Below, piece by piece: positions 1 to 45,057 of a DNA stretch of 45,057 nucleotides. The notes beneath the pieces are model-generated. The model was not told the DNA's origin and did not search any database. It saw nothing but the letters and a program-made list of their open reading frames with translations. The number at the start of each line of letters is the position of its first letter. Within the stretch, counting starts at the first letter, position 1. This stretch comes from Candidatus Gemmiger excrementigallinarum (lineage in GTDB: Bacteria > Bacillota > Clostridia > Oscillospirales > Ruminococcaceae), in contig DXBP01000024.1 of the NCBI GenBank assembly GCA_019116445.1, positions 1 through 45,057 on the forward strand, read 5' to 3'. The position numbers were made by a program, and so were the translations under genes.

Positions 1-56
1 TCCCTTTGCTTGGCTTGTGCAGTTGGCAGACCGCATTTCCATTATAGCAAAGGGAG
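1..56 (+). repeat. Inverted repeat at window edge
   Basis: Positions 1-10 (TCCCTTTGCT) and 47-56 (AGCAAAGGGA) are perfect reverse complements, separated by 36 bases and followed by a short T run at 58-62. This could be the closing stem of a structured RNA or a terminator of a gene to the left of the window. Nothing coding is recognisable here. Confidence 0.4.
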
Positions 57-93
57 TTTTTCTTTCTGCAGCATCGACTATAGTCTTCTTTTG

Positions 94-120
94 AACCACT
101 CGCCTAGCGAGTGGTTTTCG
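94..120 (+). terminator. Hairpin with T-rich tail, terminator or insertion-sequence end
   Basis: A 10-bp perfect stem AACCACTCGC / GCGAGTGGTT (94-103 and 107-116) with a three-base loop is followed by TTTCG. It could stop rightward transcription entering the window. A hairpin of this type can also be the right-end palindrome of an IS200/IS605-like element; no transposase is visible beside it, so that reading is weak. Confidence 0.4.
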
Positions 121-126
121 TTATAC

Positions 127-159
127 AAAAACACCCCGGACGGGCAATCCGTCCGGGGT
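127..159 (-). terminator. Rho-independent terminator of the M29 aminopeptidase gene
   Basis: An 11-bp GC-rich stem ACCCCGGACGG / CCGTCCGGGGT (133-143 and 149-159) lies just past the stop codon of the leftward peptidase gene. On the minus strand it is followed by a TGTTTTTGT tract. Confidence 0.85.
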
Positions 160-175
160 TGATCCTTTTATGCAA

Positions 176-1411
176 TCAGAAGGCCCACTCGCCGTTGGTA
201 AAGATGGTAACCTCTTCACCGGACTTGGTCACACCGGTCACGTGGGTATCCGGGGCACCGATCATCACGTCCTCATGAATGGCGGAATCGTTGAGGCCCT
301 TTTCCATCAGCTGCGCGCGGGTCGTGGAAGCACCGCCGCGGATGTTGGTGGGATAGCCGGCGCCAAAGGCGATGTGGCAGGCGGCGTTTTCGTCAAACAG
401 CGTGTTGAAGAAGAGCACGCCGCTGCGGTTAATGGGGCTGGAAGCCGGCACCAGTGCGATCTCGCCGATACGGTTGGCGTTTTCGTCGGTGGAGAGCAGT
501 TCCGCCAGTAAATTGGCGTTCTTCTCGGCACCGTGCTCGATGACCTGGCCGTCCTTGAAGGTCACATGCCAGCCCTCAATGAGCTGGCCGTTGTAGACAT
601 AGGGTTTGGTTCCATAGACAACACCGTCCACACGGTTGCGGTCCGGTGCACAAAACACTTCCTCGGTAGGCACGTTGGCAATGAATTCAATCCCCCGCTC
701 CGACTTGCTGGAAGCGCCTTCCCAGGTAGCATCCTGAGCAATACCCACCGTCAGGTCGGTGCCGTTGCCACTGGTGATGTGCACACGGTCCAGGTCCCAG
801 GCATTGAGCTGGTCCCGCCGGGCCGCCGTCTTGGCTACATGCTCCCGCCAGGCCGTGACCGGGTCCCCGGTGGAAACGCGGCAGACATCAAAGATGACCT
901 CCCACAGCTTTTCCACGGCTTCGTCCACCGGCAGGTCCGGGAACACCTTGGCCGCCCAGCCGGGTGCCGGGACCGCCACCACACACCACTGAACACGGTC
1001 GTTCATGGTATATTCCTGCCAGGACTTCATGAAGGTGCGGCGTGCCAGATTGACACGGTTGATTTTGGCTGCGTCCAGTCCGGCCAGCGCTTCGGGGTCC
1101 TCGGCATGGATGGCCAGCGTGCAGCATCCGTCCGGGTCCTCGGCATAATCAAGGTAGCTGCGCAGTTCGTAGGGTTTCAGTTCGCACAGGTCCTCTTCCT
1201 TGGCCAGTTCCATATTCAGGCGGGTGAGCTTATCATCCTCCCAGCGAACGACCACATGCTTGGCCCCCGCCTCATAACCGGCGCGAACGCAGGCATGGGC
1301 AAACTCCGGCATCGTGACCGGGCAGCGAACGATAAAATTCTGGCGCGGGCGCACATTGACGCCCACCTTTACGACGAAATCAGCATACAACTGCAGATAG
1401 TGCTGGTTCAT
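176..1411 (-). CDS. M29 family metallo-aminopeptidase
   Basis: This 411-residue protein has the length and shape of AmpS/PepS/AmpT thermophilic-type aminopeptidases, cytosolic enzymes that remove N-terminal residues from peptides using two divalent metal ions. Residues fitting the family's metal ligands and active site are E250/E251 (TEE), E317 (IGEIAL), H346 (CHIAFG), H379 and D381 (IHEDVMIG). The motif around 326-340 (NRSGVLFFNTLFDEN) is typical of the family. There is no signal peptide. The start at 1411 is preceded by AGGAG about ten bases upstream. The gene stands alone, with its own promoter-like sequence and terminator, so it looks monocistronic. The substrate preference cannot be read from the sequence. 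Confidence 0.92.
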   Translation of the reverse strand: MNQHYLQLYADFVVKVGVNVRPRQNFIVRCPVTMPEFAHACVRAGYEAGAKHVVVRWEDDKLTRLNMELAKEEDLCELKPYELRSYLDYAEDPDGCCTLAIHAEDPEALAGLDAAKINRVNLARRTFMKSWQEYTMNDRVQWCVVAVPAPGWAAKVFPDLPVDEAVEKLWEVIFDVCRVSTGDPVTAWREHVAKTAARRDQLNAWDLDRVHITSGNGTDLTVGIAQDATWEGASSKSERGIEFIANVPTEEVFCAPDRNRVDGVVYGTKPYVYNGQLIEGWHVTFKDGQVIEHGAEKNANLLAELLSTDENANRIGEIALVPASSPINRSGVLFFNTLFDENAACHIAFGAGYPTNIRGGASTTRAQLMEKGLNDSAIHEDVMIGAPDTHVTGVTKSGEEVTIFTNGEWAF

Positions 1412-1443
1412 AGTTTGGTTCTCCTTTGTTGATTTTGTTTTTT

Positions 1444-1472
1444 AGTATACACCATTTCACGGCAAATGTGTA
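1444..1472 (-). promoter_or_regulatory. Predicted sigma-A promoter of the aminopeptidase
   Basis: On the minus strand TACACA (1472-1467) and TATACT (1449-1444) are separated by exactly 17 bp and lie 33 bp upstream of the start codon. The -35 box matches consensus at four of six positions. Confidence 0.6.
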
Positions 1473-1485
1473 GAGATTCAAAGAA

Positions 1486-1516
1486 AAAGCAGGCTGCCCG
1501 GCGGGCAGCCTGCTTT
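1486..1516 (-). terminator. Terminator of murC
   Basis: A long hairpin AAGCAGGCTGCCC / GGGCAGCCTGCTT lies directly after the murC stop. On the minus strand it is followed by TTTCTTT. It is nearly symmetrical, so it may also act in the other direction. Confidence 0.85.
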
Positions 1517-1531
1517 TGTTTTTCTGTGGAA

Positions 1532-2902
1532 TTACCGGCCCACCATCATGTCGGCCGCTTTATACAGATCGCCGCAGCTCATGCAGACCACAAGGTCACC
1601 CTTGCCTGCATTCTGCTTGACCCAGTCGGCAGCGCCTTCCAGGCCATCCACCACCACGGTGCCGGGGATCTTGGCTGCCAGCTGCTCCGCCTTGACGGTG
1701 CCGTCATCCTCTTCCCGGCCGCCCATGATGGGCAGCAGCACGACCTGATCTGCCTGACGCAGCACCTCAGCGAAATCATCCATCAGCATCTTGGTACGGC
1801 TGTAGGTGAACGGCTGATGCACCGCGATCACACGCTGATACCCCAGACCCTTGGCCGTCTTCATCGTGGCAGCCAGCTCGGTGGGATGATGGGCGTAATC
1901 GTCCACGATCACCGCACCGTTGCATTCGCCTTTGATCTCAAAGCGGCGGCCCGTACCATGGAAGGCCTCCGCCGCACGGGCGGCATCCTCCGGCTTCAGG
2001 CCCAGCGGACGGACGCAGCAGCACATGGCCAGCGCATTGTAAATGTTGTGGTACCCCGGCACGCCCAGGCGGATGTGTGCAAAGAACTCGCCCAGTTCGA
2101 TGACATCGAACTCATAGAAGCCGGGTTTATACTCGGCAATGTTCACTGCACGGAAACGCGCTTCCTCCGAAATGCCGAAGCTCAGCACGGGACGGTCAAT
2201 GGTGTTCATGACGTCCACGGTATTGTGGTCATCCATATTGAATACCACGTTGCGGGACAGCAGCGCAAACTTCTGGAACGCCAGTTTGAGCTTGCCCATC
2301 GTGCCGTAGTATTCCAGGTGATCGTTATCGATGTTCAGGATAACGCCCACCGCACAGGTCAGGTTGAGGAAAGTTTCATGGTATTCGCAGGCCTCAATAA
2401 CGGCGCTCTGCCCGCTGCCGGCCTTGCCGTAACCGTCGATGAGCGGCAGCTTGCCGCCGATGACCGCGGCAGGGTCCCGTCCGGCCAGTTCCAGCATGGT
2501 AGTGATCATGCCGGTGGTCGTGGTTTTGCCATGGGTACCGGCCACACCCACCGTCTGGGAATGCATACGGCTGACATAGCCCAGCAGCACGCTGCGTTCC
2601 ACGGCCTTGATACCGCGGGCACGGGCAGCCTGCAGTTCCGGGTTATCATCATGGATCGCCGCACTGTACACCACCAGATCGGCATCGCCAACATTGGCGG
2701 CGTCGTGACCGATCATCACCTTGACGCCCAGCGCACGCTCCGCCTCGGTATTCTTGGTTTCTTCCACATCCGAACCGGTGATGGCAAAGCCCCGGCTGTG
2801 CAGGATCTGGATCAGCGGATAGGTGCCGGAACCGCCGCAGCCGATAAAATGAACGGTTTTTACGCCTTCCAGCAGTTTCGGGTCGAACATATTATATACC
2901 AT
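1532..2902 (-). CDS. murC: UDP-N-acetylmuramate--L-alanine ligase
   Basis: MurC adds L-alanine to UDP-MurNAc with ATP hydrolysis, the first peptide-forming step of peptidoglycan synthesis in the cytoplasm. The 456-residue chain shows the three Mur ligase domains in order: an N-terminal UDP-binding fold with GCGGSG (21-26), the ATP-binding P-loop GTHGKTTTT (122-130), a central NIDNDHLEYYG segment near residue 190, HNIYN (285-289), and the C-terminal DDYAHHPTE motif (334-342). These are family-defining. It is slightly longer than many MurC proteins but intact. The start at 2902 is chosen because GAGGTGA lies at a proper distance upstream. It is transcribed alone and leftward, divergent from the small gene at 3080. 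Confidence 0.97.
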   Translation of the reverse strand: MVYNMFDPKLLEGVKTVHFIGCGGSGTYPLIQILHSRGFAITGSDVEETKNTEAERALGVKVMIGHDAANVGDADLVVYSAAIHDDNPELQAARARGIKAVERSVLLGYVSRMHSQTVGVAGTHGKTTTTGMITTMLELAGRDPAAVIGGKLPLIDGYGKAGSGQSAVIEACEYHETFLNLTCAVGVILNIDNDHLEYYGTMGKLKLAFQKFALLSRNVVFNMDDHNTVDVMNTIDRPVLSFGISEEARFRAVNIAEYKPGFYEFDVIELGEFFAHIRLGVPGYHNIYNALAMCCCVRPLGLKPEDAARAAEAFHGTGRRFEIKGECNGAVIVDDYAHHPTELAATMKTAKGLGYQRVIAVHQPFTYSRTKMLMDDFAEVLRQADQVVLLPIMGGREEDDGTVKAEQLAAKIPGTVVVDGLEGAADWVKQNAGKGDLVVCMSCGDLYKAADMMVGR

Positions 2903-3020
2903 GGGTCGTCACCTCAAAAAAAATAACCGTGCCCCGCGGGCGTGGTCTGCTCTAGTACAACTTTGCTTATAATTATAATATTTTTTTGCAGCGAAATAAA
3001 CACTTTTCCGAAATTTTTGG

Positions 3021-3026
3021 TATAAT
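3021..3026 (+). promoter_or_regulatory. -10 box for the small gene at 3080
   Basis: A perfect TATAAT lies in the AT-rich divergent region between murC and the gene at 3080. The -35 region at 2997-3002 (TAAACA) is weak. The A/T-rich run at 2965-2990 may hold the murC promoter on the other strand, but no good box pair is visible there. Confidence 0.5.
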
Positions 3027-3079
3027 GGCAGAAAAGATTTCCACAATTCTGGTATTTTGCCCATGAGGAGACCGAAAAG

Positions 3080-3301
3080 ATGGCAAGATTTGTATGGAGT
3101 TTGAATCCTTTAGCAATTTTTCACATGCGCGTTCCGGAAGGAAAAAGCCCCCTTTCTTCCTCGGAACTTGCCTGTCTGGGCATCCCGAAGCACAAAATCC
3201 CCCGCGTGGAAGCCGAACTGGCCCGGCTCAATTCCCAGGCTGAGCTGGACCGCGCCCTTTTGCCCGATCTGGCGCGTCAGATTGCCCGCCAGCTGCTGTA
3301 A
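3080..3301 (+). CDS. Small protein of unknown function
   Basis: This is a 73-residue soluble protein with no family I recognise. The N-terminal third is hydrophobic/aromatic (FVWSLNPLAIFHM). The C-terminal half looks helical, with regularly spaced Leu/Ala and charged residues (RVEAELARLNSQAELDRALLPDLARQIARQL). The coding call rests on a clean GAGGAG at a good distance before the ATG, a TATAAT about 55 bp upstream, and codon use like the neighbours. It ends 135 bp before glyQS on the same strand, but a separate promoter in that gap makes co-transcription optional. Confidence 0.7.
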   Translation: MARFVWSLNPLAIFHMRVPEGKSPLSSSELACLGIPKHKIPRVEAELARLNSQAELDRALLPDLARQIARQLL

Positions 3302-3330
3302 CAGCCCAAGGCAGATTTTTTGCAATCGGC

Positions 3331-3359
3331 TTGTGCGCGCCTGTTGCCTATGCTATAAT
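3331..3359 (+). promoter_or_regulatory. Predicted promoter of glyQS
   Basis: TTGTGC (3331-3336) and TATAAT (3354-3359) are separated by 17 bp and lie about 78 bp upstream of the glyQS start. No T-box antiterminator motif is visible in the short leader. Confidence 0.65.
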
Positions 3360-3436
3360 ACCGGTATTGCGCCCGATTGGTGCGGCGCAGGAAATCACTT
3401 TGTGTGGCAGCCAGCCATGCGGAAGGAGTATAACAA

Positions 3437-4858
3437 ATGAAGAACAGTGAAAAGACCCTGGACATGATCGTCAACCTGTGCAAAAACCGCGGTTTCATCT
3501 ACCCCGGCAGCGAGATCTACGGCGGCCTGGCCAACAGCTGGGACTACGGCCCCCTGGGCGTTGAGTTCAAAAACAACGTCAAAAAAGCCTGGTTGAAGAA
3601 GTTCGTGCAGGAAAGCCCCTACAACGTGGGCCTGGATGCCGCCATCCTGATGAACCCGCAGACCTGGGTGACCACCGGCCATGTGGCCAGCTTCTCGGAC
3701 CCGCTGCTGGACTGCCGCGCCTGCAAGAGCCGCCATCGTGCCGATAAACTGATCGCCGACTGCGAGCAGGGCCAGAATGTGGATGTGGACGCCATGACCT
3801 TTGACGAGATGGACGCCTTCATCGCCAGCCACGAGGAAGTGGTCTGCCCCGTGTGCGGCAAGCATGATTTCACCCCCATCCGCAAATTCAACCTGATGTT
3901 CAAGACCGCCATCGGCGTGACCGAGGATTCCTCCTCCACCTGCTATCTGCGTCCCGAAACTGCCCAGGGCATCTTTGTGAACTTTGCCAACATCCAGCGC
4001 ACCACCCGCCGCAAGCTGCCCTTCGGCGTCTGCCAGGTGGGCAAAGCGTTCCGCAATGAGATCACCCCGGGCAACTTCACCTTCCGTACCCGCGAGTTCG
4101 AGCAGATGGAGTGCGAGTTCTTCTGCAAGCCTGATACCGACCTGGAGTGGTTTGCCTACTGGAAAGACTACTGCAAGAACTGGCTGCTGAGCCTGGGCAT
4201 CAAGGAAGAGAACCTGCGTCTGCGTGACCATGAGGCCGCCGAGCTGGCTTTCTACTCCCGTGCCACCACCGACATCGAGTACGCCTTCCCCTTCACCGAC
4301 TGGGGCGAGCTGTGGGGCATTGCCGACCGTACCAATTACGACCTGAGCCGTCACCAGGAGGCTTCCGGCAAGAGCCTGGAGTACTTCGACCCCGAAACCA
4401 ACGAGCACTACATCCCCTACGTCATTGAGCCTTCTCTGGGCTGCGACCGTGTGGCTCTGGCCTTCCTGTGCGAAGCCTACGACGAGGAGCACCTGGTGGA
4501 TTCCAAGGGCAAAGAGGATGTGCGCACCGTGCTGCATCTGCATCCGTTCCTGGCGCCCTTCAAGTGCGCCGTGCTGCCCCTCTCCAAGAAGCTGGGCGAC
4601 AAGGCCATGGAGATCCGCAACGAGCTGGCCAAAGACTTTATGGTGGATTACGACGACGCCGGTTCCATCGGCAAGCGCTACCGCCGCCAGGACGAGATCG
4701 GCACCCCGCTGTGCATCACCGTGGACTTCCAGACCGTGGGCGACGACAAGGTGGAAGCCGACAACTGCGTCACCGTTCGTGACCGCGATACCATGGAGCA
4801 GATCCGCCTGCCTATCAGCGAGCTGAAAGATTACATCGCCAAGAAAGTGGCGTTCTGA
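3437..4858 (+). CDS. glyQS: Glycine--tRNA ligase, single-chain dimeric type
   Basis: This class II aminoacyl-tRNA synthetase charges tRNA-Gly with glycine. The 473-residue protein begins with the N-terminal hallmark [25 protein letters not shown]. It carries the class II motif 2 region [25 protein letters not shown] and the motif 3 region [14 protein letters not shown] near residue 335. [14 protein letters not shown] segment and a [10 protein letters not shown] pair suggest an inserted zinc-binding module (CxxC at about 94-97 and 138-141). It ends with a compact anticodon-binding domain. This is the alpha2 form found in many Firmicutes, so no glyQ/glyS pair is needed. GGAAGGAG lies 8 bases before the ATG. 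A terminator follows. Confidence 0.97.
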
Positions 4859-4885
4859 TTTTTCCGCTGGTTTTTCCAAAAAAGC

Positions 4886-4922
4886 AATCCCTCCGGGTCA
4901 ACATCCCAGAGGGATTTTTTCA
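4886..4922 (+). terminator. Terminator between glyQS and mazF
   Basis: AATCCCTC (4886-4893) pairs with GAGGGATT (4910-4917) and is followed by TTTTTT. The minus strand also carries a T-rich tail past the hairpin, so it can serve the converging mazF transcript too. Confidence 0.75.
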
Positions 4923-4924
4923 TC

Positions 4925-5302
4925 TCAAAAGTACCCGCCGTCATCATGGGTATTCTGACTTTCCAGTCCCATGGAAACGCCCAGGGCCTCGTCCACACGG
5001 CGCATATCATCGGGCGGGATACGCCCGGCCCGCTCCCGCAGACGGCGTTTGTCCAGGGTGCGGATCTGCTCGGTGAGCACAATGCTGTCCTTGGAAAGGC
5101 CGCACCGGTCCGCCCGCACGCTGATATGGGTGGGCAGGCGGTTTTTGTCCTGACGGCTGGTGATGGCCGCCGCAATGACGGTGGGGCTGTGCCGGTTCCC
5201 GATCTCATTCTGGATGATAAGTACCGGCCGGACGCCCCCCTGCTCCGAGCCAACCACCGGGCTCAGATCGGCGTAAAACACTTCCCCTCTGTGTACTTCC
5301 AT
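4925..5302 (-). CDS. mazF: MazF/EndoA-type endoribonuclease toxin
   Basis: MazF-family toxins cleave single-stranded mRNA at short sequence motifs and are normally neutralised by a small antitoxin. The 125-residue protein is visibly close to B. subtilis EndoA (NdoA): GEVFYADLSPVVGSEQGGVRPVL at the N-terminus with R25 and T48 at the positions used for catalysis in that enzyme, then SPTVI, LPTH and EQIRTLDKRRL. The C-terminus carries about ten extra acidic/Gly residues (NTHDDGGYF). No mazE/ndoAI-like antitoxin gene is adjacent: the preceding gene is a membrane acyltransferase. The SD (GAGGAGG, eight bases before ATG) lies inside the hairpin at 5305-5356. It is the last gene of a leftward operon. 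Confidence 0.93.
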   Translation of the reverse strand: MEVHRGEVFYADLSPVVGSEQGGVRPVLIIQNEIGNRHSPTVIAAAITSRQDKNRLPTHISVRADRCGLSKDSIVLTEQIRTLDKRRLRERAGRIPPDDMRRVDEALGVSMGLESQNTHDDGGYF

Positions 5303-5304
5303 GG

Positions 5305-5356
5305 AAAAGACCTCCTCTCGTCTTATACCCTTAGTATAAGCGGGAGGAGGTCTTTT
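5305..5356 (-). promoter_or_regulatory. Hairpin combining terminator and mazF ribosome-binding site
   Basis: AAAAGACCTCCTC and GAGGAGGTCTTTT (5305-5317 and 5344-5356) form a 13-bp stem. A second 7-bp stem (CTTATAC / GTATAAG, 5322-5328 and 5334-5340) caps it. In the leftward transcript the hairpin starts at the acyltransferase stop codon. Its 3' arm contains the mazF SD, then TCTTTTCC and the mazF ATG. It can act as an intrinsic terminator or sequester the SD. Confidence 0.75.
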
Positions 5357-6444
5357 TAATCACAGCGTTGGATTTTGGCCGCCAGCACATCGCCTTTTTC
5401 GCAAATCATACGGAAAGGGCGGCTGTTCTGCAGCGGGTCCATGAGCAACCGGGTGCGCAGAGCATCCACAAGGGCACACCCCGCAAAGGTAGCCACGACC
5501 ACAAACAATGCATACGCTACCGAACCATGGTGGGCCTGGGCCTGAAAGATACCGTTCCACAGAAAATCGCGGAACGCCGGCACCTGATGGAGGATATACA
5601 CCCCCAGGGTCGTGCCCGCCACCGCGTTGATCCAGCGGCGTCTGCCGAGGTTCAGGTTCTGAAACAGGGTAAACAGCGCCAGCGCCGCCAACAGATTGGG
5701 CAGCGCCCCCAGACCGGTGCGGTAGTAGGCAATGTACTGGAACGCCTTGCCATCGGTCTGACCCTGCCATTCCAGCCAGGCTCGGGCCACCGTGTTCAGC
5801 AGCGGCAAACCGATGCCCAGCAACAGCGCCAGCGCCCGGCGGCGCAGCAGACGGCTCAGGCGGTTATCCGGGTAGCGGCGCAGATAGGCCGCCAGCAGAT
5901 ATTCATACAGGAACATCCAGGCCAGGTCGCTGACGATGCCATCCTCGCCAAAAAGGGTAGGATATGCAATCAGCGGTACCGCCAGCACCAGCAGCAGTGC
6001 CCGGTGTGCCGAACGGGGCAGGCCGTGCAGTATCCGGTCCAGCAGCGGCGCACAGATCAGCAGTACCAGATAGTCCGAAATGAACCACAGCTGCCGGGTG
6101 GAAGCCGGGAAAGCCGCCCACCGCAGGGAACCGAAGGAAACCGGCAATCCCCCCAGTGCGCAAAGAAGTGTGACCGGCACCGTATACAACCACAGCGACA
6201 GCCACAGCGACAGGGGCCGCCGGGTACGGAAGGGTTGCTCGCAGAGGAACCAGCTGCCGATGAGGACAAAGACACTGCAGGCGATGCGGGAACCGCAGCC
6301 AATCAGGCAAAAGGCAAAGGAGGACGGCAGTGAACCGTAGTCCGCGATGCCTCCCTGCCCGGTGAGATGGTCCCCAATAATGAGCAACATACAGAGGATG
6401 CGCAGCAACTCCAGATTGCTGGCACGAGGTGTTTTGGCAGCCAT
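5356..6444 (-). CDS. Membrane acyltransferase, acyltransferase-3 (OafA-like) family
   Basis: This is a 362-residue integral membrane protein with about ten hydrophobic segments. Members of this family transfer acyl groups (for example O-acetyl) to sugars of cell-surface glycans. The N-terminus (SNLELLRILCMLLIIGDH) contains the family's conserved R...H pair in the first helix, a likely active-site element. Further aromatic and polar motifs (TRQLWFISDYLVLL, GVYILHQ) are typical. The acceptor cannot be inferred. The start is three bases after the acpS stop, so the two are translated from one mRNA. The stop codon touches the hairpin that controls mazF. Confidence 0.85.
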   Translation of the reverse strand: MAAKTPRASNLELLRILCMLLIIGDHLTGQGGIADYGSLPSSFAFCLIGCGSRIACSVFVLIGSWFLCEQPFRTRRPLSLWLSLWLYTVPVTLLCALGGLPVSFGSLRWAAFPASTRQLWFISDYLVLLICAPLLDRILHGLPRSAHRALLLVLAVPLIAYPTLFGEDGIVSDLAWMFLYEYLLAAYLRRYPDNRLSRLLRRRALALLLGIGLPLLNTVARAWLEWQGQTDGKAFQYIAYYRTGLGALPNLLAALALFTLFQNLNLGRRRWINAVAGTTLGVYILHQVPAFRDFLWNGIFQAQAHHGSVAYALFVVVATFAGCALVDALRTRLLMDPLQNSRPFRMICEKGDVLAAKIQRCD

Positions 6445-6447
6445 CGG

Positions 6448-6837
6448 TCACTCCCCTTTTGGGCGGTGCTCTTCCAACACCACAATGGCGTTGGCCAGAC
6501 CGTTCTCATGGGTCAGGCTGACGTGCACCGTCAAACCGCGCTGGGAAGCCCATGCCGCAGCCCGGCCCTGCAGTTCAAAATACGGAGCGCCGTTTTCTGC
6601 CCGCAGCAGCGCCAGTTCATTAAGGGCAAATCCCCCCAGCCCGGTCCCCGCTGCCTTCAGGAAAGCCTCTTTGGCGGCAAAGTTGGCCGCCGCCGTTTCG
6701 GCACGGCGCTTACCGGAAAGTCCCTCCAGAAGCGTCCGCTCCGCCGGGGCATAGACATACTCACAGAAAGAGGTCTTTTCCAGGCTTTTTTCGATGCGGT
6801 GGGCATCACACAGATCAATTCCGATTCCGAGGATCAT
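6448..6837 (-). CDS. acpS: Holo-[acyl-carrier-protein] synthase
   Basis: AcpS moves the 4'-phosphopantetheine arm of CoA onto apo-ACP and activates it for fatty-acid synthesis. The 129-residue length is normal. The Mg/CoA-binding residues are visible: D8 in ILGIGIDLCDAHRI and E57 in FAAKEAFLKAAGTG. The start ATG overlaps the stop codon of the nitroreductase (ATGA at 6837-6834), a sign of translational coupling. The position upstream of mazF recalls the B. subtilis acpS-ydcC-alr-ndoAI-ndoA order, with the middle genes replaced. Confidence 0.95.
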   Translation of the reverse strand: MILGIGIDLCDAHRIEKSLEKTSFCEYVYAPAERTLLEGLSGKRRAETAAANFAAKEAFLKAAGTGLGGFALNELALLRAENGAPYFELQGRAAAWASQRGLTVHVSLTHENGLANAIVVLEEHRPKGE

Positions 6838-7364
6838 ACATTCACCACATAATCAGCCTTGCGCGGAGCAGCCGGTTTGATGCCGCCGGGGGCCGGGTAG
6901 CCCAGGATGCAGTTGCCCACACCACGGTATTTTTCCGGGTCCAGGCCCCACTTGCGCAGCAGTTCCTTGCCCTCTTCGGTTTCAAAAGTTTCTTTGGCAC
7001 GGTGAATCCAGCAGGAACCCAGCCCGACGCTGGATGCCGCCAGCAGCAAATCTCCCATCACCAGGGAGCCATCCTCCACACAGGTGTGAACGCTGCGGTC
7101 CGCCAGGACCACCAGCACGGTGGGCGCGCCGTAGAACGGGTCGCCATCACGCCCCATAATGGACGCATTGATGGCCGAAAGCCGGTCGCGGGTCGCTTGA
7201 TCCTGCACCGCCGCGATCACCGGGCTTTGGCGGTTCATACCGGTAGGCGCCCAGGTGCCGGCCGTAACCACAGCCTGCAGTTCTTCCGGTTTGATCTGTT
7301 CCGGCAGATAGGCACGGCAGCTGCGCCGCGCCGCAATGGCAGACAATACTTCATTCTGGATCAT
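6834..7364 (-). CDS. Nitroreductase family protein
   Basis: This is an FMN-dependent oxidoreductase of the nitroreductase superfamily, 176 residues. Visible family features are the N-terminal FMN-phosphate motif AARRSCRAYLPEQI, the APTGMNRQSPVI segment around residue 40, GDLLLAASSVGLGSCWIH near the centre, and GYPAPGG near the C-terminus. The natural substrate is unknown; these enzymes reduce nitroaromatics, quinones or flavins with NAD(P)H. The start at 7364 (MIQNEV) is chosen because CAGGGAGG lies just upstream and a longer reading would run into cca. The gene begins 31 bases after the cca stop and ends overlapping acpS. Confidence 0.9.
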   Translation of the reverse strand: MIQNEVLSAIAARRSCRAYLPEQIKPEELQAVVTAGTWAPTGMNRQSPVIAAVQDQATRDRLSAINASIMGRDGDPFYGAPTVLVVLADRSVHTCVEDGSLVMGDLLLAASSVGLGSCWIHRAKETFETEEGKELLRKWGLDPEKYRGVGNCILGYPAPGGIKPAAPRKADYVVNV

Positions 7365-7395
7365 GGCAAAAACCTCCCTGTATCCTGCATCTGTT

Positions 7396-8766
7396 TTATG
7401 GTTCGCGCTGCAGGCGTCTGGCCTCCTGCAGCAATGCTTCCCGCTCGTTGGGGACGCGCCCTTCCATAACGGACCCCAGCAGCGCATTCAGCAGACGCCC
7501 CACTGCGGGGCCTGCCGGCAGACCGTCTGCCATCAGATCGGCCCCATTGACCGCCAACTGCCGTATCGTGTAGCAGCCCGTCCTGGAAAGTTCCATCATC
7601 CGGGTTTCAAACGCCGTAACGTCCTGGCGGCGGCAAGCCACCTCCGGCGTGCGGGCGTGGGCATCCAGATCGGCATATTTGAGGGCACACAACCGCCGCA
7701 GAAAAACGGCGCCATAGCGATTCAGACATTTCAGAATCGCCGCATCCCCTGTGGGCAGCGGCGCATCGTGAATGGCGATGAGCCCCACTGCGCCCTCGAT
7801 CAGGTAACTGGGGGCCTTAAGCCGGCGCAGGATCGTGCGGGCAACCACCGCCCCGCGCTGGTTATGCCCCTTAAAGTGTGCCGCGCCGTCCGGGCCGACA
7901 CTGCGGCACAGCGGTTTGGCAATATCATGTAAAAACGTAGCCCAGCAAAGCACACGGGCACCCCGGGTATCCTGTCCGCGCAGGTCCAGTTCCCTGACAG
8001 CCGCGGCCGTATGCTGCCACACGTCATAGCAGTGCCAGCGCCCCGGCTGCGTACAGCCGATACAAGCCCCCACTTCCGGCACAGCCCCGGCCAGTATGGC
8101 GCCATACTGTGCCAGAGTCCGGCCCGCATGGGGCGCCATCAGCAATCCGTCCACTTCGGCGTAAATGCGTTCGGCACTGACCGTTTGCAGGCTGTCCCGG
8201 GCTGCCAGCGCTTGTGCGGCAGTTGTTTCCTCCAGGGTAAAACCCAGCCGCGCCGCAAAGCGCAGCGCCCGCAGAATCCGGAGTGCATCCTCCGCAAAAC
8301 GAGAGGCCGGGTCCCCCACGCAGCGCACGATGCCTGCCGCCAGATCCTTGCGGCCGCCGTACAGATCGATCACACCCTCGCCGGGGGCATAGGCCATGGC
8401 GTTGATGGTAAAATCCCGCCGGGCCAAATCTTCCGTCAGGTTCCCCACAAAGCGCACTTCGTCCGGGTGGCGGTGGTCACGGTAGGTACCATCCAGCCGA
8501 TAGGTAGTGATCTCGTAGGGTGTTCCGTGCAGCACGACTCCCACCGTTCCATGCTTTTCGCCAGTGAGAATCAGCTGCTGATCGGCAAACAACTGCCGCA
8601 TCTGTTCCGGGCGGGCCGATGTACAGATATCCCAGTCCCCGGGCCGCCGGCCCAGCAGACTATCACGCACACAGCCGCCTACCACATAGGCACTGTACCC
8701 GGCGCCGCGCAGCGTCTGCAGCAACCACATGGCATCCCGCGGCAAACGAATGGTTTCCTGCTTCAT
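7396..8766 (-). CDS. cca: CCA tRNA nucleotidyltransferase with HD domain
   Basis: This template-independent nucleotidyltransferase adds or repairs the 3' CCA of tRNAs. The 456-residue protein starts with the polymerase-beta-like head: GGCVRD (30-35), then DWDI with catalytic D44 and D46, and RRDFTIN near residue 112. An RNA-binding neck domain follows. A C-terminal HD phosphohydrolase-like domain (FLHDIAKPLC, then KGHNQRGA) is present as in many bacterial CCA enzymes. AAGGGGGG lies six to eight bases before the ATG. The IS110 element is inserted inside this SD region, ten bases from the start codon, but the SD is rebuilt. The native promoter was probably that of the gene now at 10341. Confidence 0.95.
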   Translation of the reverse strand: MKQETIRLPRDAMWLLQTLRGAGYSAYVVGGCVRDSLLGRRPGDWDICTSARPEQMRQLFADQQLILTGEKHGTVGVVLHGTPYEITTYRLDGTYRDHRHPDEVRFVGNLTEDLARRDFTINAMAYAPGEGVIDLYGGRKDLAAGIVRCVGDPASRFAEDALRILRALRFAARLGFTLEETTAAQALAARDSLQTVSAERIYAEVDGLLMAPHAGRTLAQYGAILAGAVPEVGACIGCTQPGRWHCYDVWQHTAAAVRELDLRGQDTRGARVLCWATFLHDIAKPLCRSVGPDGAAHFKGHNQRGAVVARTILRRLKAPSYLIEGAVGLIAIHDAPLPTGDAAILKCLNRYGAVFLRRLCALKYADLDAHARTPEVACRRQDVTAFETRMMELSRTGCYTIRQLAVNGADLMADGLPAGPAVGRLLNALLGSVMEGRVPNEREALLQEARRLQREP

Positions 8767-8780
8767 CGGTTCCCCCCTTG

Positions 8781-8786
8781 TATTAT
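8781..8786 (+). promoter_or_regulatory. -10 half of the circular-junction promoter in the left end
   Basis: TATTAT lies two bases after the left CT core. When the element circularises, the right end supplies TTGACT (10301-10306). The distance across one CT core is exactly 17 bp (13 + 2 + 2). The start of transcription would fall near 8793, at the 5' end of the predicted guide RNA. In the inserted state this -35 box is absent. Confidence 0.6.
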
Positions 8787-8792
8787 AGAGTA

Positions 8793-8975
8793 GTAGTTAT
8801 TAGAGCCCCTCTCCAAGGGCTATGTGCTACACTGTAAGGGATGCTGTGGATTGGTGAACACCCCCTACCACAAGATGGTTCAGGAAAGGTTCCAACCACA
8901 GCCCCTTACAATTTTGTTAATCAGTTAAATACCGCCAGACGGTTTATGTGGAACAAGGCTACAAAAGTAAGGTGC
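8793..8975 (+). ncRNA. Predicted bridge RNA of the IS110 element
   Basis: About 180 nt of non-coding left end fold into three parts. There is a 5' hairpin AGCCC/GGGCT (8804-8821). A target-binding loop is closed by CTGTGG-A-TTGG with CCAA-CCACAG (8844-8854 and 8892-8901). A donor-binding loop is closed by CCTTAC..TTTTGT with ACAAAA-GTAAGG (8904-8917 and 8961-8972). Guide segments: CCCCCT (8861-8866) equals the left flank plus core (8773-8778). AGGAAAG (8882-8888) is the complement of core plus right flank (10320-10326). GTTAATC (8916-8922) equals the right element end (10314-10320). ACAAG (8953-8957) is the complement of core plus left element end (8777-8781). The order and strand sense agree with the IS621 bridge RNA model. 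Exact ends are estimates. Confidence 0.8.
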
Positions 8976-9019
8976 ACTGTGGATGCAGCATCACATATTT
9001 ATCGTTGGAGGTATCTGTT

Positions 9020-10198
9020 ATGGTGGTTTCTGTTGGCATCGATGTCTCGAAAGATAAGCACGATTGCTTCATCGTCAACTCCGATGGCGAAGTTCTGGCA
9101 GATGTGTTCACAATTCCCAATACTTTGGATGGGTTCCACTGCCTGTTGCAGCGAATCCAGGATTGTACCGCACCGCAGGACAAAATAAAAGTAGGGCTTG
9201 AGGCTACCGGACATTACAGTTACAATCTGCTCGGGTTTCTCCTTAACAACGGTCTCCCAACCTATGTCTTGAACCCCTTGCGCACAAATCTTTACCGAAA
9301 GAGCCTCAGCCTGCGAAAAACCAAGACTGACCGGGTGGATGCGCGAACAATTGCTTCTATGCTGTTATCCGATGCGGGCCTCAAACCCTACACGAACACA
9401 GCATACCACAACGAGGAGTTAAAGTCACTGACCAGATACCGTTTTGATAAGGTGAAAGAGCGTACCAAACTGAAAAGTTCCATTGCACGGCTTGTCTGTA
9501 TTCTGTTCCCAGAACTGGAAAAGCTGGTTCCTTCTCTGCACATTACCTCTGTCTACGCCTTGCTGGGGGAGTTCCCCGGCGCCAAACAGATTGCCGCAGT
9601 CCATTTAACGAGACTGAAAGCACTGCTCGAAACCGCCTCTAAAGGCCGCTACAAACGGGACATGGCTCTTGAAATCCGTGAGGCTGCCAGAACCTCTATT
9701 GCTTCTCCGATGCCTGCCAAGTCCCTTGAATTGCAGCACACTATCCGGCTCATACGTGAACTGGATCGTGAAATTGACGAAATCGAAGAACAAATCCAAT
9801 CCATTATGGATGAGCTTCATTCTCCCCTTACCACCATCCCAGGGTTGGGGTTCCGTATGGCAGCCATGATCCTGGCCGAGGTCGGCGACTTCACCCGGTT
9901 TGACTCCCCGGACAAGCTGTTGGCTTATGCCGGGATGTCTCCCTCCACTTACCAGTCCGGACAGCTCAAGAATTGCTACCCGCACATGGAAAAGCGTGGT
10001 TCTCGATACTTACGCTACGCACTTTACAATGCAACCAAGTATGTCTGTCACTGGGACCCAGCTTTTGCTGATTATCTCGCCAAAAAGCGGGCGGAGGGAA
10101 AACACTACAATATTGCCATCTCTCACGCTGCTAAGAAATTGGTACGTTTAATTTTTGCTATGGAGAAATCCAGACAGCCATATTGCTCAGCAGCTTAA
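9020..10198 (+). CDS. IS110-family DEDD transposase (bridge-RNA-guided recombinase)
   Basis: The 392-residue protein has an N-terminal RuvC-like DEDD domain with D8 (GIDVSK), E61 (LEATGHY), D104 and D107 (KTDRVDA). A helical region spans about 120-260, with a coiled stretch LDREIDEIEEQIQSIMDEL. The C-terminal Transposase_20 domain (TTIPGLGFRMAAMILAEVGDFTRF, then LLAYAGMSPSTYQSG) contains the serine-rich motif used as the nucleophile region in this family. Both domains are intact, so the enzyme may be active. ATG 9020 is chosen over the upstream in-frame ATG at 8948 because GGAGG lies eight bases before it and the upstream part overlaps the guide RNA. The protein would bind the guide RNA and join target and donor DNA at the CT core. 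Confidence 0.93.
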   Translation: MVVSVGIDVSKDKHDCFIVNSDGEVLADVFTIPNTLDGFHCLLQRIQDCTAPQDKIKVGLEATGHYSYNLLGFLLNNGLPTYVLNPLRTNLYRKSLSLRKTKTDRVDARTIASMLLSDAGLKPYTNTAYHNEELKSLTRYRFDKVKERTKLKSSIARLVCILFPELEKLVPSLHITSVYALLGEFPGAKQIAAVHLTRLKALLETASKGRYKRDMALEIREAARTSIASPMPAKSLELQHTIRLIRELDREIDEIEEQIQSIMDELHSPLTTIPGLGFRMAAMILAEVGDFTRFDSPDKLLAYAGMSPSTYQSGQLKNCYPHMEKRGSRYLRYALYNATKYVCHWDPAFADYLAKKRAEGKHYNIAISHAAKKLVRLIFAMEKSRQPYCSAA

Positions 10199-10300
10199 GT
10201 GCAGTTACTTGAATAGCCAGCAGGGGTCTGTCAAGACCTCAGCTTTGCTATGCCTTTTTTGAACTGTCTCTTTTTTCACCACCACCATTCATTTTGGGGG

Positions 10301-10306
10301 TTGACT
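10301..10306 (+). promoter_or_regulatory. -35 half of the circular-junction promoter in the right end
   Basis: TTGACT lies 13 bases before the right CT core (10320-10321). It has no suitable -10 partner in the present insertion, but joins TATTAT of the left end with a 17-bp spacer in a circular intermediate. The rest of the right end (10199-10319) contains no gene and no strong hairpin. Confidence 0.6.
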
Positions 10307-10340
10307 TTTAATAGTTAATCTTTCCTATGGACCGGCCGGC

Positions 10341-10730
10341 TCACGCTTCCCGGTGCCACTCCTGCTTCAGATCCACCACGCAGGCCAGGCTGCCTTCCTC
10401 GCCCTGCAAAGAAGCCACCTTGGCTTCCGCCTTCTCCGCATCGGCCATCCAGGTCAGAATGAAGAAATTCTCGGCCGGGACTTCGTAGTACACCCACATG
10501 CCGTCGGCACGCAGCAGATCCGGCAGATGGTCCAGTTCCGCATCCAGCAGACCCTGGCCTTCCTCGCCATAAATCATCTCCGGGCCCACCTGCAGCGAAT
10601 CGATCACATTGATGCTGCTGTTGATATAGGTATCGCGGTCCACATGCTTGTCACTGTGCTCCCAGGCACTGGCAAAGGCTTTGACCAGCAGTTCCCGCAC
10701 TTCCAGTTTGTCGTCTCCCAACTGATACAT
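10341..10730 (-). CDS. Conserved-looking protein of unknown function
   Basis: This is an acidic soluble protein of 129 residues with no signal peptide or membrane segment; I do not recognise the family. It has an N-terminal helical part (DKLEVRELLVKAFASAWEHSDKHV), a central mixed region, and a C-terminal part rich in Trp, Glu and Ala (FFILTWMADAEKAEAKVASL). The overall composition suggests a small globular cytoplasmic protein. GAGGG lies upstream of the ATG and a TATACT box is at 10770-10765 on the minus strand. The stop codon is 20 bases from the IS110 right end. Without the element, cca would begin 31 bases after this stop, so the gene probably headed the cca-acpS operon. Confidence 0.75.
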   Translation of the reverse strand: MYQLGDDKLEVRELLVKAFASAWEHSDKHVDRDTYINSSINVIDSLQVGPEMIYGEEGQGLLDAELDHLPDLLRADGMWVYYEVPAENFFILTWMADAEKAEAKVASLQGEEGSLACVVDLKQEWHREA

Positions 10731-10813
10731 TGTTTTTCCCTCTTTGTTATTGAAATATAAGAACAGTATAGCACAAAACCATAGGCTATGGTATGATTAT
10801 TTTCAAAAAAGGC

Positions 10814-10844
10814 TTGACCTTCCAGCGACTGCAGGGTGTACCCT
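10814..10844 (+). promoter_or_regulatory. MerR-type promoter with 19-bp spacer and operator dyad
   Basis: TTGACC (10814-10819) and TACCCT (10839-10844) are separated by 19 bp, the lengthened spacer typical of promoters that MerR-family proteins distort to activate. The spacer carries an imperfect dyad, ACCTTCCAG and CTGCAGGGT around a three-base centre (seven of nine pairs). It sits directly in front of the MerR gene, which suggests autoregulation. No other gene starts here. Confidence 0.7.
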
Positions 10845-10866
10845 GAAGAAAAAAGGAGGGAGATCC

Positions 10867-11763
10867 ATGAATATCAAACAGGCTTCCCAGGCGTCCGGGA
10901 TTTCCAGCCGGAACATCCGTTACTATGAGCAGGCCGGACTGCTGCACCCGGACCGGGACCCCCAAAACGATTACCGCATCTATTCCGAAAAGGACATCCG
11001 CACCCTGAAGCTGATCCGTGTGCTGCGGATGCTGGATATGCCTGTGGAGGAGATCCGGGCCGTACTGCAGGGCACAGTTCCCCTGCCCAGGGCGGCGCAG
11101 CAGCAGACCCGGCGTTTGCAGCAACAGGCCCGGGCGTTGGAATCCGCCATACAATTCTGCACCGATCTGGAACAGGGCTGCATCGAGGCTGACGCTTTGG
11201 ACGTGGACGCCTGTCTGGCCCGTATGCAGACCGCCCCCGCCGGTGGCTGGTTCAACGGCTGGGTACAGGATTACCGTGCCATGGCCCGGGCGGAGCATCG
11301 GCGCAGTTTCACCTTTACGCCGGACACCCCGGTGACGACCCCCGCCCAATTTACCGATGCACTGTTTGCCTATGCCAAAGAGCAAAAGCTGAATCTGGTC
11401 GTTACCCGGGAGAGCATGACGCCCCACTTCACCATTGACGGCGTGGAATACCGTGCCCAGCGCCGGTATTATCCTGTGCGGGGCATCCCCACGGCGCGCA
11501 TCCGCTGTGTGCTGTGCGACCCGGACTTTGCCGAAGAAGATGTAACTCCCTGCCGGCAGCGGATTCTGCGCCTGGTACACTATGCCATGCCCGCCCTGGC
11601 AGTGACAGCCCTGGCGCTGCTGTTTCTGGTGCCCCGAGGGCTGTTGTCCACCTGGTGGGGCGTGCTGTTCCTGGTGGCCTGCATCGCCGCGGGGGTCAGT
11701 TCCGCCTGGTACAATGCCCATCTCTTTTACAACGACAAGGATAACCAGCCCCATTACCGCTGA
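10867..11763 (+). CDS. MerR-family regulator with C-terminal membrane segments
   Basis: The 298-residue protein begins with a MerR winged-helix DNA-binding domain: KQASQASGISSRNIRYYEQAGLLHPDR at 4-30 and DYRIYSEKDIRTLKLIRVLRMLDMPVEEIRAVL at 35-67. A Gln/Arg-rich dimerisation helix (75-100) follows, and then a central domain of unknown type (about 120-230). Two hydrophobic segments near 238-260 and 264-285 are separated by a short Trp-containing loop, which predicts attachment to the membrane. The ligand is unknown. ATG 10867 has AAAGGAGGG just upstream; a longer in-frame reading would contain its promoter. It converges on the HAD phosphatase gene, sharing a terminator. Confidence 0.85.
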   Translation: MNIKQASQASGISSRNIRYYEQAGLLHPDRDPQNDYRIYSEKDIRTLKLIRVLRMLDMPVEEIRAVLQGTVPLPRAAQQQTRRLQQQARALESAIQFCTDLEQGCIEADALDVDACLARMQTAPAGGWFNGWVQDYRAMARAEHRRSFTFTPDTPVTTPAQFTDALFAYAKEQKLNLVVTRESMTPHFTIDGVEYRAQRRYYPVRGIPTARIRCVLCDPDFAEEDVTPCRQRILRLVHYAMPALAVTALALLFLVPRGLLSTWWGVLFLVACIAAGVSSAWYNAHLFYNDKDNQPHYR

Positions 11764-11770
11764 ACGCACC

Positions 11771-11811
11771 ACGCCCCCGCACCGGAAGTTCCGGCGCGGG
11801 GGCGTATTTTT
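11771..11811. terminator. Bidirectional terminator between MerR and HAD genes
   Basis: ACGCCCCCGC (11771-11780) and GCGGGGGCGT (11796-11805) form a stable stem with an inner CCGGAA/TTCCGG stem, followed by ATTTTTCT on the plus strand. It lies between two converging genes. Confidence 0.85.
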
Positions 11812-11814
11812 CTA

Positions 11815-12471
11815 TCAACTGTTCAGCAACAGGCGGCGCAAGTCCTCTACCGTATCTGCCAGTGCGCAGGCACCAGCCTCCGAAAGTTCCCGGGCCGTAC
11901 CGTATCCGTAGACGGCACCAATGCAGGGCAGGCCGTTACGGGCGGCGCCCTTCACATCGTGCTCCCGGTCACCGACCATGACCGCGTTGCGCAGATCGGT
12001 GATTCCCGCCGTATGCAGGGCGTAGGCAATGACCTCCCCTTTGTCGGTACGGGTTTCATCCATTGTGGCGCCGTAGATCCCATCGAAACAAGTTTCCAGC
12101 GAGAAATGCGCCATGATGCGTTTGGCAAATTCTTCCGGTTTGCTGGTCGCCATCAGCACCGTTTTACCCGCCGCCTTAAGATTCTTCAGCAGCGCCGGGA
12201 TTCCTGCATAGACTTCATTTTCAAAAATACCTTTATCGGGATAATATTCCCGGAAAGCCGCCACCGCACGGGCGATGTCAGCCTCTTCCAGATGCAGGTA
12301 ATCCCGGAACGACGCCGGCAGCGGCGGCCCCAGGAATTTTTGCAACGTTCCTTCGTCCGGCAGCTCCAGCTGCAGCTGGCGGCAAGCGTGCCGTACCGAG
12401 TTAAGGATACCGGGGGCCGAATCAGTCAGCGTGCCGTCAAGGTCAAAAAGAATGATCTGGTATTGCTGCAT
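11815..12471 (-). CDS. HAD-superfamily phosphatase, phosphoglycolate-phosphatase-like
   Basis: The 218-residue protein has HAD motif I FDLDGTLTDS (nucleophile D10, acid/base D12), motif II in VLMATSKPEEFA near residue 110, and motif IV VMVGDREHDVKGA near residue 165. A small helical cap lies between motif I and II, the class IA arrangement of phosphoglycolate phosphatase and pyrophosphatase PpaX. The substrate cannot be fixed from sequence. It starts 12 bases after the glycosyltransferase stop, so both genes are in one transcript. Confidence 0.9.
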   Translation of the reverse strand: MQQYQIILFDLDGTLTDSAPGILNSVRHACRQLQLELPDEGTLQKFLGPPLPASFRDYLHLEEADIARAVAAFREYYPDKGIFENEVYAGIPALLKNLKAAGKTVLMATSKPEEFAKRIMAHFSLETCFDGIYGATMDETRTDKGEVIAYALHTAGITDLRNAVMVGDREHDVKGAARNGLPCIGAVYGYGTARELSEAGACALADTVEDLRRLLLNS

Positions 12472-12483
12472 AACCTTCCCCGA

Positions 12484-13503
12484 TCAATTGAATTTAAAAA
12501 GTTTTTGGGCGATGCGGTAGCCGCCGATGCTGATTTTGCAGCCCAGCCAGCCGGGCAGATTGCAGGCCTGCGCCACCGAATGACGGCAGCGGCGATACAG
12601 CCGCTCATCGTAGGCTTTAAGGTCGGCCCACAACTGTTTGCGCTTGGCCAGGGCTTCCTGACTGCCGTCCAATGCCAGGAAAATGCTGGAAATCGCCATC
12701 ATCATGGAGAAGTAGTTGAGCATATAAGCGCGCAGCTTTGCCTGTTCTGGCGGCAGGGCAAATACATCCACCGCCTGCATCATCAGCCGGGTGACCCGCA
12801 GCTGCTGATCCACACGCTTGATCATATTCTTTTCGTTGACGCTCTGATCGTCGCGCCCGATGAAATAGCGGTAGAGATCCAGATTGAGATAGTAGATGCT
12901 CTTGACCTGAGGCAGCGGCTGATAGACAAACAGATTGTCCACATAGAAGGTATGCTTGGGCAGTTCCATGCCGCTGGCACGCAGTACCTCGGTGCGGTAG
13001 ATGACACTGTGCATCAGGATATTTTTATCCGGCGGGAACTTGCCGATCTCGTTCCAGTGGAAAACGCGGTTTTCCGGCAGGATGCCGGTATAATCCACCA
13101 CGTTGCGGGTGTTGTCGGCTACATGCTCATAGACATAGTTGGCCATCAGCAGGTCCAGCGGGGTTTCGGCGTTGACATAGCGGCGCAGCACTTCCATCAC
13201 CTTGGCCAGTGCCTCGGTGTCCAGCCAGTCGTCCGAGTCCACCACCTTGAAGAACAGGCCGGTGGCGTTGCGGATGCCCTGGTTGACGCCCTCGCCATGA
13301 CCGCCGTTTTCCTGGTGAATGACGCGCACAATATCGGGATATTTTGCGGCATAGGCGTCTGCCACCTTGCCGGTGTCATCGGTGGAACCGTCATCCACAA
13401 GGATGATCTCGGCTTCCTCCCCCGCCGGAAGCAGCGTTTCGATGCAGCGATCCATATAAGCGGCCGAGTTGTAACACGGCACAGTGAATGTAATCAGTTT
13501 CAT
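12484..13503 (-). CDS. Family 2 glycosyltransferase
   Basis: This cytoplasmic GT-A fold glycosyltransferase (339 residues) probably adds a sugar to a surface polysaccharide or teichoic-acid-like polymer. Visible are the N-terminal ITFTVPCYNSAAYMDRCIETLL, the nucleotide-binding DDGSTDDTGKV near residue 41, NQGIRNATG, and the metal-binding VDSDDWLDTEAL near residue 90. The C-terminal half is helical with no membrane span. ATG 13503 is chosen because AGGAG lies properly spaced and the N-terminus matches the family; the longer frame upstream is untypical. The donor and acceptor are unknown. Confidence 0.9.
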   Translation of the reverse strand: MKLITFTVPCYNSAAYMDRCIETLLPAGEEAEIILVDDGSTDDTGKVADAYAAKYPDIVRVIHQENGGHGEGVNQGIRNATGLFFKVVDSDDWLDTEALAKVMEVLRRYVNAETPLDLLMANYVYEHVADNTRNVVDYTGILPENRVFHWNEIGKFPPDKNILMHSVIYRTEVLRASGMELPKHTFYVDNLFVYQPLPQVKSIYYLNLDLYRYFIGRDDQSVNEKNMIKRVDQQLRVTRLMMQAVDVFALPPEQAKLRAYMLNYFSMMMAISSIFLALDGSQEALAKRKQLWADLKAYDERLYRRCRHSVAQACNLPGWLGCKISIGGYRIAQKLFKFN

Positions 13504-13591
13504 GCGGATACTCCTTCTCACAGGTCGGCGCAGGCGCGCCGGATTGATACAGTAATAGAATACCCTCTTTGCCGGAAAAATACAAGCAAAA

Positions 13592-13634
13592 AATGCCCCG
13601 TGCCGATGCGGAAGCGGCATCGGCACGGGACATT
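13592..13634 (-). terminator. Terminator after the 45-residue gene
   Basis: A 17-bp stem with one mismatch (ATGCCCCGTGCCGATGC / GCATCGGCACGGGACAT) is followed on the minus strand by TTTTTTGCTTG. It lies 22 bases downstream of the stop of the small gene at 13657 and separates it from the glycosyltransferase. Confidence 0.85.
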
Positions 13635-13656
13635 GCTTGCTTGGGTCAAATGGGTT

Positions 13657-13794
13657 TTAGAAAAGTACGTCGTGATTATAACTGTGCAGGCCCGACGGGA
13701 TCACGTCATTGTACACTTCCTCCGGCAAACCATACGGACGTTCCGGGTCCAGGAAACCGTGCATCCACTCGGCCAAGGTATGCAGCTTCAGCAT
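13657..13794 (-). CDS. Very small protein, 45 residues, unknown
   Basis: The frame encodes MLKLHTLAEWMHGF, then LDPERPYGLPEEVYNDVIPS and a short His/Asn-rich tail. It is rich in Trp, Pro and acidic residues, with no membrane segment. The start at 13794 is supported by AAAGGAGAT at a good spacing, and the stop is followed by a strong terminator. Two such signals around so short a frame argue for a real gene. I know no family for it. Confidence 0.6.
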   Translation of the reverse strand: MLKLHTLAEWMHGFLDPERPYGLPEEVYNDVIPSGLHSYNHDVLF

Positions 13795-13944
13795 GCAACC
13801 CCATCTCCTTTCCGTTTTCTTGTCTTTATTATATGCGAAAAGTCCGTCTTTTGCAAGCCGCATTTTGTACAATCTTACAAAAATTATTTGTATATTTTCA
13901 ACTATTTCGGCGTATTGTACATAATAGCGTGGCGTTTGTACGCA

Positions 13945-14058
13945 TCACGCGTACAGTTCCTCCCACGCTTCCTGCATGGTGTCTGCCGAGAAGAGAAACT
14001 CTCCCCACTCCGAATATACCTCGATGTGTCCGCCGACATATTTGAACTGCTGGGTCAT
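13945..14058 (-). CDS. Very small protein, 37 residues, unknown
   Basis: The frame reads MTQQFKYVGGHIEVYS, then EWGEFLFSADTMQEAWEELYA. This looks like two or three beta strands followed by an acidic helix, a compact form often seen in tiny Clostridia proteins. AGGAAAGGCGG lies before the ATG at 14058. It is upstream of, and in the same direction as, the 45-residue gene (150 bp apart), with no strong terminator visible between them. Function unknown. Confidence 0.55.
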   Translation of the reverse strand: MTQQFKYVGGHIEVYSEWGEFLFSADTMQEAWEELYA

Positions 14059-14126
14059 GGTTGGATACCGCCTTTCCTGATCTGATGCTATCAGTATACA
14101 GGAAGAGCGGTACCAAAATTGGTACT

Positions 14127-14534
14127 TCAAGACTTTGCGGCTGCTTTTTGAGTCCTATAAACAGGATTGATTTTGAGCTTTCCGGCTGCACGCAGTACCA
14201 CCAGGACCCAACCGCACAACAAAAACCAGTAAAAGCTGTAACGCGGGCAGATCAGACCTGCCACATTGCCCCACTCGTTGCTGTAGTCCCACACAGCAAT
14301 GTGCAAAAAGTTCCGGCACAACAGGCCAACAACCACTTCAAGGCCACTGACCCCGGCAGCACCGATACCGGCTGCCGCCGGCAGCGCGATCTTGCGGGCT
14401 GCCAACCGCTGCAGCAGGCACAGGCAGGCTCCGCCCGCCAGGAACATTGTCCAATGGCTGGTCCCCCGCCAAGCCAGTTCCACGGCCAGGTATCCCCCTC
14501 CGCCCAACATAAACAAGCTGATCCGTTCCAACAT
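14127..14534 (-). CDS. Membrane protein of the CmpB-like putative ABC-transporter type IV family
   Basis: The 135-residue protein has four hydrophobic segments. The pattern GGGYLAVELAWRGTSHWTMFLAGGACLCLL, then GLEVVVGLLCRN and VWDYSNEWGNVAGLICPRYSFYWFLL, is the signature I associate with the ABC_trans_CmpB family (Pfam PF06541). Despite the name, no ATP-binding partner is adjacent, and the biochemical role is unclear. The start at 14534 is chosen because GGGAGG lies six bases before it; that SD is the 3' arm of a hairpin (14541-14584). The gene follows pncB on the same strand. Confidence 0.75.
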   Translation of the reverse strand: MLERISLFMLGGGGYLAVELAWRGTSHWTMFLAGGACLCLLQRLAARKIALPAAAGIGAAGVSGLEVVVGLLCRNFLHIAVWDYSNEWGNVAGLICPRYSFYWFLLCGWVLVVLRAAGKLKINPVYRTQKAAAKS

Positions 14535-14540
14535 ACAAAA

Positions 14541-14584
14541 CCTCCCGCGCACACCGGTGTATTGCCACTAGTATGCGCGGGAGG
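14541..14584 (-). promoter_or_regulatory. Hairpin overlapping the RBS of the CmpB-like gene
   Basis: CCTCCCGCGCA (14541-14551) and TGCGCGGGAGG (14574-14584) form an 11-bp GC-rich stem with an inner ACACCGGTGT palindrome. In the leftward transcript it follows pncB and is followed by TTTTGT and then the ATG at 14534. It therefore looks like a terminator for pncB whose 3' arm is the SD of the next gene. Confidence 0.7.
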
Positions 14585-14611
14585 TCCCGTTTGTAACCCT
14601 ATTGTAATGAA

Positions 14612-16057
14612 TTATTTGGACAGTTTTTTCAGCAGCCCATTGCGGGTATCCCACAGCTTCTGGCTCAGGTCCACGTAATAGCGGTGGGGGTTTTCAAAAC
14701 GCTTGACTTCATCCCACAGCGTGTTGACCTGTGCTTTGCAGAACTTTTTGATATCGTTGAGGCTAGGGCTCTCGTAGACCCGCTTGCCGTTCTCGTAGAT
14801 GGGGGTGGACAGGCAGCGCGCCGTGCAGTTGACATAGGTGCACTCCTTCCAGGTTTCGATGGGATCAAAGAGCGTGATGCCATGCTGGGTTTCCACCTGT
14901 TCATCTGCCATGGTGATGAGGTCCGCCATGGCCTTGCCGTCCTCGTCATAGATACGCCAGACCTTTTTCAGGCAGGGAATCGTCATCTTTTCTGCCGATT
15001 CGGACAGCTTCATCTTGGGCGTATAGCTGCCGTCCTCTTCCTTGACGGCTGCCAGCTTATAGACGCCGCCGAACACCGGATCACTCTTGGCGGTGATCAT
15101 GTTTTCGCCAATGCCGAAGCTGTCCACCCGGGCGCCCTGCAGAATCAGGTCCCGGACCAGGTATTCATCCAGGCTGTTGGAAGCGCAGATCGTGCAGTCG
15201 GGATAGCCGGCAGCGTCCAGCATCTTGCGGGCCTTCTTGGATAGGTAGGCAATATCGCCGGAGTCAATGCGGATGCCTTTGGGCCGCTTGCCCATGGGCT
15301 TGAGCACTTCGTCAAATACCTTGATGGCATCGGGTACGCCGTGGCGCAGCACATTGTAAGTATCCACCAGAAGCACGCAGGCATCGGGATACATCTCGGC
15401 ATACTTTTTGAAGGCTTCGTACTCACTGGGGAACATCTGCACCCAGCTGTGAGCCATCGTACCGGATGCCGGGATGCCGAAATCACGGGCCGCCATCACG
15501 CAGGAAGTGGAACCGCAGCCGCCGATATAGGAGGCACGGGCACCGTAATAGGCCGCATCATATCCCTGGGCGCGGCGAGCACCAAACTCCATCACCGGAC
15601 GACCGGCCGCCGAACGAACAATGCGGTTGGCCTTGGTGGCGATCAGGCACTGATGGTTGAAGGTCACCAGCAGCAGGGTTTCCAGCAGCTGACATTCAAT
15701 GGCCGGACCTTCCACCGTGACAATGGGTTCCTGGGGGAAAATGGGAATTCCTTCCTCAATGGCCCAGATATTGCAGTGCAGCTGGAAGTGAGCAAGATAG
15801 TCCAGGAATTTTTCGTCAAAGGTGCCGGTGGAACGCAGATAGGCCACGTCCTCATCGGTGAATTTCAGGTTGTCCACCGCCTCGATGAACTGCTGCAATC
15901 CGGCCATGATGGCGTAACCGCCGCCGTCAGGCACGCGGCGGAAGAACATATCAAACACCGCGATCTTATCCTGATACCCCTCATCAAAATATCCGGCGGA
16001 CATCGTCAGCTCGTAAAAGTCCGTCATCGTCGTCAAATTGCGTTTCACGTCCAGCAT
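14612..16057 (-). CDS. pncB: Nicotinate phosphoribosyltransferase
   Basis: PncB converts nicotinate and PRPP to nicotinate mononucleotide in the NAD salvage pathway, with ATP hydrolysis. The 481-residue protein shows TMTDFYELTMSAGYF at the N-terminus, FFRRVPDGGGYAIMAG near 45, the central EFGARRAQGYDAA, GTMAHSWVQMF with the catalytic-site His, and KGIRIDSGDIAYLSKKARKMLD in the phosphate-binding region. The start at 16057 is chosen because the family N-terminus begins there and GGAGGG lies just upstream. It starts 31 bases after the dacF stop in the same direction. Confidence 0.95.
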   Translation of the reverse strand: MLDVKRNLTTMTDFYELTMSAGYFDEGYQDKIAVFDMFFRRVPDGGGYAIMAGLQQFIEAVDNLKFTDEDVAYLRSTGTFDEKFLDYLAHFQLHCNIWAIEEGIPIFPQEPIVTVEGPAIECQLLETLLLVTFNHQCLIATKANRIVRSAAGRPVMEFGARRAQGYDAAYYGARASYIGGCGSTSCVMAARDFGIPASGTMAHSWVQMFPSEYEAFKKYAEMYPDACVLLVDTYNVLRHGVPDAIKVFDEVLKPMGKRPKGIRIDSGDIAYLSKKARKMLDAAGYPDCTICASNSLDEYLVRDLILQGARVDSFGIGENMITAKSDPVFGGVYKLAAVKEEDGSYTPKMKLSESAEKMTIPCLKKVWRIYDEDGKAMADLITMADEQVETQHGITLFDPIETWKECTYVNCTARCLSTPIYENGKRVYESPSLNDIKKFCKAQVNTLWDEVKRFENPHRYYVDLSQKLWDTRNGLLKKLSK

Positions 16058-16088
16058 GGTTATACCCTCCTGATGGATTCCTCCAGTA

Positions 16089-17426
16089 TCATTTATCTTC
16101 GCTTTCCCGGCTCCATACGCCCAGAATGGACAGCACCCACACAAATGCGTAGACGGCAATAACCGCCATCGTCAGCATGATGACTACTTTAAAATAGGTG
16201 CTGGAGAAGAACTCGCCTACACGGGAAATTGTATACAGCATCTGGTTGCGTTCCACATCACTGCCCGCGATCAGATCCACGGTGCCGATGCTCTCCCCTT
16301 CGATGGTAAGCGTCACGGTGCCCACCACATCCCCCTGTTTGAGGGGAGCCGTCAGGTGATCGGGCAGGTTGAACACCTGCTCGGTCAGTGCAGCGCCGCC
16401 GTCCCGGGGCAGCAGTGTCATCATATCATCCGCCGGATAGAGCATGACCGTATCGGTCTGGGTGGAGTAAACGATGCGGCTTTCGGTAATGGGTTGGGTG
16501 GTGTCCAGCGCCGGTGCAATGGTATAGGTGGCATAAACCCAGTCCATCAGCGTGCCGGTTTCCAGCAGGGCCGGACGGCCGCCCTCTTCATCGGTGGCGT
16601 TGGGTACGTTGAGCACCACACTGATATAGTTTTCACCGTCCTGGCTGTGCCAGCCGGCAAAATTCTGCCATTCGCCCAGGCTGCCGGTTTTGCCGCCTTT
16701 GGTGTAGGCCCGGTAGTAGCTGGTATTGCAGACCATCTTGTTGGTGTTCTGGATGATATAGGTACCGGGGGTGGGATAGTTATCGTTGGTGCCCATATCA
16801 TAACTGGGCGTAGCCATAACGGTAGCCACCACATCGTAGGCCGTCAGGGCGCGCAGGATCAGGTAAGCATCCCTGGCCGTGGTAACATTGCCTTCATCCA
16901 GACCGCAAGGGTCCGTGAAGGTCGTGCCGGTACATCCGATGGCCGCCGCCTCATCGTTCATCATGGCAACAAAGTTGTCAATGCTGCCGCCGCCCATGTA
17001 ATCGGCCACAATATAGGCGGCTTCGTTGGCGCTGGGCAGCAGCATGGCGTACAGCAGATTGCGCAGCGTCTGGGTATCGCCCCGGCGGATGTCCGCGGTG
17101 GATGCGTTGGTGGTTTTTTCCCAGATCAGGTCATAGATATAGCTGGGCGCCGTGACCGTGATGGTGTCCAGCTGATCCTGGTACTGTTCCAGCATCAGCA
17201 GGCAGGTCATCATCTTGGTCAGGCTGGCCGCCTGCAGCTGGGTTTCGCTGTTTTTGTCATACACTACAATGTTGGTGTCCAGATTGACAACATAGGCAGC
17301 CGGCGCCGTAAGTTCCGGCGCGTCGGCGGACAGCGCACTGCTCTCCCCTTCCGCCGCCACCGGCAGCACCAGTACAAAAGTCAGCACAAACGTACACAAC
17401 AGTGCACAGATTTTTTTCATAGGCAT
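16089..17426 (-). CDS. D-alanyl-D-alanine carboxypeptidase, DacF-like penicillin-binding protein
   Basis: This low-molecular-mass serine peptidase trims the terminal D-Ala from peptidoglycan stem peptides outside the membrane. The 445 residues begin with a signal peptide (KKICALLCTFVLTFVLVLPVAAEG). The active-site triad follows: S68-L-T-K71, S132-A-N134 and K246-T-G248. A beta-rich PBP5-like C-terminal domain spans about 300-395. A C-terminal hydrophobic helix (about 410-435) could anchor it in the membrane. Start 17426 or 17420 is possible. It is 84 bp from recG, with a TATACT box in the gap (17474-17469). Confidence 0.93.
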   Translation of the reverse strand: MPMKKICALLCTFVLTFVLVLPVAAEGESSALSADAPELTAPAAYVVNLDTNIVVYDKNSETQLQAASLTKMMTCLLMLEQYQDQLDTITVTAPSYIYDLIWEKTTNASTADIRRGDTQTLRNLLYAMLLPSANEAAYIVADYMGGGSIDNFVAMMNDEAAAIGCTGTTFTDPCGLDEGNVTTARDAYLILRALTAYDVVATVMATPSYDMGTNDNYPTPGTYIIQNTNKMVCNTSYYRAYTKGGKTGSLGEWQNFAGWHSQDGENYISVVLNVPNATDEEGGRPALLETGTLMDWVYATYTIAPALDTTQPITESRIVYSTQTDTVMLYPADDMMTLLPRDGGAALTEQVFNLPDHLTAPLKQGDVVGTVTLTIEGESIGTVDLIAGSDVERNQMLYTISRVGEFFSSTYFKVVIMLTMAVIAVYAFVWVLSILGVWSRESEDK

Positions 17427-17510
17427 GTGGTTCCTCTGTTCCGGAGTGGGTTCTTCGTTTTATCTTTTAGTATAGCAAACTTTCCCCGGAATTAAAAGAG
17501 ATTTATGGAT

Positions 17511-19553
17511 TTAATTCATGGCACCGGCAGTGGCAAACAGGCGTTCCACTTCGTCGGAAAGCGCCCGGTGCGCCGGGTCCGTCAGGTTGGGATCGGCGGC
17601 CAGCAAGGCTTTGGCCTCATCCTGGGCTACCCGCAGTGTACGGGTATCCTGCACCAGATCCGCCACCTGCAGCGTGGGCAGACCGTGCTGCGCCTCCCCG
17701 AAAAAGTCACCGGGGCCACGGGTTTCCAGGTCATATTTTGCCACGGCAAAACCGTCGGAAGTATGGCACAAAAAGCGCAGCCGCTCCCGCACCGAATCAT
17801 TCTCGTTATCCGAAATCAAGATGCAGCAGGAATCCGCGGCGCCGCGTCCCACACGTCCCCGCAGCTGATGCAGGGCCGACAGCCCGAACCGCTCGGCGTT
17901 TTCAATGACCATGGCTGTGGCATTGGGCACATCCACACCCACTTCGATGACGGTGGTGGAAACCAGCACATCCAGCTCCCCGGCCTTGAACCGCTGCATG
18001 ACCTCGTCCTTTTCCCTGGGCTTCATTTTTCCATGGAGCAGGCCAATACGGCGGTGGGGCAGCATGGCGCAAGCCACCTCGGTATAGTATGTATTGACTG
18101 CCTGCATACCGGAATCCAGTTCGTTTTCCTCGATAGCCGGGCAGACGATATAGACCTGGTGCCCGGCTTCGATCTGCTTGTCCAGAAAGCCGTACATATC
18201 CCGGCGCTTTTTACCGTTGATGAACCAGGTTTTGATGGGCTTGCGGCCGGGCGGCAGTTCATCCAGCACCGAAATATCCAAATCGCCATACATCAAAAGT
18301 CCCAGGGTGCGCGGAATAGGCGTGGCACTCATGACCAGCAGATGCGGACTTTGCGCTTTCCCCGCCAGCAGGCCGCGCTGCCGCACGCCAAAGCGGTGCT
18401 GTTCGTCCACGATGGCCAGACCCAGATTTTTGAATACTACCGAATCGGTGAGTACCGCATGGGTCCCCACCACAAGACCTGCCCGGCCGTCGGCAATCGC
18501 CGCCAGGGCGATGCGCTTTTCGCTGGCTTTCATACCGCCTACCAGCAGCGTCACATTGATACCGAAAGGCTCCAGGCGGTCCGCCAGCGTAGCAGCGTGC
18601 TGCCGGGCCAAAATCTCGGTAGGCGCCAGCATGGCGCTCTGCCAGCCGTTCTGGGCTGCAAACCAGATGGCTGCCGCCGCCACCAGCGTTTTACCGCTGC
18701 CCACATCCCCCTGCAGCAACCGATTCATGGGCACTTCAGCGCAGAGGTCATGGGTGATTTCCTCCGTAGCCCGGCGCTGGGCACCGGTGGGTGCATAGGG
18801 CAAACTGCCCCAGAAAGGTGCCAGATTCAACGGGCGCATGGGGGCGCTGGTTTCCCGACGGCCATGGCTGCGCAGCAGAAAAATACCGATTTGCAGAAGA
18901 TACAGTTCCTCAAAGATCAGGCGGCGGCGCGCAGCGGCCAGTTCCCCATGGTTGCGAGGGGCATGTATCGCCCGCACCGCCTGCGCCTTGGTGGGCATCT
19001 TGTACCGCGTCAGCAGTTCCGGCGGCAGCGGGTCCTGCAGTTCCTTCACATAGGCCAAGGCCGCCTGAGCGCAGCTTGCCTGGCGGGAAGCGGGCAATCC
19101 TTCGGTGCTGCGATACACCGGCACAAACGGGCAGTCTTCCACCTGAGCTTCGGTACGCACCAGCGGGTGCAGCAATTCCCGATGGGTCAGCGTTCCACCG
19201 ACACGTCCCTCAAAATAGTAGGTCTGGTCCACCACCAGTTTATCCGCCGCGTAGGAGGCATTGAACCAGGAAAGGGTCAGCACACCGGAATCGTCGGCAG
19301 CCAGTACCCGGTTCAGCACCCGCCCGCCCTTGATACGGCGGGGCGGTTCTTTTTGCAATACGGTTGCTTTGACGCAGCAGTCCACATCATAGGGCGCGGA
19401 AGCTACGGTATAAGGCTGTGTGTAGTCAATATATTTGCGAGGATAGCAGAGCAGCAGGTCCCGGATGGTTGCGATGCCCAGCTTTTCAAACTTTTTGGCG
19501 AAGGCGGGGCCTACGCCCTTGAGATATTGGATGGAACTGTCGATGGTTGCCAT
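17511..19553 (-). CDS. recG: ATP-dependent DNA helicase RecG
   Basis: RecG remodels stalled replication forks and Holliday junctions. The 680-residue protein has the N-terminal wedge/OB domain, then Walker A GDVGSGKTLVAAA near residue 282, the helicase motif II variant IVDEQHRFGVRQR (DEQH box), SATPIPRTL (motif III), and the C-terminal helicase half with GRVGRGA (motif VI). The length and motif set are complete. The start codon is preceded by GGAGGT. The gene is downstream of fakA but separated from it by a terminator. Confidence 0.97.
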   Translation of the reverse strand: MATIDSSIQYLKGVGPAFAKKFEKLGIATIRDLLLCYPRKYIDYTQPYTVASAPYDVDCCVKATVLQKEPPRRIKGGRVLNRVLAADDSGVLTLSWFNASYAADKLVVDQTYYFEGRVGGTLTHRELLHPLVRTEAQVEDCPFVPVYRSTEGLPASRQASCAQAALAYVKELQDPLPPELLTRYKMPTKAQAVRAIHAPRNHGELAAARRRLIFEELYLLQIGIFLLRSHGRRETSAPMRPLNLAPFWGSLPYAPTGAQRRATEEITHDLCAEVPMNRLLQGDVGSGKTLVAAAAIWFAAQNGWQSAMLAPTEILARQHAATLADRLEPFGINVTLLVGGMKASEKRIALAAIADGRAGLVVGTHAVLTDSVVFKNLGLAIVDEQHRFGVRQRGLLAGKAQSPHLLVMSATPIPRTLGLLMYGDLDISVLDELPPGRKPIKTWFINGKKRRDMYGFLDKQIEAGHQVYIVCPAIEENELDSGMQAVNTYYTEVACAMLPHRRIGLLHGKMKPREKDEVMQRFKAGELDVLVSTTVIEVGVDVPNATAMVIENAERFGLSALHQLRGRVGRGAADSCCILISDNENDSVRERLRFLCHTSDGFAVAKYDLETRGPGDFFGEAQHGLPTLQVADLVQDTRTLRVAQDEAKALLAADPNLTDPAHRALSDEVERLFATAGAMN

Positions 19554-19586
19554 GGGGACCTCCTTTCATTGCAGAATGTATAAAGG

Positions 19587-19626
19587 AAAAAGGCGAACTC
19601 GGAACTTCCCCAAATTCGCCTTTTTT
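19587..19626 (-). terminator. Terminator of the asp23-fakA operon
   Basis: AAAAAGGCGAA (19587-19597) pairs with TTCGCCTTTTT (19615-19625). On the minus strand the second arm ends in a T run. It separates fakA from recG. Confidence 0.85.
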
Positions 19627-19644
19627 GTCACTTTTGCGTGCGGT

Positions 19645-21330
19645 TTACTCCACAGAAATCATGTAGTAGTACACCGGCTGGCCGCCGCTGATATGGCTGA
19701 CCTCGATGTTGCCGCCGCACTTGGTGCGTACCAGTTCGGTGGTGTGTTCGGCTTCCTCGTCGCTGACATCGCAGCCGGAAATCACCGTGATGAACTGGGT
19801 ATCCTTTTTGCGCATGGAACGGGCCAGACGGTAAGTGACCTTGACGATGTCGGTACCGGTGGCCACGATCTTGCCGTTCTCCAGCGCCATGATTTCGCCC
19901 TTCTTGATGGGCTTGCCGTCGAACTCACTGTCGCGGGCGGCATAGGTTACCAGGCCGGTGCTCACATGGTCCGCAGCCTGCATCATATTGACGGCGTTTT
20001 CGTCAGGTTTGGCATCCGGATCAAAGTTCAGCATCGCCGTCATGCCCTGGGGCACGGTGCGGGTGGGCAGCACAATGACTTTGCGGTCTGCCAGCTTCTG
20101 TGCCTGTTCAGAGGCCATGATGATATTCTTGTTGTTGGGCAGCACCAGAACCGTCTTGGCCGGAACACTCTGGATGGCAGCCAGGATATCCTCGGTGGAG
20201 GGGTTCATGGTCTGACCGCCGCTGACAACGGCATCCACGCCCAGATCGGTAAAGACGTTTTTCAGGCCTTCACCGGCAGCCACGGCCACAAAGCCGTACT
20301 CGCGCTCGGGGTCCACAGCGGCGTAGATAAACTCGCTTTCCTTCTTTTCCTCGGCCTGGGCTTGCTTTTCAAGGCCCTTGCCCTGCTTCTGGCGGGCCAG
20401 GAACTGCTCGTGCATATTCTCGATCTTGAAGTCGGTCAGGTAACCGTACTTGATGGCCTCGGACAGCATCATACCGGGGTCCGAAGTATGCACATGGCAG
20501 TTGGCTACATCGTCGTCCTCGATGACCACAACGGAGTCGCCGTTGGATTCCAGGAAGGCGCGCAGACGGGTCACGCTGGCGTCAGCGTTCTTATGCAGCA
20601 GGAACTGGGTGCAGTACCCATTCTTGATGTCCTCAACCTTCATCAGGTCATCCGTAAAGACACCCTTGCCGGCAGACTCACTGGACACTTTGGGCTTGGC
20701 CGCCACTTCGGCGCTGGCGATGATCTCGCCGCCGTCAAAGACCTGCTTCATGCCCTCAAACACCAGCAGAATGCCCTGACCGCCCGCGTCCACAACGCCA
20801 GCCTTTTTCAGCACCGGCAGCAGGTTCGGGGTGTCGTCCAGAGCCGCCTGGGCAGCTTCCAGCGTAGCATCCCACATGGCGGGGATTTCCATTTCGGTGC
20901 ACTGGGCCGCCTTCTCTGCTGCCAGACGGGTGACAGTCAGGATGGTGCCTTCCGTGGGCTTCATGACGGCCTTGTAGGCAGCCTCCACGCCCATCTGCAG
21001 GGCATTGGCCAAATCCGCGGCACTGGCTTCAGTCTTGTCCTTCAGCGCTTTGGAGAATCCACGGAACAAAAGACTGGTGATAACACCGGAGTTGCCGCGG
21101 GCGCCGCGCAGCATGGCGGAAGCCGCAGTCTTGCTGGCTTCGGCGACGGTGCAGCTGTCCGGCAGAGCTTCCAGCTCGCGGGTGGCAGCGCCAACGGTCA
21201 TGCTCATGTTGGTGCCGGTGTCACCGTCGGGAACGGGGAAAACGTTCAGCTCATCCACGCGGGTGCGCTGATTCGCAATGTTGTTGGCGCCGGAAAGAAT
21301 GGCGTCACGCAGGATCTGGCCAGTAATCAT
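19645..21330 (-). CDS. fakA: Fatty acid kinase catalytic subunit-like DAK2-domain protein
   Basis: FakA phosphorylates exogenous fatty acids bound to a FakB/DegV carrier protein. The 561-residue protein has the N-terminal DhaL/DAK2 domain (ILSGANNIANQRTRVDELNVFPVPDGDTGTNMSMT, with the metal-binding Asp residues), then ARGNSGVI and DAGGQGILLVFEGM near 170, and a middle and C-terminal domain as in YloV. No fakB/degV gene is in the window. ATG 21330 is chosen because GAGGTG lies ten bases before it; the ATG six codons earlier contains that SD. The asp23-like gene starts the operon, as in many Firmicutes. Confidence 0.92.
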   Translation of the reverse strand: MITGQILRDAILSGANNIANQRTRVDELNVFPVPDGDTGTNMSMTVGAATRELEALPDSCTVAEASKTAASAMLRGARGNSGVITSLLFRGFSKALKDKTEASAADLANALQMGVEAAYKAVMKPTEGTILTVTRLAAEKAAQCTEMEIPAMWDATLEAAQAALDDTPNLLPVLKKAGVVDAGGQGILLVFEGMKQVFDGGEIIASAEVAAKPKVSSESAGKGVFTDDLMKVEDIKNGYCTQFLLHKNADASVTRLRAFLESNGDSVVVIEDDDVANCHVHTSDPGMMLSEAIKYGYLTDFKIENMHEQFLARQKQGKGLEKQAQAEEKKESEFIYAAVDPEREYGFVAVAAGEGLKNVFTDLGVDAVVSGGQTMNPSTEDILAAIQSVPAKTVLVLPNNKNIIMASEQAQKLADRKVIVLPTRTVPQGMTAMLNFDPDAKPDENAVNMMQAADHVSTGLVTYAARDSEFDGKPIKKGEIMALENGKIVATGTDIVKVTYRLARSMRKKDTQFITVISGCDVSDEEAEHTTELVRTKCGGNIEVSHISGGQPVYYYMISVE

Positions 21331-21351
21331 CGTTATGTTACACCTCATGTC

Positions 21352-21705
21352 TTAATCTGCCAAAATATCGTCCACATACACATCAATGCGCGCGACCTTC
21401 AGGCCGGTGGCATGCTCCACCTCGTCCTTGACACGGTGGGTGATGCTTTGCGTGATGGTAGAGATATTGAGCCCATACCCCACTTTAATATGCAATGCGA
21501 TGACCAGACGCCCGCCCTCCTGCGTGACGGTAACGCCCTTGGGCGGCAGGCTTCCGGTGCGCAGCGCACTGCGCACAACACTTTCCGCAGGGGACTGCCC
21601 CATGGCGGCAATGCCATAACACTGCTTGGCAGCCTGCTCCACCAAGCCGGAGAAATAGTCGTTGGTCAAAGAGATATGTCCGTAAGGATTCACCTTGGTG
21701 ATCAT
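21352..21705 (-). CDS. Asp23/Gls24-family envelope stress response protein
   Basis: This 117-residue protein is of the Asp23 (YloU) family, which commonly lies before fakA in Firmicutes. Typical features are the short N-terminal GHISLTNDYFSGLVEQAAKQCYGI, the central LVIALHIKVGYGLNISTITQSITHRVKDEVEHATGLKV, and the C-terminal DVYVDDI. Asp23 proteins are small, soluble and often associated with the membrane through partners. The start at 21705 is chosen because AAAGGAGGATT is just upstream. A TATAAT box lies on the minus strand at 21742-21737. Confidence 0.9.
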   Translation of the reverse strand: MITKVNPYGHISLTNDYFSGLVEQAAKQCYGIAAMGQSPAESVVRSALRTGSLPPKGVTVTQEGGRLVIALHIKVGYGLNISTITQSITHRVKDEVEHATGLKVARIDVYVDDILAD

Positions 21706-21888
21706 CTGCAATCCTCCTTTGTTGGGCTTAATTAGGTTTATTATACACCACTTTTCCCCGTTTGAACAGTCTTTTTTCAATAAAAATCTGAGTGGTTGTT
21801 TTTTAACAATCCATTCACAAAGTTTACAGGCCGAACGTATATACTTGTTATAGAGGCAACACCACCACCAAAAGGAGTGCACAACCGC

Positions 21889-22353
21889 ATGAATCTTTTG
21901 TTCTTTTTGACGCCCAAACAGGACGTATTGTACATTTACGAGGATTTTACCCTGCGCCAGACCCTGGAAAAATGGGCCAATCAGCGCTTAGCCACCATCC
22001 CCGTTCTGAAGCGAAACGGCGAATATGTAGGCACCATCACCGAAGGCGACATCCTGTGGGGCATGAAAAACCTCCACGGTCTGGATCTGGAAGCCAGCGA
22101 GGATGTGCCCATTGCCAGTTTCCCCCGCCGCCGCGATTACAAAGCCGTAACTGTGACCACCGATATGCCCAGCCTGCTACGGGCTGCCATCGACCAGAAC
22201 TTTGTGCCGGTGGTGGATGACCGCAACGTTTTTATCGGCATGGTACGCCGCACTGTTCTTTTGAAAGAAATGTACGGCAAATATGCCGGGCTGCCCCAGG
22301 ACAAACGCCCCCGCAGCGCCCCCCAGCGGCAGCACAGTTCCCCCACTTTCTGA
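21889..22353 (+). CDS. CBS-domain pair protein
   Basis: The 154-residue protein consists of two CBS motifs: YEDFTLRQTLEKWANQRLATIPVLKRNGEYVGTITEGDILW at about 19-60, and a second unit with TTDMPSLLRAAIDQNFVPVVDDRNVFIGMVRRTVLL at about 90-135. CBS pairs bind adenosine nucleotides and usually regulate other domains; no partner domain is present here, so it may act by protein binding. The C-terminal tail is basic and Gln/Ser-rich (DKRPRSAPQRQHSSP). AAAGGAG lies about ten bases before the ATG. It is divergent from asp23 and has its own terminator. Confidence 0.88.
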   Translation: MNLLFFLTPKQDVLYIYEDFTLRQTLEKWANQRLATIPVLKRNGEYVGTITEGDILWGMKNLHGLDLEASEDVPIASFPRRRDYKAVTVTTDMPSLLRAAIDQNFVPVVDDRNVFIGMVRRTVLLKEMYGKYAGLPQDKRPRSAPQRQHSSPTF

Positions 22354-22382
22354 CATTCTCTATCCCGTTTTTCCCCAGCAGC

Positions 22383-22407
22383 GCGATGCCGCAAGGCATC
22401 GCGTCTT
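22383..22407 (+). terminator. Terminator of the CBS gene
   Basis: GCGATGCC (22383-22390), loop GCAA, GGCATCGC (22395-22402), then GTCTTTTTG. It converges with the rplL terminator twenty bases further on. Confidence 0.85.
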
Positions 22408-22426
22408 TTTGTGCCGCAAAGCAAAA

Positions 22427-22460
22427 AAACACCGCATGGCGGTGAAACCATGCGGTGTTT
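22427..22460 (-). terminator. Terminator of rplJ-rplL
   Basis: AAACACCGCATGG (22427-22439) and CCATGCGGTGTTT (22448-22460) form a 13-bp perfect stem. On the minus strand it is followed by TTTTGC. Confidence 0.9.
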
Positions 22461-22480
22461 ATAACAGCTTGGAAACTGAA

Positions 22481-22858
22481 TTACTTCAGCTCGACCTTGG
22501 CGCCGACTTCTTCCAGCTTCTTCTGGATCTCTTCGGCATCGGCCTTGGAAGCCTGCTCCTTCAGCTTGGCATCGGGAGTCTCGACGAGCTTCTTGGCCTC
22601 CATCAGGGAAGCACCGGTCAGCTCCTTGACGGTCTTGATGACCTGCATCTTGTTGGCGCCGACGTCCTTCAGGATGACGTCGAACTCGGTCTTCTCTTCC
22701 TCAGCGGGAGCGGCAGCAGCGCCGGCGGCAGCGGGAGCGGCAGCGGCAACAGCGGAAACGCCGAACTCCTCGCAGATGGTGTCAACGAGCTCTTTGAGCT
22801 CCAGAACAGTCATAGTCTTGACAGACTCGACAATGGCAGTGATCTTCTCAGAAGCCAT
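22481..22858 (-). CDS. rplL: 50S ribosomal protein L7/L12
   Basis: This stalk protein of the large ribosomal subunit recruits translation GTPases. The 125-residue protein has the N-terminal dimerisation helices ([29 protein letters not shown]), an Ala/Pro hinge at about 40-56, and the C-terminal domain beginning [32 protein letters not shown] 22858 is preceded by GGAGGTA. It follows rplJ by 91 bp on the same strand and shares its L10-leader-controlled promoter. Confidence 0.98.
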
Positions 22859-22949
22859 GGTAGTTACCTCCATTTAAAATTGAGTTTGTTAGGCGGCGCA
22901 CAGATTTGGCGAGCATTGCGCCGGGATGCTCATGCAGCTTGCTCTACAA

Positions 22950-23462
22950 TCAGGCAGCGGGCTCTTCCTGCTTGTCGGCAACAGCCTGCAGGGCCACAGC
23001 CAGACCGCCGATGATCCCGTTGATGGAGCCGGCCAGCATGGAAAGCAGGCCTTCGCGGTTGGGCATGGTGGACAGGCCCTTGACGCCGGCGGCGTCCATA
23101 ACCTGACCATCGCAGAAGCCGCCCTTGACGACGAAGCGCTTGGACTTGTCGGCATCAGCAAACTTGCACAGGATGCGAGCAGCAGCAGCCGGGTCCTCCG
23201 GAGACAGAGCGATGGCGGTGTCACCCTTGAAGCAGTCGGCCAGAGCCTCGTACTGGGTGTCCTTGACAGCCAGACGCAGCATGGTGTTCTTGACGACCAT
23301 GTAGTGCACGCCGGCCTCACGCAGTTCCTTACGCAGCTTGGTGTCGTCGGCCACGCTGATGCCGTTGTAAGCAACGACAACACCAGCCAGAGAAGAAGAG
23401 ATCTCCTCGTTCAGGGCCTTGACAAGAGCCTTCTTGGATTCCAGAATCTTTGCACTGGGCAT
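22950..23462 (-). CDS. rplJ: 50S ribosomal protein L10
   Basis: L10 forms the base of the ribosomal stalk and holds L12 dimers on its C-terminal helix. The 170 residues begin MPSAKILESKKALVKALNEEISSSLAGVVVAYNGISV, with the LRKELREAGVHYMVVKNTMLRLA block of the family, and end in an acidic helix. The start at 23462 has GAGGTGA upstream. The gene has its own promoter and leader (23520-23676), separate from rplA. Confidence 0.98.
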   Translation of the reverse strand: MPSAKILESKKALVKALNEEISSSLAGVVVAYNGISVADDTKLRKELREAGVHYMVVKNTMLRLAVKDTQYEALADCFKGDTAIALSPEDPAAAARILCKFADADKSKRFVVKGGFCDGQVMDAAGVKGLSTMPNREGLLSMLAGSINGIIGGLAVALQAVADKQEEPAA

Positions 23463-23519
23463 TTGAATTTCACCTCGTTCCACTTACAGTTTGGTAACGG
23501 TAAGCGGCTTTTCGTGTAA

Positions 23520-23641
23520 CAAGAAAAGCCCCTTTCCCGTCGCCGGGAAAAGGGCTTGAAAGCACAGCAATCAAACGCACGTTTCTCGGCAGGTTGGGTT
23601 TCCCCATTATGCCTTGCGGCACCTGCTGTCTTAAAAACAGC
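23520..23641 (-). promoter_or_regulatory. Ribosomal protein L10 leader with attenuator
   Basis: The transcribed region before rplJ contains, on the minus strand, GCAGGTGCCGCAAGGC and CCTGCCGAGAAACG, which resemble the conserved L10(L12)4-binding leader of Firmicutes. A GC-rich hairpin (23526-23557: AAGCCC..TTTCCCG / CGGGAAAAGGGCTT) follows and ends in TTTTCTTG, a typical attenuator. Excess L10-L12 would favour termination. The identification rests on position and motif resemblance. Confidence 0.7.
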
Positions 23642-23647
23642 TTAGAT

Positions 23648-23676
23648 AGTATAGCACGCAAACGTGCGTTTGTCAA
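23648..23676 (-). promoter_or_regulatory. Promoter of rplJ-rplL
   Basis: A perfect TTGACA (23676-23671) and TATACT (23653-23648) have an exact 17-bp spacer. It lies directly downstream of rplA and would begin the L10 leader near 23641. Confidence 0.9.
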
Positions 23677-23706
23677 GTACTTTTATGAATCAGCCTGTTG
23701 CTGAGA

Positions 23707-24399
23707 TCAGACACCGTACTTGTTGGTAGCAACGCGGACGCCGGGGCCCATGGTGGTGGCAACGGTCGCGCTCTTGAAGTACTGGCCCTTGGCCGCAGCG
23801 GGCTTCGCCTTGGCAATGGCCTCCAGGACGGTGTCCAGGTTGGTCATGAGCTTCTCGGCGCCGAAAGAGGCCTTGCCGATGGGCACATGGATGATGTTCT
23901 GCTTGTCCAGGCGGTACTCGATCTTACCGGCCTTGGCATCGGTAACAGCCTTGCCGACGTCGGGGGTAACGGTGCCGGCCTTGGGGTTGGGCATCAAGCC
24001 ACGGGGGCCAAGGATCTTACCCAGACGGCCAACGCGGCCCATCATGTCAGGGGTGGTAACCAGGACGTCGAAGTCCAGGTAACCGCCCTGGATCTTGGCG
24101 ATCAGATCGTCGTCACCGACCTCCTGCGCACCGGCAGCCTCGGCAGCCTTGGCAGCATCGCCCTTGGCGATGGCGATAACGCGAACGTTCTTGCCGGTAC
24201 CGTTGGGCAGAACAACGGCGCCGCGGACCTGCTGGTCAGCATGGCGGCTGTCAACGCCCAGACGGACGTGCAGCTCGACAGTTTCGTCGAACTTGGCGGT
24301 CGCGGTCTTGCAGCACAGCTCCAGAGCCTCGGCCGGATCGTAAGTCTTGCTGCTTTCGATCAGTTTGGCAGCATCGGTATATTTCTTGCCGTGTTTCAT
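23707..24399 (-). CDS. rplA: 50S ribosomal protein L1
   Basis: L1 binds 23S rRNA at the mobile stalk next to the E site and can repress its own operon. The 230-residue length is normal. Motifs include [50 protein letters not shown] at the N-terminus and [28 protein letters not shown] in the centre. GGAGGGG lies before the ATG. It follows rplK by 18 bases. Confidence 0.98.
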
Positions 24400-24417
24400 T
24401 GCTTATTCCCCTCCTGT

Positions 24418-24843
24418 TCAACCCTCAACGGTAACGCCCATGCTGCGGGCGGTGCCCTTGATCATGCTGACGGCAGCCTCCAGAGAGGCGGCGTTCAGGT
24501 CGGGCATCTTGGTCTTGGCGATCTCCTCGGCCTGAGCCAGGGTGATGGAGCCGACCTTGTTCTTGTTCGGCGCACCGGAAGCGGTGTCGATGCCGGCAGC
24601 CTTCTTGATCAGAACGGGCGCCGGGGGGGTCTTGGTAATGAAGCTGAAGGAGCGGTCAGCGTACACGGTGATGACGACGGGAATGATCATACCCATCTGG
24701 TTCTTGGTACGCTCGTTGAACTCCTTGGTGAAGGACATGATGTTGACGCCCTTCTGGCCCAGAGCGGGACCAACAGGGGGGGCCGGAGTCGCCTTGCCGG
24801 CGGGAATTTGCAGCTTGATGTAGCCAGTGATTTTCTGTGCCAT
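24418..24843 (-). CDS. rplK: 50S ribosomal protein L11
   Basis: L11 binds the GTPase-associated region of 23S rRNA. The 141-residue protein begins [38 protein letters not shown], the classic N-terminal domain, followed by the C-terminal RNA-binding domain that ends [13 protein letters not shown] 24843 is used because GGAGGTG lies seven bases upstream and it matches the family start. Confidence 0.98.
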
Positions 24844-24900
24844 AATACTTGCACCTCCAAATTTTGTGGTGAGTTGCGGCCCGCGGTGCAGGCCTCCCAC

Positions 24901-24923
24901 GGGTATGCGACCACCGCATACCC
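24901..24923 (-). repeat. Hairpin between nusG and rplK
   Basis: GGGTATGCG (24901-24909) and CGCATACCC (24915-24923) form a 9-bp perfect stem in the 153-bp gap. There is no T run suitable for termination on the minus strand. It could be an RNA-processing or regulatory structure; nothing decisive is visible. Confidence 0.5.
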
Positions 24924-24996
24924 TATAAAAACCGTACCCCGGGACATTGCCCGTTCGCGGTCCTTACCGGAAATTGCTGGGGTCCTGAGAAGTTTC

Positions 24997-25536
24997 TCAG
25001 AACAGTTTGACCTGATGGAGCTCCAGCTCTGCGGGCAGCTCGCGGCCAAACATTGTGATTTTTACGCGCACCTTGCGCGCAGGGATGTCGATTTCCTCCA
25101 CGGTGCCGACAGAACCTTCCATCGGGCCAGCGGTGATTTCGACGGTATCGCCGACTTTGTAGTCGACCTGCAGTTCGGCTGTGGTCTCGACGCCCATCTT
25201 GGCAACTTCTGCCTCGGTCAGCGGCTCGGGTTTGGACTCCGGGCCCACAAAGCCGGTGCAGCCGCGCGTGTTGCGCACAATGTACCAGGTGTTGTCGTTC
25301 ATGACCATTTTGACAAAGACATAACCGGGGTAAAGCTTACGCTGAACTTCCTTTTCACCGGTCTTGTTGCCGGTCTTGTCCAGCACTTCCTCGATCACAG
25401 TCTCGGTCGGGACCTTGACATCGCAGATCAGGTCCTGCAGACGGCGGTTTTCCACCATCGTCATCAGGTCCTGTGCGACCTTGTTTTCATAGCCGGAATA
25501 GGTATGCACAACATACCAGTTTGCCTGTTCAGCCAT
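24997..25536 (-). CDS. nusG: Transcription termination/antitermination protein NusG
   Basis: NusG binds RNA polymerase and affects pausing, Rho-dependent termination and coupling to translation. The 179-residue protein has the NGN domain (ANWYVVHTYSGYENKVAQDL at the N-terminus, KLYPGYVFVKMVMNDNTWYIVRNTRGCTGFVG in the middle) and the C-terminal KOW domain (VGDTVEITAGPMEGSVGTVEEID). It lies between secE and rplK as in most bacteria. Confidence 0.97.
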   Translation of the reverse strand: MAEQANWYVVHTYSGYENKVAQDLMTMVENRRLQDLICDVKVPTETVIEEVLDKTGNKTGEKEVQRKLYPGYVFVKMVMNDNTWYIVRNTRGCTGFVGPESKPEPLTEAEVAKMGVETTAELQVDYKVGDTVEITAGPMEGSVGTVEEIDIPARKVRVKITMFGRELPAELELHQVKLF

Positions 25537-25560
25537 TGGTCATTGCCTCCGCTCAAGCGC

Positions 25561-25836
25561 TCAGGCGCCGACCACTAGGTGGATCGCGCCGCCGAAGATA
25601 AGGTCCAGCACAATCAGAACGATCGCCGCGATCAGTACGACCGCAATGACCGTGATGGTGTTGGTCTTGACGTCCTTTTTGCTGGGCCAAACGACCTTTT
25701 TCAGCTCGCTCTTGGTATCTTTGAAATACTTTGCGATGCCCTTGAAAAAGTTCTTGACCTTGCCAAAAAACGAGGTCTTTTTCTTTTTGTCGCTTTGAGC
25801 CTGGGCTGCGGTATTCGCAGCTTTCTTGTCCGCCAT
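25561..25836 (-). CDS. secE: Preprotein translocase subunit SecE
   Basis: SecE stabilises the SecY channel. This is a single-spanning type of 91 residues with a Lys-rich N-terminal extension (ADKKAANTAAQAQSDKKKKT), the amphipathic helix FKGIAKYFKDTKSELKKVVWPSKKDVKTNT, and one C-terminal transmembrane helix (ITVIAVVLIAAIVLIVLDLIF). The WPSKK motif is family-defining. It lies between rpmG and nusG. Confidence 0.96.
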   Translation of the reverse strand: MADKKAANTAAQAQSDKKKKTSFFGKVKNFFKGIAKYFKDTKSELKKVVWPSKKDVKTNTITVIAVVLIAAIVLIVLDLIFGGAIHLVVGA

Positions 25837-25852
25837 CTCTAAGCTCCTATCC

Positions 25853-26002
25853 TCACTTGGTTTCGCGGTGAAGGGTATGCTTTTTGCAGAAACGGCAATA
25901 CTTCTTCATCTCAAGACGATCCGGAGAGTTCTTCTTGTTCTTCTCCTTGTTGTAGTTGCGCTGCTTGCACTCAGTGCAGGCCAGGGTGATCTTGACAGTC
26001 AT
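25853..26002 (-). CDS. rpmG: 50S ribosomal protein L33
   Basis: This short frame of 49 residues starts [17 protein letters not shown] and ends [17 protein letters not shown]. The two CxxC pairs (TECK region and CRFC) mark the zinc-binding form of L33. The start at 26002 is preceded by GGAGGTG. It is the first gene of the secE-nusG-rplKA transcript, an arrangement common in Firmicutes. Confidence 0.96.
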
Positions 26003-26082
26003 TGTTCGGCACCTCCATTATCGGTTAATAAGCCTCCCTCGCGCTTACGGGCTGCCCCGGAAAAAGGGCATAAAAAATAAAC

Positions 26083-26124
26083 CCGCAAAAGAGGTGCTAT
26101 CATAATAGCACAACCGCGGGTTTA
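26083..26124 (-). terminator. Terminator of addA, overlapping the rpmG promoter
   Basis: On the minus strand AAACCCGC (26124-26117) pairs with the GCGGGTTT arm near 26083-26090, with an inner GTGCTAT/ATAGCAC stem, followed by ATTTTTTA. It lies 55 bases after the addA stop. Its 5' part contains the spacer and -10 box of the promoter at 26102-26130. Confidence 0.75.
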
Positions 26125-26130
26125 AGTCAA
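26102..26130 (-). promoter_or_regulatory. Promoter of rpmG-secE-nusG-rplK-rplA
   Basis: TTGACT (26130-26125) and TATTAT (26107-26102) on the minus strand are 17 bp apart, about 100 bp upstream of rpmG. The box pair is nested within the upstream terminator hairpin. Confidence 0.85.
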
Positions 26131-26178
26131 GGCATCCTGCCGCATTTTTTGCAGGTTTTCTTGGCGGCAGAACGTTCC

Positions 26179-29100
26179 TTATCCTTCCCGGAGGGGAATG
26201 TCGATCTCCTGCTGCAGCGCAAAGCTGTAGATCGTCAGCTTGGTGACCGGTACCCCCAGGCGCAGCGCAAAGGCATGGCGGTAGAGCTGCAGCTGCGCGG
26301 CATATTCTTTTTTATAAAAGTCCGGGTCTTTGCTGGCATCGGTTTTGTAGTCGCAAATCTCCGCATGGTCATCGTAGACCAGCACCAGGTCGGCAATCCC
26401 CTGTACCAGCACTTCGGCGTCACGGTCCCCTGCCTCCGGCGTAACACGGGAAGCGGGCAGGGCTGTGATGAAGGGTTCTTCCCGCAGCACCTTGCGCGCC
26501 GCCCGGATGCGCCGCCAGACGCCGCTCTCAAAGAAGGGCCGCACCCGTTCCAGGTCCAGCTTGTCGGCCAGATCGGCGTCCAGCAGCTTCAGGTCCTTCT
26601 GGCGCTGCACCTCCGCCCGCAGATCCGGCGTCGGACCGTCAAAGGGCACACTCTGCATGAAAGCATGGATGGCCGTGCCGCGCTCAGCCCCGGTCATGCC
26701 GCTTTTTTGCAGGAAGGCGGGGCGTTCCAGTGCCACCGGGCGTGCCGCATGGGCCACCGCACTGACGCTGACCTTGGCGGGAATCTTCTGCAGGGCGGCC
26801 CGGGGATTCTGCCAGGCAAAGGTTTCTTCCAGTGCCCGGCGAAGTTCTTCGTCTGGCTGCGCCTGCACCGGAGCCGGTTGTTCCGGGGCGGACTCCGGTG
26901 CCGTGAGCAGGCGCACCGTCAACGGCACCCGGGTGGGCAGATGGTGCGGCAGTAGCGCCGTATGGGCCCACAGGGCATCGCTGTCCGGGTGCAGCAGCAC
27001 GGCTGTCAGCAGCCAGCCCGCCCAGCTGTTCATCCCCTGCATGGCTTCTGGACCGGTAGCTTCCGCCGCCGCGCAAAGAGCCGGGGTCTTGAGGGAACTG
27101 TCGGTCTTTTTGAGGGGGATCGTCACAATGAGCGCATCCTGGGCGCGGGTCAGCGCTACATATAATACACGCATCTCCTCACTGAGGGTTTCGGTGCGGA
27201 TGGCCTGTGCCAGAGCCGCATAGGGCAGCGTTTTGTACCGCTTGGCCGCCTGCCCTGCCCGCAGCATAACGCCCACACCCAACCGGCTGTGGGTGAGCAC
27301 CGGGCGGATGGTATCACTCTGGTTGAACTGATGGGCGGTATTGGCCACGAATACCACCGGGAATTCCAACCCCTTGGAGCGGTGCACCGTCATGATACTG
27401 ACACACCCTGGACGGGTCTGACCACCGCCGCTTTGGCTCAGACCGCCATTGGCCGCCGCAGAGTCCATCGCACGCACAAGGGCGGAAAGACCCCCACGCC
27501 CGGCACCTCCGGCCCAGGCCACGAAGGTCTGCAAATCTTCCCGGCAGCGGGCGCCGTCTGGCATGGCGCTGACGGCCGCCAGATACCCTGTGCGGGCCAG
27601 CAACTCTTCCAGCAGGCGATCCACCGGCAGAGTCCGGGCCAGACGGCGATATTCCGTCAGCGCTTCGGTGAAGGCGGTAAAACGGGGCTGGCCGCCATAC
27701 AGCACCGCGCCGTACAGACTGCCCTGGGGGCAGGCGCGGCGCAAAGCCACCAGATCGTCCGGCGTGTACGGAAACATGGGGCTGAGCAGCACGGCCGCCA
27801 GCGGAATATCCTGTGCCGGATTGTCGATGACCCGCAGCAGCGCCGCAAAGGGACGGATATGGGGTGCATCCAGCAAATCGGCAGCCGTATCGGCAAAGAC
27901 CGGGATGTCCGCCCCGCGCAGCGCCTCCTCATAGACCGAGAAATCGGCGCGGCCGCGCAGCAGGATGCAGAAATCATCATACTGACAGGGACGCGGACCT
28001 TCCTTGCCCCGCACCAGAAAGCCTTCCGAAACCATATCCGCAATGCGCCGGGCAATGGAAGCCGCATCCCCCGCGGCGTCGGCACCGTCGATGACATCCA
28101 CCTCACACAGACCGGGGTAGGCGTCATCGGGTTTGCCCACCACCAGACGCTGGCCGTCCCCGTAGGTCACACCGCCCAGCCCCTCCGAGAAGAACACCGA
28201 GAACAGATAGTTGATGCCCTCGATGACCCGGGGTGCGCTGCGGAAGTTGGCATCCAGCGCCAGTGTGGCGGGCTCCGGTGCCGGCTGGGGATAGGGCCGC
28301 CACCGCTGTTGTTTGCCCAGAAACACCGACGGATCGGCCTGGCGGAATCGGTAGATGCTCTGTTTGATGTCGCCCACGAAGAAGAGATTGTCACCTTGGG
28401 GCGAAGCCAGCGCAAAATAGATGGCATCCTGCAGGGCGTTGGTGTCCTGGTATTCGTCCACCAGCACGGCGGAATACCGCTCGCTGACCGTGCGGCAAAG
28501 GGGGGTGCGACTGCCATCCGGCGCCACCAGAAGGTCCAGCGTCAGATGTTCAAAATCCGCGTAGTCCAGCAGTTTTTCCTCGCATTTGGCCGAGAAGCAG
28601 GCACCGGCAAAACGTTGTGTCACACGCACCAGTGCCGCCACCAGGGGCGCCGCACGGCGGCGGTCCTCCTGGTATTCCTGGGCCGTGCAGAGCAGAAAAT
28701 CGGTGCGCAGCGCCGTGATCTGCTTTTTGGCGCGGTCGCGCAGTTCACTGGCTGCGAAGGCCGCCGGGTTGGAATCCTTGCCGCCCTTGATGCGGCCCGC
28801 CTTGCGCCAGCTGCCGCCCAGTTCTTCCAGCGCTGCCACGGCGGCATCCCAGTCACCCTGTTCCAGCTTCTGGCAAAGCCACTCCACACGGGAAGCATCG
28901 TCCTGCAGCACCGCTGTATAAGCGGCATCGGCCGCCTCGTCCCGGGCCGCCGTGCGGGCACCCGCTTCCAGCAGGGACTTGGCCCCGCGGGCACGGCCCA
29001 GCGCAATGCGCAGCAGATCCTGCCCCCAGGGGGTATCCTGAGGGGGCGCGCCACATTGCCACTGATCGGCGAAGGATTGCAGCGCCTGGGCCGGGTGCGG

Positions 29101-29661
29101 CAGCGAACAGCTGAAATGATACAGTTCCAGCACTGCATTGCCTGCCGTCTGGTCGGTGCGGCCCCGGTCATACAAATCGGCAAAGGCGCGGAAATCCGCG
29201 TCCTCGTATGCTTGTTCCAGCACATCCGCCAGCGTTTCCTGCTCGATGCGGGCCAGGTCCGCTTCCTCCGCCGTTTCAAAGTCCGGCGGCACATCCAGCG
29301 CGGCAAAATGCTGCTGCACAAAATGCAGGCAGAAAGCATCTACCGTGCCGATGGACGCCCGCTGCAAAAGCAGTTGCTGACGGCGCAGCCGCACATTGCC
29401 GGGGTGGGCACGGACTTCGTCCGCCAACCGGGTGGAAATATCGGCGCGCAGCTTGGCCGCCGCCGCGTTGGTGAAGGTCATGATGAGCAGGCTGTCCGCT
29501 TCCACCGGGTGTTCCGGGTCGGTGATGAGCCCCACTACACGCTCCACCAGCACGCGGGTCTTGCCGGAACCGGCTGCCGCCGAAACCAGCAGACTGCCGC
29601 CCCGCGCGCTGATGGCCGCCGCCTGCGCAGGAGTAAATTGAATTTTGGGGGTATCCGGCAT
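26179..29661 (-). CDS. addA: ATP-dependent helicase/nuclease subunit A
   Basis: AddA is the UvrD-like 3'-5' helicase and one nuclease of the AddAB complex, the Firmicutes counterpart of RecBCD for double-strand-break processing. The 1160-residue chain has the Q motif FTPAQAAAI, Walker A VSAAAGSGKTRVLVERVVG near residue 30, Walker B LVDEYQDTNALQDAI near 400, TVHRSKGLEFPVVFV, and MRVLYVALTRAQDALIVTI. The C-terminal RecB-like nuclease has LVLVYDDHAEICDYKTDASKD near 1110 with the catalytic D and K. It starts 12 bases after the addB stop, so the subunits are co-translated. Confidence 0.96.
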   Translation of the reverse strand: MPDTPKIQFTPAQAAAISARGGSLLVSAAAGSGKTRVLVERVVGLITDPEHPVEADSLLIMTFTNAAAAKLRADISTRLADEVRAHPGNVRLRRQQLLLQRASIGTVDAFCLHFVQQHFAALDVPPDFETAEEADLARIEQETLADVLEQAYEDADFRAFADLYDRGRTDQTAGNAVLELYHFSCSLPHPAQALQSFADQWQCGAPPQDTPWGQDLLRIALGRARGAKSLLEAGARTAARDEAADAAYTAVLQDDASRVEWLCQKLEQGDWDAAVAALEELGGSWRKAGRIKGGKDSNPAAFAASELRDRAKKQITALRTDFLLCTAQEYQEDRRRAAPLVAALVRVTQRFAGACFSAKCEEKLLDYADFEHLTLDLLVAPDGSRTPLCRTVSERYSAVLVDEYQDTNALQDAIYFALASPQGDNLFFVGDIKQSIYRFRQADPSVFLGKQQRWRPYPQPAPEPATLALDANFRSAPRVIEGINYLFSVFFSEGLGGVTYGDGQRLVVGKPDDAYPGLCEVDVIDGADAAGDAASIARRIADMVSEGFLVRGKEGPRPCQYDDFCILLRGRADFSVYEEALRGADIPVFADTAADLLDAPHIRPFAALLRVIDNPAQDIPLAAVLLSPMFPYTPDDLVALRRACPQGSLYGAVLYGGQPRFTAFTEALTEYRRLARTLPVDRLLEELLARTGYLAAVSAMPDGARCREDLQTFVAWAGGAGRGGLSALVRAMDSAAANGGLSQSGGGQTRPGCVSIMTVHRSKGLEFPVVFVANTAHQFNQSDTIRPVLTHSRLGVGVMLRAGQAAKRYKTLPYAALAQAIRTETLSEEMRVLYVALTRAQDALIVTIPLKKTDSSLKTPALCAAAEATGPEAMQGMNSWAGWLLTAVLLHPDSDALWAHTALLPHHLPTRVPLTVRLLTAPESAPEQPAPVQAQPDEELRRALEETFAWQNPRAALQKIPAKVSVSAVAHAARPVALERPAFLQKSGMTGAERGTAIHAFMQSVPFDGPTPDLRAEVQRQKDLKLLDADLADKLDLERVRPFFESGVWRRIRAARKVLREEPFITALPASRVTPEAGDRDAEVLVQGIADLVLVYDDHAEICDYKTDASKDPDFYKKEYAAQLQLYRHAFALRLGVPVTKLTIYSFALQQEIDIPLREG

Positions 29662-29673
29662 AATGTTCTCCTT

Positions 29674-32600
29674 TTATTCTTCGGCAAACGGGTCCGCGGC
29701 TGCTTCCACCTTGCGCTCGTTCTCCCCGTCCCGATGGGCACAGGCAATGCGGAAATCACAGTAAGCGCAGGGGCTGCGCCCGCCATTGCACAGCGGCCGG
29801 GCGTCGATCTTGCCCGCATAAAGATTTTTCGACATCTGTTTCAGCAGCCCGTCCAGGTGTTCCCGGATGCGGGCCAGCTTTTTTTCATCCGCCAGACGGC
29901 TTTTGCCGTTGGTGACTTTTCCGGTTTTGGCGCTGAAATTCAGCGGCACAAAGTTGCCGGTGCAGCGGCGGTCCATGGCGTGGTAGACGCTCTCCTCATC
30001 CAGCAGCAGACCGTTGAGGGGGTAATTGTTTTCCGCCGGTTCCTCGCCCGTAGCGGCTTCGGCGCGGGGCACACTTTCGGGAGCGGGGTCCGCCAGAAGA
30101 TATTCTACCCCCGCCGCCGTGGCACCCGGGAATTCTTTCCCGGCGTTGCGCTCCAGCGTGAACAGATACAAAAGCATCTGGCAGTCCAGACCACAGTACA
30201 CCTCTTTGAGCTGGAAGTCCTTGCCGCCGGTCTTATAGTCCACTACCCGCAGATAGGTGCGCTCCCCCAGCGGCATGGCATCCACACGGTCCACCGTGCC
30301 CACAATGCGCACGGTATGCCCGGCACCATCCTCCAGTTCGACGGGCTCAATGCGAGGGGCGTCCGGGTCCTCGCCGGGGCGGTCGTCGATGCGCAGCTCA
30401 AAGGCCACCGGCTGGAATCCGGACTGGCGCAGGTCCCGCTGGATAAAGCCCAAAAGCCCCACCAGATTGCGGCGGATGCGCTGGATCAGATACTGCATCC
30501 GCACCGTTATGCCGGGTAGGTTGGCCTGGGTGTATTCGTCCACCAGGGAATCCACCAGCGCCTGCAGTTCCTCCCCTGTCAGATCTTTAAATCGGTCTTT
30601 CTCGCGGCGGAGCGCGTTTTCCAGCACCCAGTGCGTCAGGGTGCCACTGATGTTGGGAGCCAGCTCCGCTTTCTGGCGCGGTGCAGCCCGCAGCACAAAC
30701 TGCATGAAATATCCGAAAGGACAGGTCTGGTATTTTTCAAACCGGGTTGGGCTGACCCGCAGCCCGGGGCCCAGCAGTTTTTCCAATTCCCCGGTGTTTT
30801 GGACGACGGCTTCCTCATTCTGCCGCGCACGGCGCACCGATTCATACCCAGACGCCGCATGGGGCGTGTTTTCCGCTGCGTCCAGGGCGGCACGCAGCGC
30901 TTCGCCCTCCCCTTCCCGGCCAGGTTCCTGGCTGACAATGCCCAGAATATCCAGTGCAGCTGCCGGGGATGCCCCCAGTTCCGCCGTCGTCGGCTCCGCA
31001 AAGGGGACCTGCAGCAGACTGCGCACCGGGGCCAGTGCCGCGCTGGCTGTGGTATCGTCCCGGGCATGGGCGGCGCCGGGCCAGCTCAGCCACAGAAATT
31101 TCCGCGCCGCCGTCAGCGCCTTATAAAAGCAGACGCCCTCCCGCAGGACCTTGTTTTCAAAACAGTCCGGCAGCTCCGCCCCCTGGCGGATCATCGCATC
31201 CCGGTCGGCGTGGGTCAGAAGCCCCTGGTCCCCGGGTGTTTTGGGAAACTCCCCCTCCGTCAGGCCGACCACAAACACTGCATCGGTTTCGGGCAGGCGC
31301 ATACGGCCCGCCGTTGTCAGAATGACACTGTCCAGGCTCTGGGGGATATGCCCCATATCGGTGGTGCGCAGCAGCAGCGTGAACAGCTCTGCATAGTCCG
31401 CGGGGGGCAGAATCTCATCCCCCAACAGCTGAGCCAGCTGATTGAGCAGCCCCATAACGACGTTCCATTCCCGCAGGACCTCGTCGGCTTCCGGAAGGCG
31501 ACCCTGGCTGCGCAGCGTTTCCGCCAGCGCGTTGAGGGTATCCTCCGCCCCCAGGGATTGCAAGAACAGGTAAATTTGTTTGGTCAAAGCCGCCGCCCCT
31601 GCGTTTTTGGTGCGGGGCAGGAATTTCTGGATGCGCTCTGCCAGAAAGGCACGGGCAGCTTCGGCATCCTCCCGGGTGCGCACATCCTCCGCCCGTTCGA
31701 CGTCTGCGTAGCCGGCCGCACTGCGGGTAAAGGGCGTGCGCCAGTCCGCCGCCTTGAGCGACCAGGTATAGGCATAGTTTTCCAGCGCCGTCTGCTGACG
31801 CTCCGGCAGATTCACCAGCCCCGTCTTGAGCAGACGCAGCACTGTGCGGCTGGAAATGCCGCCGCGCGCCAGGTCCAGCGCTGCATGAACAGCCCGGGCC
31901 GGGGCGGTGTTTTCCGGGGTAGTGGCTTCGTCACAGAACAGCGGGATATTCTGCAAACGGAATTCGTACCGCAGCGGTCCCAGGTATTGCTCGGCGTCCC
32001 GGCAGATAACCGCCATGCGGTGGTAGGGCATCCCGGCCCGGGCGCGGGCGGCGATCTCCGCCGCCACCGCCTTGGCTTCTGCCTGGCGGCTGGCTGCCCC
32101 GTGGCAGACAATGGCCGGGTGTTCCGGGTCCACCGTGCAATCGGGGGTATACGTGGGGTCCGCCAGCAGCAGATTCAGTTCCGCCAGCACCGGGGCCTCG
32201 CCGTGGCGGCGGTCCTCGGTCAGGGTTTCGGTATGTACCGGCACACCGGCATCCGAGGCCATCCGACGCAGGCTGTTGGCCACCGCCTTGGCACCGCTGA
32301 ACAGTCCCATCCCGCCGTCACGGTCCTCGGGGCCGTCGCAGCACAGGCAGACCGTCACATCGGCCACCGGCAGCATGGCCGCCAGCAATGCCCGTTTGGG
32401 GGCGTTGAAGGTATCGAACTCATCGATATAGACCGCACGACCGGCGAAAAACGCTGCATCCAGGTACTGCGCCGCCAGCTGCTGGCGGTCACCGGGGTCC
32501 ATGGCACTCTCGGAGAGCAGTCCTTCGTAGGCGCCGTAGATCAGCGAAAGTTCCTGCAGCTTGTCCCGGTCCGCCCCCGGGGCACAGGCATAGTCCGCCA

Positions 32601-33006
32601 GCGCCTGGGGCGTGACGCCCGCGCTTTTCAGTTCTTCGATGGTCTGGGCCGCCTTCTCGCAAAAAGCCGCCGATCGCCGCTGCCGGTTATAATACACCAC
32701 CTGGTCCAGCAGCGAATCCACCGCCCGGCGCACCAGCAAGGCACGGCCGGCCTCGTCCAGCGTCTGCACCGCTGCGCCGCCGTAATGGCGCAGCAGTGTT
32801 TCTGCCAGCGAAGTGAAGGAATAGCTTTCCACATACGCTGAAAGGGTGTCCCCCAGCGTATGGTACAGCTGCCCCTCGGTGGAGGAGGTGAACTGTTCCG
32901 GCACAATGAGCAGGCTGCGCTCGCCCCGCTCGGCGCGGGCGCGCAGTTCCGCCAGCATACGGCGGGATTTGCCACTGCCGGAAGGCCCCAGAAGTAAATG
33001 CAGCAT
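29674..33006 (-). CDS. addB: ATP-dependent helicase/nuclease subunit B
   Basis: AddB is the partner of AddA, with an inactive helicase fold and a second nuclease that bears an iron-sulfur cluster. The 1110 residues begin with Walker A LLLGPSGSGKSRRML (5-19). The C-terminal nuclease region shows the first cluster cysteine in EKYQTCPFGYFMQFVLRA near 766, the catalytic VVDYKTGGKDF near 925, and three further cysteines in CNGGRSPCAYCDFRIAC at about 1070-1086. This is the complete set of four cluster cysteines. The gene is first in the addBA pair, with no clear -35/-10 in the 82-bp gap to spoIIR. Confidence 0.95.
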   Translation of the reverse strand: MLHLLLGPSGSGKSRRMLAELRARAERGERSLLIVPEQFTSSTEGQLYHTLGDTLSAYVESYSFTSLAETLLRHYGGAAVQTLDEAGRALLVRRAVDSLLDQVVYYNRQRRSAAFCEKAAQTIEELKSAGVTPQALADYACAPGADRDKLQELSLIYGAYEGLLSESAMDPGDRQQLAAQYLDAAFFAGRAVYIDEFDTFNAPKRALLAAMLPVADVTVCLCCDGPEDRDGGMGLFSGAKAVANSLRRMASDAGVPVHTETLTEDRRHGEAPVLAELNLLLADPTYTPDCTVDPEHPAIVCHGAASRQAEAKAVAAEIAARARAGMPYHRMAVICRDAEQYLGPLRYEFRLQNIPLFCDEATTPENTAPARAVHAALDLARGGISSRTVLRLLKTGLVNLPERQQTALENYAYTWSLKAADWRTPFTRSAAGYADVERAEDVRTREDAEAARAFLAERIQKFLPRTKNAGAAALTKQIYLFLQSLGAEDTLNALAETLRSQGRLPEADEVLREWNVVMGLLNQLAQLLGDEILPPADYAELFTLLLRTTDMGHIPQSLDSVILTTAGRMRLPETDAVFVVGLTEGEFPKTPGDQGLLTHADRDAMIRQGAELPDCFENKVLREGVCFYKALTAARKFLWLSWPGAAHARDDTTASAALAPVRSLLQVPFAEPTTAELGASPAAALDILGIVSQEPGREGEGEALRAALDAAENTPHAASGYESVRRARQNEEAVVQNTGELEKLLGPGLRVSPTRFEKYQTCPFGYFMQFVLRAAPRQKAELAPNISGTLTHWVLENALRREKDRFKDLTGEELQALVDSLVDEYTQANLPGITVRMQYLIQRIRRNLVGLLGFIQRDLRQSGFQPVAFELRIDDRPGEDPDAPRIEPVELEDGAGHTVRIVGTVDRVDAMPLGERTYLRVVDYKTGGKDFQLKEVYCGLDCQMLLYLFTLERNAGKEFPGATAAGVEYLLADPAPESVPRAEAATGEEPAENNYPLNGLLLDEESVYHAMDRRCTGNFVPLNFSAKTGKVTNGKSRLADEKKLARIREHLDGLLKQMSKNLYAGKIDARPLCNGGRSPCAYCDFRIACAHRDGENERKVEAAADPFAEE

Positions 33007-33038
33007 AAAAGAGAAATCCTTTCCCGTTGTACAGAAAA

Positions 33039-33079
33039 AAGAGGGAAACCGAGAAACCCTTGGGTTCCTTTTCCCTCTT
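33039..33079 (-). terminator. Terminator of the spoIIR operon
   Basis: AAGAGGGAAA (33039-33048) pairs with TTTCCCTCTT (33070-33079), with an inner AACCC/GGGTT stem. On the minus strand the arm runs into TTTTTTCTG. Confidence 0.85.
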
Positions 33080-33088
33080 GGCGGCGCT

Positions 33089-33667
33089 TTACCGGCCTTT
33101 CAGGGCGTCCAGCAGTGCAAAGCGCACTTCGTATTGACCGAATACCAGGGCGTTTTCAGCCTGGGTGGGGTATTCGGCGGTTGCCCCCGACACACACAGC
33201 GCCGGGTACAGCACACAAAACCAGTTATGTCCCCGGGCTGCCCCCACTTCCACGCGCAGCGCGGTATAGGTGCCGCCGGGCAGTGCAAAACTGCCGTAGT
33301 CCCGGGCATCAAAGGCGAAGTTTTCCAGACGGACCGTCGCCGTCTGGCCGCTGTGTGCCTGCAGCAGCGCCTGGTTGGCCGCAGCCCGCAGCGCAGGCAA
33401 GGCATTCTGCAGCGCTTGGGTCGCCTGCGCGGGTGTTTCGGCCGCAGTCACTGTGGCGGGCAGTGCCGCCAGGATGGCATCCCGGACTTCCAGTTTGAGC
33501 AGCTGGTCCTCGATCGTATCACTGTTGGCCAGCACGTGCAGACGGATGGTATCCGCCCGCACCTGTGCCGCCACCCTTTGCCGCCAGCCCATGGCCAGCG
33601 TAAGTACCACAGTCAGCAGGAATCCGAGCCCTACACCCAGTTCCAGTACCCATCGTTTGCGGTTCAT
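33089..33667 (-). CDS. spoIIR: Stage II sporulation protein R
   Basis: In spore formers SpoIIR is secreted by the forespore and triggers SpoIIGA-dependent processing of pro-sigma-E in the mother cell. The 192-residue protein has an N-terminal membrane/signal segment (WVLELGVGLGFLLTVVLTLAMGW), then the hallmark IRLHVLANSDTIEDQLLKLEVRDAIL and the C-terminal GHNWFCVLYPALCVSG. The second aromatic is Phe where many homologues have Trp. ATG 33667 is chosen because GGGAG lies eight bases before it; ATG 33673 is too close. Its operon partners are ispE, an aminotransferase and an Lrp-like gene. Confidence 0.9.
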   Translation of the reverse strand: MNRKRWVLELGVGLGFLLTVVLTLAMGWRQRVAAQVRADTIRLHVLANSDTIEDQLLKLEVRDAILAALPATVTAAETPAQATQALQNALPALRAAANQALLQAHSGQTATVRLENFAFDARDYGSFALPGGTYTALRVEVGAARGHNWFCVLYPALCVSGATAEYPTQAENALVFGQYEVRFALLDALKGR

Positions 33668-33727
33668 CTTCATCGCTCCCTTCACCGGGAGTATGGACGG
33701 CGAAGAGGTTTCGCAAACACGCGGGCA

Positions 33728-34618
33728 TTATTTTTTCATAGGACGGCGCACGGTGACCCGCGGCCCGCCGTGGGTAGGACGGCAAAGGTACGATTGTTTA
33801 TAGCCGGGTTTGAGGGCAGCCAGCGCTTCGCGGGCTTTTTCCTCGTCGTCAAAGACGCCGAACACCGCCGCGCCGCTGCCGGTCATCTGGGCCGTCAGTG
33901 CCCCGTGCTCCCGCAAAACGTTGCAGATGGCCGGTGTTTCCTCGGCACCGGAGCAGTGTTCCAGCGCGTTTCCGGCTGCGGCGCAGACAGCGGCCAGATC
34001 ACCGGCCCGCACCGCCTGTTCCTGGGCTTCGCAGTCGGGATGCACCGGGCTGCCCATGGTATCGTAGCGGGCAAAGGCTTCCGGTGTGGAAACCCCCACA
34101 CTGGGCATCGCCACCACAAACCAGCAATCCGGGCAGGGCGGCAGCGCCTTCATCAGATCGCCCACGCCGCGCACACGGCAGGTACCGCCCAGCAGCGCAA
34201 AGGGCACGTCGGCGCCGATGCCTGCACCGATGGCGCAGAGTTCACTCATGGAAAGTCTGGCATCATACAGGTCGTTGAGCCCCACCAGCACGCCGGCTGC
34301 GTCGGCACTGCCGCCGGCCATACCGGCACGCACCGGCACCCGCTTGTAGATGGTCATATCCACACCAGCCAGCAGGCCGGTATACTGGAAAAAAGCCACT
34401 GCGGCCTTGATGGCGGTGTTTTTATCGTTCACTGGCACAAAGCTGCCGGGCAGTGTAAGACTCAGACCCTCGCTGCGGCGCAGTGTGATTTTTTCATAGA
34501 GGTCGATGGTCTGCATGACCATATCGAGATCATGGTAGCCGTTGGGCAGCGTGCCGACCACATCCAGCGAGAGATTCAGCTTGGCCGGAGCCAGCACCGT
34601 TACGGATTTTTTGAGCAT
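33728..34618 (-). CDS. ispE: 4-diphosphocytidyl-2-C-methyl-D-erythritol kinase
   Basis: This GHMP-family kinase of the non-mevalonate (MEP) isoprenoid pathway phosphorylates CDP-methylerythritol. Of its 296 residues, APAKLNLSLDVVGTLPNGYHDLDMVMQTIDLYE forms the N-terminal substrate-binding part. The ATP-binding GHMP motif is PVRAGMAGGSADAAGVLVGLN near residue 95. The C-terminal MTGSGAAVFGVFDDEE glycine-rich motif is near 250. The start at 34618 is the family start with GGAAAGGGA upstream. It lies 31 bases after the aminotransferase stop. Confidence 0.96.
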   Translation of the reverse strand: MLKKSVTVLAPAKLNLSLDVVGTLPNGYHDLDMVMQTIDLYEKITLRRSEGLSLTLPGSFVPVNDKNTAIKAAVAFFQYTGLLAGVDMTIYKRVPVRAGMAGGSADAAGVLVGLNDLYDARLSMSELCAIGAGIGADVPFALLGGTCRVRGVGDLMKALPPCPDCWFVVAMPSVGVSTPEAFARYDTMGSPVHPDCEAQEQAVRAGDLAAVCAAAGNALEHCSGAEETPAICNVLREHGALTAQMTGSGAAVFGVFDDEEKAREALAALKPGYKQSYLCRPTHGGPRVTVRRPMKK

Positions 34619-34649
34619 ACGGGTCCCTTTCCTGTTTGTCGTCATGGAC

Positions 34650-35831
34650 TTATTCGGTCTTGAGCCAACCGTTCTCCTGCAGGAATGCGCGGATACGGTA
34701 CATTGCCGTCTGCAGATGGTCCACGCTGTAGGCGTAGCTGATCCGGGCATAGCCCTCGCCCGAAGCGCCGAACGCATCGCCGGGAATGATGGCCACTTCC
34801 TTATCCCGCAGCAGCCGCTCGCAGAATTCCTCGCTGCTCAGGCCGCTGACCTGGATGGACGGGAACACATAGAACGCTCCCCGCGGTTCAAAGCAGGTCA
34901 GGCCCATCTCGTTGAGGGCTTTGACCACATAACGGCGGCGGCGGTTGTACTCATCGCGCATCATTTCGATCTGGTCGTCGCACTGGCGCAGCGCGGTGAT
35001 GGCCGCATACTGGCTGGTGGTGGGCGCACTCATGATGCAGCTCTGGTGGATCTTGGTCATGATCTGAATGATCGGTTCCGGTCCGGCCGCATAACCCAGG
35101 CGCCAGCCCGTCATGGCATAGGACTTGGAAAATCCGTTGACCACAATGGTGCGCTCCGCCATACCGGGAAGCGAGGCAAAGGATACATGGCGGTCCAGGC
35201 CATAGGTCAGTTCGGAGTAAATCTCATCCGACAGCACCATGATGTTGGTATCACGCAGCACGGCGGCAATTTCTTCCAGGTCCTGGGCGCTCATCACGGC
35301 GCCGGTGGGGTTGTTGGGGTACGGGAAAATCACCAGCTTGGTGCGCGGGGTGATCGCCGCCTTGAGCTGTTCAGCCGTAAGGCGGAACTCGTCCTCGGCC
35401 CGGGTGGCAATATGCACCGGCACACCGCCCGTAAGCTGGGTGATGGGTTCATAGCAGACAAAGCAAGGTTCCGGGATAATGACTTCATCCCCGGGTTTGA
35501 CAAGCGCCCGGATGGCCAGGTCAATGGCTTCGCTGCCGCCCACCGTAACAAGAATCTGCGGCACATCGTATTTCAGGTCAAACCGGCGTTCCAGATAGCG
35601 GCAGATTTCGGCCCGCAGTTCTTTCAGACCTGCGTTGGCCGTGTACTTGGTTCGCCCCTGTTCCAGACTGCGGATGCCGGCATCCCGGACGCTCCAGGGC
35701 GTCTTGAAATCCGGTTCGCCCACACCCAGCGAAATGCAGTGGGGCATATCGCTGGCCAGATCAAAGAACTTGCGGATGCCGGATGGCCGCATTGCCTTGG
35801 CGGCAGGCGCAAGCAGTTCGTTGTAATTCAT
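34650..35831 (-). CDS. Class I/II PLP-dependent aminotransferase
   Basis: This 393-residue fold-type I transaminase is close in pattern to aspartate/aromatic aminotransferases of Clostridia. Features are the N-terminal SGIRKFFDLASDMPHCISLGVGEPDFKTP, the ILVTVGGSEAIDLAIRALV cofactor-binding segment, FPYPNNPTGAVM, DEIYSEL, and NGFSKSYAMTGWRLGYAAGP with the PLP-binding lysine. ATG 35831 overlaps the stop codon of the Lrp-like gene (TGATG), a sign of coupling; a GTG five codons upstream is less likely. The amino acid substrate is not certain. Confidence 0.92.
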   Translation of the reverse strand: MNYNELLAPAAKAMRPSGIRKFFDLASDMPHCISLGVGEPDFKTPWSVRDAGIRSLEQGRTKYTANAGLKELRAEICRYLERRFDLKYDVPQILVTVGGSEAIDLAIRALVKPGDEVIIPEPCFVCYEPITQLTGGVPVHIATRAEDEFRLTAEQLKAAITPRTKLVIFPYPNNPTGAVMSAQDLEEIAAVLRDTNIMVLSDEIYSELTYGLDRHVSFASLPGMAERTIVVNGFSKSYAMTGWRLGYAAGPEPIIQIMTKIHQSCIMSAPTTSQYAAITALRQCDDQIEMMRDEYNRRRRYVVKALNEMGLTCFEPRGAFYVFPSIQVSGLSSEEFCERLLRDKEVAIIPGDAFGASGEGYARISYAYSVDHLQTAMYRIRAFLQENGWLKTE

Positions 35832-36310
35832 CACAGCATCGTCCACTCTCTTTCGTCGGTCTCCTCGGCCTGGTACAGGCGGCCGCCCCGCTTATACGCA
35901 CGCAGCACAAAACTTGTTGCCGTGGAAATCACGTCGTCCAGCGGCGACAGGCGCTTGGCAACAAAGAGAGCGATCTCCTGGAAGCTGCGGCCTTTGATGA
36001 TGACCTGCAGGTCATAGCTGCCGCTCATCAGCAGCACGGTGTCCACCTCATCGAACCCTGCAATGATGGTGCCGATATCATCAAAGCCCCGGGATTTGTG
36101 GGGGGTGACCTTCAGCTCGATCACCGCTTCCACCAGGTTGACGCCGGCCTGTTCCCAGTCCACCAGCGTTTCGTAACCGCGGATATATCCCTTGGCGGCA
36201 GCCTCGTCCATCATGGCCGCCACTTCTTCCGGCGTTTTATCCAGCATCGCCGCAATGTCCTCAATGGACATACGGGCATTCTTTTCCAGGATGCGCAGCA
36301 ATTCTTCCAT
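35831..36310 (-). CDS. Lrp/AsnC-family transcriptional regulator
   Basis: The 159-residue protein has an N-terminal helix-turn-helix (LLRILEKNARMSIEDIAAMLDKTPEEVAAMMDEAAAKGYIRGY) and a C-terminal RAM ligand-binding domain (VNLVEAVIELKVTPHKSRGFDDIGTIIAGFDEVDTVLLMSGSYDLQVIIKG). Such proteins sense amino acids. Overlap by one base with the aminotransferase suggests that it controls that operon, which also carries ispE and spoIIR. AGAGGTG is present before the ATG, and TATAAT lies on the minus strand near 36345-36350. Confidence 0.93.
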   Translation of the reverse strand: MEELLRILEKNARMSIEDIAAMLDKTPEEVAAMMDEAAAKGYIRGYETLVDWEQAGVNLVEAVIELKVTPHKSRGFDDIGTIIAGFDEVDTVLLMSGSYDLQVIIKGRSFQEIALFVAKRLSPLDDVISTATSFVLRAYKRGGRLYQAEETDEREWTML

Positions 36311-36384
36311 AGTGATACACCTCTTTAATGTATATATGGTTTGATTATATCATACTTGCTTTTGGATTGCATCTGTTTTTTACA

Positions 36385-36418
36385 CAAAAAACGTCCCCGC
36401 ACCGTCGTGCGGGGACGT
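36385..36418 (-). terminator. Terminator after the acidic-tail membrane protein
   Basis: ACGTCCCCGCAC (36391-36402) and GTGCGGGGACGT (36407-36418) form a 12-bp perfect stem with four unpaired bases. On the minus strand it is followed by TTTTTTGTG. Confidence 0.9.
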
Positions 36419-36430
36419 TCTTATTCGGGA

Positions 36431-37405
36431 TCAGCCCACGGCATCCGTGGAATCCTGTGTATCGCTTTCAGCTTCCGGGGCCGAGTCCGTAGACTCCGCC
36501 GCGGTGCTGTCGGTGGATTCCGCAGAACTGTCGGTGGATTCCGCGGGTTCCTCGGTGGTTTCTTCCGATGCCGCAGGTTCGGCAGGTTCTTCCTCTGCCG
36601 TGCTGTCGGCCACATCGGTCATGGCGGCATTGAGCTGGCTTTCCACCATGGACTGGGCATCCTGCGTTACCTCCGCCGTGGGCGACGGTTCCGGTGTAGC
36701 CTCCACCTTCATCTCACTCTCCTGCAGAGCGGTGAGGTACCACTGACGGTTTTCGCCGCGGGTGAACACATAGTCCATATACTTCACGGGTTCCGTCGGG
36801 GCAGTCAGCGCAAGTTCACCGCTGGCGCTGTTGCTGGTGGTGGGGATATACCCCACCGTCACATACATTTTGCCGCTGGAGGTGGAAATTTTCTCCACTT
36901 CCGGTGTATACTGCGCCACAGAACTGGTAACAGGCACCAGATAGCACTGCTTTTCTTCGTTGTACTGATACACGAATTCATCGGTGCTGAAGCTGCCATC
37001 GGTGATGGGATAGTCCGGTCCCAGCAGGTTGGCAATGTAGGTGTCGATTTCCAGCTTGGGGATCATGGCCGAACCGGTATCGGGATCGCGCTCGTACTGG
37101 TCCAGGCTGCCGCCGTCTTTCTGAATCTCATAAACGGTGCCCCAGATCGCAGCCTGTTTGAATACGCCGGGGTCCACATCGTTCACGTCATCGAAGGGCA
37201 GCGGGTCCAGCATCACCATGCCGTACAGCAGGTCCGCGTAAGAAGCGCGGCGGCCGGAATCATCCAGCGCACTGCGCAGCGCGCTGATGACCCACCCCAG
37301 CACGGTAAACAACCCGATCAGTGCCAGCAGCAGCGACACAGCCCCCAAAACCTGACGGGCCAGACGGCGGCTGTTGCGGATTTGTTCTTCTCTGTAATTT
37401 GCCAT
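36431..37405 (-). CDS. Membrane-anchored protein with acidic low-complexity tail, unknown function
   Basis: Of 324 residues, 1-15 are positively charged, one transmembrane helix follows at about 18-43 (LGAVSLLLALIGLFTVLGWVISAL), then an extracytoplasmic domain at about 50-230. Residues about 235-324 are dominated by Glu, Ser, Thr, Ala and Asp with repeated STD/ESTD units. I do not recognise the middle domain. The topology suggests export of the C-terminal part. The gene follows rfbB by 69 bp with only a short weak hairpin between, so it may be co-transcribed with the rfb genes. SD AGGAG is further upstream than usual. Confidence 0.75.
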   Translation of the reverse strand: MANYREEQIRNSRRLARQVLGAVSLLLALIGLFTVLGWVISALRSALDDSGRRASYADLLYGMVMLDPLPFDDVNDVDPGVFKQAAIWGTVYEIQKDGGSLDQYERDPDTGSAMIPKLEIDTYIANLLGPDYPITDGSFSTDEFVYQYNEEKQCYLVPVTSSVAQYTPEVEKISTSSGKMYVTVGYIPTTSNSASGELALTAPTEPVKYMDYVFTRGENRQWYLTALQESEMKVEATPEPSPTAEVTQDAQSMVESQLNAAMTDVADSTAEEEPAEPAASEETTEEPAESTDSSAESTDSTAAESTDSAPEAESDTQDSTDAVG

Positions 37406-37474
37406 TGTGGATTATGAAGCTCCTAAAAGATCTGCGGGCCAACAGCCCGGAACGTTCTGCACAGAACAGATAAA

Positions 37475-38539
37475 TTACTTATTCTTGTACATCTGCTCGT
37501 AGTACTTCTGGTAGTCACCGCTGGTGACGTGGCTCATCCACTCCGGGTGGGCCAGATACCAGTCGATGGTCAGCACAATGCCCTTTTCAAACGGCGTTTC
37601 GGGATACCAGCCCAGATCTTCCTTGATCTTGGTGGGATCAATGCCGTAGCGGCGGTCATGACCCAGGCGGTCCGCCACATGGGTGATGAGTTCTTCGCTG
37701 ATGCCTTCGTCCTTCAGGCGGTCATGCAGCTGGGCGATGACGGTCTTGACAATGAAGATGTTCGGGCGCTCGTTGTGGCCGCCCACGTTGTAGACTTCGC
37801 CGTCCTTGCCGCCGTTGGCGACCATATCGATGGCCTTGCAGTGGTCCATGACGTACAGCCAGTCACGGATCTGCATACCGTCACCGTACACAGGCAGCTG
37901 CTTGTGCTGCTTGGCATTGTTGATGAGCAGCGGGATCAGCTTCTCGGGGAACTGGTAGGGACCATAGTTGTTGGAGCAGCGGGTGATGTTCATGGGCATA
38001 CCATAGGTATCATGGAATGCCTTGACGAACATATCGGCGCTGGCCTTGCTGGCAGAATACGGGCTGTGGGGGCACAGCGGCGTGGTTTCCATGAAATAGC
38101 CTTCGGCGCCCAGGGCTCCGTAGACCTCATCGGTGGAAACCTGCAGGTACTTTTTGCCCTCTTTCCAGGTCTTGGCCTCGGCATCGTACCAGGCATCCTT
38201 GCAGCACTGCAGCAGGTTGACAGTACCCAGCACGTTGCTCTCCACGAAGATTTCGGGGTTCTTGATGCTGCGGTCCACGTGGCTTTCTGCCGCAAAGTTG
38301 ATGACATAGTCGGGATTGTATTTGGCGATCAGGTCGGTGACCAGGGCCTTGTCGCAGATATCGCCCTGTACAAAGATATGACGAGCATCATCCTCGATGT
38401 CCTGCAGGTTTTCCAGGTTGCCGGCATAGGTCAGCTTGTCCAGGTTGATCAGGCGGATGTCCTCATACTTGTCCAGCATGTAATGGACAAAGTTGGAGCC
38501 GATAAAACCGGCGCAGCCGGTGACGAGATAGGTTTTCAT
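37475..38539 (-). CDS. rfbB: dTDP-glucose 4,6-dehydratase
   Basis: RmlB/RfbB converts dTDP-glucose to dTDP-4-keto-6-deoxyglucose with bound NAD. This is an extended SDR of 354 residues. NAD-binding GCAGFIGSNF (8-17), DKLTYAGNLENL, AAESHVDRSI, STDEVYGALG and the catalytic YSASK are visible in order, with NNYGPYQFPEKLIP. ATG 38539 is the family start and lies eight bases after the rfbD stop; the SD (GGAG) is a little distant. It is the last rfb gene in the operon. Confidence 0.96.
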   Translation of the reverse strand: MKTYLVTGCAGFIGSNFVHYMLDKYEDIRLINLDKLTYAGNLENLQDIEDDARHIFVQGDICDKALVTDLIAKYNPDYVINFAAESHVDRSIKNPEIFVESNVLGTVNLLQCCKDAWYDAEAKTWKEGKKYLQVSTDEVYGALGAEGYFMETTPLCPHSPYSASKASADMFVKAFHDTYGMPMNITRCSNNYGPYQFPEKLIPLLINNAKQHKQLPVYGDGMQIRDWLYVMDHCKAIDMVANGGKDGEVYNVGGHNERPNIFIVKTVIAQLHDRLKDEGISEELITHVADRLGHDRRYGIDPTKIKEDLGWYPETPFEKGIVLTIDWYLAHPEWMSHVTSGDYQKYYEQMYKNK

Positions 38540-38546
38540 AAAATGA

Positions 38547-39449
38547 TCATTCTCCGTTCCAGTTTGCAAAAAAGTCCTTGAGCGCATCCTGCCAGTCCCG
38601 CATTTCATCGCCGACGGTGCAGCGCAGCATACGGTTGTCCAGCGCGCTCCAGGCGGGGCGGTTGGCGCTCTCCGGGTGGGCAGCGGCATACTCGGCGCTG
38701 GTGCAGGGAATGACCTTGCAGTTGAGCCCGGCGCCCTTCATAATGGCAGAGGCAAAGTCCGCCCAGCTGCAGATGCCGTTGCCGGTGCAGTGGTAGATGC
38801 CGTAATCATGGCTGACCACCAGCTTGAGGATATGGTAGGCAAGATCCACCGCGTTGGTGGGATTGCCCAGCTGGTCGTTGACCACAGTGATCTTCTCATG
38901 GGTTTTGCCCAGGTTGACCATGGTTTTTACGAAGTTTTTGCCGTAGTAGCTATAGAGCCAGGCCGTGCGCACAATGATGTGGCGGCGGCAGAACCGCTCT
39001 ACGTACTGCTCACCCAGCAGTTTGGTCTGGCCATAGGCCGAAATCGGCGCGGGCAGCACACATTCATCCAGCGCAACGCCGCCGGTGGGTGCTCCCGAAA
39101 ACACATAGTCGGTGGAAACATGGATCAGGCGGGCATTGACCTTATCACAGGCCAGCGCCAGGTTGCGCGGGCCGATGGCATTGACGGTGAACGCCGCATC
39201 CCGGGAAGTTTCGCAGCCGTTGACGTTGGTGAACGCCGCACAGTTGATCACGGTATCCGGCTGGTGACGGCGGATGTAGTTGATCGTTGCCTCACGGTCG
39301 GTGATGTCCAGTTCGTCCACATCCACAGGGAGGACTGTGGCCTTGCGCAGCCGCTCCGGCAGGGGGCCCAGGACGCAGCCTTCCTCTGCCAGCTGATGCT
39401 GCAGTTCGGTGCCCAGCTGACCGCGGCACCCGGTAATCAAAATTTTCAT
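38547..39449 (-). CDS. rfbD: dTDP-4-dehydrorhamnose reductase
   Basis: RmlD/RfbD carries out the last step to dTDP-L-rhamnose, using NAD(P)H. The 300-residue protein has GCRGQLGTEL (7-16), INCAAFTNVNGCE, STDYVFSGAP, and the catalytic YGQTKLLGE. A C-terminal substrate domain (NRPAWSALDNRMLR) fits RmlD. It starts 11 bases after the rfbA stop. The usual partner rfbC (3,5-epimerase) is absent from this cluster. Confidence 0.94.
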   Translation of the reverse strand: MKILITGCRGQLGTELQHQLAEEGCVLGPLPERLRKATVLPVDVDELDITDREATINYIRRHQPDTVINCAAFTNVNGCETSRDAAFTVNAIGPRNLALACDKVNARLIHVSTDYVFSGAPTGGVALDECVLPAPISAYGQTKLLGEQYVERFCRRHIIVRTAWLYSYYGKNFVKTMVNLGKTHEKITVVNDQLGNPTNAVDLAYHILKLVVSHDYGIYHCTGNGICSWADFASAIMKGAGLNCKVIPCTSAEYAAAHPESANRPAWSALDNRMLRCTVGDEMRDWQDALKDFFANWNGE

Positions 39450-39460
39450 CGTATATCCTC

Positions 39461-40345
39461 TCAGTACAGCAGCTTATCGTCGGCAACATTCTTCAGATGC
39501 TGGCCGTAGGGAGATTTGCCGTACCGCTCGGCGCTTTCCAGCAGTTTTTCCTTGCTGATCCAGCCGTATTTGTAGGCGATCTCCTCCGGGGCCGAGATCT
39601 TGATGCCCTGGCGCTGCTCCACCGTCTGTACAAAGGTGGCGGCTTCCACCAGAGAGTCCATCGTGCCGGTATCCAGCCAGGCATACCCGCGGCCCAGCAG
39701 CTGTACATCCAGCTTGCCTTCGGCCAGGTACATGGCGTTGAGCGTGGTGATCTCCAGCTCCCCGCGGGCGCTGGGTTTGACCTGCTTGGCCATCTTTACC
39801 ACATCTTTATTGTAGAAGTACAGACCCGTGACGGCATAATTGCTCTTGGGATGCGCGGGCTTTTCCTCAATGGAGGTGGCGCGGCCCTCTTTATCAAAAG
39901 AAACAACGCCGAAGCGTTCGGGGTCATTGACATAGTAACCGAACACCGTGCTGCGCCCGGCTTCCGCATTGGCAGCCGCCGCCTTCAGGCGCTTGGAGAA
40001 ACCGGCGCCGTAGAAGATGTTGTCGCCAAGGACCATGGCACAGCAATCGCCGTCGATGAATTCTTCCCCCAGCAGGAACGCCTGGGCGAGGCCGTCCGGG
40101 CTGGGCTGGACCTTGTACTGCAGATGCAGACCATACTGACTGCCGTCGCCGAGCAGTGCTTCAAAGCGCGGTGTGTCAGTGGGGGTAGAGATGATCAAAA
40201 TATCCTGAATGCCCGCCAGCATCAGCGTCGAAAGCGGATAATAGATCATCGGCTTATCATACACAGGCAGCAGCTGTTTGGAGGTGACCATCGTCAACGG
40301 GTAGAGTCTTGTGCCGGCACCACCGGCAAGGATAATCCCTTTCAT
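39461..40345 (-). CDS. rfbA: Glucose-1-phosphate thymidylyltransferase
   Basis: RmlA/RfbA makes dTDP-glucose from dTTP and glucose-1-phosphate. The 294 residues start with the nucleotidyltransferase signature [61 protein letters not shown] and [21 protein letters not shown] are also present. AAGGAGTTG lies before the ATG. It opens the leftward rfbADB operon. Confidence 0.97.
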
Positions 40346-40437
40346 CGTTACAACTCCTTATGCTGAATTTGACAGTGCGCGCCGCCCATCCCACGGGTGG
40401 TTCCCTTTGGGGCATAATCTCACACAATATTGAAGAT

Positions 40438-40466
40438 ATTATACCGCATTTATCCCCCCAGCGCAA
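40438..40466 (-). promoter_or_regulatory. Possible promoter of the rfb operon
   Basis: TATAAT (40443-40438) on the minus strand has TTGCGC 17 bp upstream (40466-40461). The -35 is weak. The leader to rfbA would be about 85 bases. The region 40346-40654 holds this promoter, the divergent one at 40543 and no other gene that I can support. Confidence 0.5.
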
Positions 40467-40542
40467 GGGGAAAATCCGGCCCGCGGCAGTCCGCTGCCCG
40501 CCGGGAATTGTTTCCAGTTTGTTACCATTTGTTTACGAACGC

Positions 40543-40571
40543 TTGACGCCGCCGACATCATATGATACAAT
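40543..40571 (+). promoter_or_regulatory. Promoter of the sorting-signal protein and sortase
   Basis: TTGACG (40543-40548) and TACAAT (40566-40571) have a 17-bp spacer and lead rightward to the gene at 40655. Confidence 0.75.
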
Positions 40572-40654
40572 ATACGCAATGTAAATGTCGACGGGTGCGT
40601 ACACCGTCTTGTAATATTGAACTTTGAACCATAAATTAAGGAGGCGTTTTCGCG

Positions 40655-40993
40655 TTGAAACGCTTTTTATGTGCGGCCTTTTTTATCGCACTTGTGGCTT
40701 TACTGGCTGCCTGCGGTGTGTTGAACAACGGACGTTCGGCGGCACAGGCTACCGCTACCCCCACCAGTTCCACCTCTCGCACGCAGCAGACCAGCGGGAG
40801 CGTGAAGGTCAATGAAACGGTCGCCAAAGTAGATGTCGTTACCGCCCAGAGCAGCCAGACGCCTTCTTCCACCGCACAGCCCGTAACGGCAGACACCCCC
40901 GCCACCGGGGATTTCCCCGTTTTGTATCTGGCCGGGATCGTTGGTTTGATCCTGATTTGTTCAGCCGGCCTGCTGATGCTTCGTAAGATATGA
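40655..40993 (+). CDS. Small surface protein with lipobox and LPXTG-like sorting signal
   Basis: The 112-residue protein begins with a signal peptide (KRFLCAAFFIALVALLAACG) whose LAAC looks like a lipoprotein processing site (Cys 20). A Ser/Thr/Gln/Ala-rich spacer (about 25-80) follows. It ends with DTPATGDFPVLYLAG, a hydrophobic helix and the short basic tail LRKI, the form of a sortase sorting signal (TPATG in place of LPXTG). Both signals on one 112-residue protein is unusual. AAGGAGG is 13 bases before the start (TTG at 40655), which is probably the true start codon. The sortase gene follows directly. Confidence 0.75.
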   Translation: MKRFLCAAFFIALVALLAACGVLNNGRSAAQATATPTSSTSRTQQTSGSVKVNETVAKVDVVTAQSSQTPSSTAQPVTADTPATGDFPVLYLAGIVGLILICSAGLLMLRKI

Positions 40994-40997
40994 TTGC

Positions 40998-41020
40998 AAC
41001 GCCCTGCGGGGCGTTTTTTT
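40998..41020 (+). terminator. Short terminator or attenuator before srtB
   Basis: AACGCC (40998-41003) and GGCGTT (41009-41014), extended by C/G pairs, are followed by seven T residues. It lies between the small surface protein and the sortase gene, so it may reduce sortase expression. Confidence 0.65.
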
Positions 41021-41056
41021 ATTTCCCGCATAATTTGCCGAAAGGAGTCATTGTCC

Positions 41057-42001
41057 ATGGCCAAACGTTACCGCAGGCTGCGCGGCGACACAGCGTATTA
41101 CCCCTTTGCCGCCCGCACCGGACTGCGCGCCCGCCAGCGCCGCCATGCCCGGTGGCTTCGCTTCGGCGGAGTGGCTGCCCTGGCTCTGGCTGCGGCTCTG
41201 CTGATCCGCCAGACGGTGTTCAACGGCGGGCAGCCCGCTCCCCCTGCCCCGGACTCCGGAACTGCGGTTTTGACGGCTACTGCCGAGTCCGGCCGTGTGA
41301 CGGTAGCACCGCTGGCGGCTACCCGCGACGCCCTGGCCCAAACCGATGCAGCGGACGCGGCCGCCCGCCAAACGCCGGAAACCGCCGCTACCCCGGCGCC
41401 GGGACAAACCGACGGGGTCCTGCCGCAATACCGTGCCCTGTATGAGCAGAATCCTGACATAGTGGGCTGGTTGCGCATCGACGGCACCGACATTGATCTG
41501 CCTGTGGTGCAAACTCCCGGGGACAACGAATATTATCTGCGGCGCGGCTTTGACGGGCTGTACGCCACCGGCGGCACCCTGTTTTTGGATGAAAGATGCT
41601 CTCTTTCCCAAGACTCGCCCACCGACAACTGGCTGATCTACGGCCATAATATGGCCGACGGTTCCATGTTCGGCCAACTGACCCGGTATCGCGAAAAGGA
41701 TTTCTGGCAGGAACATCCCACCTTTACTTTTGATACTCTCTACGAAACCGGTACCTGGCAGGTCGTAGCCGCGGTAGATACCGTCCTCGGGGCTGACAGC
41801 CTGCCCTACTATACCTTTTTCGATGCCGGCACCAAGCTGGAATGGCAGCAGCGGGTAGATGCCATCACAGAACTGTCGCTGTACGATACCGGCGTCACGC
41901 CGGAATACGACCAGCAGCTTCTGACCCTTTCCACCTGCGGTGACACATCCGTTGCCACCGATACCCGCTTTGCATTACTGGCCGTCCGTGTGGAGGACTG
42001 A
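41057..42001 (+). CDS. srtB: Class B sortase
   Basis: This membrane-bound transpeptidase cleaves a sorting signal and joins the protein to an amino group in the cell wall or a pilin. The 314-residue protein has a basic cytoplasmic N-terminus, one transmembrane segment (WLRFGGVAALALAAALLI at about 35-52), an Ala/Thr/Pro linker, then the catalytic domain. That domain contains PDIVGWLRIDGTDIDLPVVQ, NWLIYGHNMADGSMFG with the catalytic His, LLTLSTCGD with the catalytic Cys, and DTRFALLAVRV with the catalytic Arg. These match class B. ATG 41057 is used because AAAGGAG is upstream. The likely substrate is the gene just before it. Confidence 0.92.
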   Translation: MAKRYRRLRGDTAYYPFAARTGLRARQRRHARWLRFGGVAALALAAALLIRQTVFNGGQPAPPAPDSGTAVLTATAESGRVTVAPLAATRDALAQTDAADAAARQTPETAATPAPGQTDGVLPQYRALYEQNPDIVGWLRIDGTDIDLPVVQTPGDNEYYLRRGFDGLYATGGTLFLDERCSLSQDSPTDNWLIYGHNMADGSMFGQLTRYREKDFWQEHPTFTFDTLYETGTWQVVAAVDTVLGADSLPYYTFFDAGTKLEWQQRVDAITELSLYDTGVTPEYDQQLLTLSTCGDTSVATDTRFALLAVRVED

Positions 42002-42021
42002 ATCGATGCCCGTACAGTTTG

Positions 42022-42063
42022 GTCTTGCATTTTGGCCGGGAATCAGCTATGATGTTGCAAGAC
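42022..42063 (+). promoter_or_regulatory. ydbC promoter flanked by an inverted repeat
   Basis: TTGCAT (42025-42030) and TATGAT (42048-42053) have a 17-bp spacer. GTCTTGCA (42022-42029) and TGCAAGAC (42056-42063) form an 8-bp perfect inverted repeat that covers the promoter, a possible operator or mRNA 5' hairpin. Confidence 0.6.
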
Positions 42064-42089
42064 ATTATTATGAGAGGAGCCTGTGAAGT

Positions 42090-42311
42090 ATGGCAGAATT
42101 TACCTATGAAATTACCGAGCGCATCGCGGTGCTCTCGACCAACGCCCGCGGCTGGGAGCGCCAGCTGAACATGATCAGCTGGAACGGCAACGCGCCGAAA
42201 TATGATATTCGCGACTGGTCCCCCGACGGCAGCCGCATGGCCAAAGGCATCAGCCTGACAGCCGAGGAACTGAAATCCCTGCGGGACATTCTGAACGACA
42301 TGGAACTGTGA
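42090..42311 (+). CDS. YdbC-type PC4-like single-strand nucleic-acid-binding protein
   Basis: This 73-residue protein resembles the bacterial YdbC/PC4 group: EFTYEITERIAVLSTNARGWERQLNMISWNGNAPKYDIRDWSPDG, then KGISLTAEELKSLRDILNDM. Proteins of this fold form dimers that bind single-stranded DNA or RNA; the cellular role in bacteria is uncertain. The beta-strand-rich front half and C-terminal helix fit the fold. GAGAGGAG precedes the ATG. The stop is seven bases before the HD gene, so they share one transcript. Confidence 0.85.
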   Translation: MAEFTYEITERIAVLSTNARGWERQLNMISWNGNAPKYDIRDWSPDGSRMAKGISLTAEELKSLRDILNDMEL

Positions 42312-42318
42312 GGTCTTT

Positions 42319-42921
42319 ATGGAAGACTACCATGCTCAATTTGTGGAGATCTACAACCAGAACATCACCCGTCCCGGCGCCGACCGACTGCTGAACTGGC
42401 TGGAAACCACCGACTTTTTTACCGCACCGGCTTCCACACGGTTTCACGGTGCCTGTGAATGCGGCCTTGTGATGCACAGCATCAACGTATATCAGGCGAT
42501 GATGCAGCATTTCTTCACGGAGGGAGAAAACGCCGAAAGTTATGCGATCTGTGCGCTGCTCCACGACCTGTGCAAAGCCAATTTCTACAAGGTCAGCACC
42601 CGCAACGTAAAAAACGACGCCACCGGCCAGTGGGAGAAAGTTCCCTATTATCAGGTAGCTGACCAGCTGCCCTACGGCCACGGCGAAAAGAGCGTATACC
42701 TCATTGAGCACTTCATGCGGCTGAAAACCGCCGAGGCCGTTGCCATCCGCTGGCACATGGGCGGCTTTGATGACGCAGTGCGCGGCGGCAGCTTTGCTGT
42801 AAGCGATGCCTACAACAGCTATCCCCTTGCCGTTAAACTGCACATTGCCGACCTGACTGCCACCTATCTAATGGAACAGGGCACCAGCAACGTGGAAAAC
42901 GGTCATCCGAAATCCAACTGA
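42319..42921 (+). CDS. HD-domain protein, putative phosphohydrolase
   Basis: The 200-residue protein has an HD-type pattern: HGACECGLVMHSINVYQ near 44-60, then LLHDLCKANFY near 80 and the later GHGEKSVYLIEHFM, RWHMG and KLHIADLTATYL segments. These are spaced like the metal-binding His/Asp residues of HD hydrolases. The substrate (nucleotide or nucleic acid) cannot be inferred. Similar proteins occur in phages and in Clostridia chromosomes. It follows the YdbC gene by seven bases and is terminated by the hairpin at 42929. Confidence 0.82.
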   Translation: MEDYHAQFVEIYNQNITRPGADRLLNWLETTDFFTAPASTRFHGACECGLVMHSINVYQAMMQHFFTEGENAESYAICALLHDLCKANFYKVSTRNVKNDATGQWEKVPYYQVADQLPYGHGEKSVYLIEHFMRLKTAEAVAIRWHMGGFDDAVRGGSFAVSDAYNSYPLAVKLHIADLTATYLMEQGTSNVENGHPKSN

Positions 42922-42928
42922 CATACAA

Positions 42929-42966
42929 CAATCCCCGACGGTTTGCTCCGTCGGGGATTGTTTTTT
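42929..42966. terminator. Bidirectional terminator
   Basis: CAATCCCCGACGG and CCGTCGGGGATTG (42929-42941 and 42948-42960) form a 13-bp stem followed by TTTTTT. It lies between the HD gene and the converging DUF4179 gene. Confidence 0.92.
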
Positions 42967-44155
42967 ACGGAAGTGTCACAGTCCACTCGGCCAGGATGGC
43001 TTCCTCCGCAGTGTTTTTATCCAGCAGCTGAACGCGCAGTTCGGTAACGCCCTCTGGCACCGCATCAAAATAATCTGTATAAACCGTGCAGGACTGCGCA
43101 TCATCCTGACGCTTTTTTCCGGCTGCCGGCTGCAGTTTGGTCCACTCGCCGTCCACTACCGCATACACCCGCAGAGCAGGCGTCGCATCCACCGGCCACG
43201 ATTCGGTCACCACATATTCTGTCTGCGTTTCGCCAGGGGTAACTTTTACGCTGGACAAGCGCACTCCATTCTGTTCGCCGCCTTCGACCTGCCCCACACG
43301 GGTCATCGAGGTATCTGCCGAAACCGTAAAGTTCAGCCCATAAGAGCCTTCCAGCGGTGTTTGCTCCTCGGACCCCACGGCGCCGTCCCCCGCAGTCACG
43401 CCCACCAGGTAAGAGAGGGTCAGGGACGCTTGCATATCCTGTGTGCTGCCGGTATAGTCTGCCAGACTGTAGTCCATCTCGCAGAAGAACGTATGATCAT
43501 CCTGCTTGCGGAAATATGGCAGCAGATCGCTGCCCACAGACTCACCGTTCAGCGTCACCCCACCATACAGAGCGTTGGCTTCCGCCTCGGTAGTATCCTC
43601 ATACAGCAGGGGCGGGTCGATGGTAATTGCCTCGAACCCCGCCAGGCTGTCGTCCGACGCTGTGAGCACCAGACCCACCCGCAGGTACAGTTCATCACAG
43701 TAAACCTGGCTGAGAGTAAGTGTGTAGGGTTGTTCCGCCACAGCATCCTGCCGGGCCGCAGCAACCTTGGGCACCCCGTCCGCCACCGCTTCGGGGCCGG
43801 ATTCCGCCTGCAGCTGGGCCGGCTGGGCATACTCCGTCAGCTGTTCACTCCGCAGCGGTGTCTTGGACAGGCCATTGATATAAGCGAACACATCCCCCAA
43901 AAACGGCACTCCTTCAGCAAAGGCCGGATTGATTCCGTTCATTCCCACCAGGAGCACCGCACAGGCTGCGCCGCTCACCAGGACCCGGCTCCAGATAAGC
44001 CGGGCACGACTGCTTTTTCGCTTTCGGCTCGCCTTTTTCAGCCCTGTGCGCTTCAGGACCGTCTGCGTCAGGCGTTCCAATTCTGCTTCCGTCAGTGATT
44101 CATCGTCCGTGCACAGATGGTTCAGATAGCGCATCAGATCGTCTTTGTTACGCAT
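42965..44155 (-). CDS. DUF4179-type membrane protein, likely anti-sigma factor
   Basis: The 396-residue protein has a cytoplasmic N-terminal part (MRNKDDLMRYLNHLCTDDESLTEAELERLTQTVLKRTG, followed by a Lys/Arg/Ser stretch). One transmembrane helix (RVLVSGAACAVLLVGMNGINPAF) follows, then an extracytoplasmic beta-rich region. The NPAFAEGVPFLGDVFAYINGL segment after the helix is typical of DUF4179 proteins, which lie beside ECF sigma factors. The inference is that the N-terminal domain holds the sigma factor inactive. ATG 44155 is used since AAGGAGGAATC is just upstream. It overlaps the sigma gene by eight bases. Confidence 0.85.
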   Translation of the reverse strand: MRNKDDLMRYLNHLCTDDESLTEAELERLTQTVLKRTGLKKASRKRKSSRARLIWSRVLVSGAACAVLLVGMNGINPAFAEGVPFLGDVFAYINGLSKTPLRSEQLTEYAQPAQLQAESGPEAVADGVPKVAAARQDAVAEQPYTLTLSQVYCDELYLRVGLVLTASDDSLAGFEAITIDPPLLYEDTTEAEANALYGGVTLNGESVGSDLLPYFRKQDDHTFFCEMDYSLADYTGSTQDMQASLTLSYLVGVTAGDGAVGSEEQTPLEGSYGLNFTVSADTSMTRVGQVEGGEQNGVRLSSVKVTPGETQTEYVVTESWPVDATPALRVYAVVDGEWTKLQPAAGKKRQDDAQSCTVYTDYFDAVPEGVTELRVQLLDKNTAEEAILAEWTVTLP

Positions 44156-44702
44156 GGGTGATTCCTCCTTCACGCAATTGTTGACGCAGCCGTTCCCGAC
44201 CGCGGGACAGACGGGTGTTGACGTTGGCTATACTGAGCCCAAGAGCCGCTGCGATTTCCCGGCCGGATTGCAACAGGTAATATTTCCGCAGAAAAATTTC
44301 CCGGTCCGGCGGTTCCATAGCGGCCACCAACGCCCCCACCAGCTCAGCGGCATCGCTTTCCGGATCGGCAGGCAGATCCGTCAGGGTCTGCAGCAGTTCT
44401 TCCGTCAGGGGCAATTCATCCCGCCGCTGCAACGCACGATACCGATTGATCCCAGTATTGCGCGCCGTCACGATCAGCCACGCGCGAACCGGAATGTTGC
44501 TGTCTTGCAGTGCTGGGGCATTGCGCCACAGCGCCACAAAGACATCCGCCATACATTCTTCCACATCCCGCTCCTTTCCGGGCAGGACACGGCGCAAAAT
44601 TCCGCGCACCAGCGCCGCATAATCCCGCATAGCCCAGCGCAAACCCGTTTCCGGATCAGCCAGAATCGCCCCCGCCAGGCTGGGTGTGCCGGTGTTTTCC
44701 AT
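44148..44702 (-). CDS. ECF-type RNA polymerase sigma factor
   Basis: The 184-residue protein has region 2 (YAALVRGILRRVLPGKERDVEECMADVFVALWRNAPALQ, then VRAWLIVTARNTGINRYRAL) and region 4 (LVAAMEPPDREIFLRKYYLLQSGREIAAALGLSIANVNTRLSRGRERLRQQL). It has no region 3 or 1, the usual minimal set of ECF sigma factors. The sigma-anti-sigma overlap suggests tight co-expression. The stimulus is unknown. AAAGGAGG lies upstream of the ATG. No near-consensus promoter is visible; it may be autoregulated. Confidence 0.93.
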   Translation of the reverse strand: MENTGTPSLAGAILADPETGLRWAMRDYAALVRGILRRVLPGKERDVEECMADVFVALWRNAPALQDSNIPVRAWLIVTARNTGINRYRALQRRDELPLTEELLQTLTDLPADPESDAAELVGALVAAMEPPDREIFLRKYYLLQSGREIAAALGLSIANVNTRLSRGRERLRQQLREGGITHA

Positions 44703-44801
44703 TCCATTTCCTCCTTTGTGCGTCCCTTCACCTTGATATACAAACTACGATAAAGAATTCTTACGTCGCAGCCGGTTTTTCTGCAAAATTGCAATAAATA
44801 T

Positions 44802-44825
44802 CCCCCGGCAAAGCCGGGGGTTTTT
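44802..44825 (-). repeat. GC-rich hairpin, probable IS200/IS605 right-end palindrome
   Basis: CCCCCGGC (44802-44809) and GCCGGGGG (44813-44820) flank a three-base loop, with five T on the plus-strand side. No rightward gene ends here, so termination is unlikely to be its purpose. It lies about 105 bases past the transposase stop, where single-strand-transposing elements keep a recognition hairpin. The region 44703-44928 otherwise holds only the sigma gene leader and two smaller hairpins (GGGCTTCGCCC type and GCCCGTTTACGGGC). Confidence 0.5.
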
Positions 44826-44928
44826 CACAGACGGGCGAAGCCCTGGAATACTAGCGCACGCGTCACGTCGCGTTGGTACGGTCTGCCAGCCGCGAGAGTT
44901 TGTTACTTGCCGCCCGTAAACGGGCTTA

Positions 44929-45057
44929 TTAGAAGTTTCCCATTGTCAGTTGTTCTCCTGCCTGGTCCTCTTCAAGCTGGCGTCGGATGTATTCTTCGAT
45001 TTTCTTTGCATTTTTACCCGCTGTATCTACGTAATACCCTCTGCACCAAAACTCTCT
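44929..45057 (-). CDS. IS200/IS605-family TnpA transposase, C-terminal part cut by the window edge
   Basis: The leftward frame from the window edge encodes 42 residues ending in a stop at 44929. It reads FWCRGYYVDTAGKN, then KIEEYIRRQLEEDQ and QLTMGNF. This matches the C-terminal helix region of Y1 HUH transposases (TnpA), which move single-stranded DNA. The SPFTGGK tail expected after it is found in another frame, immediately downstream of the stop, so the 3' end may carry a small frameshift. The rest of the gene, with the HUH motif and catalytic Tyr, lies outside the window. Confidence 0.85.
   Translation of the reverse strand, partial: REFWCRGYYVDTAGKNAKKIEEYIRRQLEEDQAGEQLTMGNF

Follow-up and report, generated by a model that had tools for sequence, protein, structure and literature searches.

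Target guides of an IS110-group bridge RNA from Clostridia read as a probable anti-Shine-Dalgarno address

What determines where an insertion sequence of the IS110 group lands, and can the answer be read from the element itself? The question is raised by an element in Candidatus Gemmiger excrementigallinarum (contig DXBP01000024.1), of which we analyzed a stretch of 45,057 nucleotides, henceforth termed the window. IS621, an IS110-group element of E. coli, combines a DEDD recombinase containing a serine with a left-end RNA that forms two loops, as given in the descriptions compared here (PMC11208160, PMC11208158). A sequence-only reading of the window had proposed the same arrangement, with guides that could be decoded in both loops. 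Here, we compare the element with its relatives and arrive at an explanation that we hold to be very probable: it is an IS110-group bridge RNA element whose guides aim at the complements of Shine-Dalgarno sites. As an IS110 bridge RNA it is of an ordinary kind, and start-site targeting itself is already known from IS900; the new part is the anti-Shine-Dalgarno address, which leaves the signal intact.

The element and its empty site

The IS110-group element spans positions 8777–10321 of the window with a CT core on each side, the element proper (8779–10319) lying between one CT at 8777–8778 and a second at 10320–10321. Its non-coding left end, defined by the alignment of 87 distinct copies and by covariation, is long (8779–9019, 241 nt) and contains the bridge RNA, and its right end is short (10199–10319, 121 nt). 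Between the two, a forward-strand open reading frame (ORF; 9020–10198) matches DEDD_Tnp_IS110 and Transposase_20, with PF01548 and PF02371 both present, and the DEDD residues D8, E61, D104 and D107 as well as Ser 313 all fall within conserved motifs, in agreement with the IS110-group recombinase named by the earlier reading. Two distinct sequences with solved structures, ISCro4 (PDB 9t56) and IS621 (8wt6), match the recombinase at E 0.001; both are distant, and the alignment is best over the C-terminal part (query 218/240–389). A single copy was found in the element's own genome, the assembly of which is 83% complete.

We joined the flanks at one CT and searched for the resulting empty site in 35 genomes of the genus, counting an alignment as unbroken if it started at position 14 or before and ended at position 596 or later of 600. 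The joined flanks were unbroken in 27 of the 35 genomes, partial in four and missing from three, and in the element's own genome they split at the element. Relatives are continuous across the joint, and their empty sites agree with the ends and the CT core as originally placed. In the 11 empty-site loci inspected, the joint lies just 5' of the start codon of a tRNA nucleotidyltransferase-type gene; its spacing and letters differ between species, and one of the 11 (L136) is without the CT. In the window, this gene occupies the minus strand (7396–8766), as judged by Pfam, the start-site test described below and the empty-site loci. The left target t1–t9, TTCCCCCCT (8770–8778, forward strand, core CT at 8777–8778), corresponds on the minus strand to the Shine-Dalgarno region of the gene, and core plus right target on the other side read CTTTCCT (10320–10326, forward strand), both being placed by letter match and empty-site loci. 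The earlier description of the target as C-rich on the left and CTTTCCT on the right was right in its letters but missed that this target is the complement of the neighboring gene's Shine-Dalgarno sequence. An ORF of 129 amino acids lies upstream of the gene in the same direction (10341–10730, minus strand; no Pfam match at E 0.001). Since the two are separated by 31 bases once the element is removed, the insertion probably splits an operon.

A DNA match to the element was found in 22 of 100 genomes searched, its own included, and from a protein search of named genomes we took the best 80 of 369 stretches encoding relatives. Carriers include Gemmiger formicilis An812 and Angelakisella massiliensis, which are in culture. 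The 106 loci with a recombinase match gave 87 distinct insertions with a left end of at most one mismatch to the motif, many of them from metagenome bins; the remaining 19 were dropped because the flank was already taken or no such left end was present. Guides could be parsed in 85 of the 87. The other two (L109, L119) are without target-loop parts, their target-binding loop being partly or mostly deleted beside the recombinase gene.

A bridge RNA in the left end

All eight guide and end strings named by the sequence-only reading are found at their coordinates, match as described and have the correct strand sense. For the window copy alone, the target match is modest: the left target guide (8858–8866, forward strand, 9 nt including the core) matches at 6 of 9 positions and the right target guide (8882–8888, forward strand, 7 nt including the core) at 7 of 7, the whole site matches at 11 of 14, and the window contains five others with an equal or better fit to this guide. 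The case therefore rests on the comparison of copies, from which the guide–target finding is safe, as it is not from the window copy alone. Scored against their own flanks, left guides gave 481 matches (8 positions, 84 copies) compared with 319.5 ± 10.3 for permuted flanks, and right guides gave 328 (6 positions, 72 copies) compared with 205.3 ± 7.3. With one copy per distinct guide, the sums were 369 versus 258.4 on the left (66 guides) and 259 versus 159.5 on the right (57 guides), and none of 2,000 flank shuffles reached any of the four observed values. The signal covers t1–t9 on the left, weakening towards t1, and t8–t14 on the right, i.e., 9 + 7 nt including the core, and copies fit their own site at a mean of 11.5 of 14 positions with the core counted (range 6–14, n = 72). 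At the level of sequence comparison, the target-loop guides thus follow their flanks far above permutation, as the reading of a single copy had anticipated, although the match holds on average and has exceptions. Position t7 is C in 86 of 86 sites and faces a candidate handshake base, the G at 8958 (forward strand), which is invariant in the 55-row alignment described below; neither of the two varies within the clade.

On the donor side, the right guide ACAAG (8953–8957, forward strand), the reverse complement of core plus left end, behaves as had been proposed: it changes in step with the base that opens the left end in 87 of 87 copies, T occurring with CAAG in 65 and C with CGAG in 22. The left donor guide had been read as GTTAATC (8916–8922, forward strand), a seven-letter identity to the right end that includes one core base. 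These letters do match, but they do not track the right end. They are unchanged where the right end is GTTAGTC and become GTTGATC where the right end is unchanged, and their first two bases (8916–8917) pair in the donor-loop stem, which makes this string a very unlikely guide. The guide that copies point to lies 7 nt further on, AGTTAA (8923–8928, forward strand), which equals 10313–10318 within the left donor d1–d7, AGTTAAT, at the terminus of the element (10313–10319, forward strand). Right ends occur in two main forms, AGTTAA-type and AGTTAG-type, and among 81 copies guide and end correspond as AGTTAA/AGTTAAT in 36 and AGTTAG/AGTTAGT in 43, with one mismatch and one unparsed. Of 58 further loci, some of which represent the same insertion more than once, 40 show full agreement (6 of 6 positions), three agree at 5 of 6 (differing at the first base) and 14 are unparsed on one side; the distant pairs AGTTGG/AGTTGG and AGCTGG/AGCTGG are found in this set. 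In L186 the guide disagrees as parsed, with AGTTAG visible by eye slightly further on. The left donor guide spans d1–d6 and reaches neither d7 nor the core.

The fold was assessed on 55 left ends, taken from 67 with distinct guides; the other 12 were excluded because they carried long insertions or their start was placed poorly. A structure written by hand has 97.5% of cells paired on this alignment and 12 pairs changed on both sides, with a covariation score of 0.154 as opposed to 0.083 for shuffled and 0.026–0.051 for slid alignments. Unguided, RNAalifold recovers the 5' stem-loop, both inner hairpins, the donor-loop stem and a closing helix, all on the forward strand. The 5' stem-loop (8793–8830) comprises helices 1 and 2 of the written structure, and a transcript start near 8793 is predicted from the −10 element described below. 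The hairpin of the target-binding loop (8867–8879) changes from AU to GC at 8870/8876 in 22 of 55 sequences. In the donor-loop stem (5' strand 8904–8917, pairing with 8961–8972), compensatory changes occur at 8905/8971 and 8908/8968, and the pair 8913/8965 is poorly kept (36 of 55). The hairpin of the donor-binding loop (8931–8943, helix 6 of the written structure) shows little covariation because it is nearly invariant. RNAalifold leaves both target-loop guides unpaired and pairs part of the left donor guide, three bases in columns 155–157, across the donor loop, so that the latter is not fully open in this prediction. With strong covariation and a consensus fold that keeps both loops, the proposal of a two-looped bridge RNA in the left end is borne out.

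The closing helix pairs 8840–8845 with 8987–8992 (at its widest 8840–8846 with 8986–8992) according to RNAalifold and pair counts, with compensatory changes in a few sequences. The RNA had been placed at 8793–8975; since the alignment-based prediction adds this helix, which encloses both loops and reaches 8992, the RNA may run past 8975. In the modeled structure, the closing helix and the base of the target-loop stem include some of the same nucleotides, which they may either share or compete for, and their overlap could possibly act as a switch between guide RNA and recombinase mRNA. The string CTGTGG at 8975–8980, near the 3' end of the RNA, repeats the 5' strand of the target-loop stem. A pairing of 8834–8840 with 8903–8909 in the single-sequence minimum free energy structure is less probable, as pair counts favor the donor-loop stem (8904–8909/8967–8972); the alternative pairs are broken at 8835/8908 in 7 of 55 and at 8839/8904 in 6 of 55 sequences. 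The single-sequence fold as a whole is weakly better than shuffles (z −1.59), and Rfam returned no match for positions 8600–10500 at E up to 1, two results that would suit a left end serving as an mRNA leader only, with guide matches arising by chance. This reading is contradicted by both the flank permutation and the covariation, and we assign it a negligible probability.

The bridge RNA would be expressed from a promoter that exists only in the excised form. Excision would join the right end, CT and the left end in a circle, and the joint would create a promoter from TTGACT (10301–10306, forward strand), the predicted −35 element, and TATTAT (8781–8786, forward strand), the predicted −10 element. 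Both hexamers are present in the sequence with a spacer of 17 nt across the predicted joint, and in 77 of 81 copies TTGAC is found equally far from the right end. From this promoter the bridge RNA would be transcribed from about 8793, followed by the recombinase, which would perform catalysis. A scan of 8700–10400 for sigma-70 promoters and terminators yielded nothing clearly above shuffles, as expected of the linear form if the promoter arises in the circle only. A 1,563-bp circular 'plasmid' record from Monoglobus (NZ_OY725734.1, L244) consists of an IS110 copy plus CACCT of the left target. It was considered as a natural circle and set aside, as a clean junction in which CT links the right to the left end is lacking; the record may represent a collapsed repeat or else an imprecise circle.

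With IS621, the window's element shares the CT core, a left target guide of 9 nt, a core within the target guides and the right donor TGTAT in the descriptions compared (PMC11208160, PMC11208158). It differs in its right target guide, which has 7 nt as opposed to 4 in IS621, although longer ones are already reported for some IS110 orthologues (PMC11208160), and in its left donor guide, which covers d1–d6 without the core where that of IS621 has 8 nt (PMC11208158). The extra closing helix is not named in the IS621 descriptions compared, and the target is distinct in being a Shine-Dalgarno complement. A non-coding-end RNA that guides target choice is likewise reported as the seekRNA of ISEc21 and IS1111; in IS1111 elements, this RNA is usually located 3' of the transposase gene and carries its guides in the opposite order (PMC11187229).

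Target guides and Shine-Dalgarno sites

Among the 67 distinct target guides, t7–t9 are invariant and t1–t3 and t13–t14 are mixed. Positions t5–t12 read CTCCTTTC in 27 guides, differ from it once in 29 and two to four times in 11, so that 56 of 67 match this octamer at 7 or 8 of 8 positions. This octamer, which is complementary to a Shine-Dalgarno site, is contained in a 16S-tail-like string, GGATCACCTCCTTTCT, which we take to be the 3' end of 16S rRNA. This longer string occurs two to five times per genome in six of six chosen genomes, a count as for an rRNA gene; in the element's own genome the 16S tail was not found, one string with a single mismatch lying elsewhere. Most left flanks terminate in CTCCT, often with CAT some bases further left, and most right flanks open with TTC, a signal that on the opposite strand reads GAAAGGAG, spacer, ATG.

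We scored 86 insertions for gene starts (the flank of L086 was too short), requiring in a strict test an ATG 8–18 nt from the core and an ORF of at least 50 codons or open to the contig end. Such a start was found in 50 of 86 insertions and in 41 of 66 when one copy per distinct guide was used, compared with 565 of 9,060 random positions (6%), 157 of 782 other AGGAG strings and 11 of 21 other GAAAGGAG strings. A looser test that also admits GTG and TTG gave 56 of 86 insertions, 983 of 6,040 random positions, 230 of 786 other AGGAG strings and 15 of 21 other GAAAGGAG strings. Because other GAAAGGAG strings do about equally well, the motif alone explains the start-site bias on these counts and no further context is needed. 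When 20 of the 39 target ORFs, mostly longer ones, were submitted to Pfam, 18 matched known families, including UvrC, prolyl-tRNA synthetase, PurD and two GcvT. Together with the window's tRNA nucleotidyltransferase, the first three provide a natural case of insertions before housekeeping-type genes.

The bias might instead reflect survival, if guides matched flanks as in any IS110 element, insertions within genes were lost and short intergenic space were rich in such sites. In keeping with this, 36 of 86 insertions in the strict and 30 of 86 in the looser test are not at a recognized start, and no start site is found among the five other window sites with a fit of at least 11 of 14 positions to the window's guide. 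Against it, guides carry the motif wherever the copy sits, and the right side read outward meets a start in 9 of 74 cases (looser test), so the effect is not one of intergenic space generally; we consider survivor bias an improbable cause. The window's own guide has drifted, reading CCCCCT, and an ATG is correctly spaced from each of the four CTCCTTTC strings that the window contains. In three Oscillibacter valericigenes copies (L087–L089), guides have moved to TCACCT / CA, and their sites are not gene starts by the test.

These data suggest the following course for the preferred, guide-directed explanation. The donor loop would recognize the element ends through AGTTAA (8923–8928) and ACAAG (8953–8957), and the target loop the landing site through 8858–8866 on the left and 8882–8888 on the right. 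In a group made up mainly of Clostridia, the central part of the target guides stays near CUCCU and GAAAG, which together match CTCCTTTC at the 16S rRNA 3' tail, and guides that match this octamer would therefore find the complement of Shine-Dalgarno sites. Insertion then tends to fall just 5' of AGGAG and antisense to the gene, so that AGGAG, spacer and ATG stay together. The outer guide positions vary and differ by lineage. Judged from guides and flanks, the relatives most commonly target Shine-Dalgarno sites, and sparing the signal may be of benefit.

Guide turnover, distant relatives and remnants

At 10–30% divergence, the guides change roughly twice as quickly as fourfold sites, while the left end is otherwise largely conserved. 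Pairs separated by less than 6% fourfold divergence (n = 22) have identical guides, and in 18 non-independent pairs at 10–20% the difference already amounts to 33% of 13 guide positions. Saltatory guide change, suggested by the left end alone, was rejected on the basis of the fourfold comparison and the 22 unchanged pairs. The CTCCTTTC core could also be common by descent only, without a function of its own: all 67 guides belong to one clade with a conserved left end, they share the invariant t7–t9, and close pairs have identical guides. This is difficult to reconcile with a core that stays at divergences where a third of the guide positions differ and outer positions are mixed, and with relatives of 37–56% identity that are also found at start sites, several in another register and with other guide letters. 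We thus regard descent alone as unlikely, and since guides turn over fast yet the core stays, we infer that selection holds the octamer.

For these distant relatives, we searched for an ATG 6–18 nt from the core wherever the left end could be placed. It lay at 8–10 nt in 12 of 13 distinct sites, compared with 300 of 5,200 random positions in the same loci (1,145 of 5,200 for the full 6–18 nt), and was followed by an ORF of at least 50 codons in 10 of 13, two ORFs being very short (9 and 4 codons). L178 was included; outside the test were L188, L192 and L193 (no left end by pattern), L176 and L177 (flank too short) and the 50–60% loci L184, L185, L195 and L196. In several of the distant relatives, among them five copies in one genome (G327), the core lies three bases along, AAGG^AGAAA-ATG. 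AGGAG stays with the gene in the window's register and is split in this other one. Right ends of distant IS110 elements L179–L183 and L189–L194 offer an ATG 9 nt from the core, next to the captured Shine-Dalgarno sequence, with ORFs of 4–13 codons in those copies that have this ATG. A hidden antisense gene using the captured signal in this group was discarded, the ORFs having only 4–13 codons.

We lean towards the broader view that in a large Clostridia branch of IS110 the anti-Shine-Dalgarno guide serves as a general gene-start address, with the octamer kept, outer bases drifting and two registers in use. Two CT cores are possible because the Shine-Dalgarno sequence holds two AG steps. If this view is correct, outer-base drift would spread lineages over different genes, and one register would spare the host signal (window clade) where the other captures it (IS900 type).

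IS900 splits the Shine-Dalgarno sequence from the start, whereas in the window's group the core lies three bases away and both are kept together. Signal and orientation are otherwise the same, and it is the register of the window clade that differs. IS900, an IS110-family element of Mycobacterium avium paratuberculosis, targets translation starts with the motif CATGNNNNNNTCTCCTT (PMC8141618, which lists Doran 1997 among its references), and the five G327 copies and others fit both its register and this motif. The portion of PMC8141618 considered mentions no guide RNA for IS900. In the open-licence literature searched, we recognized no work linking bridge RNA guides to Shine-Dalgarno targets and found neither the guide-RNA explanation nor the register that spares the Shine-Dalgarno sequence. 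A guide that spells the anti-Shine-Dalgarno sequence would offer a mechanism, readable from DNA, for the old observation of IS110 elements at translation starts, and a testable target prediction for many uncharacterized gut elements, given 369 stretches encoding relatives in one scan. The 67 distinct natural guide pairs also represent natural re-aiming on a fixed scaffold, usable for testing bridge RNA rules, including those for 7-nt right target guides.

Left-end remnants were observed in L203 (266–352, G004), L204 (900–988, G021) and L205 (minus strand, from 1201 on, G002, degenerate). All three break off precisely at the left target guide's CT core; next comes a further left end in L203 and a right-target-like TTC in L204 and L205. 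As this guide DNA is similar to the left half-site of a target, the element may recombine at its own guide. The exact remnant pattern had one match in 199 genomes. The intact-type pattern, taken as a denominator, gave 19 stretches. Another internal remnant, L018, is not cut at the guide core. In viral contigs, none of 18 short-pattern matches to guide-DNA remnants has a left end upstream, nor has one more match with a left-end-type continuation. A related copy (L245) lies inside the record of Faecalibacterium phage Roos (PP479939.1, 1255–2909), where guide and flank match by eye over 8 nt on the right and 7 nt on the left, at a Shine-Dalgarno-like string.
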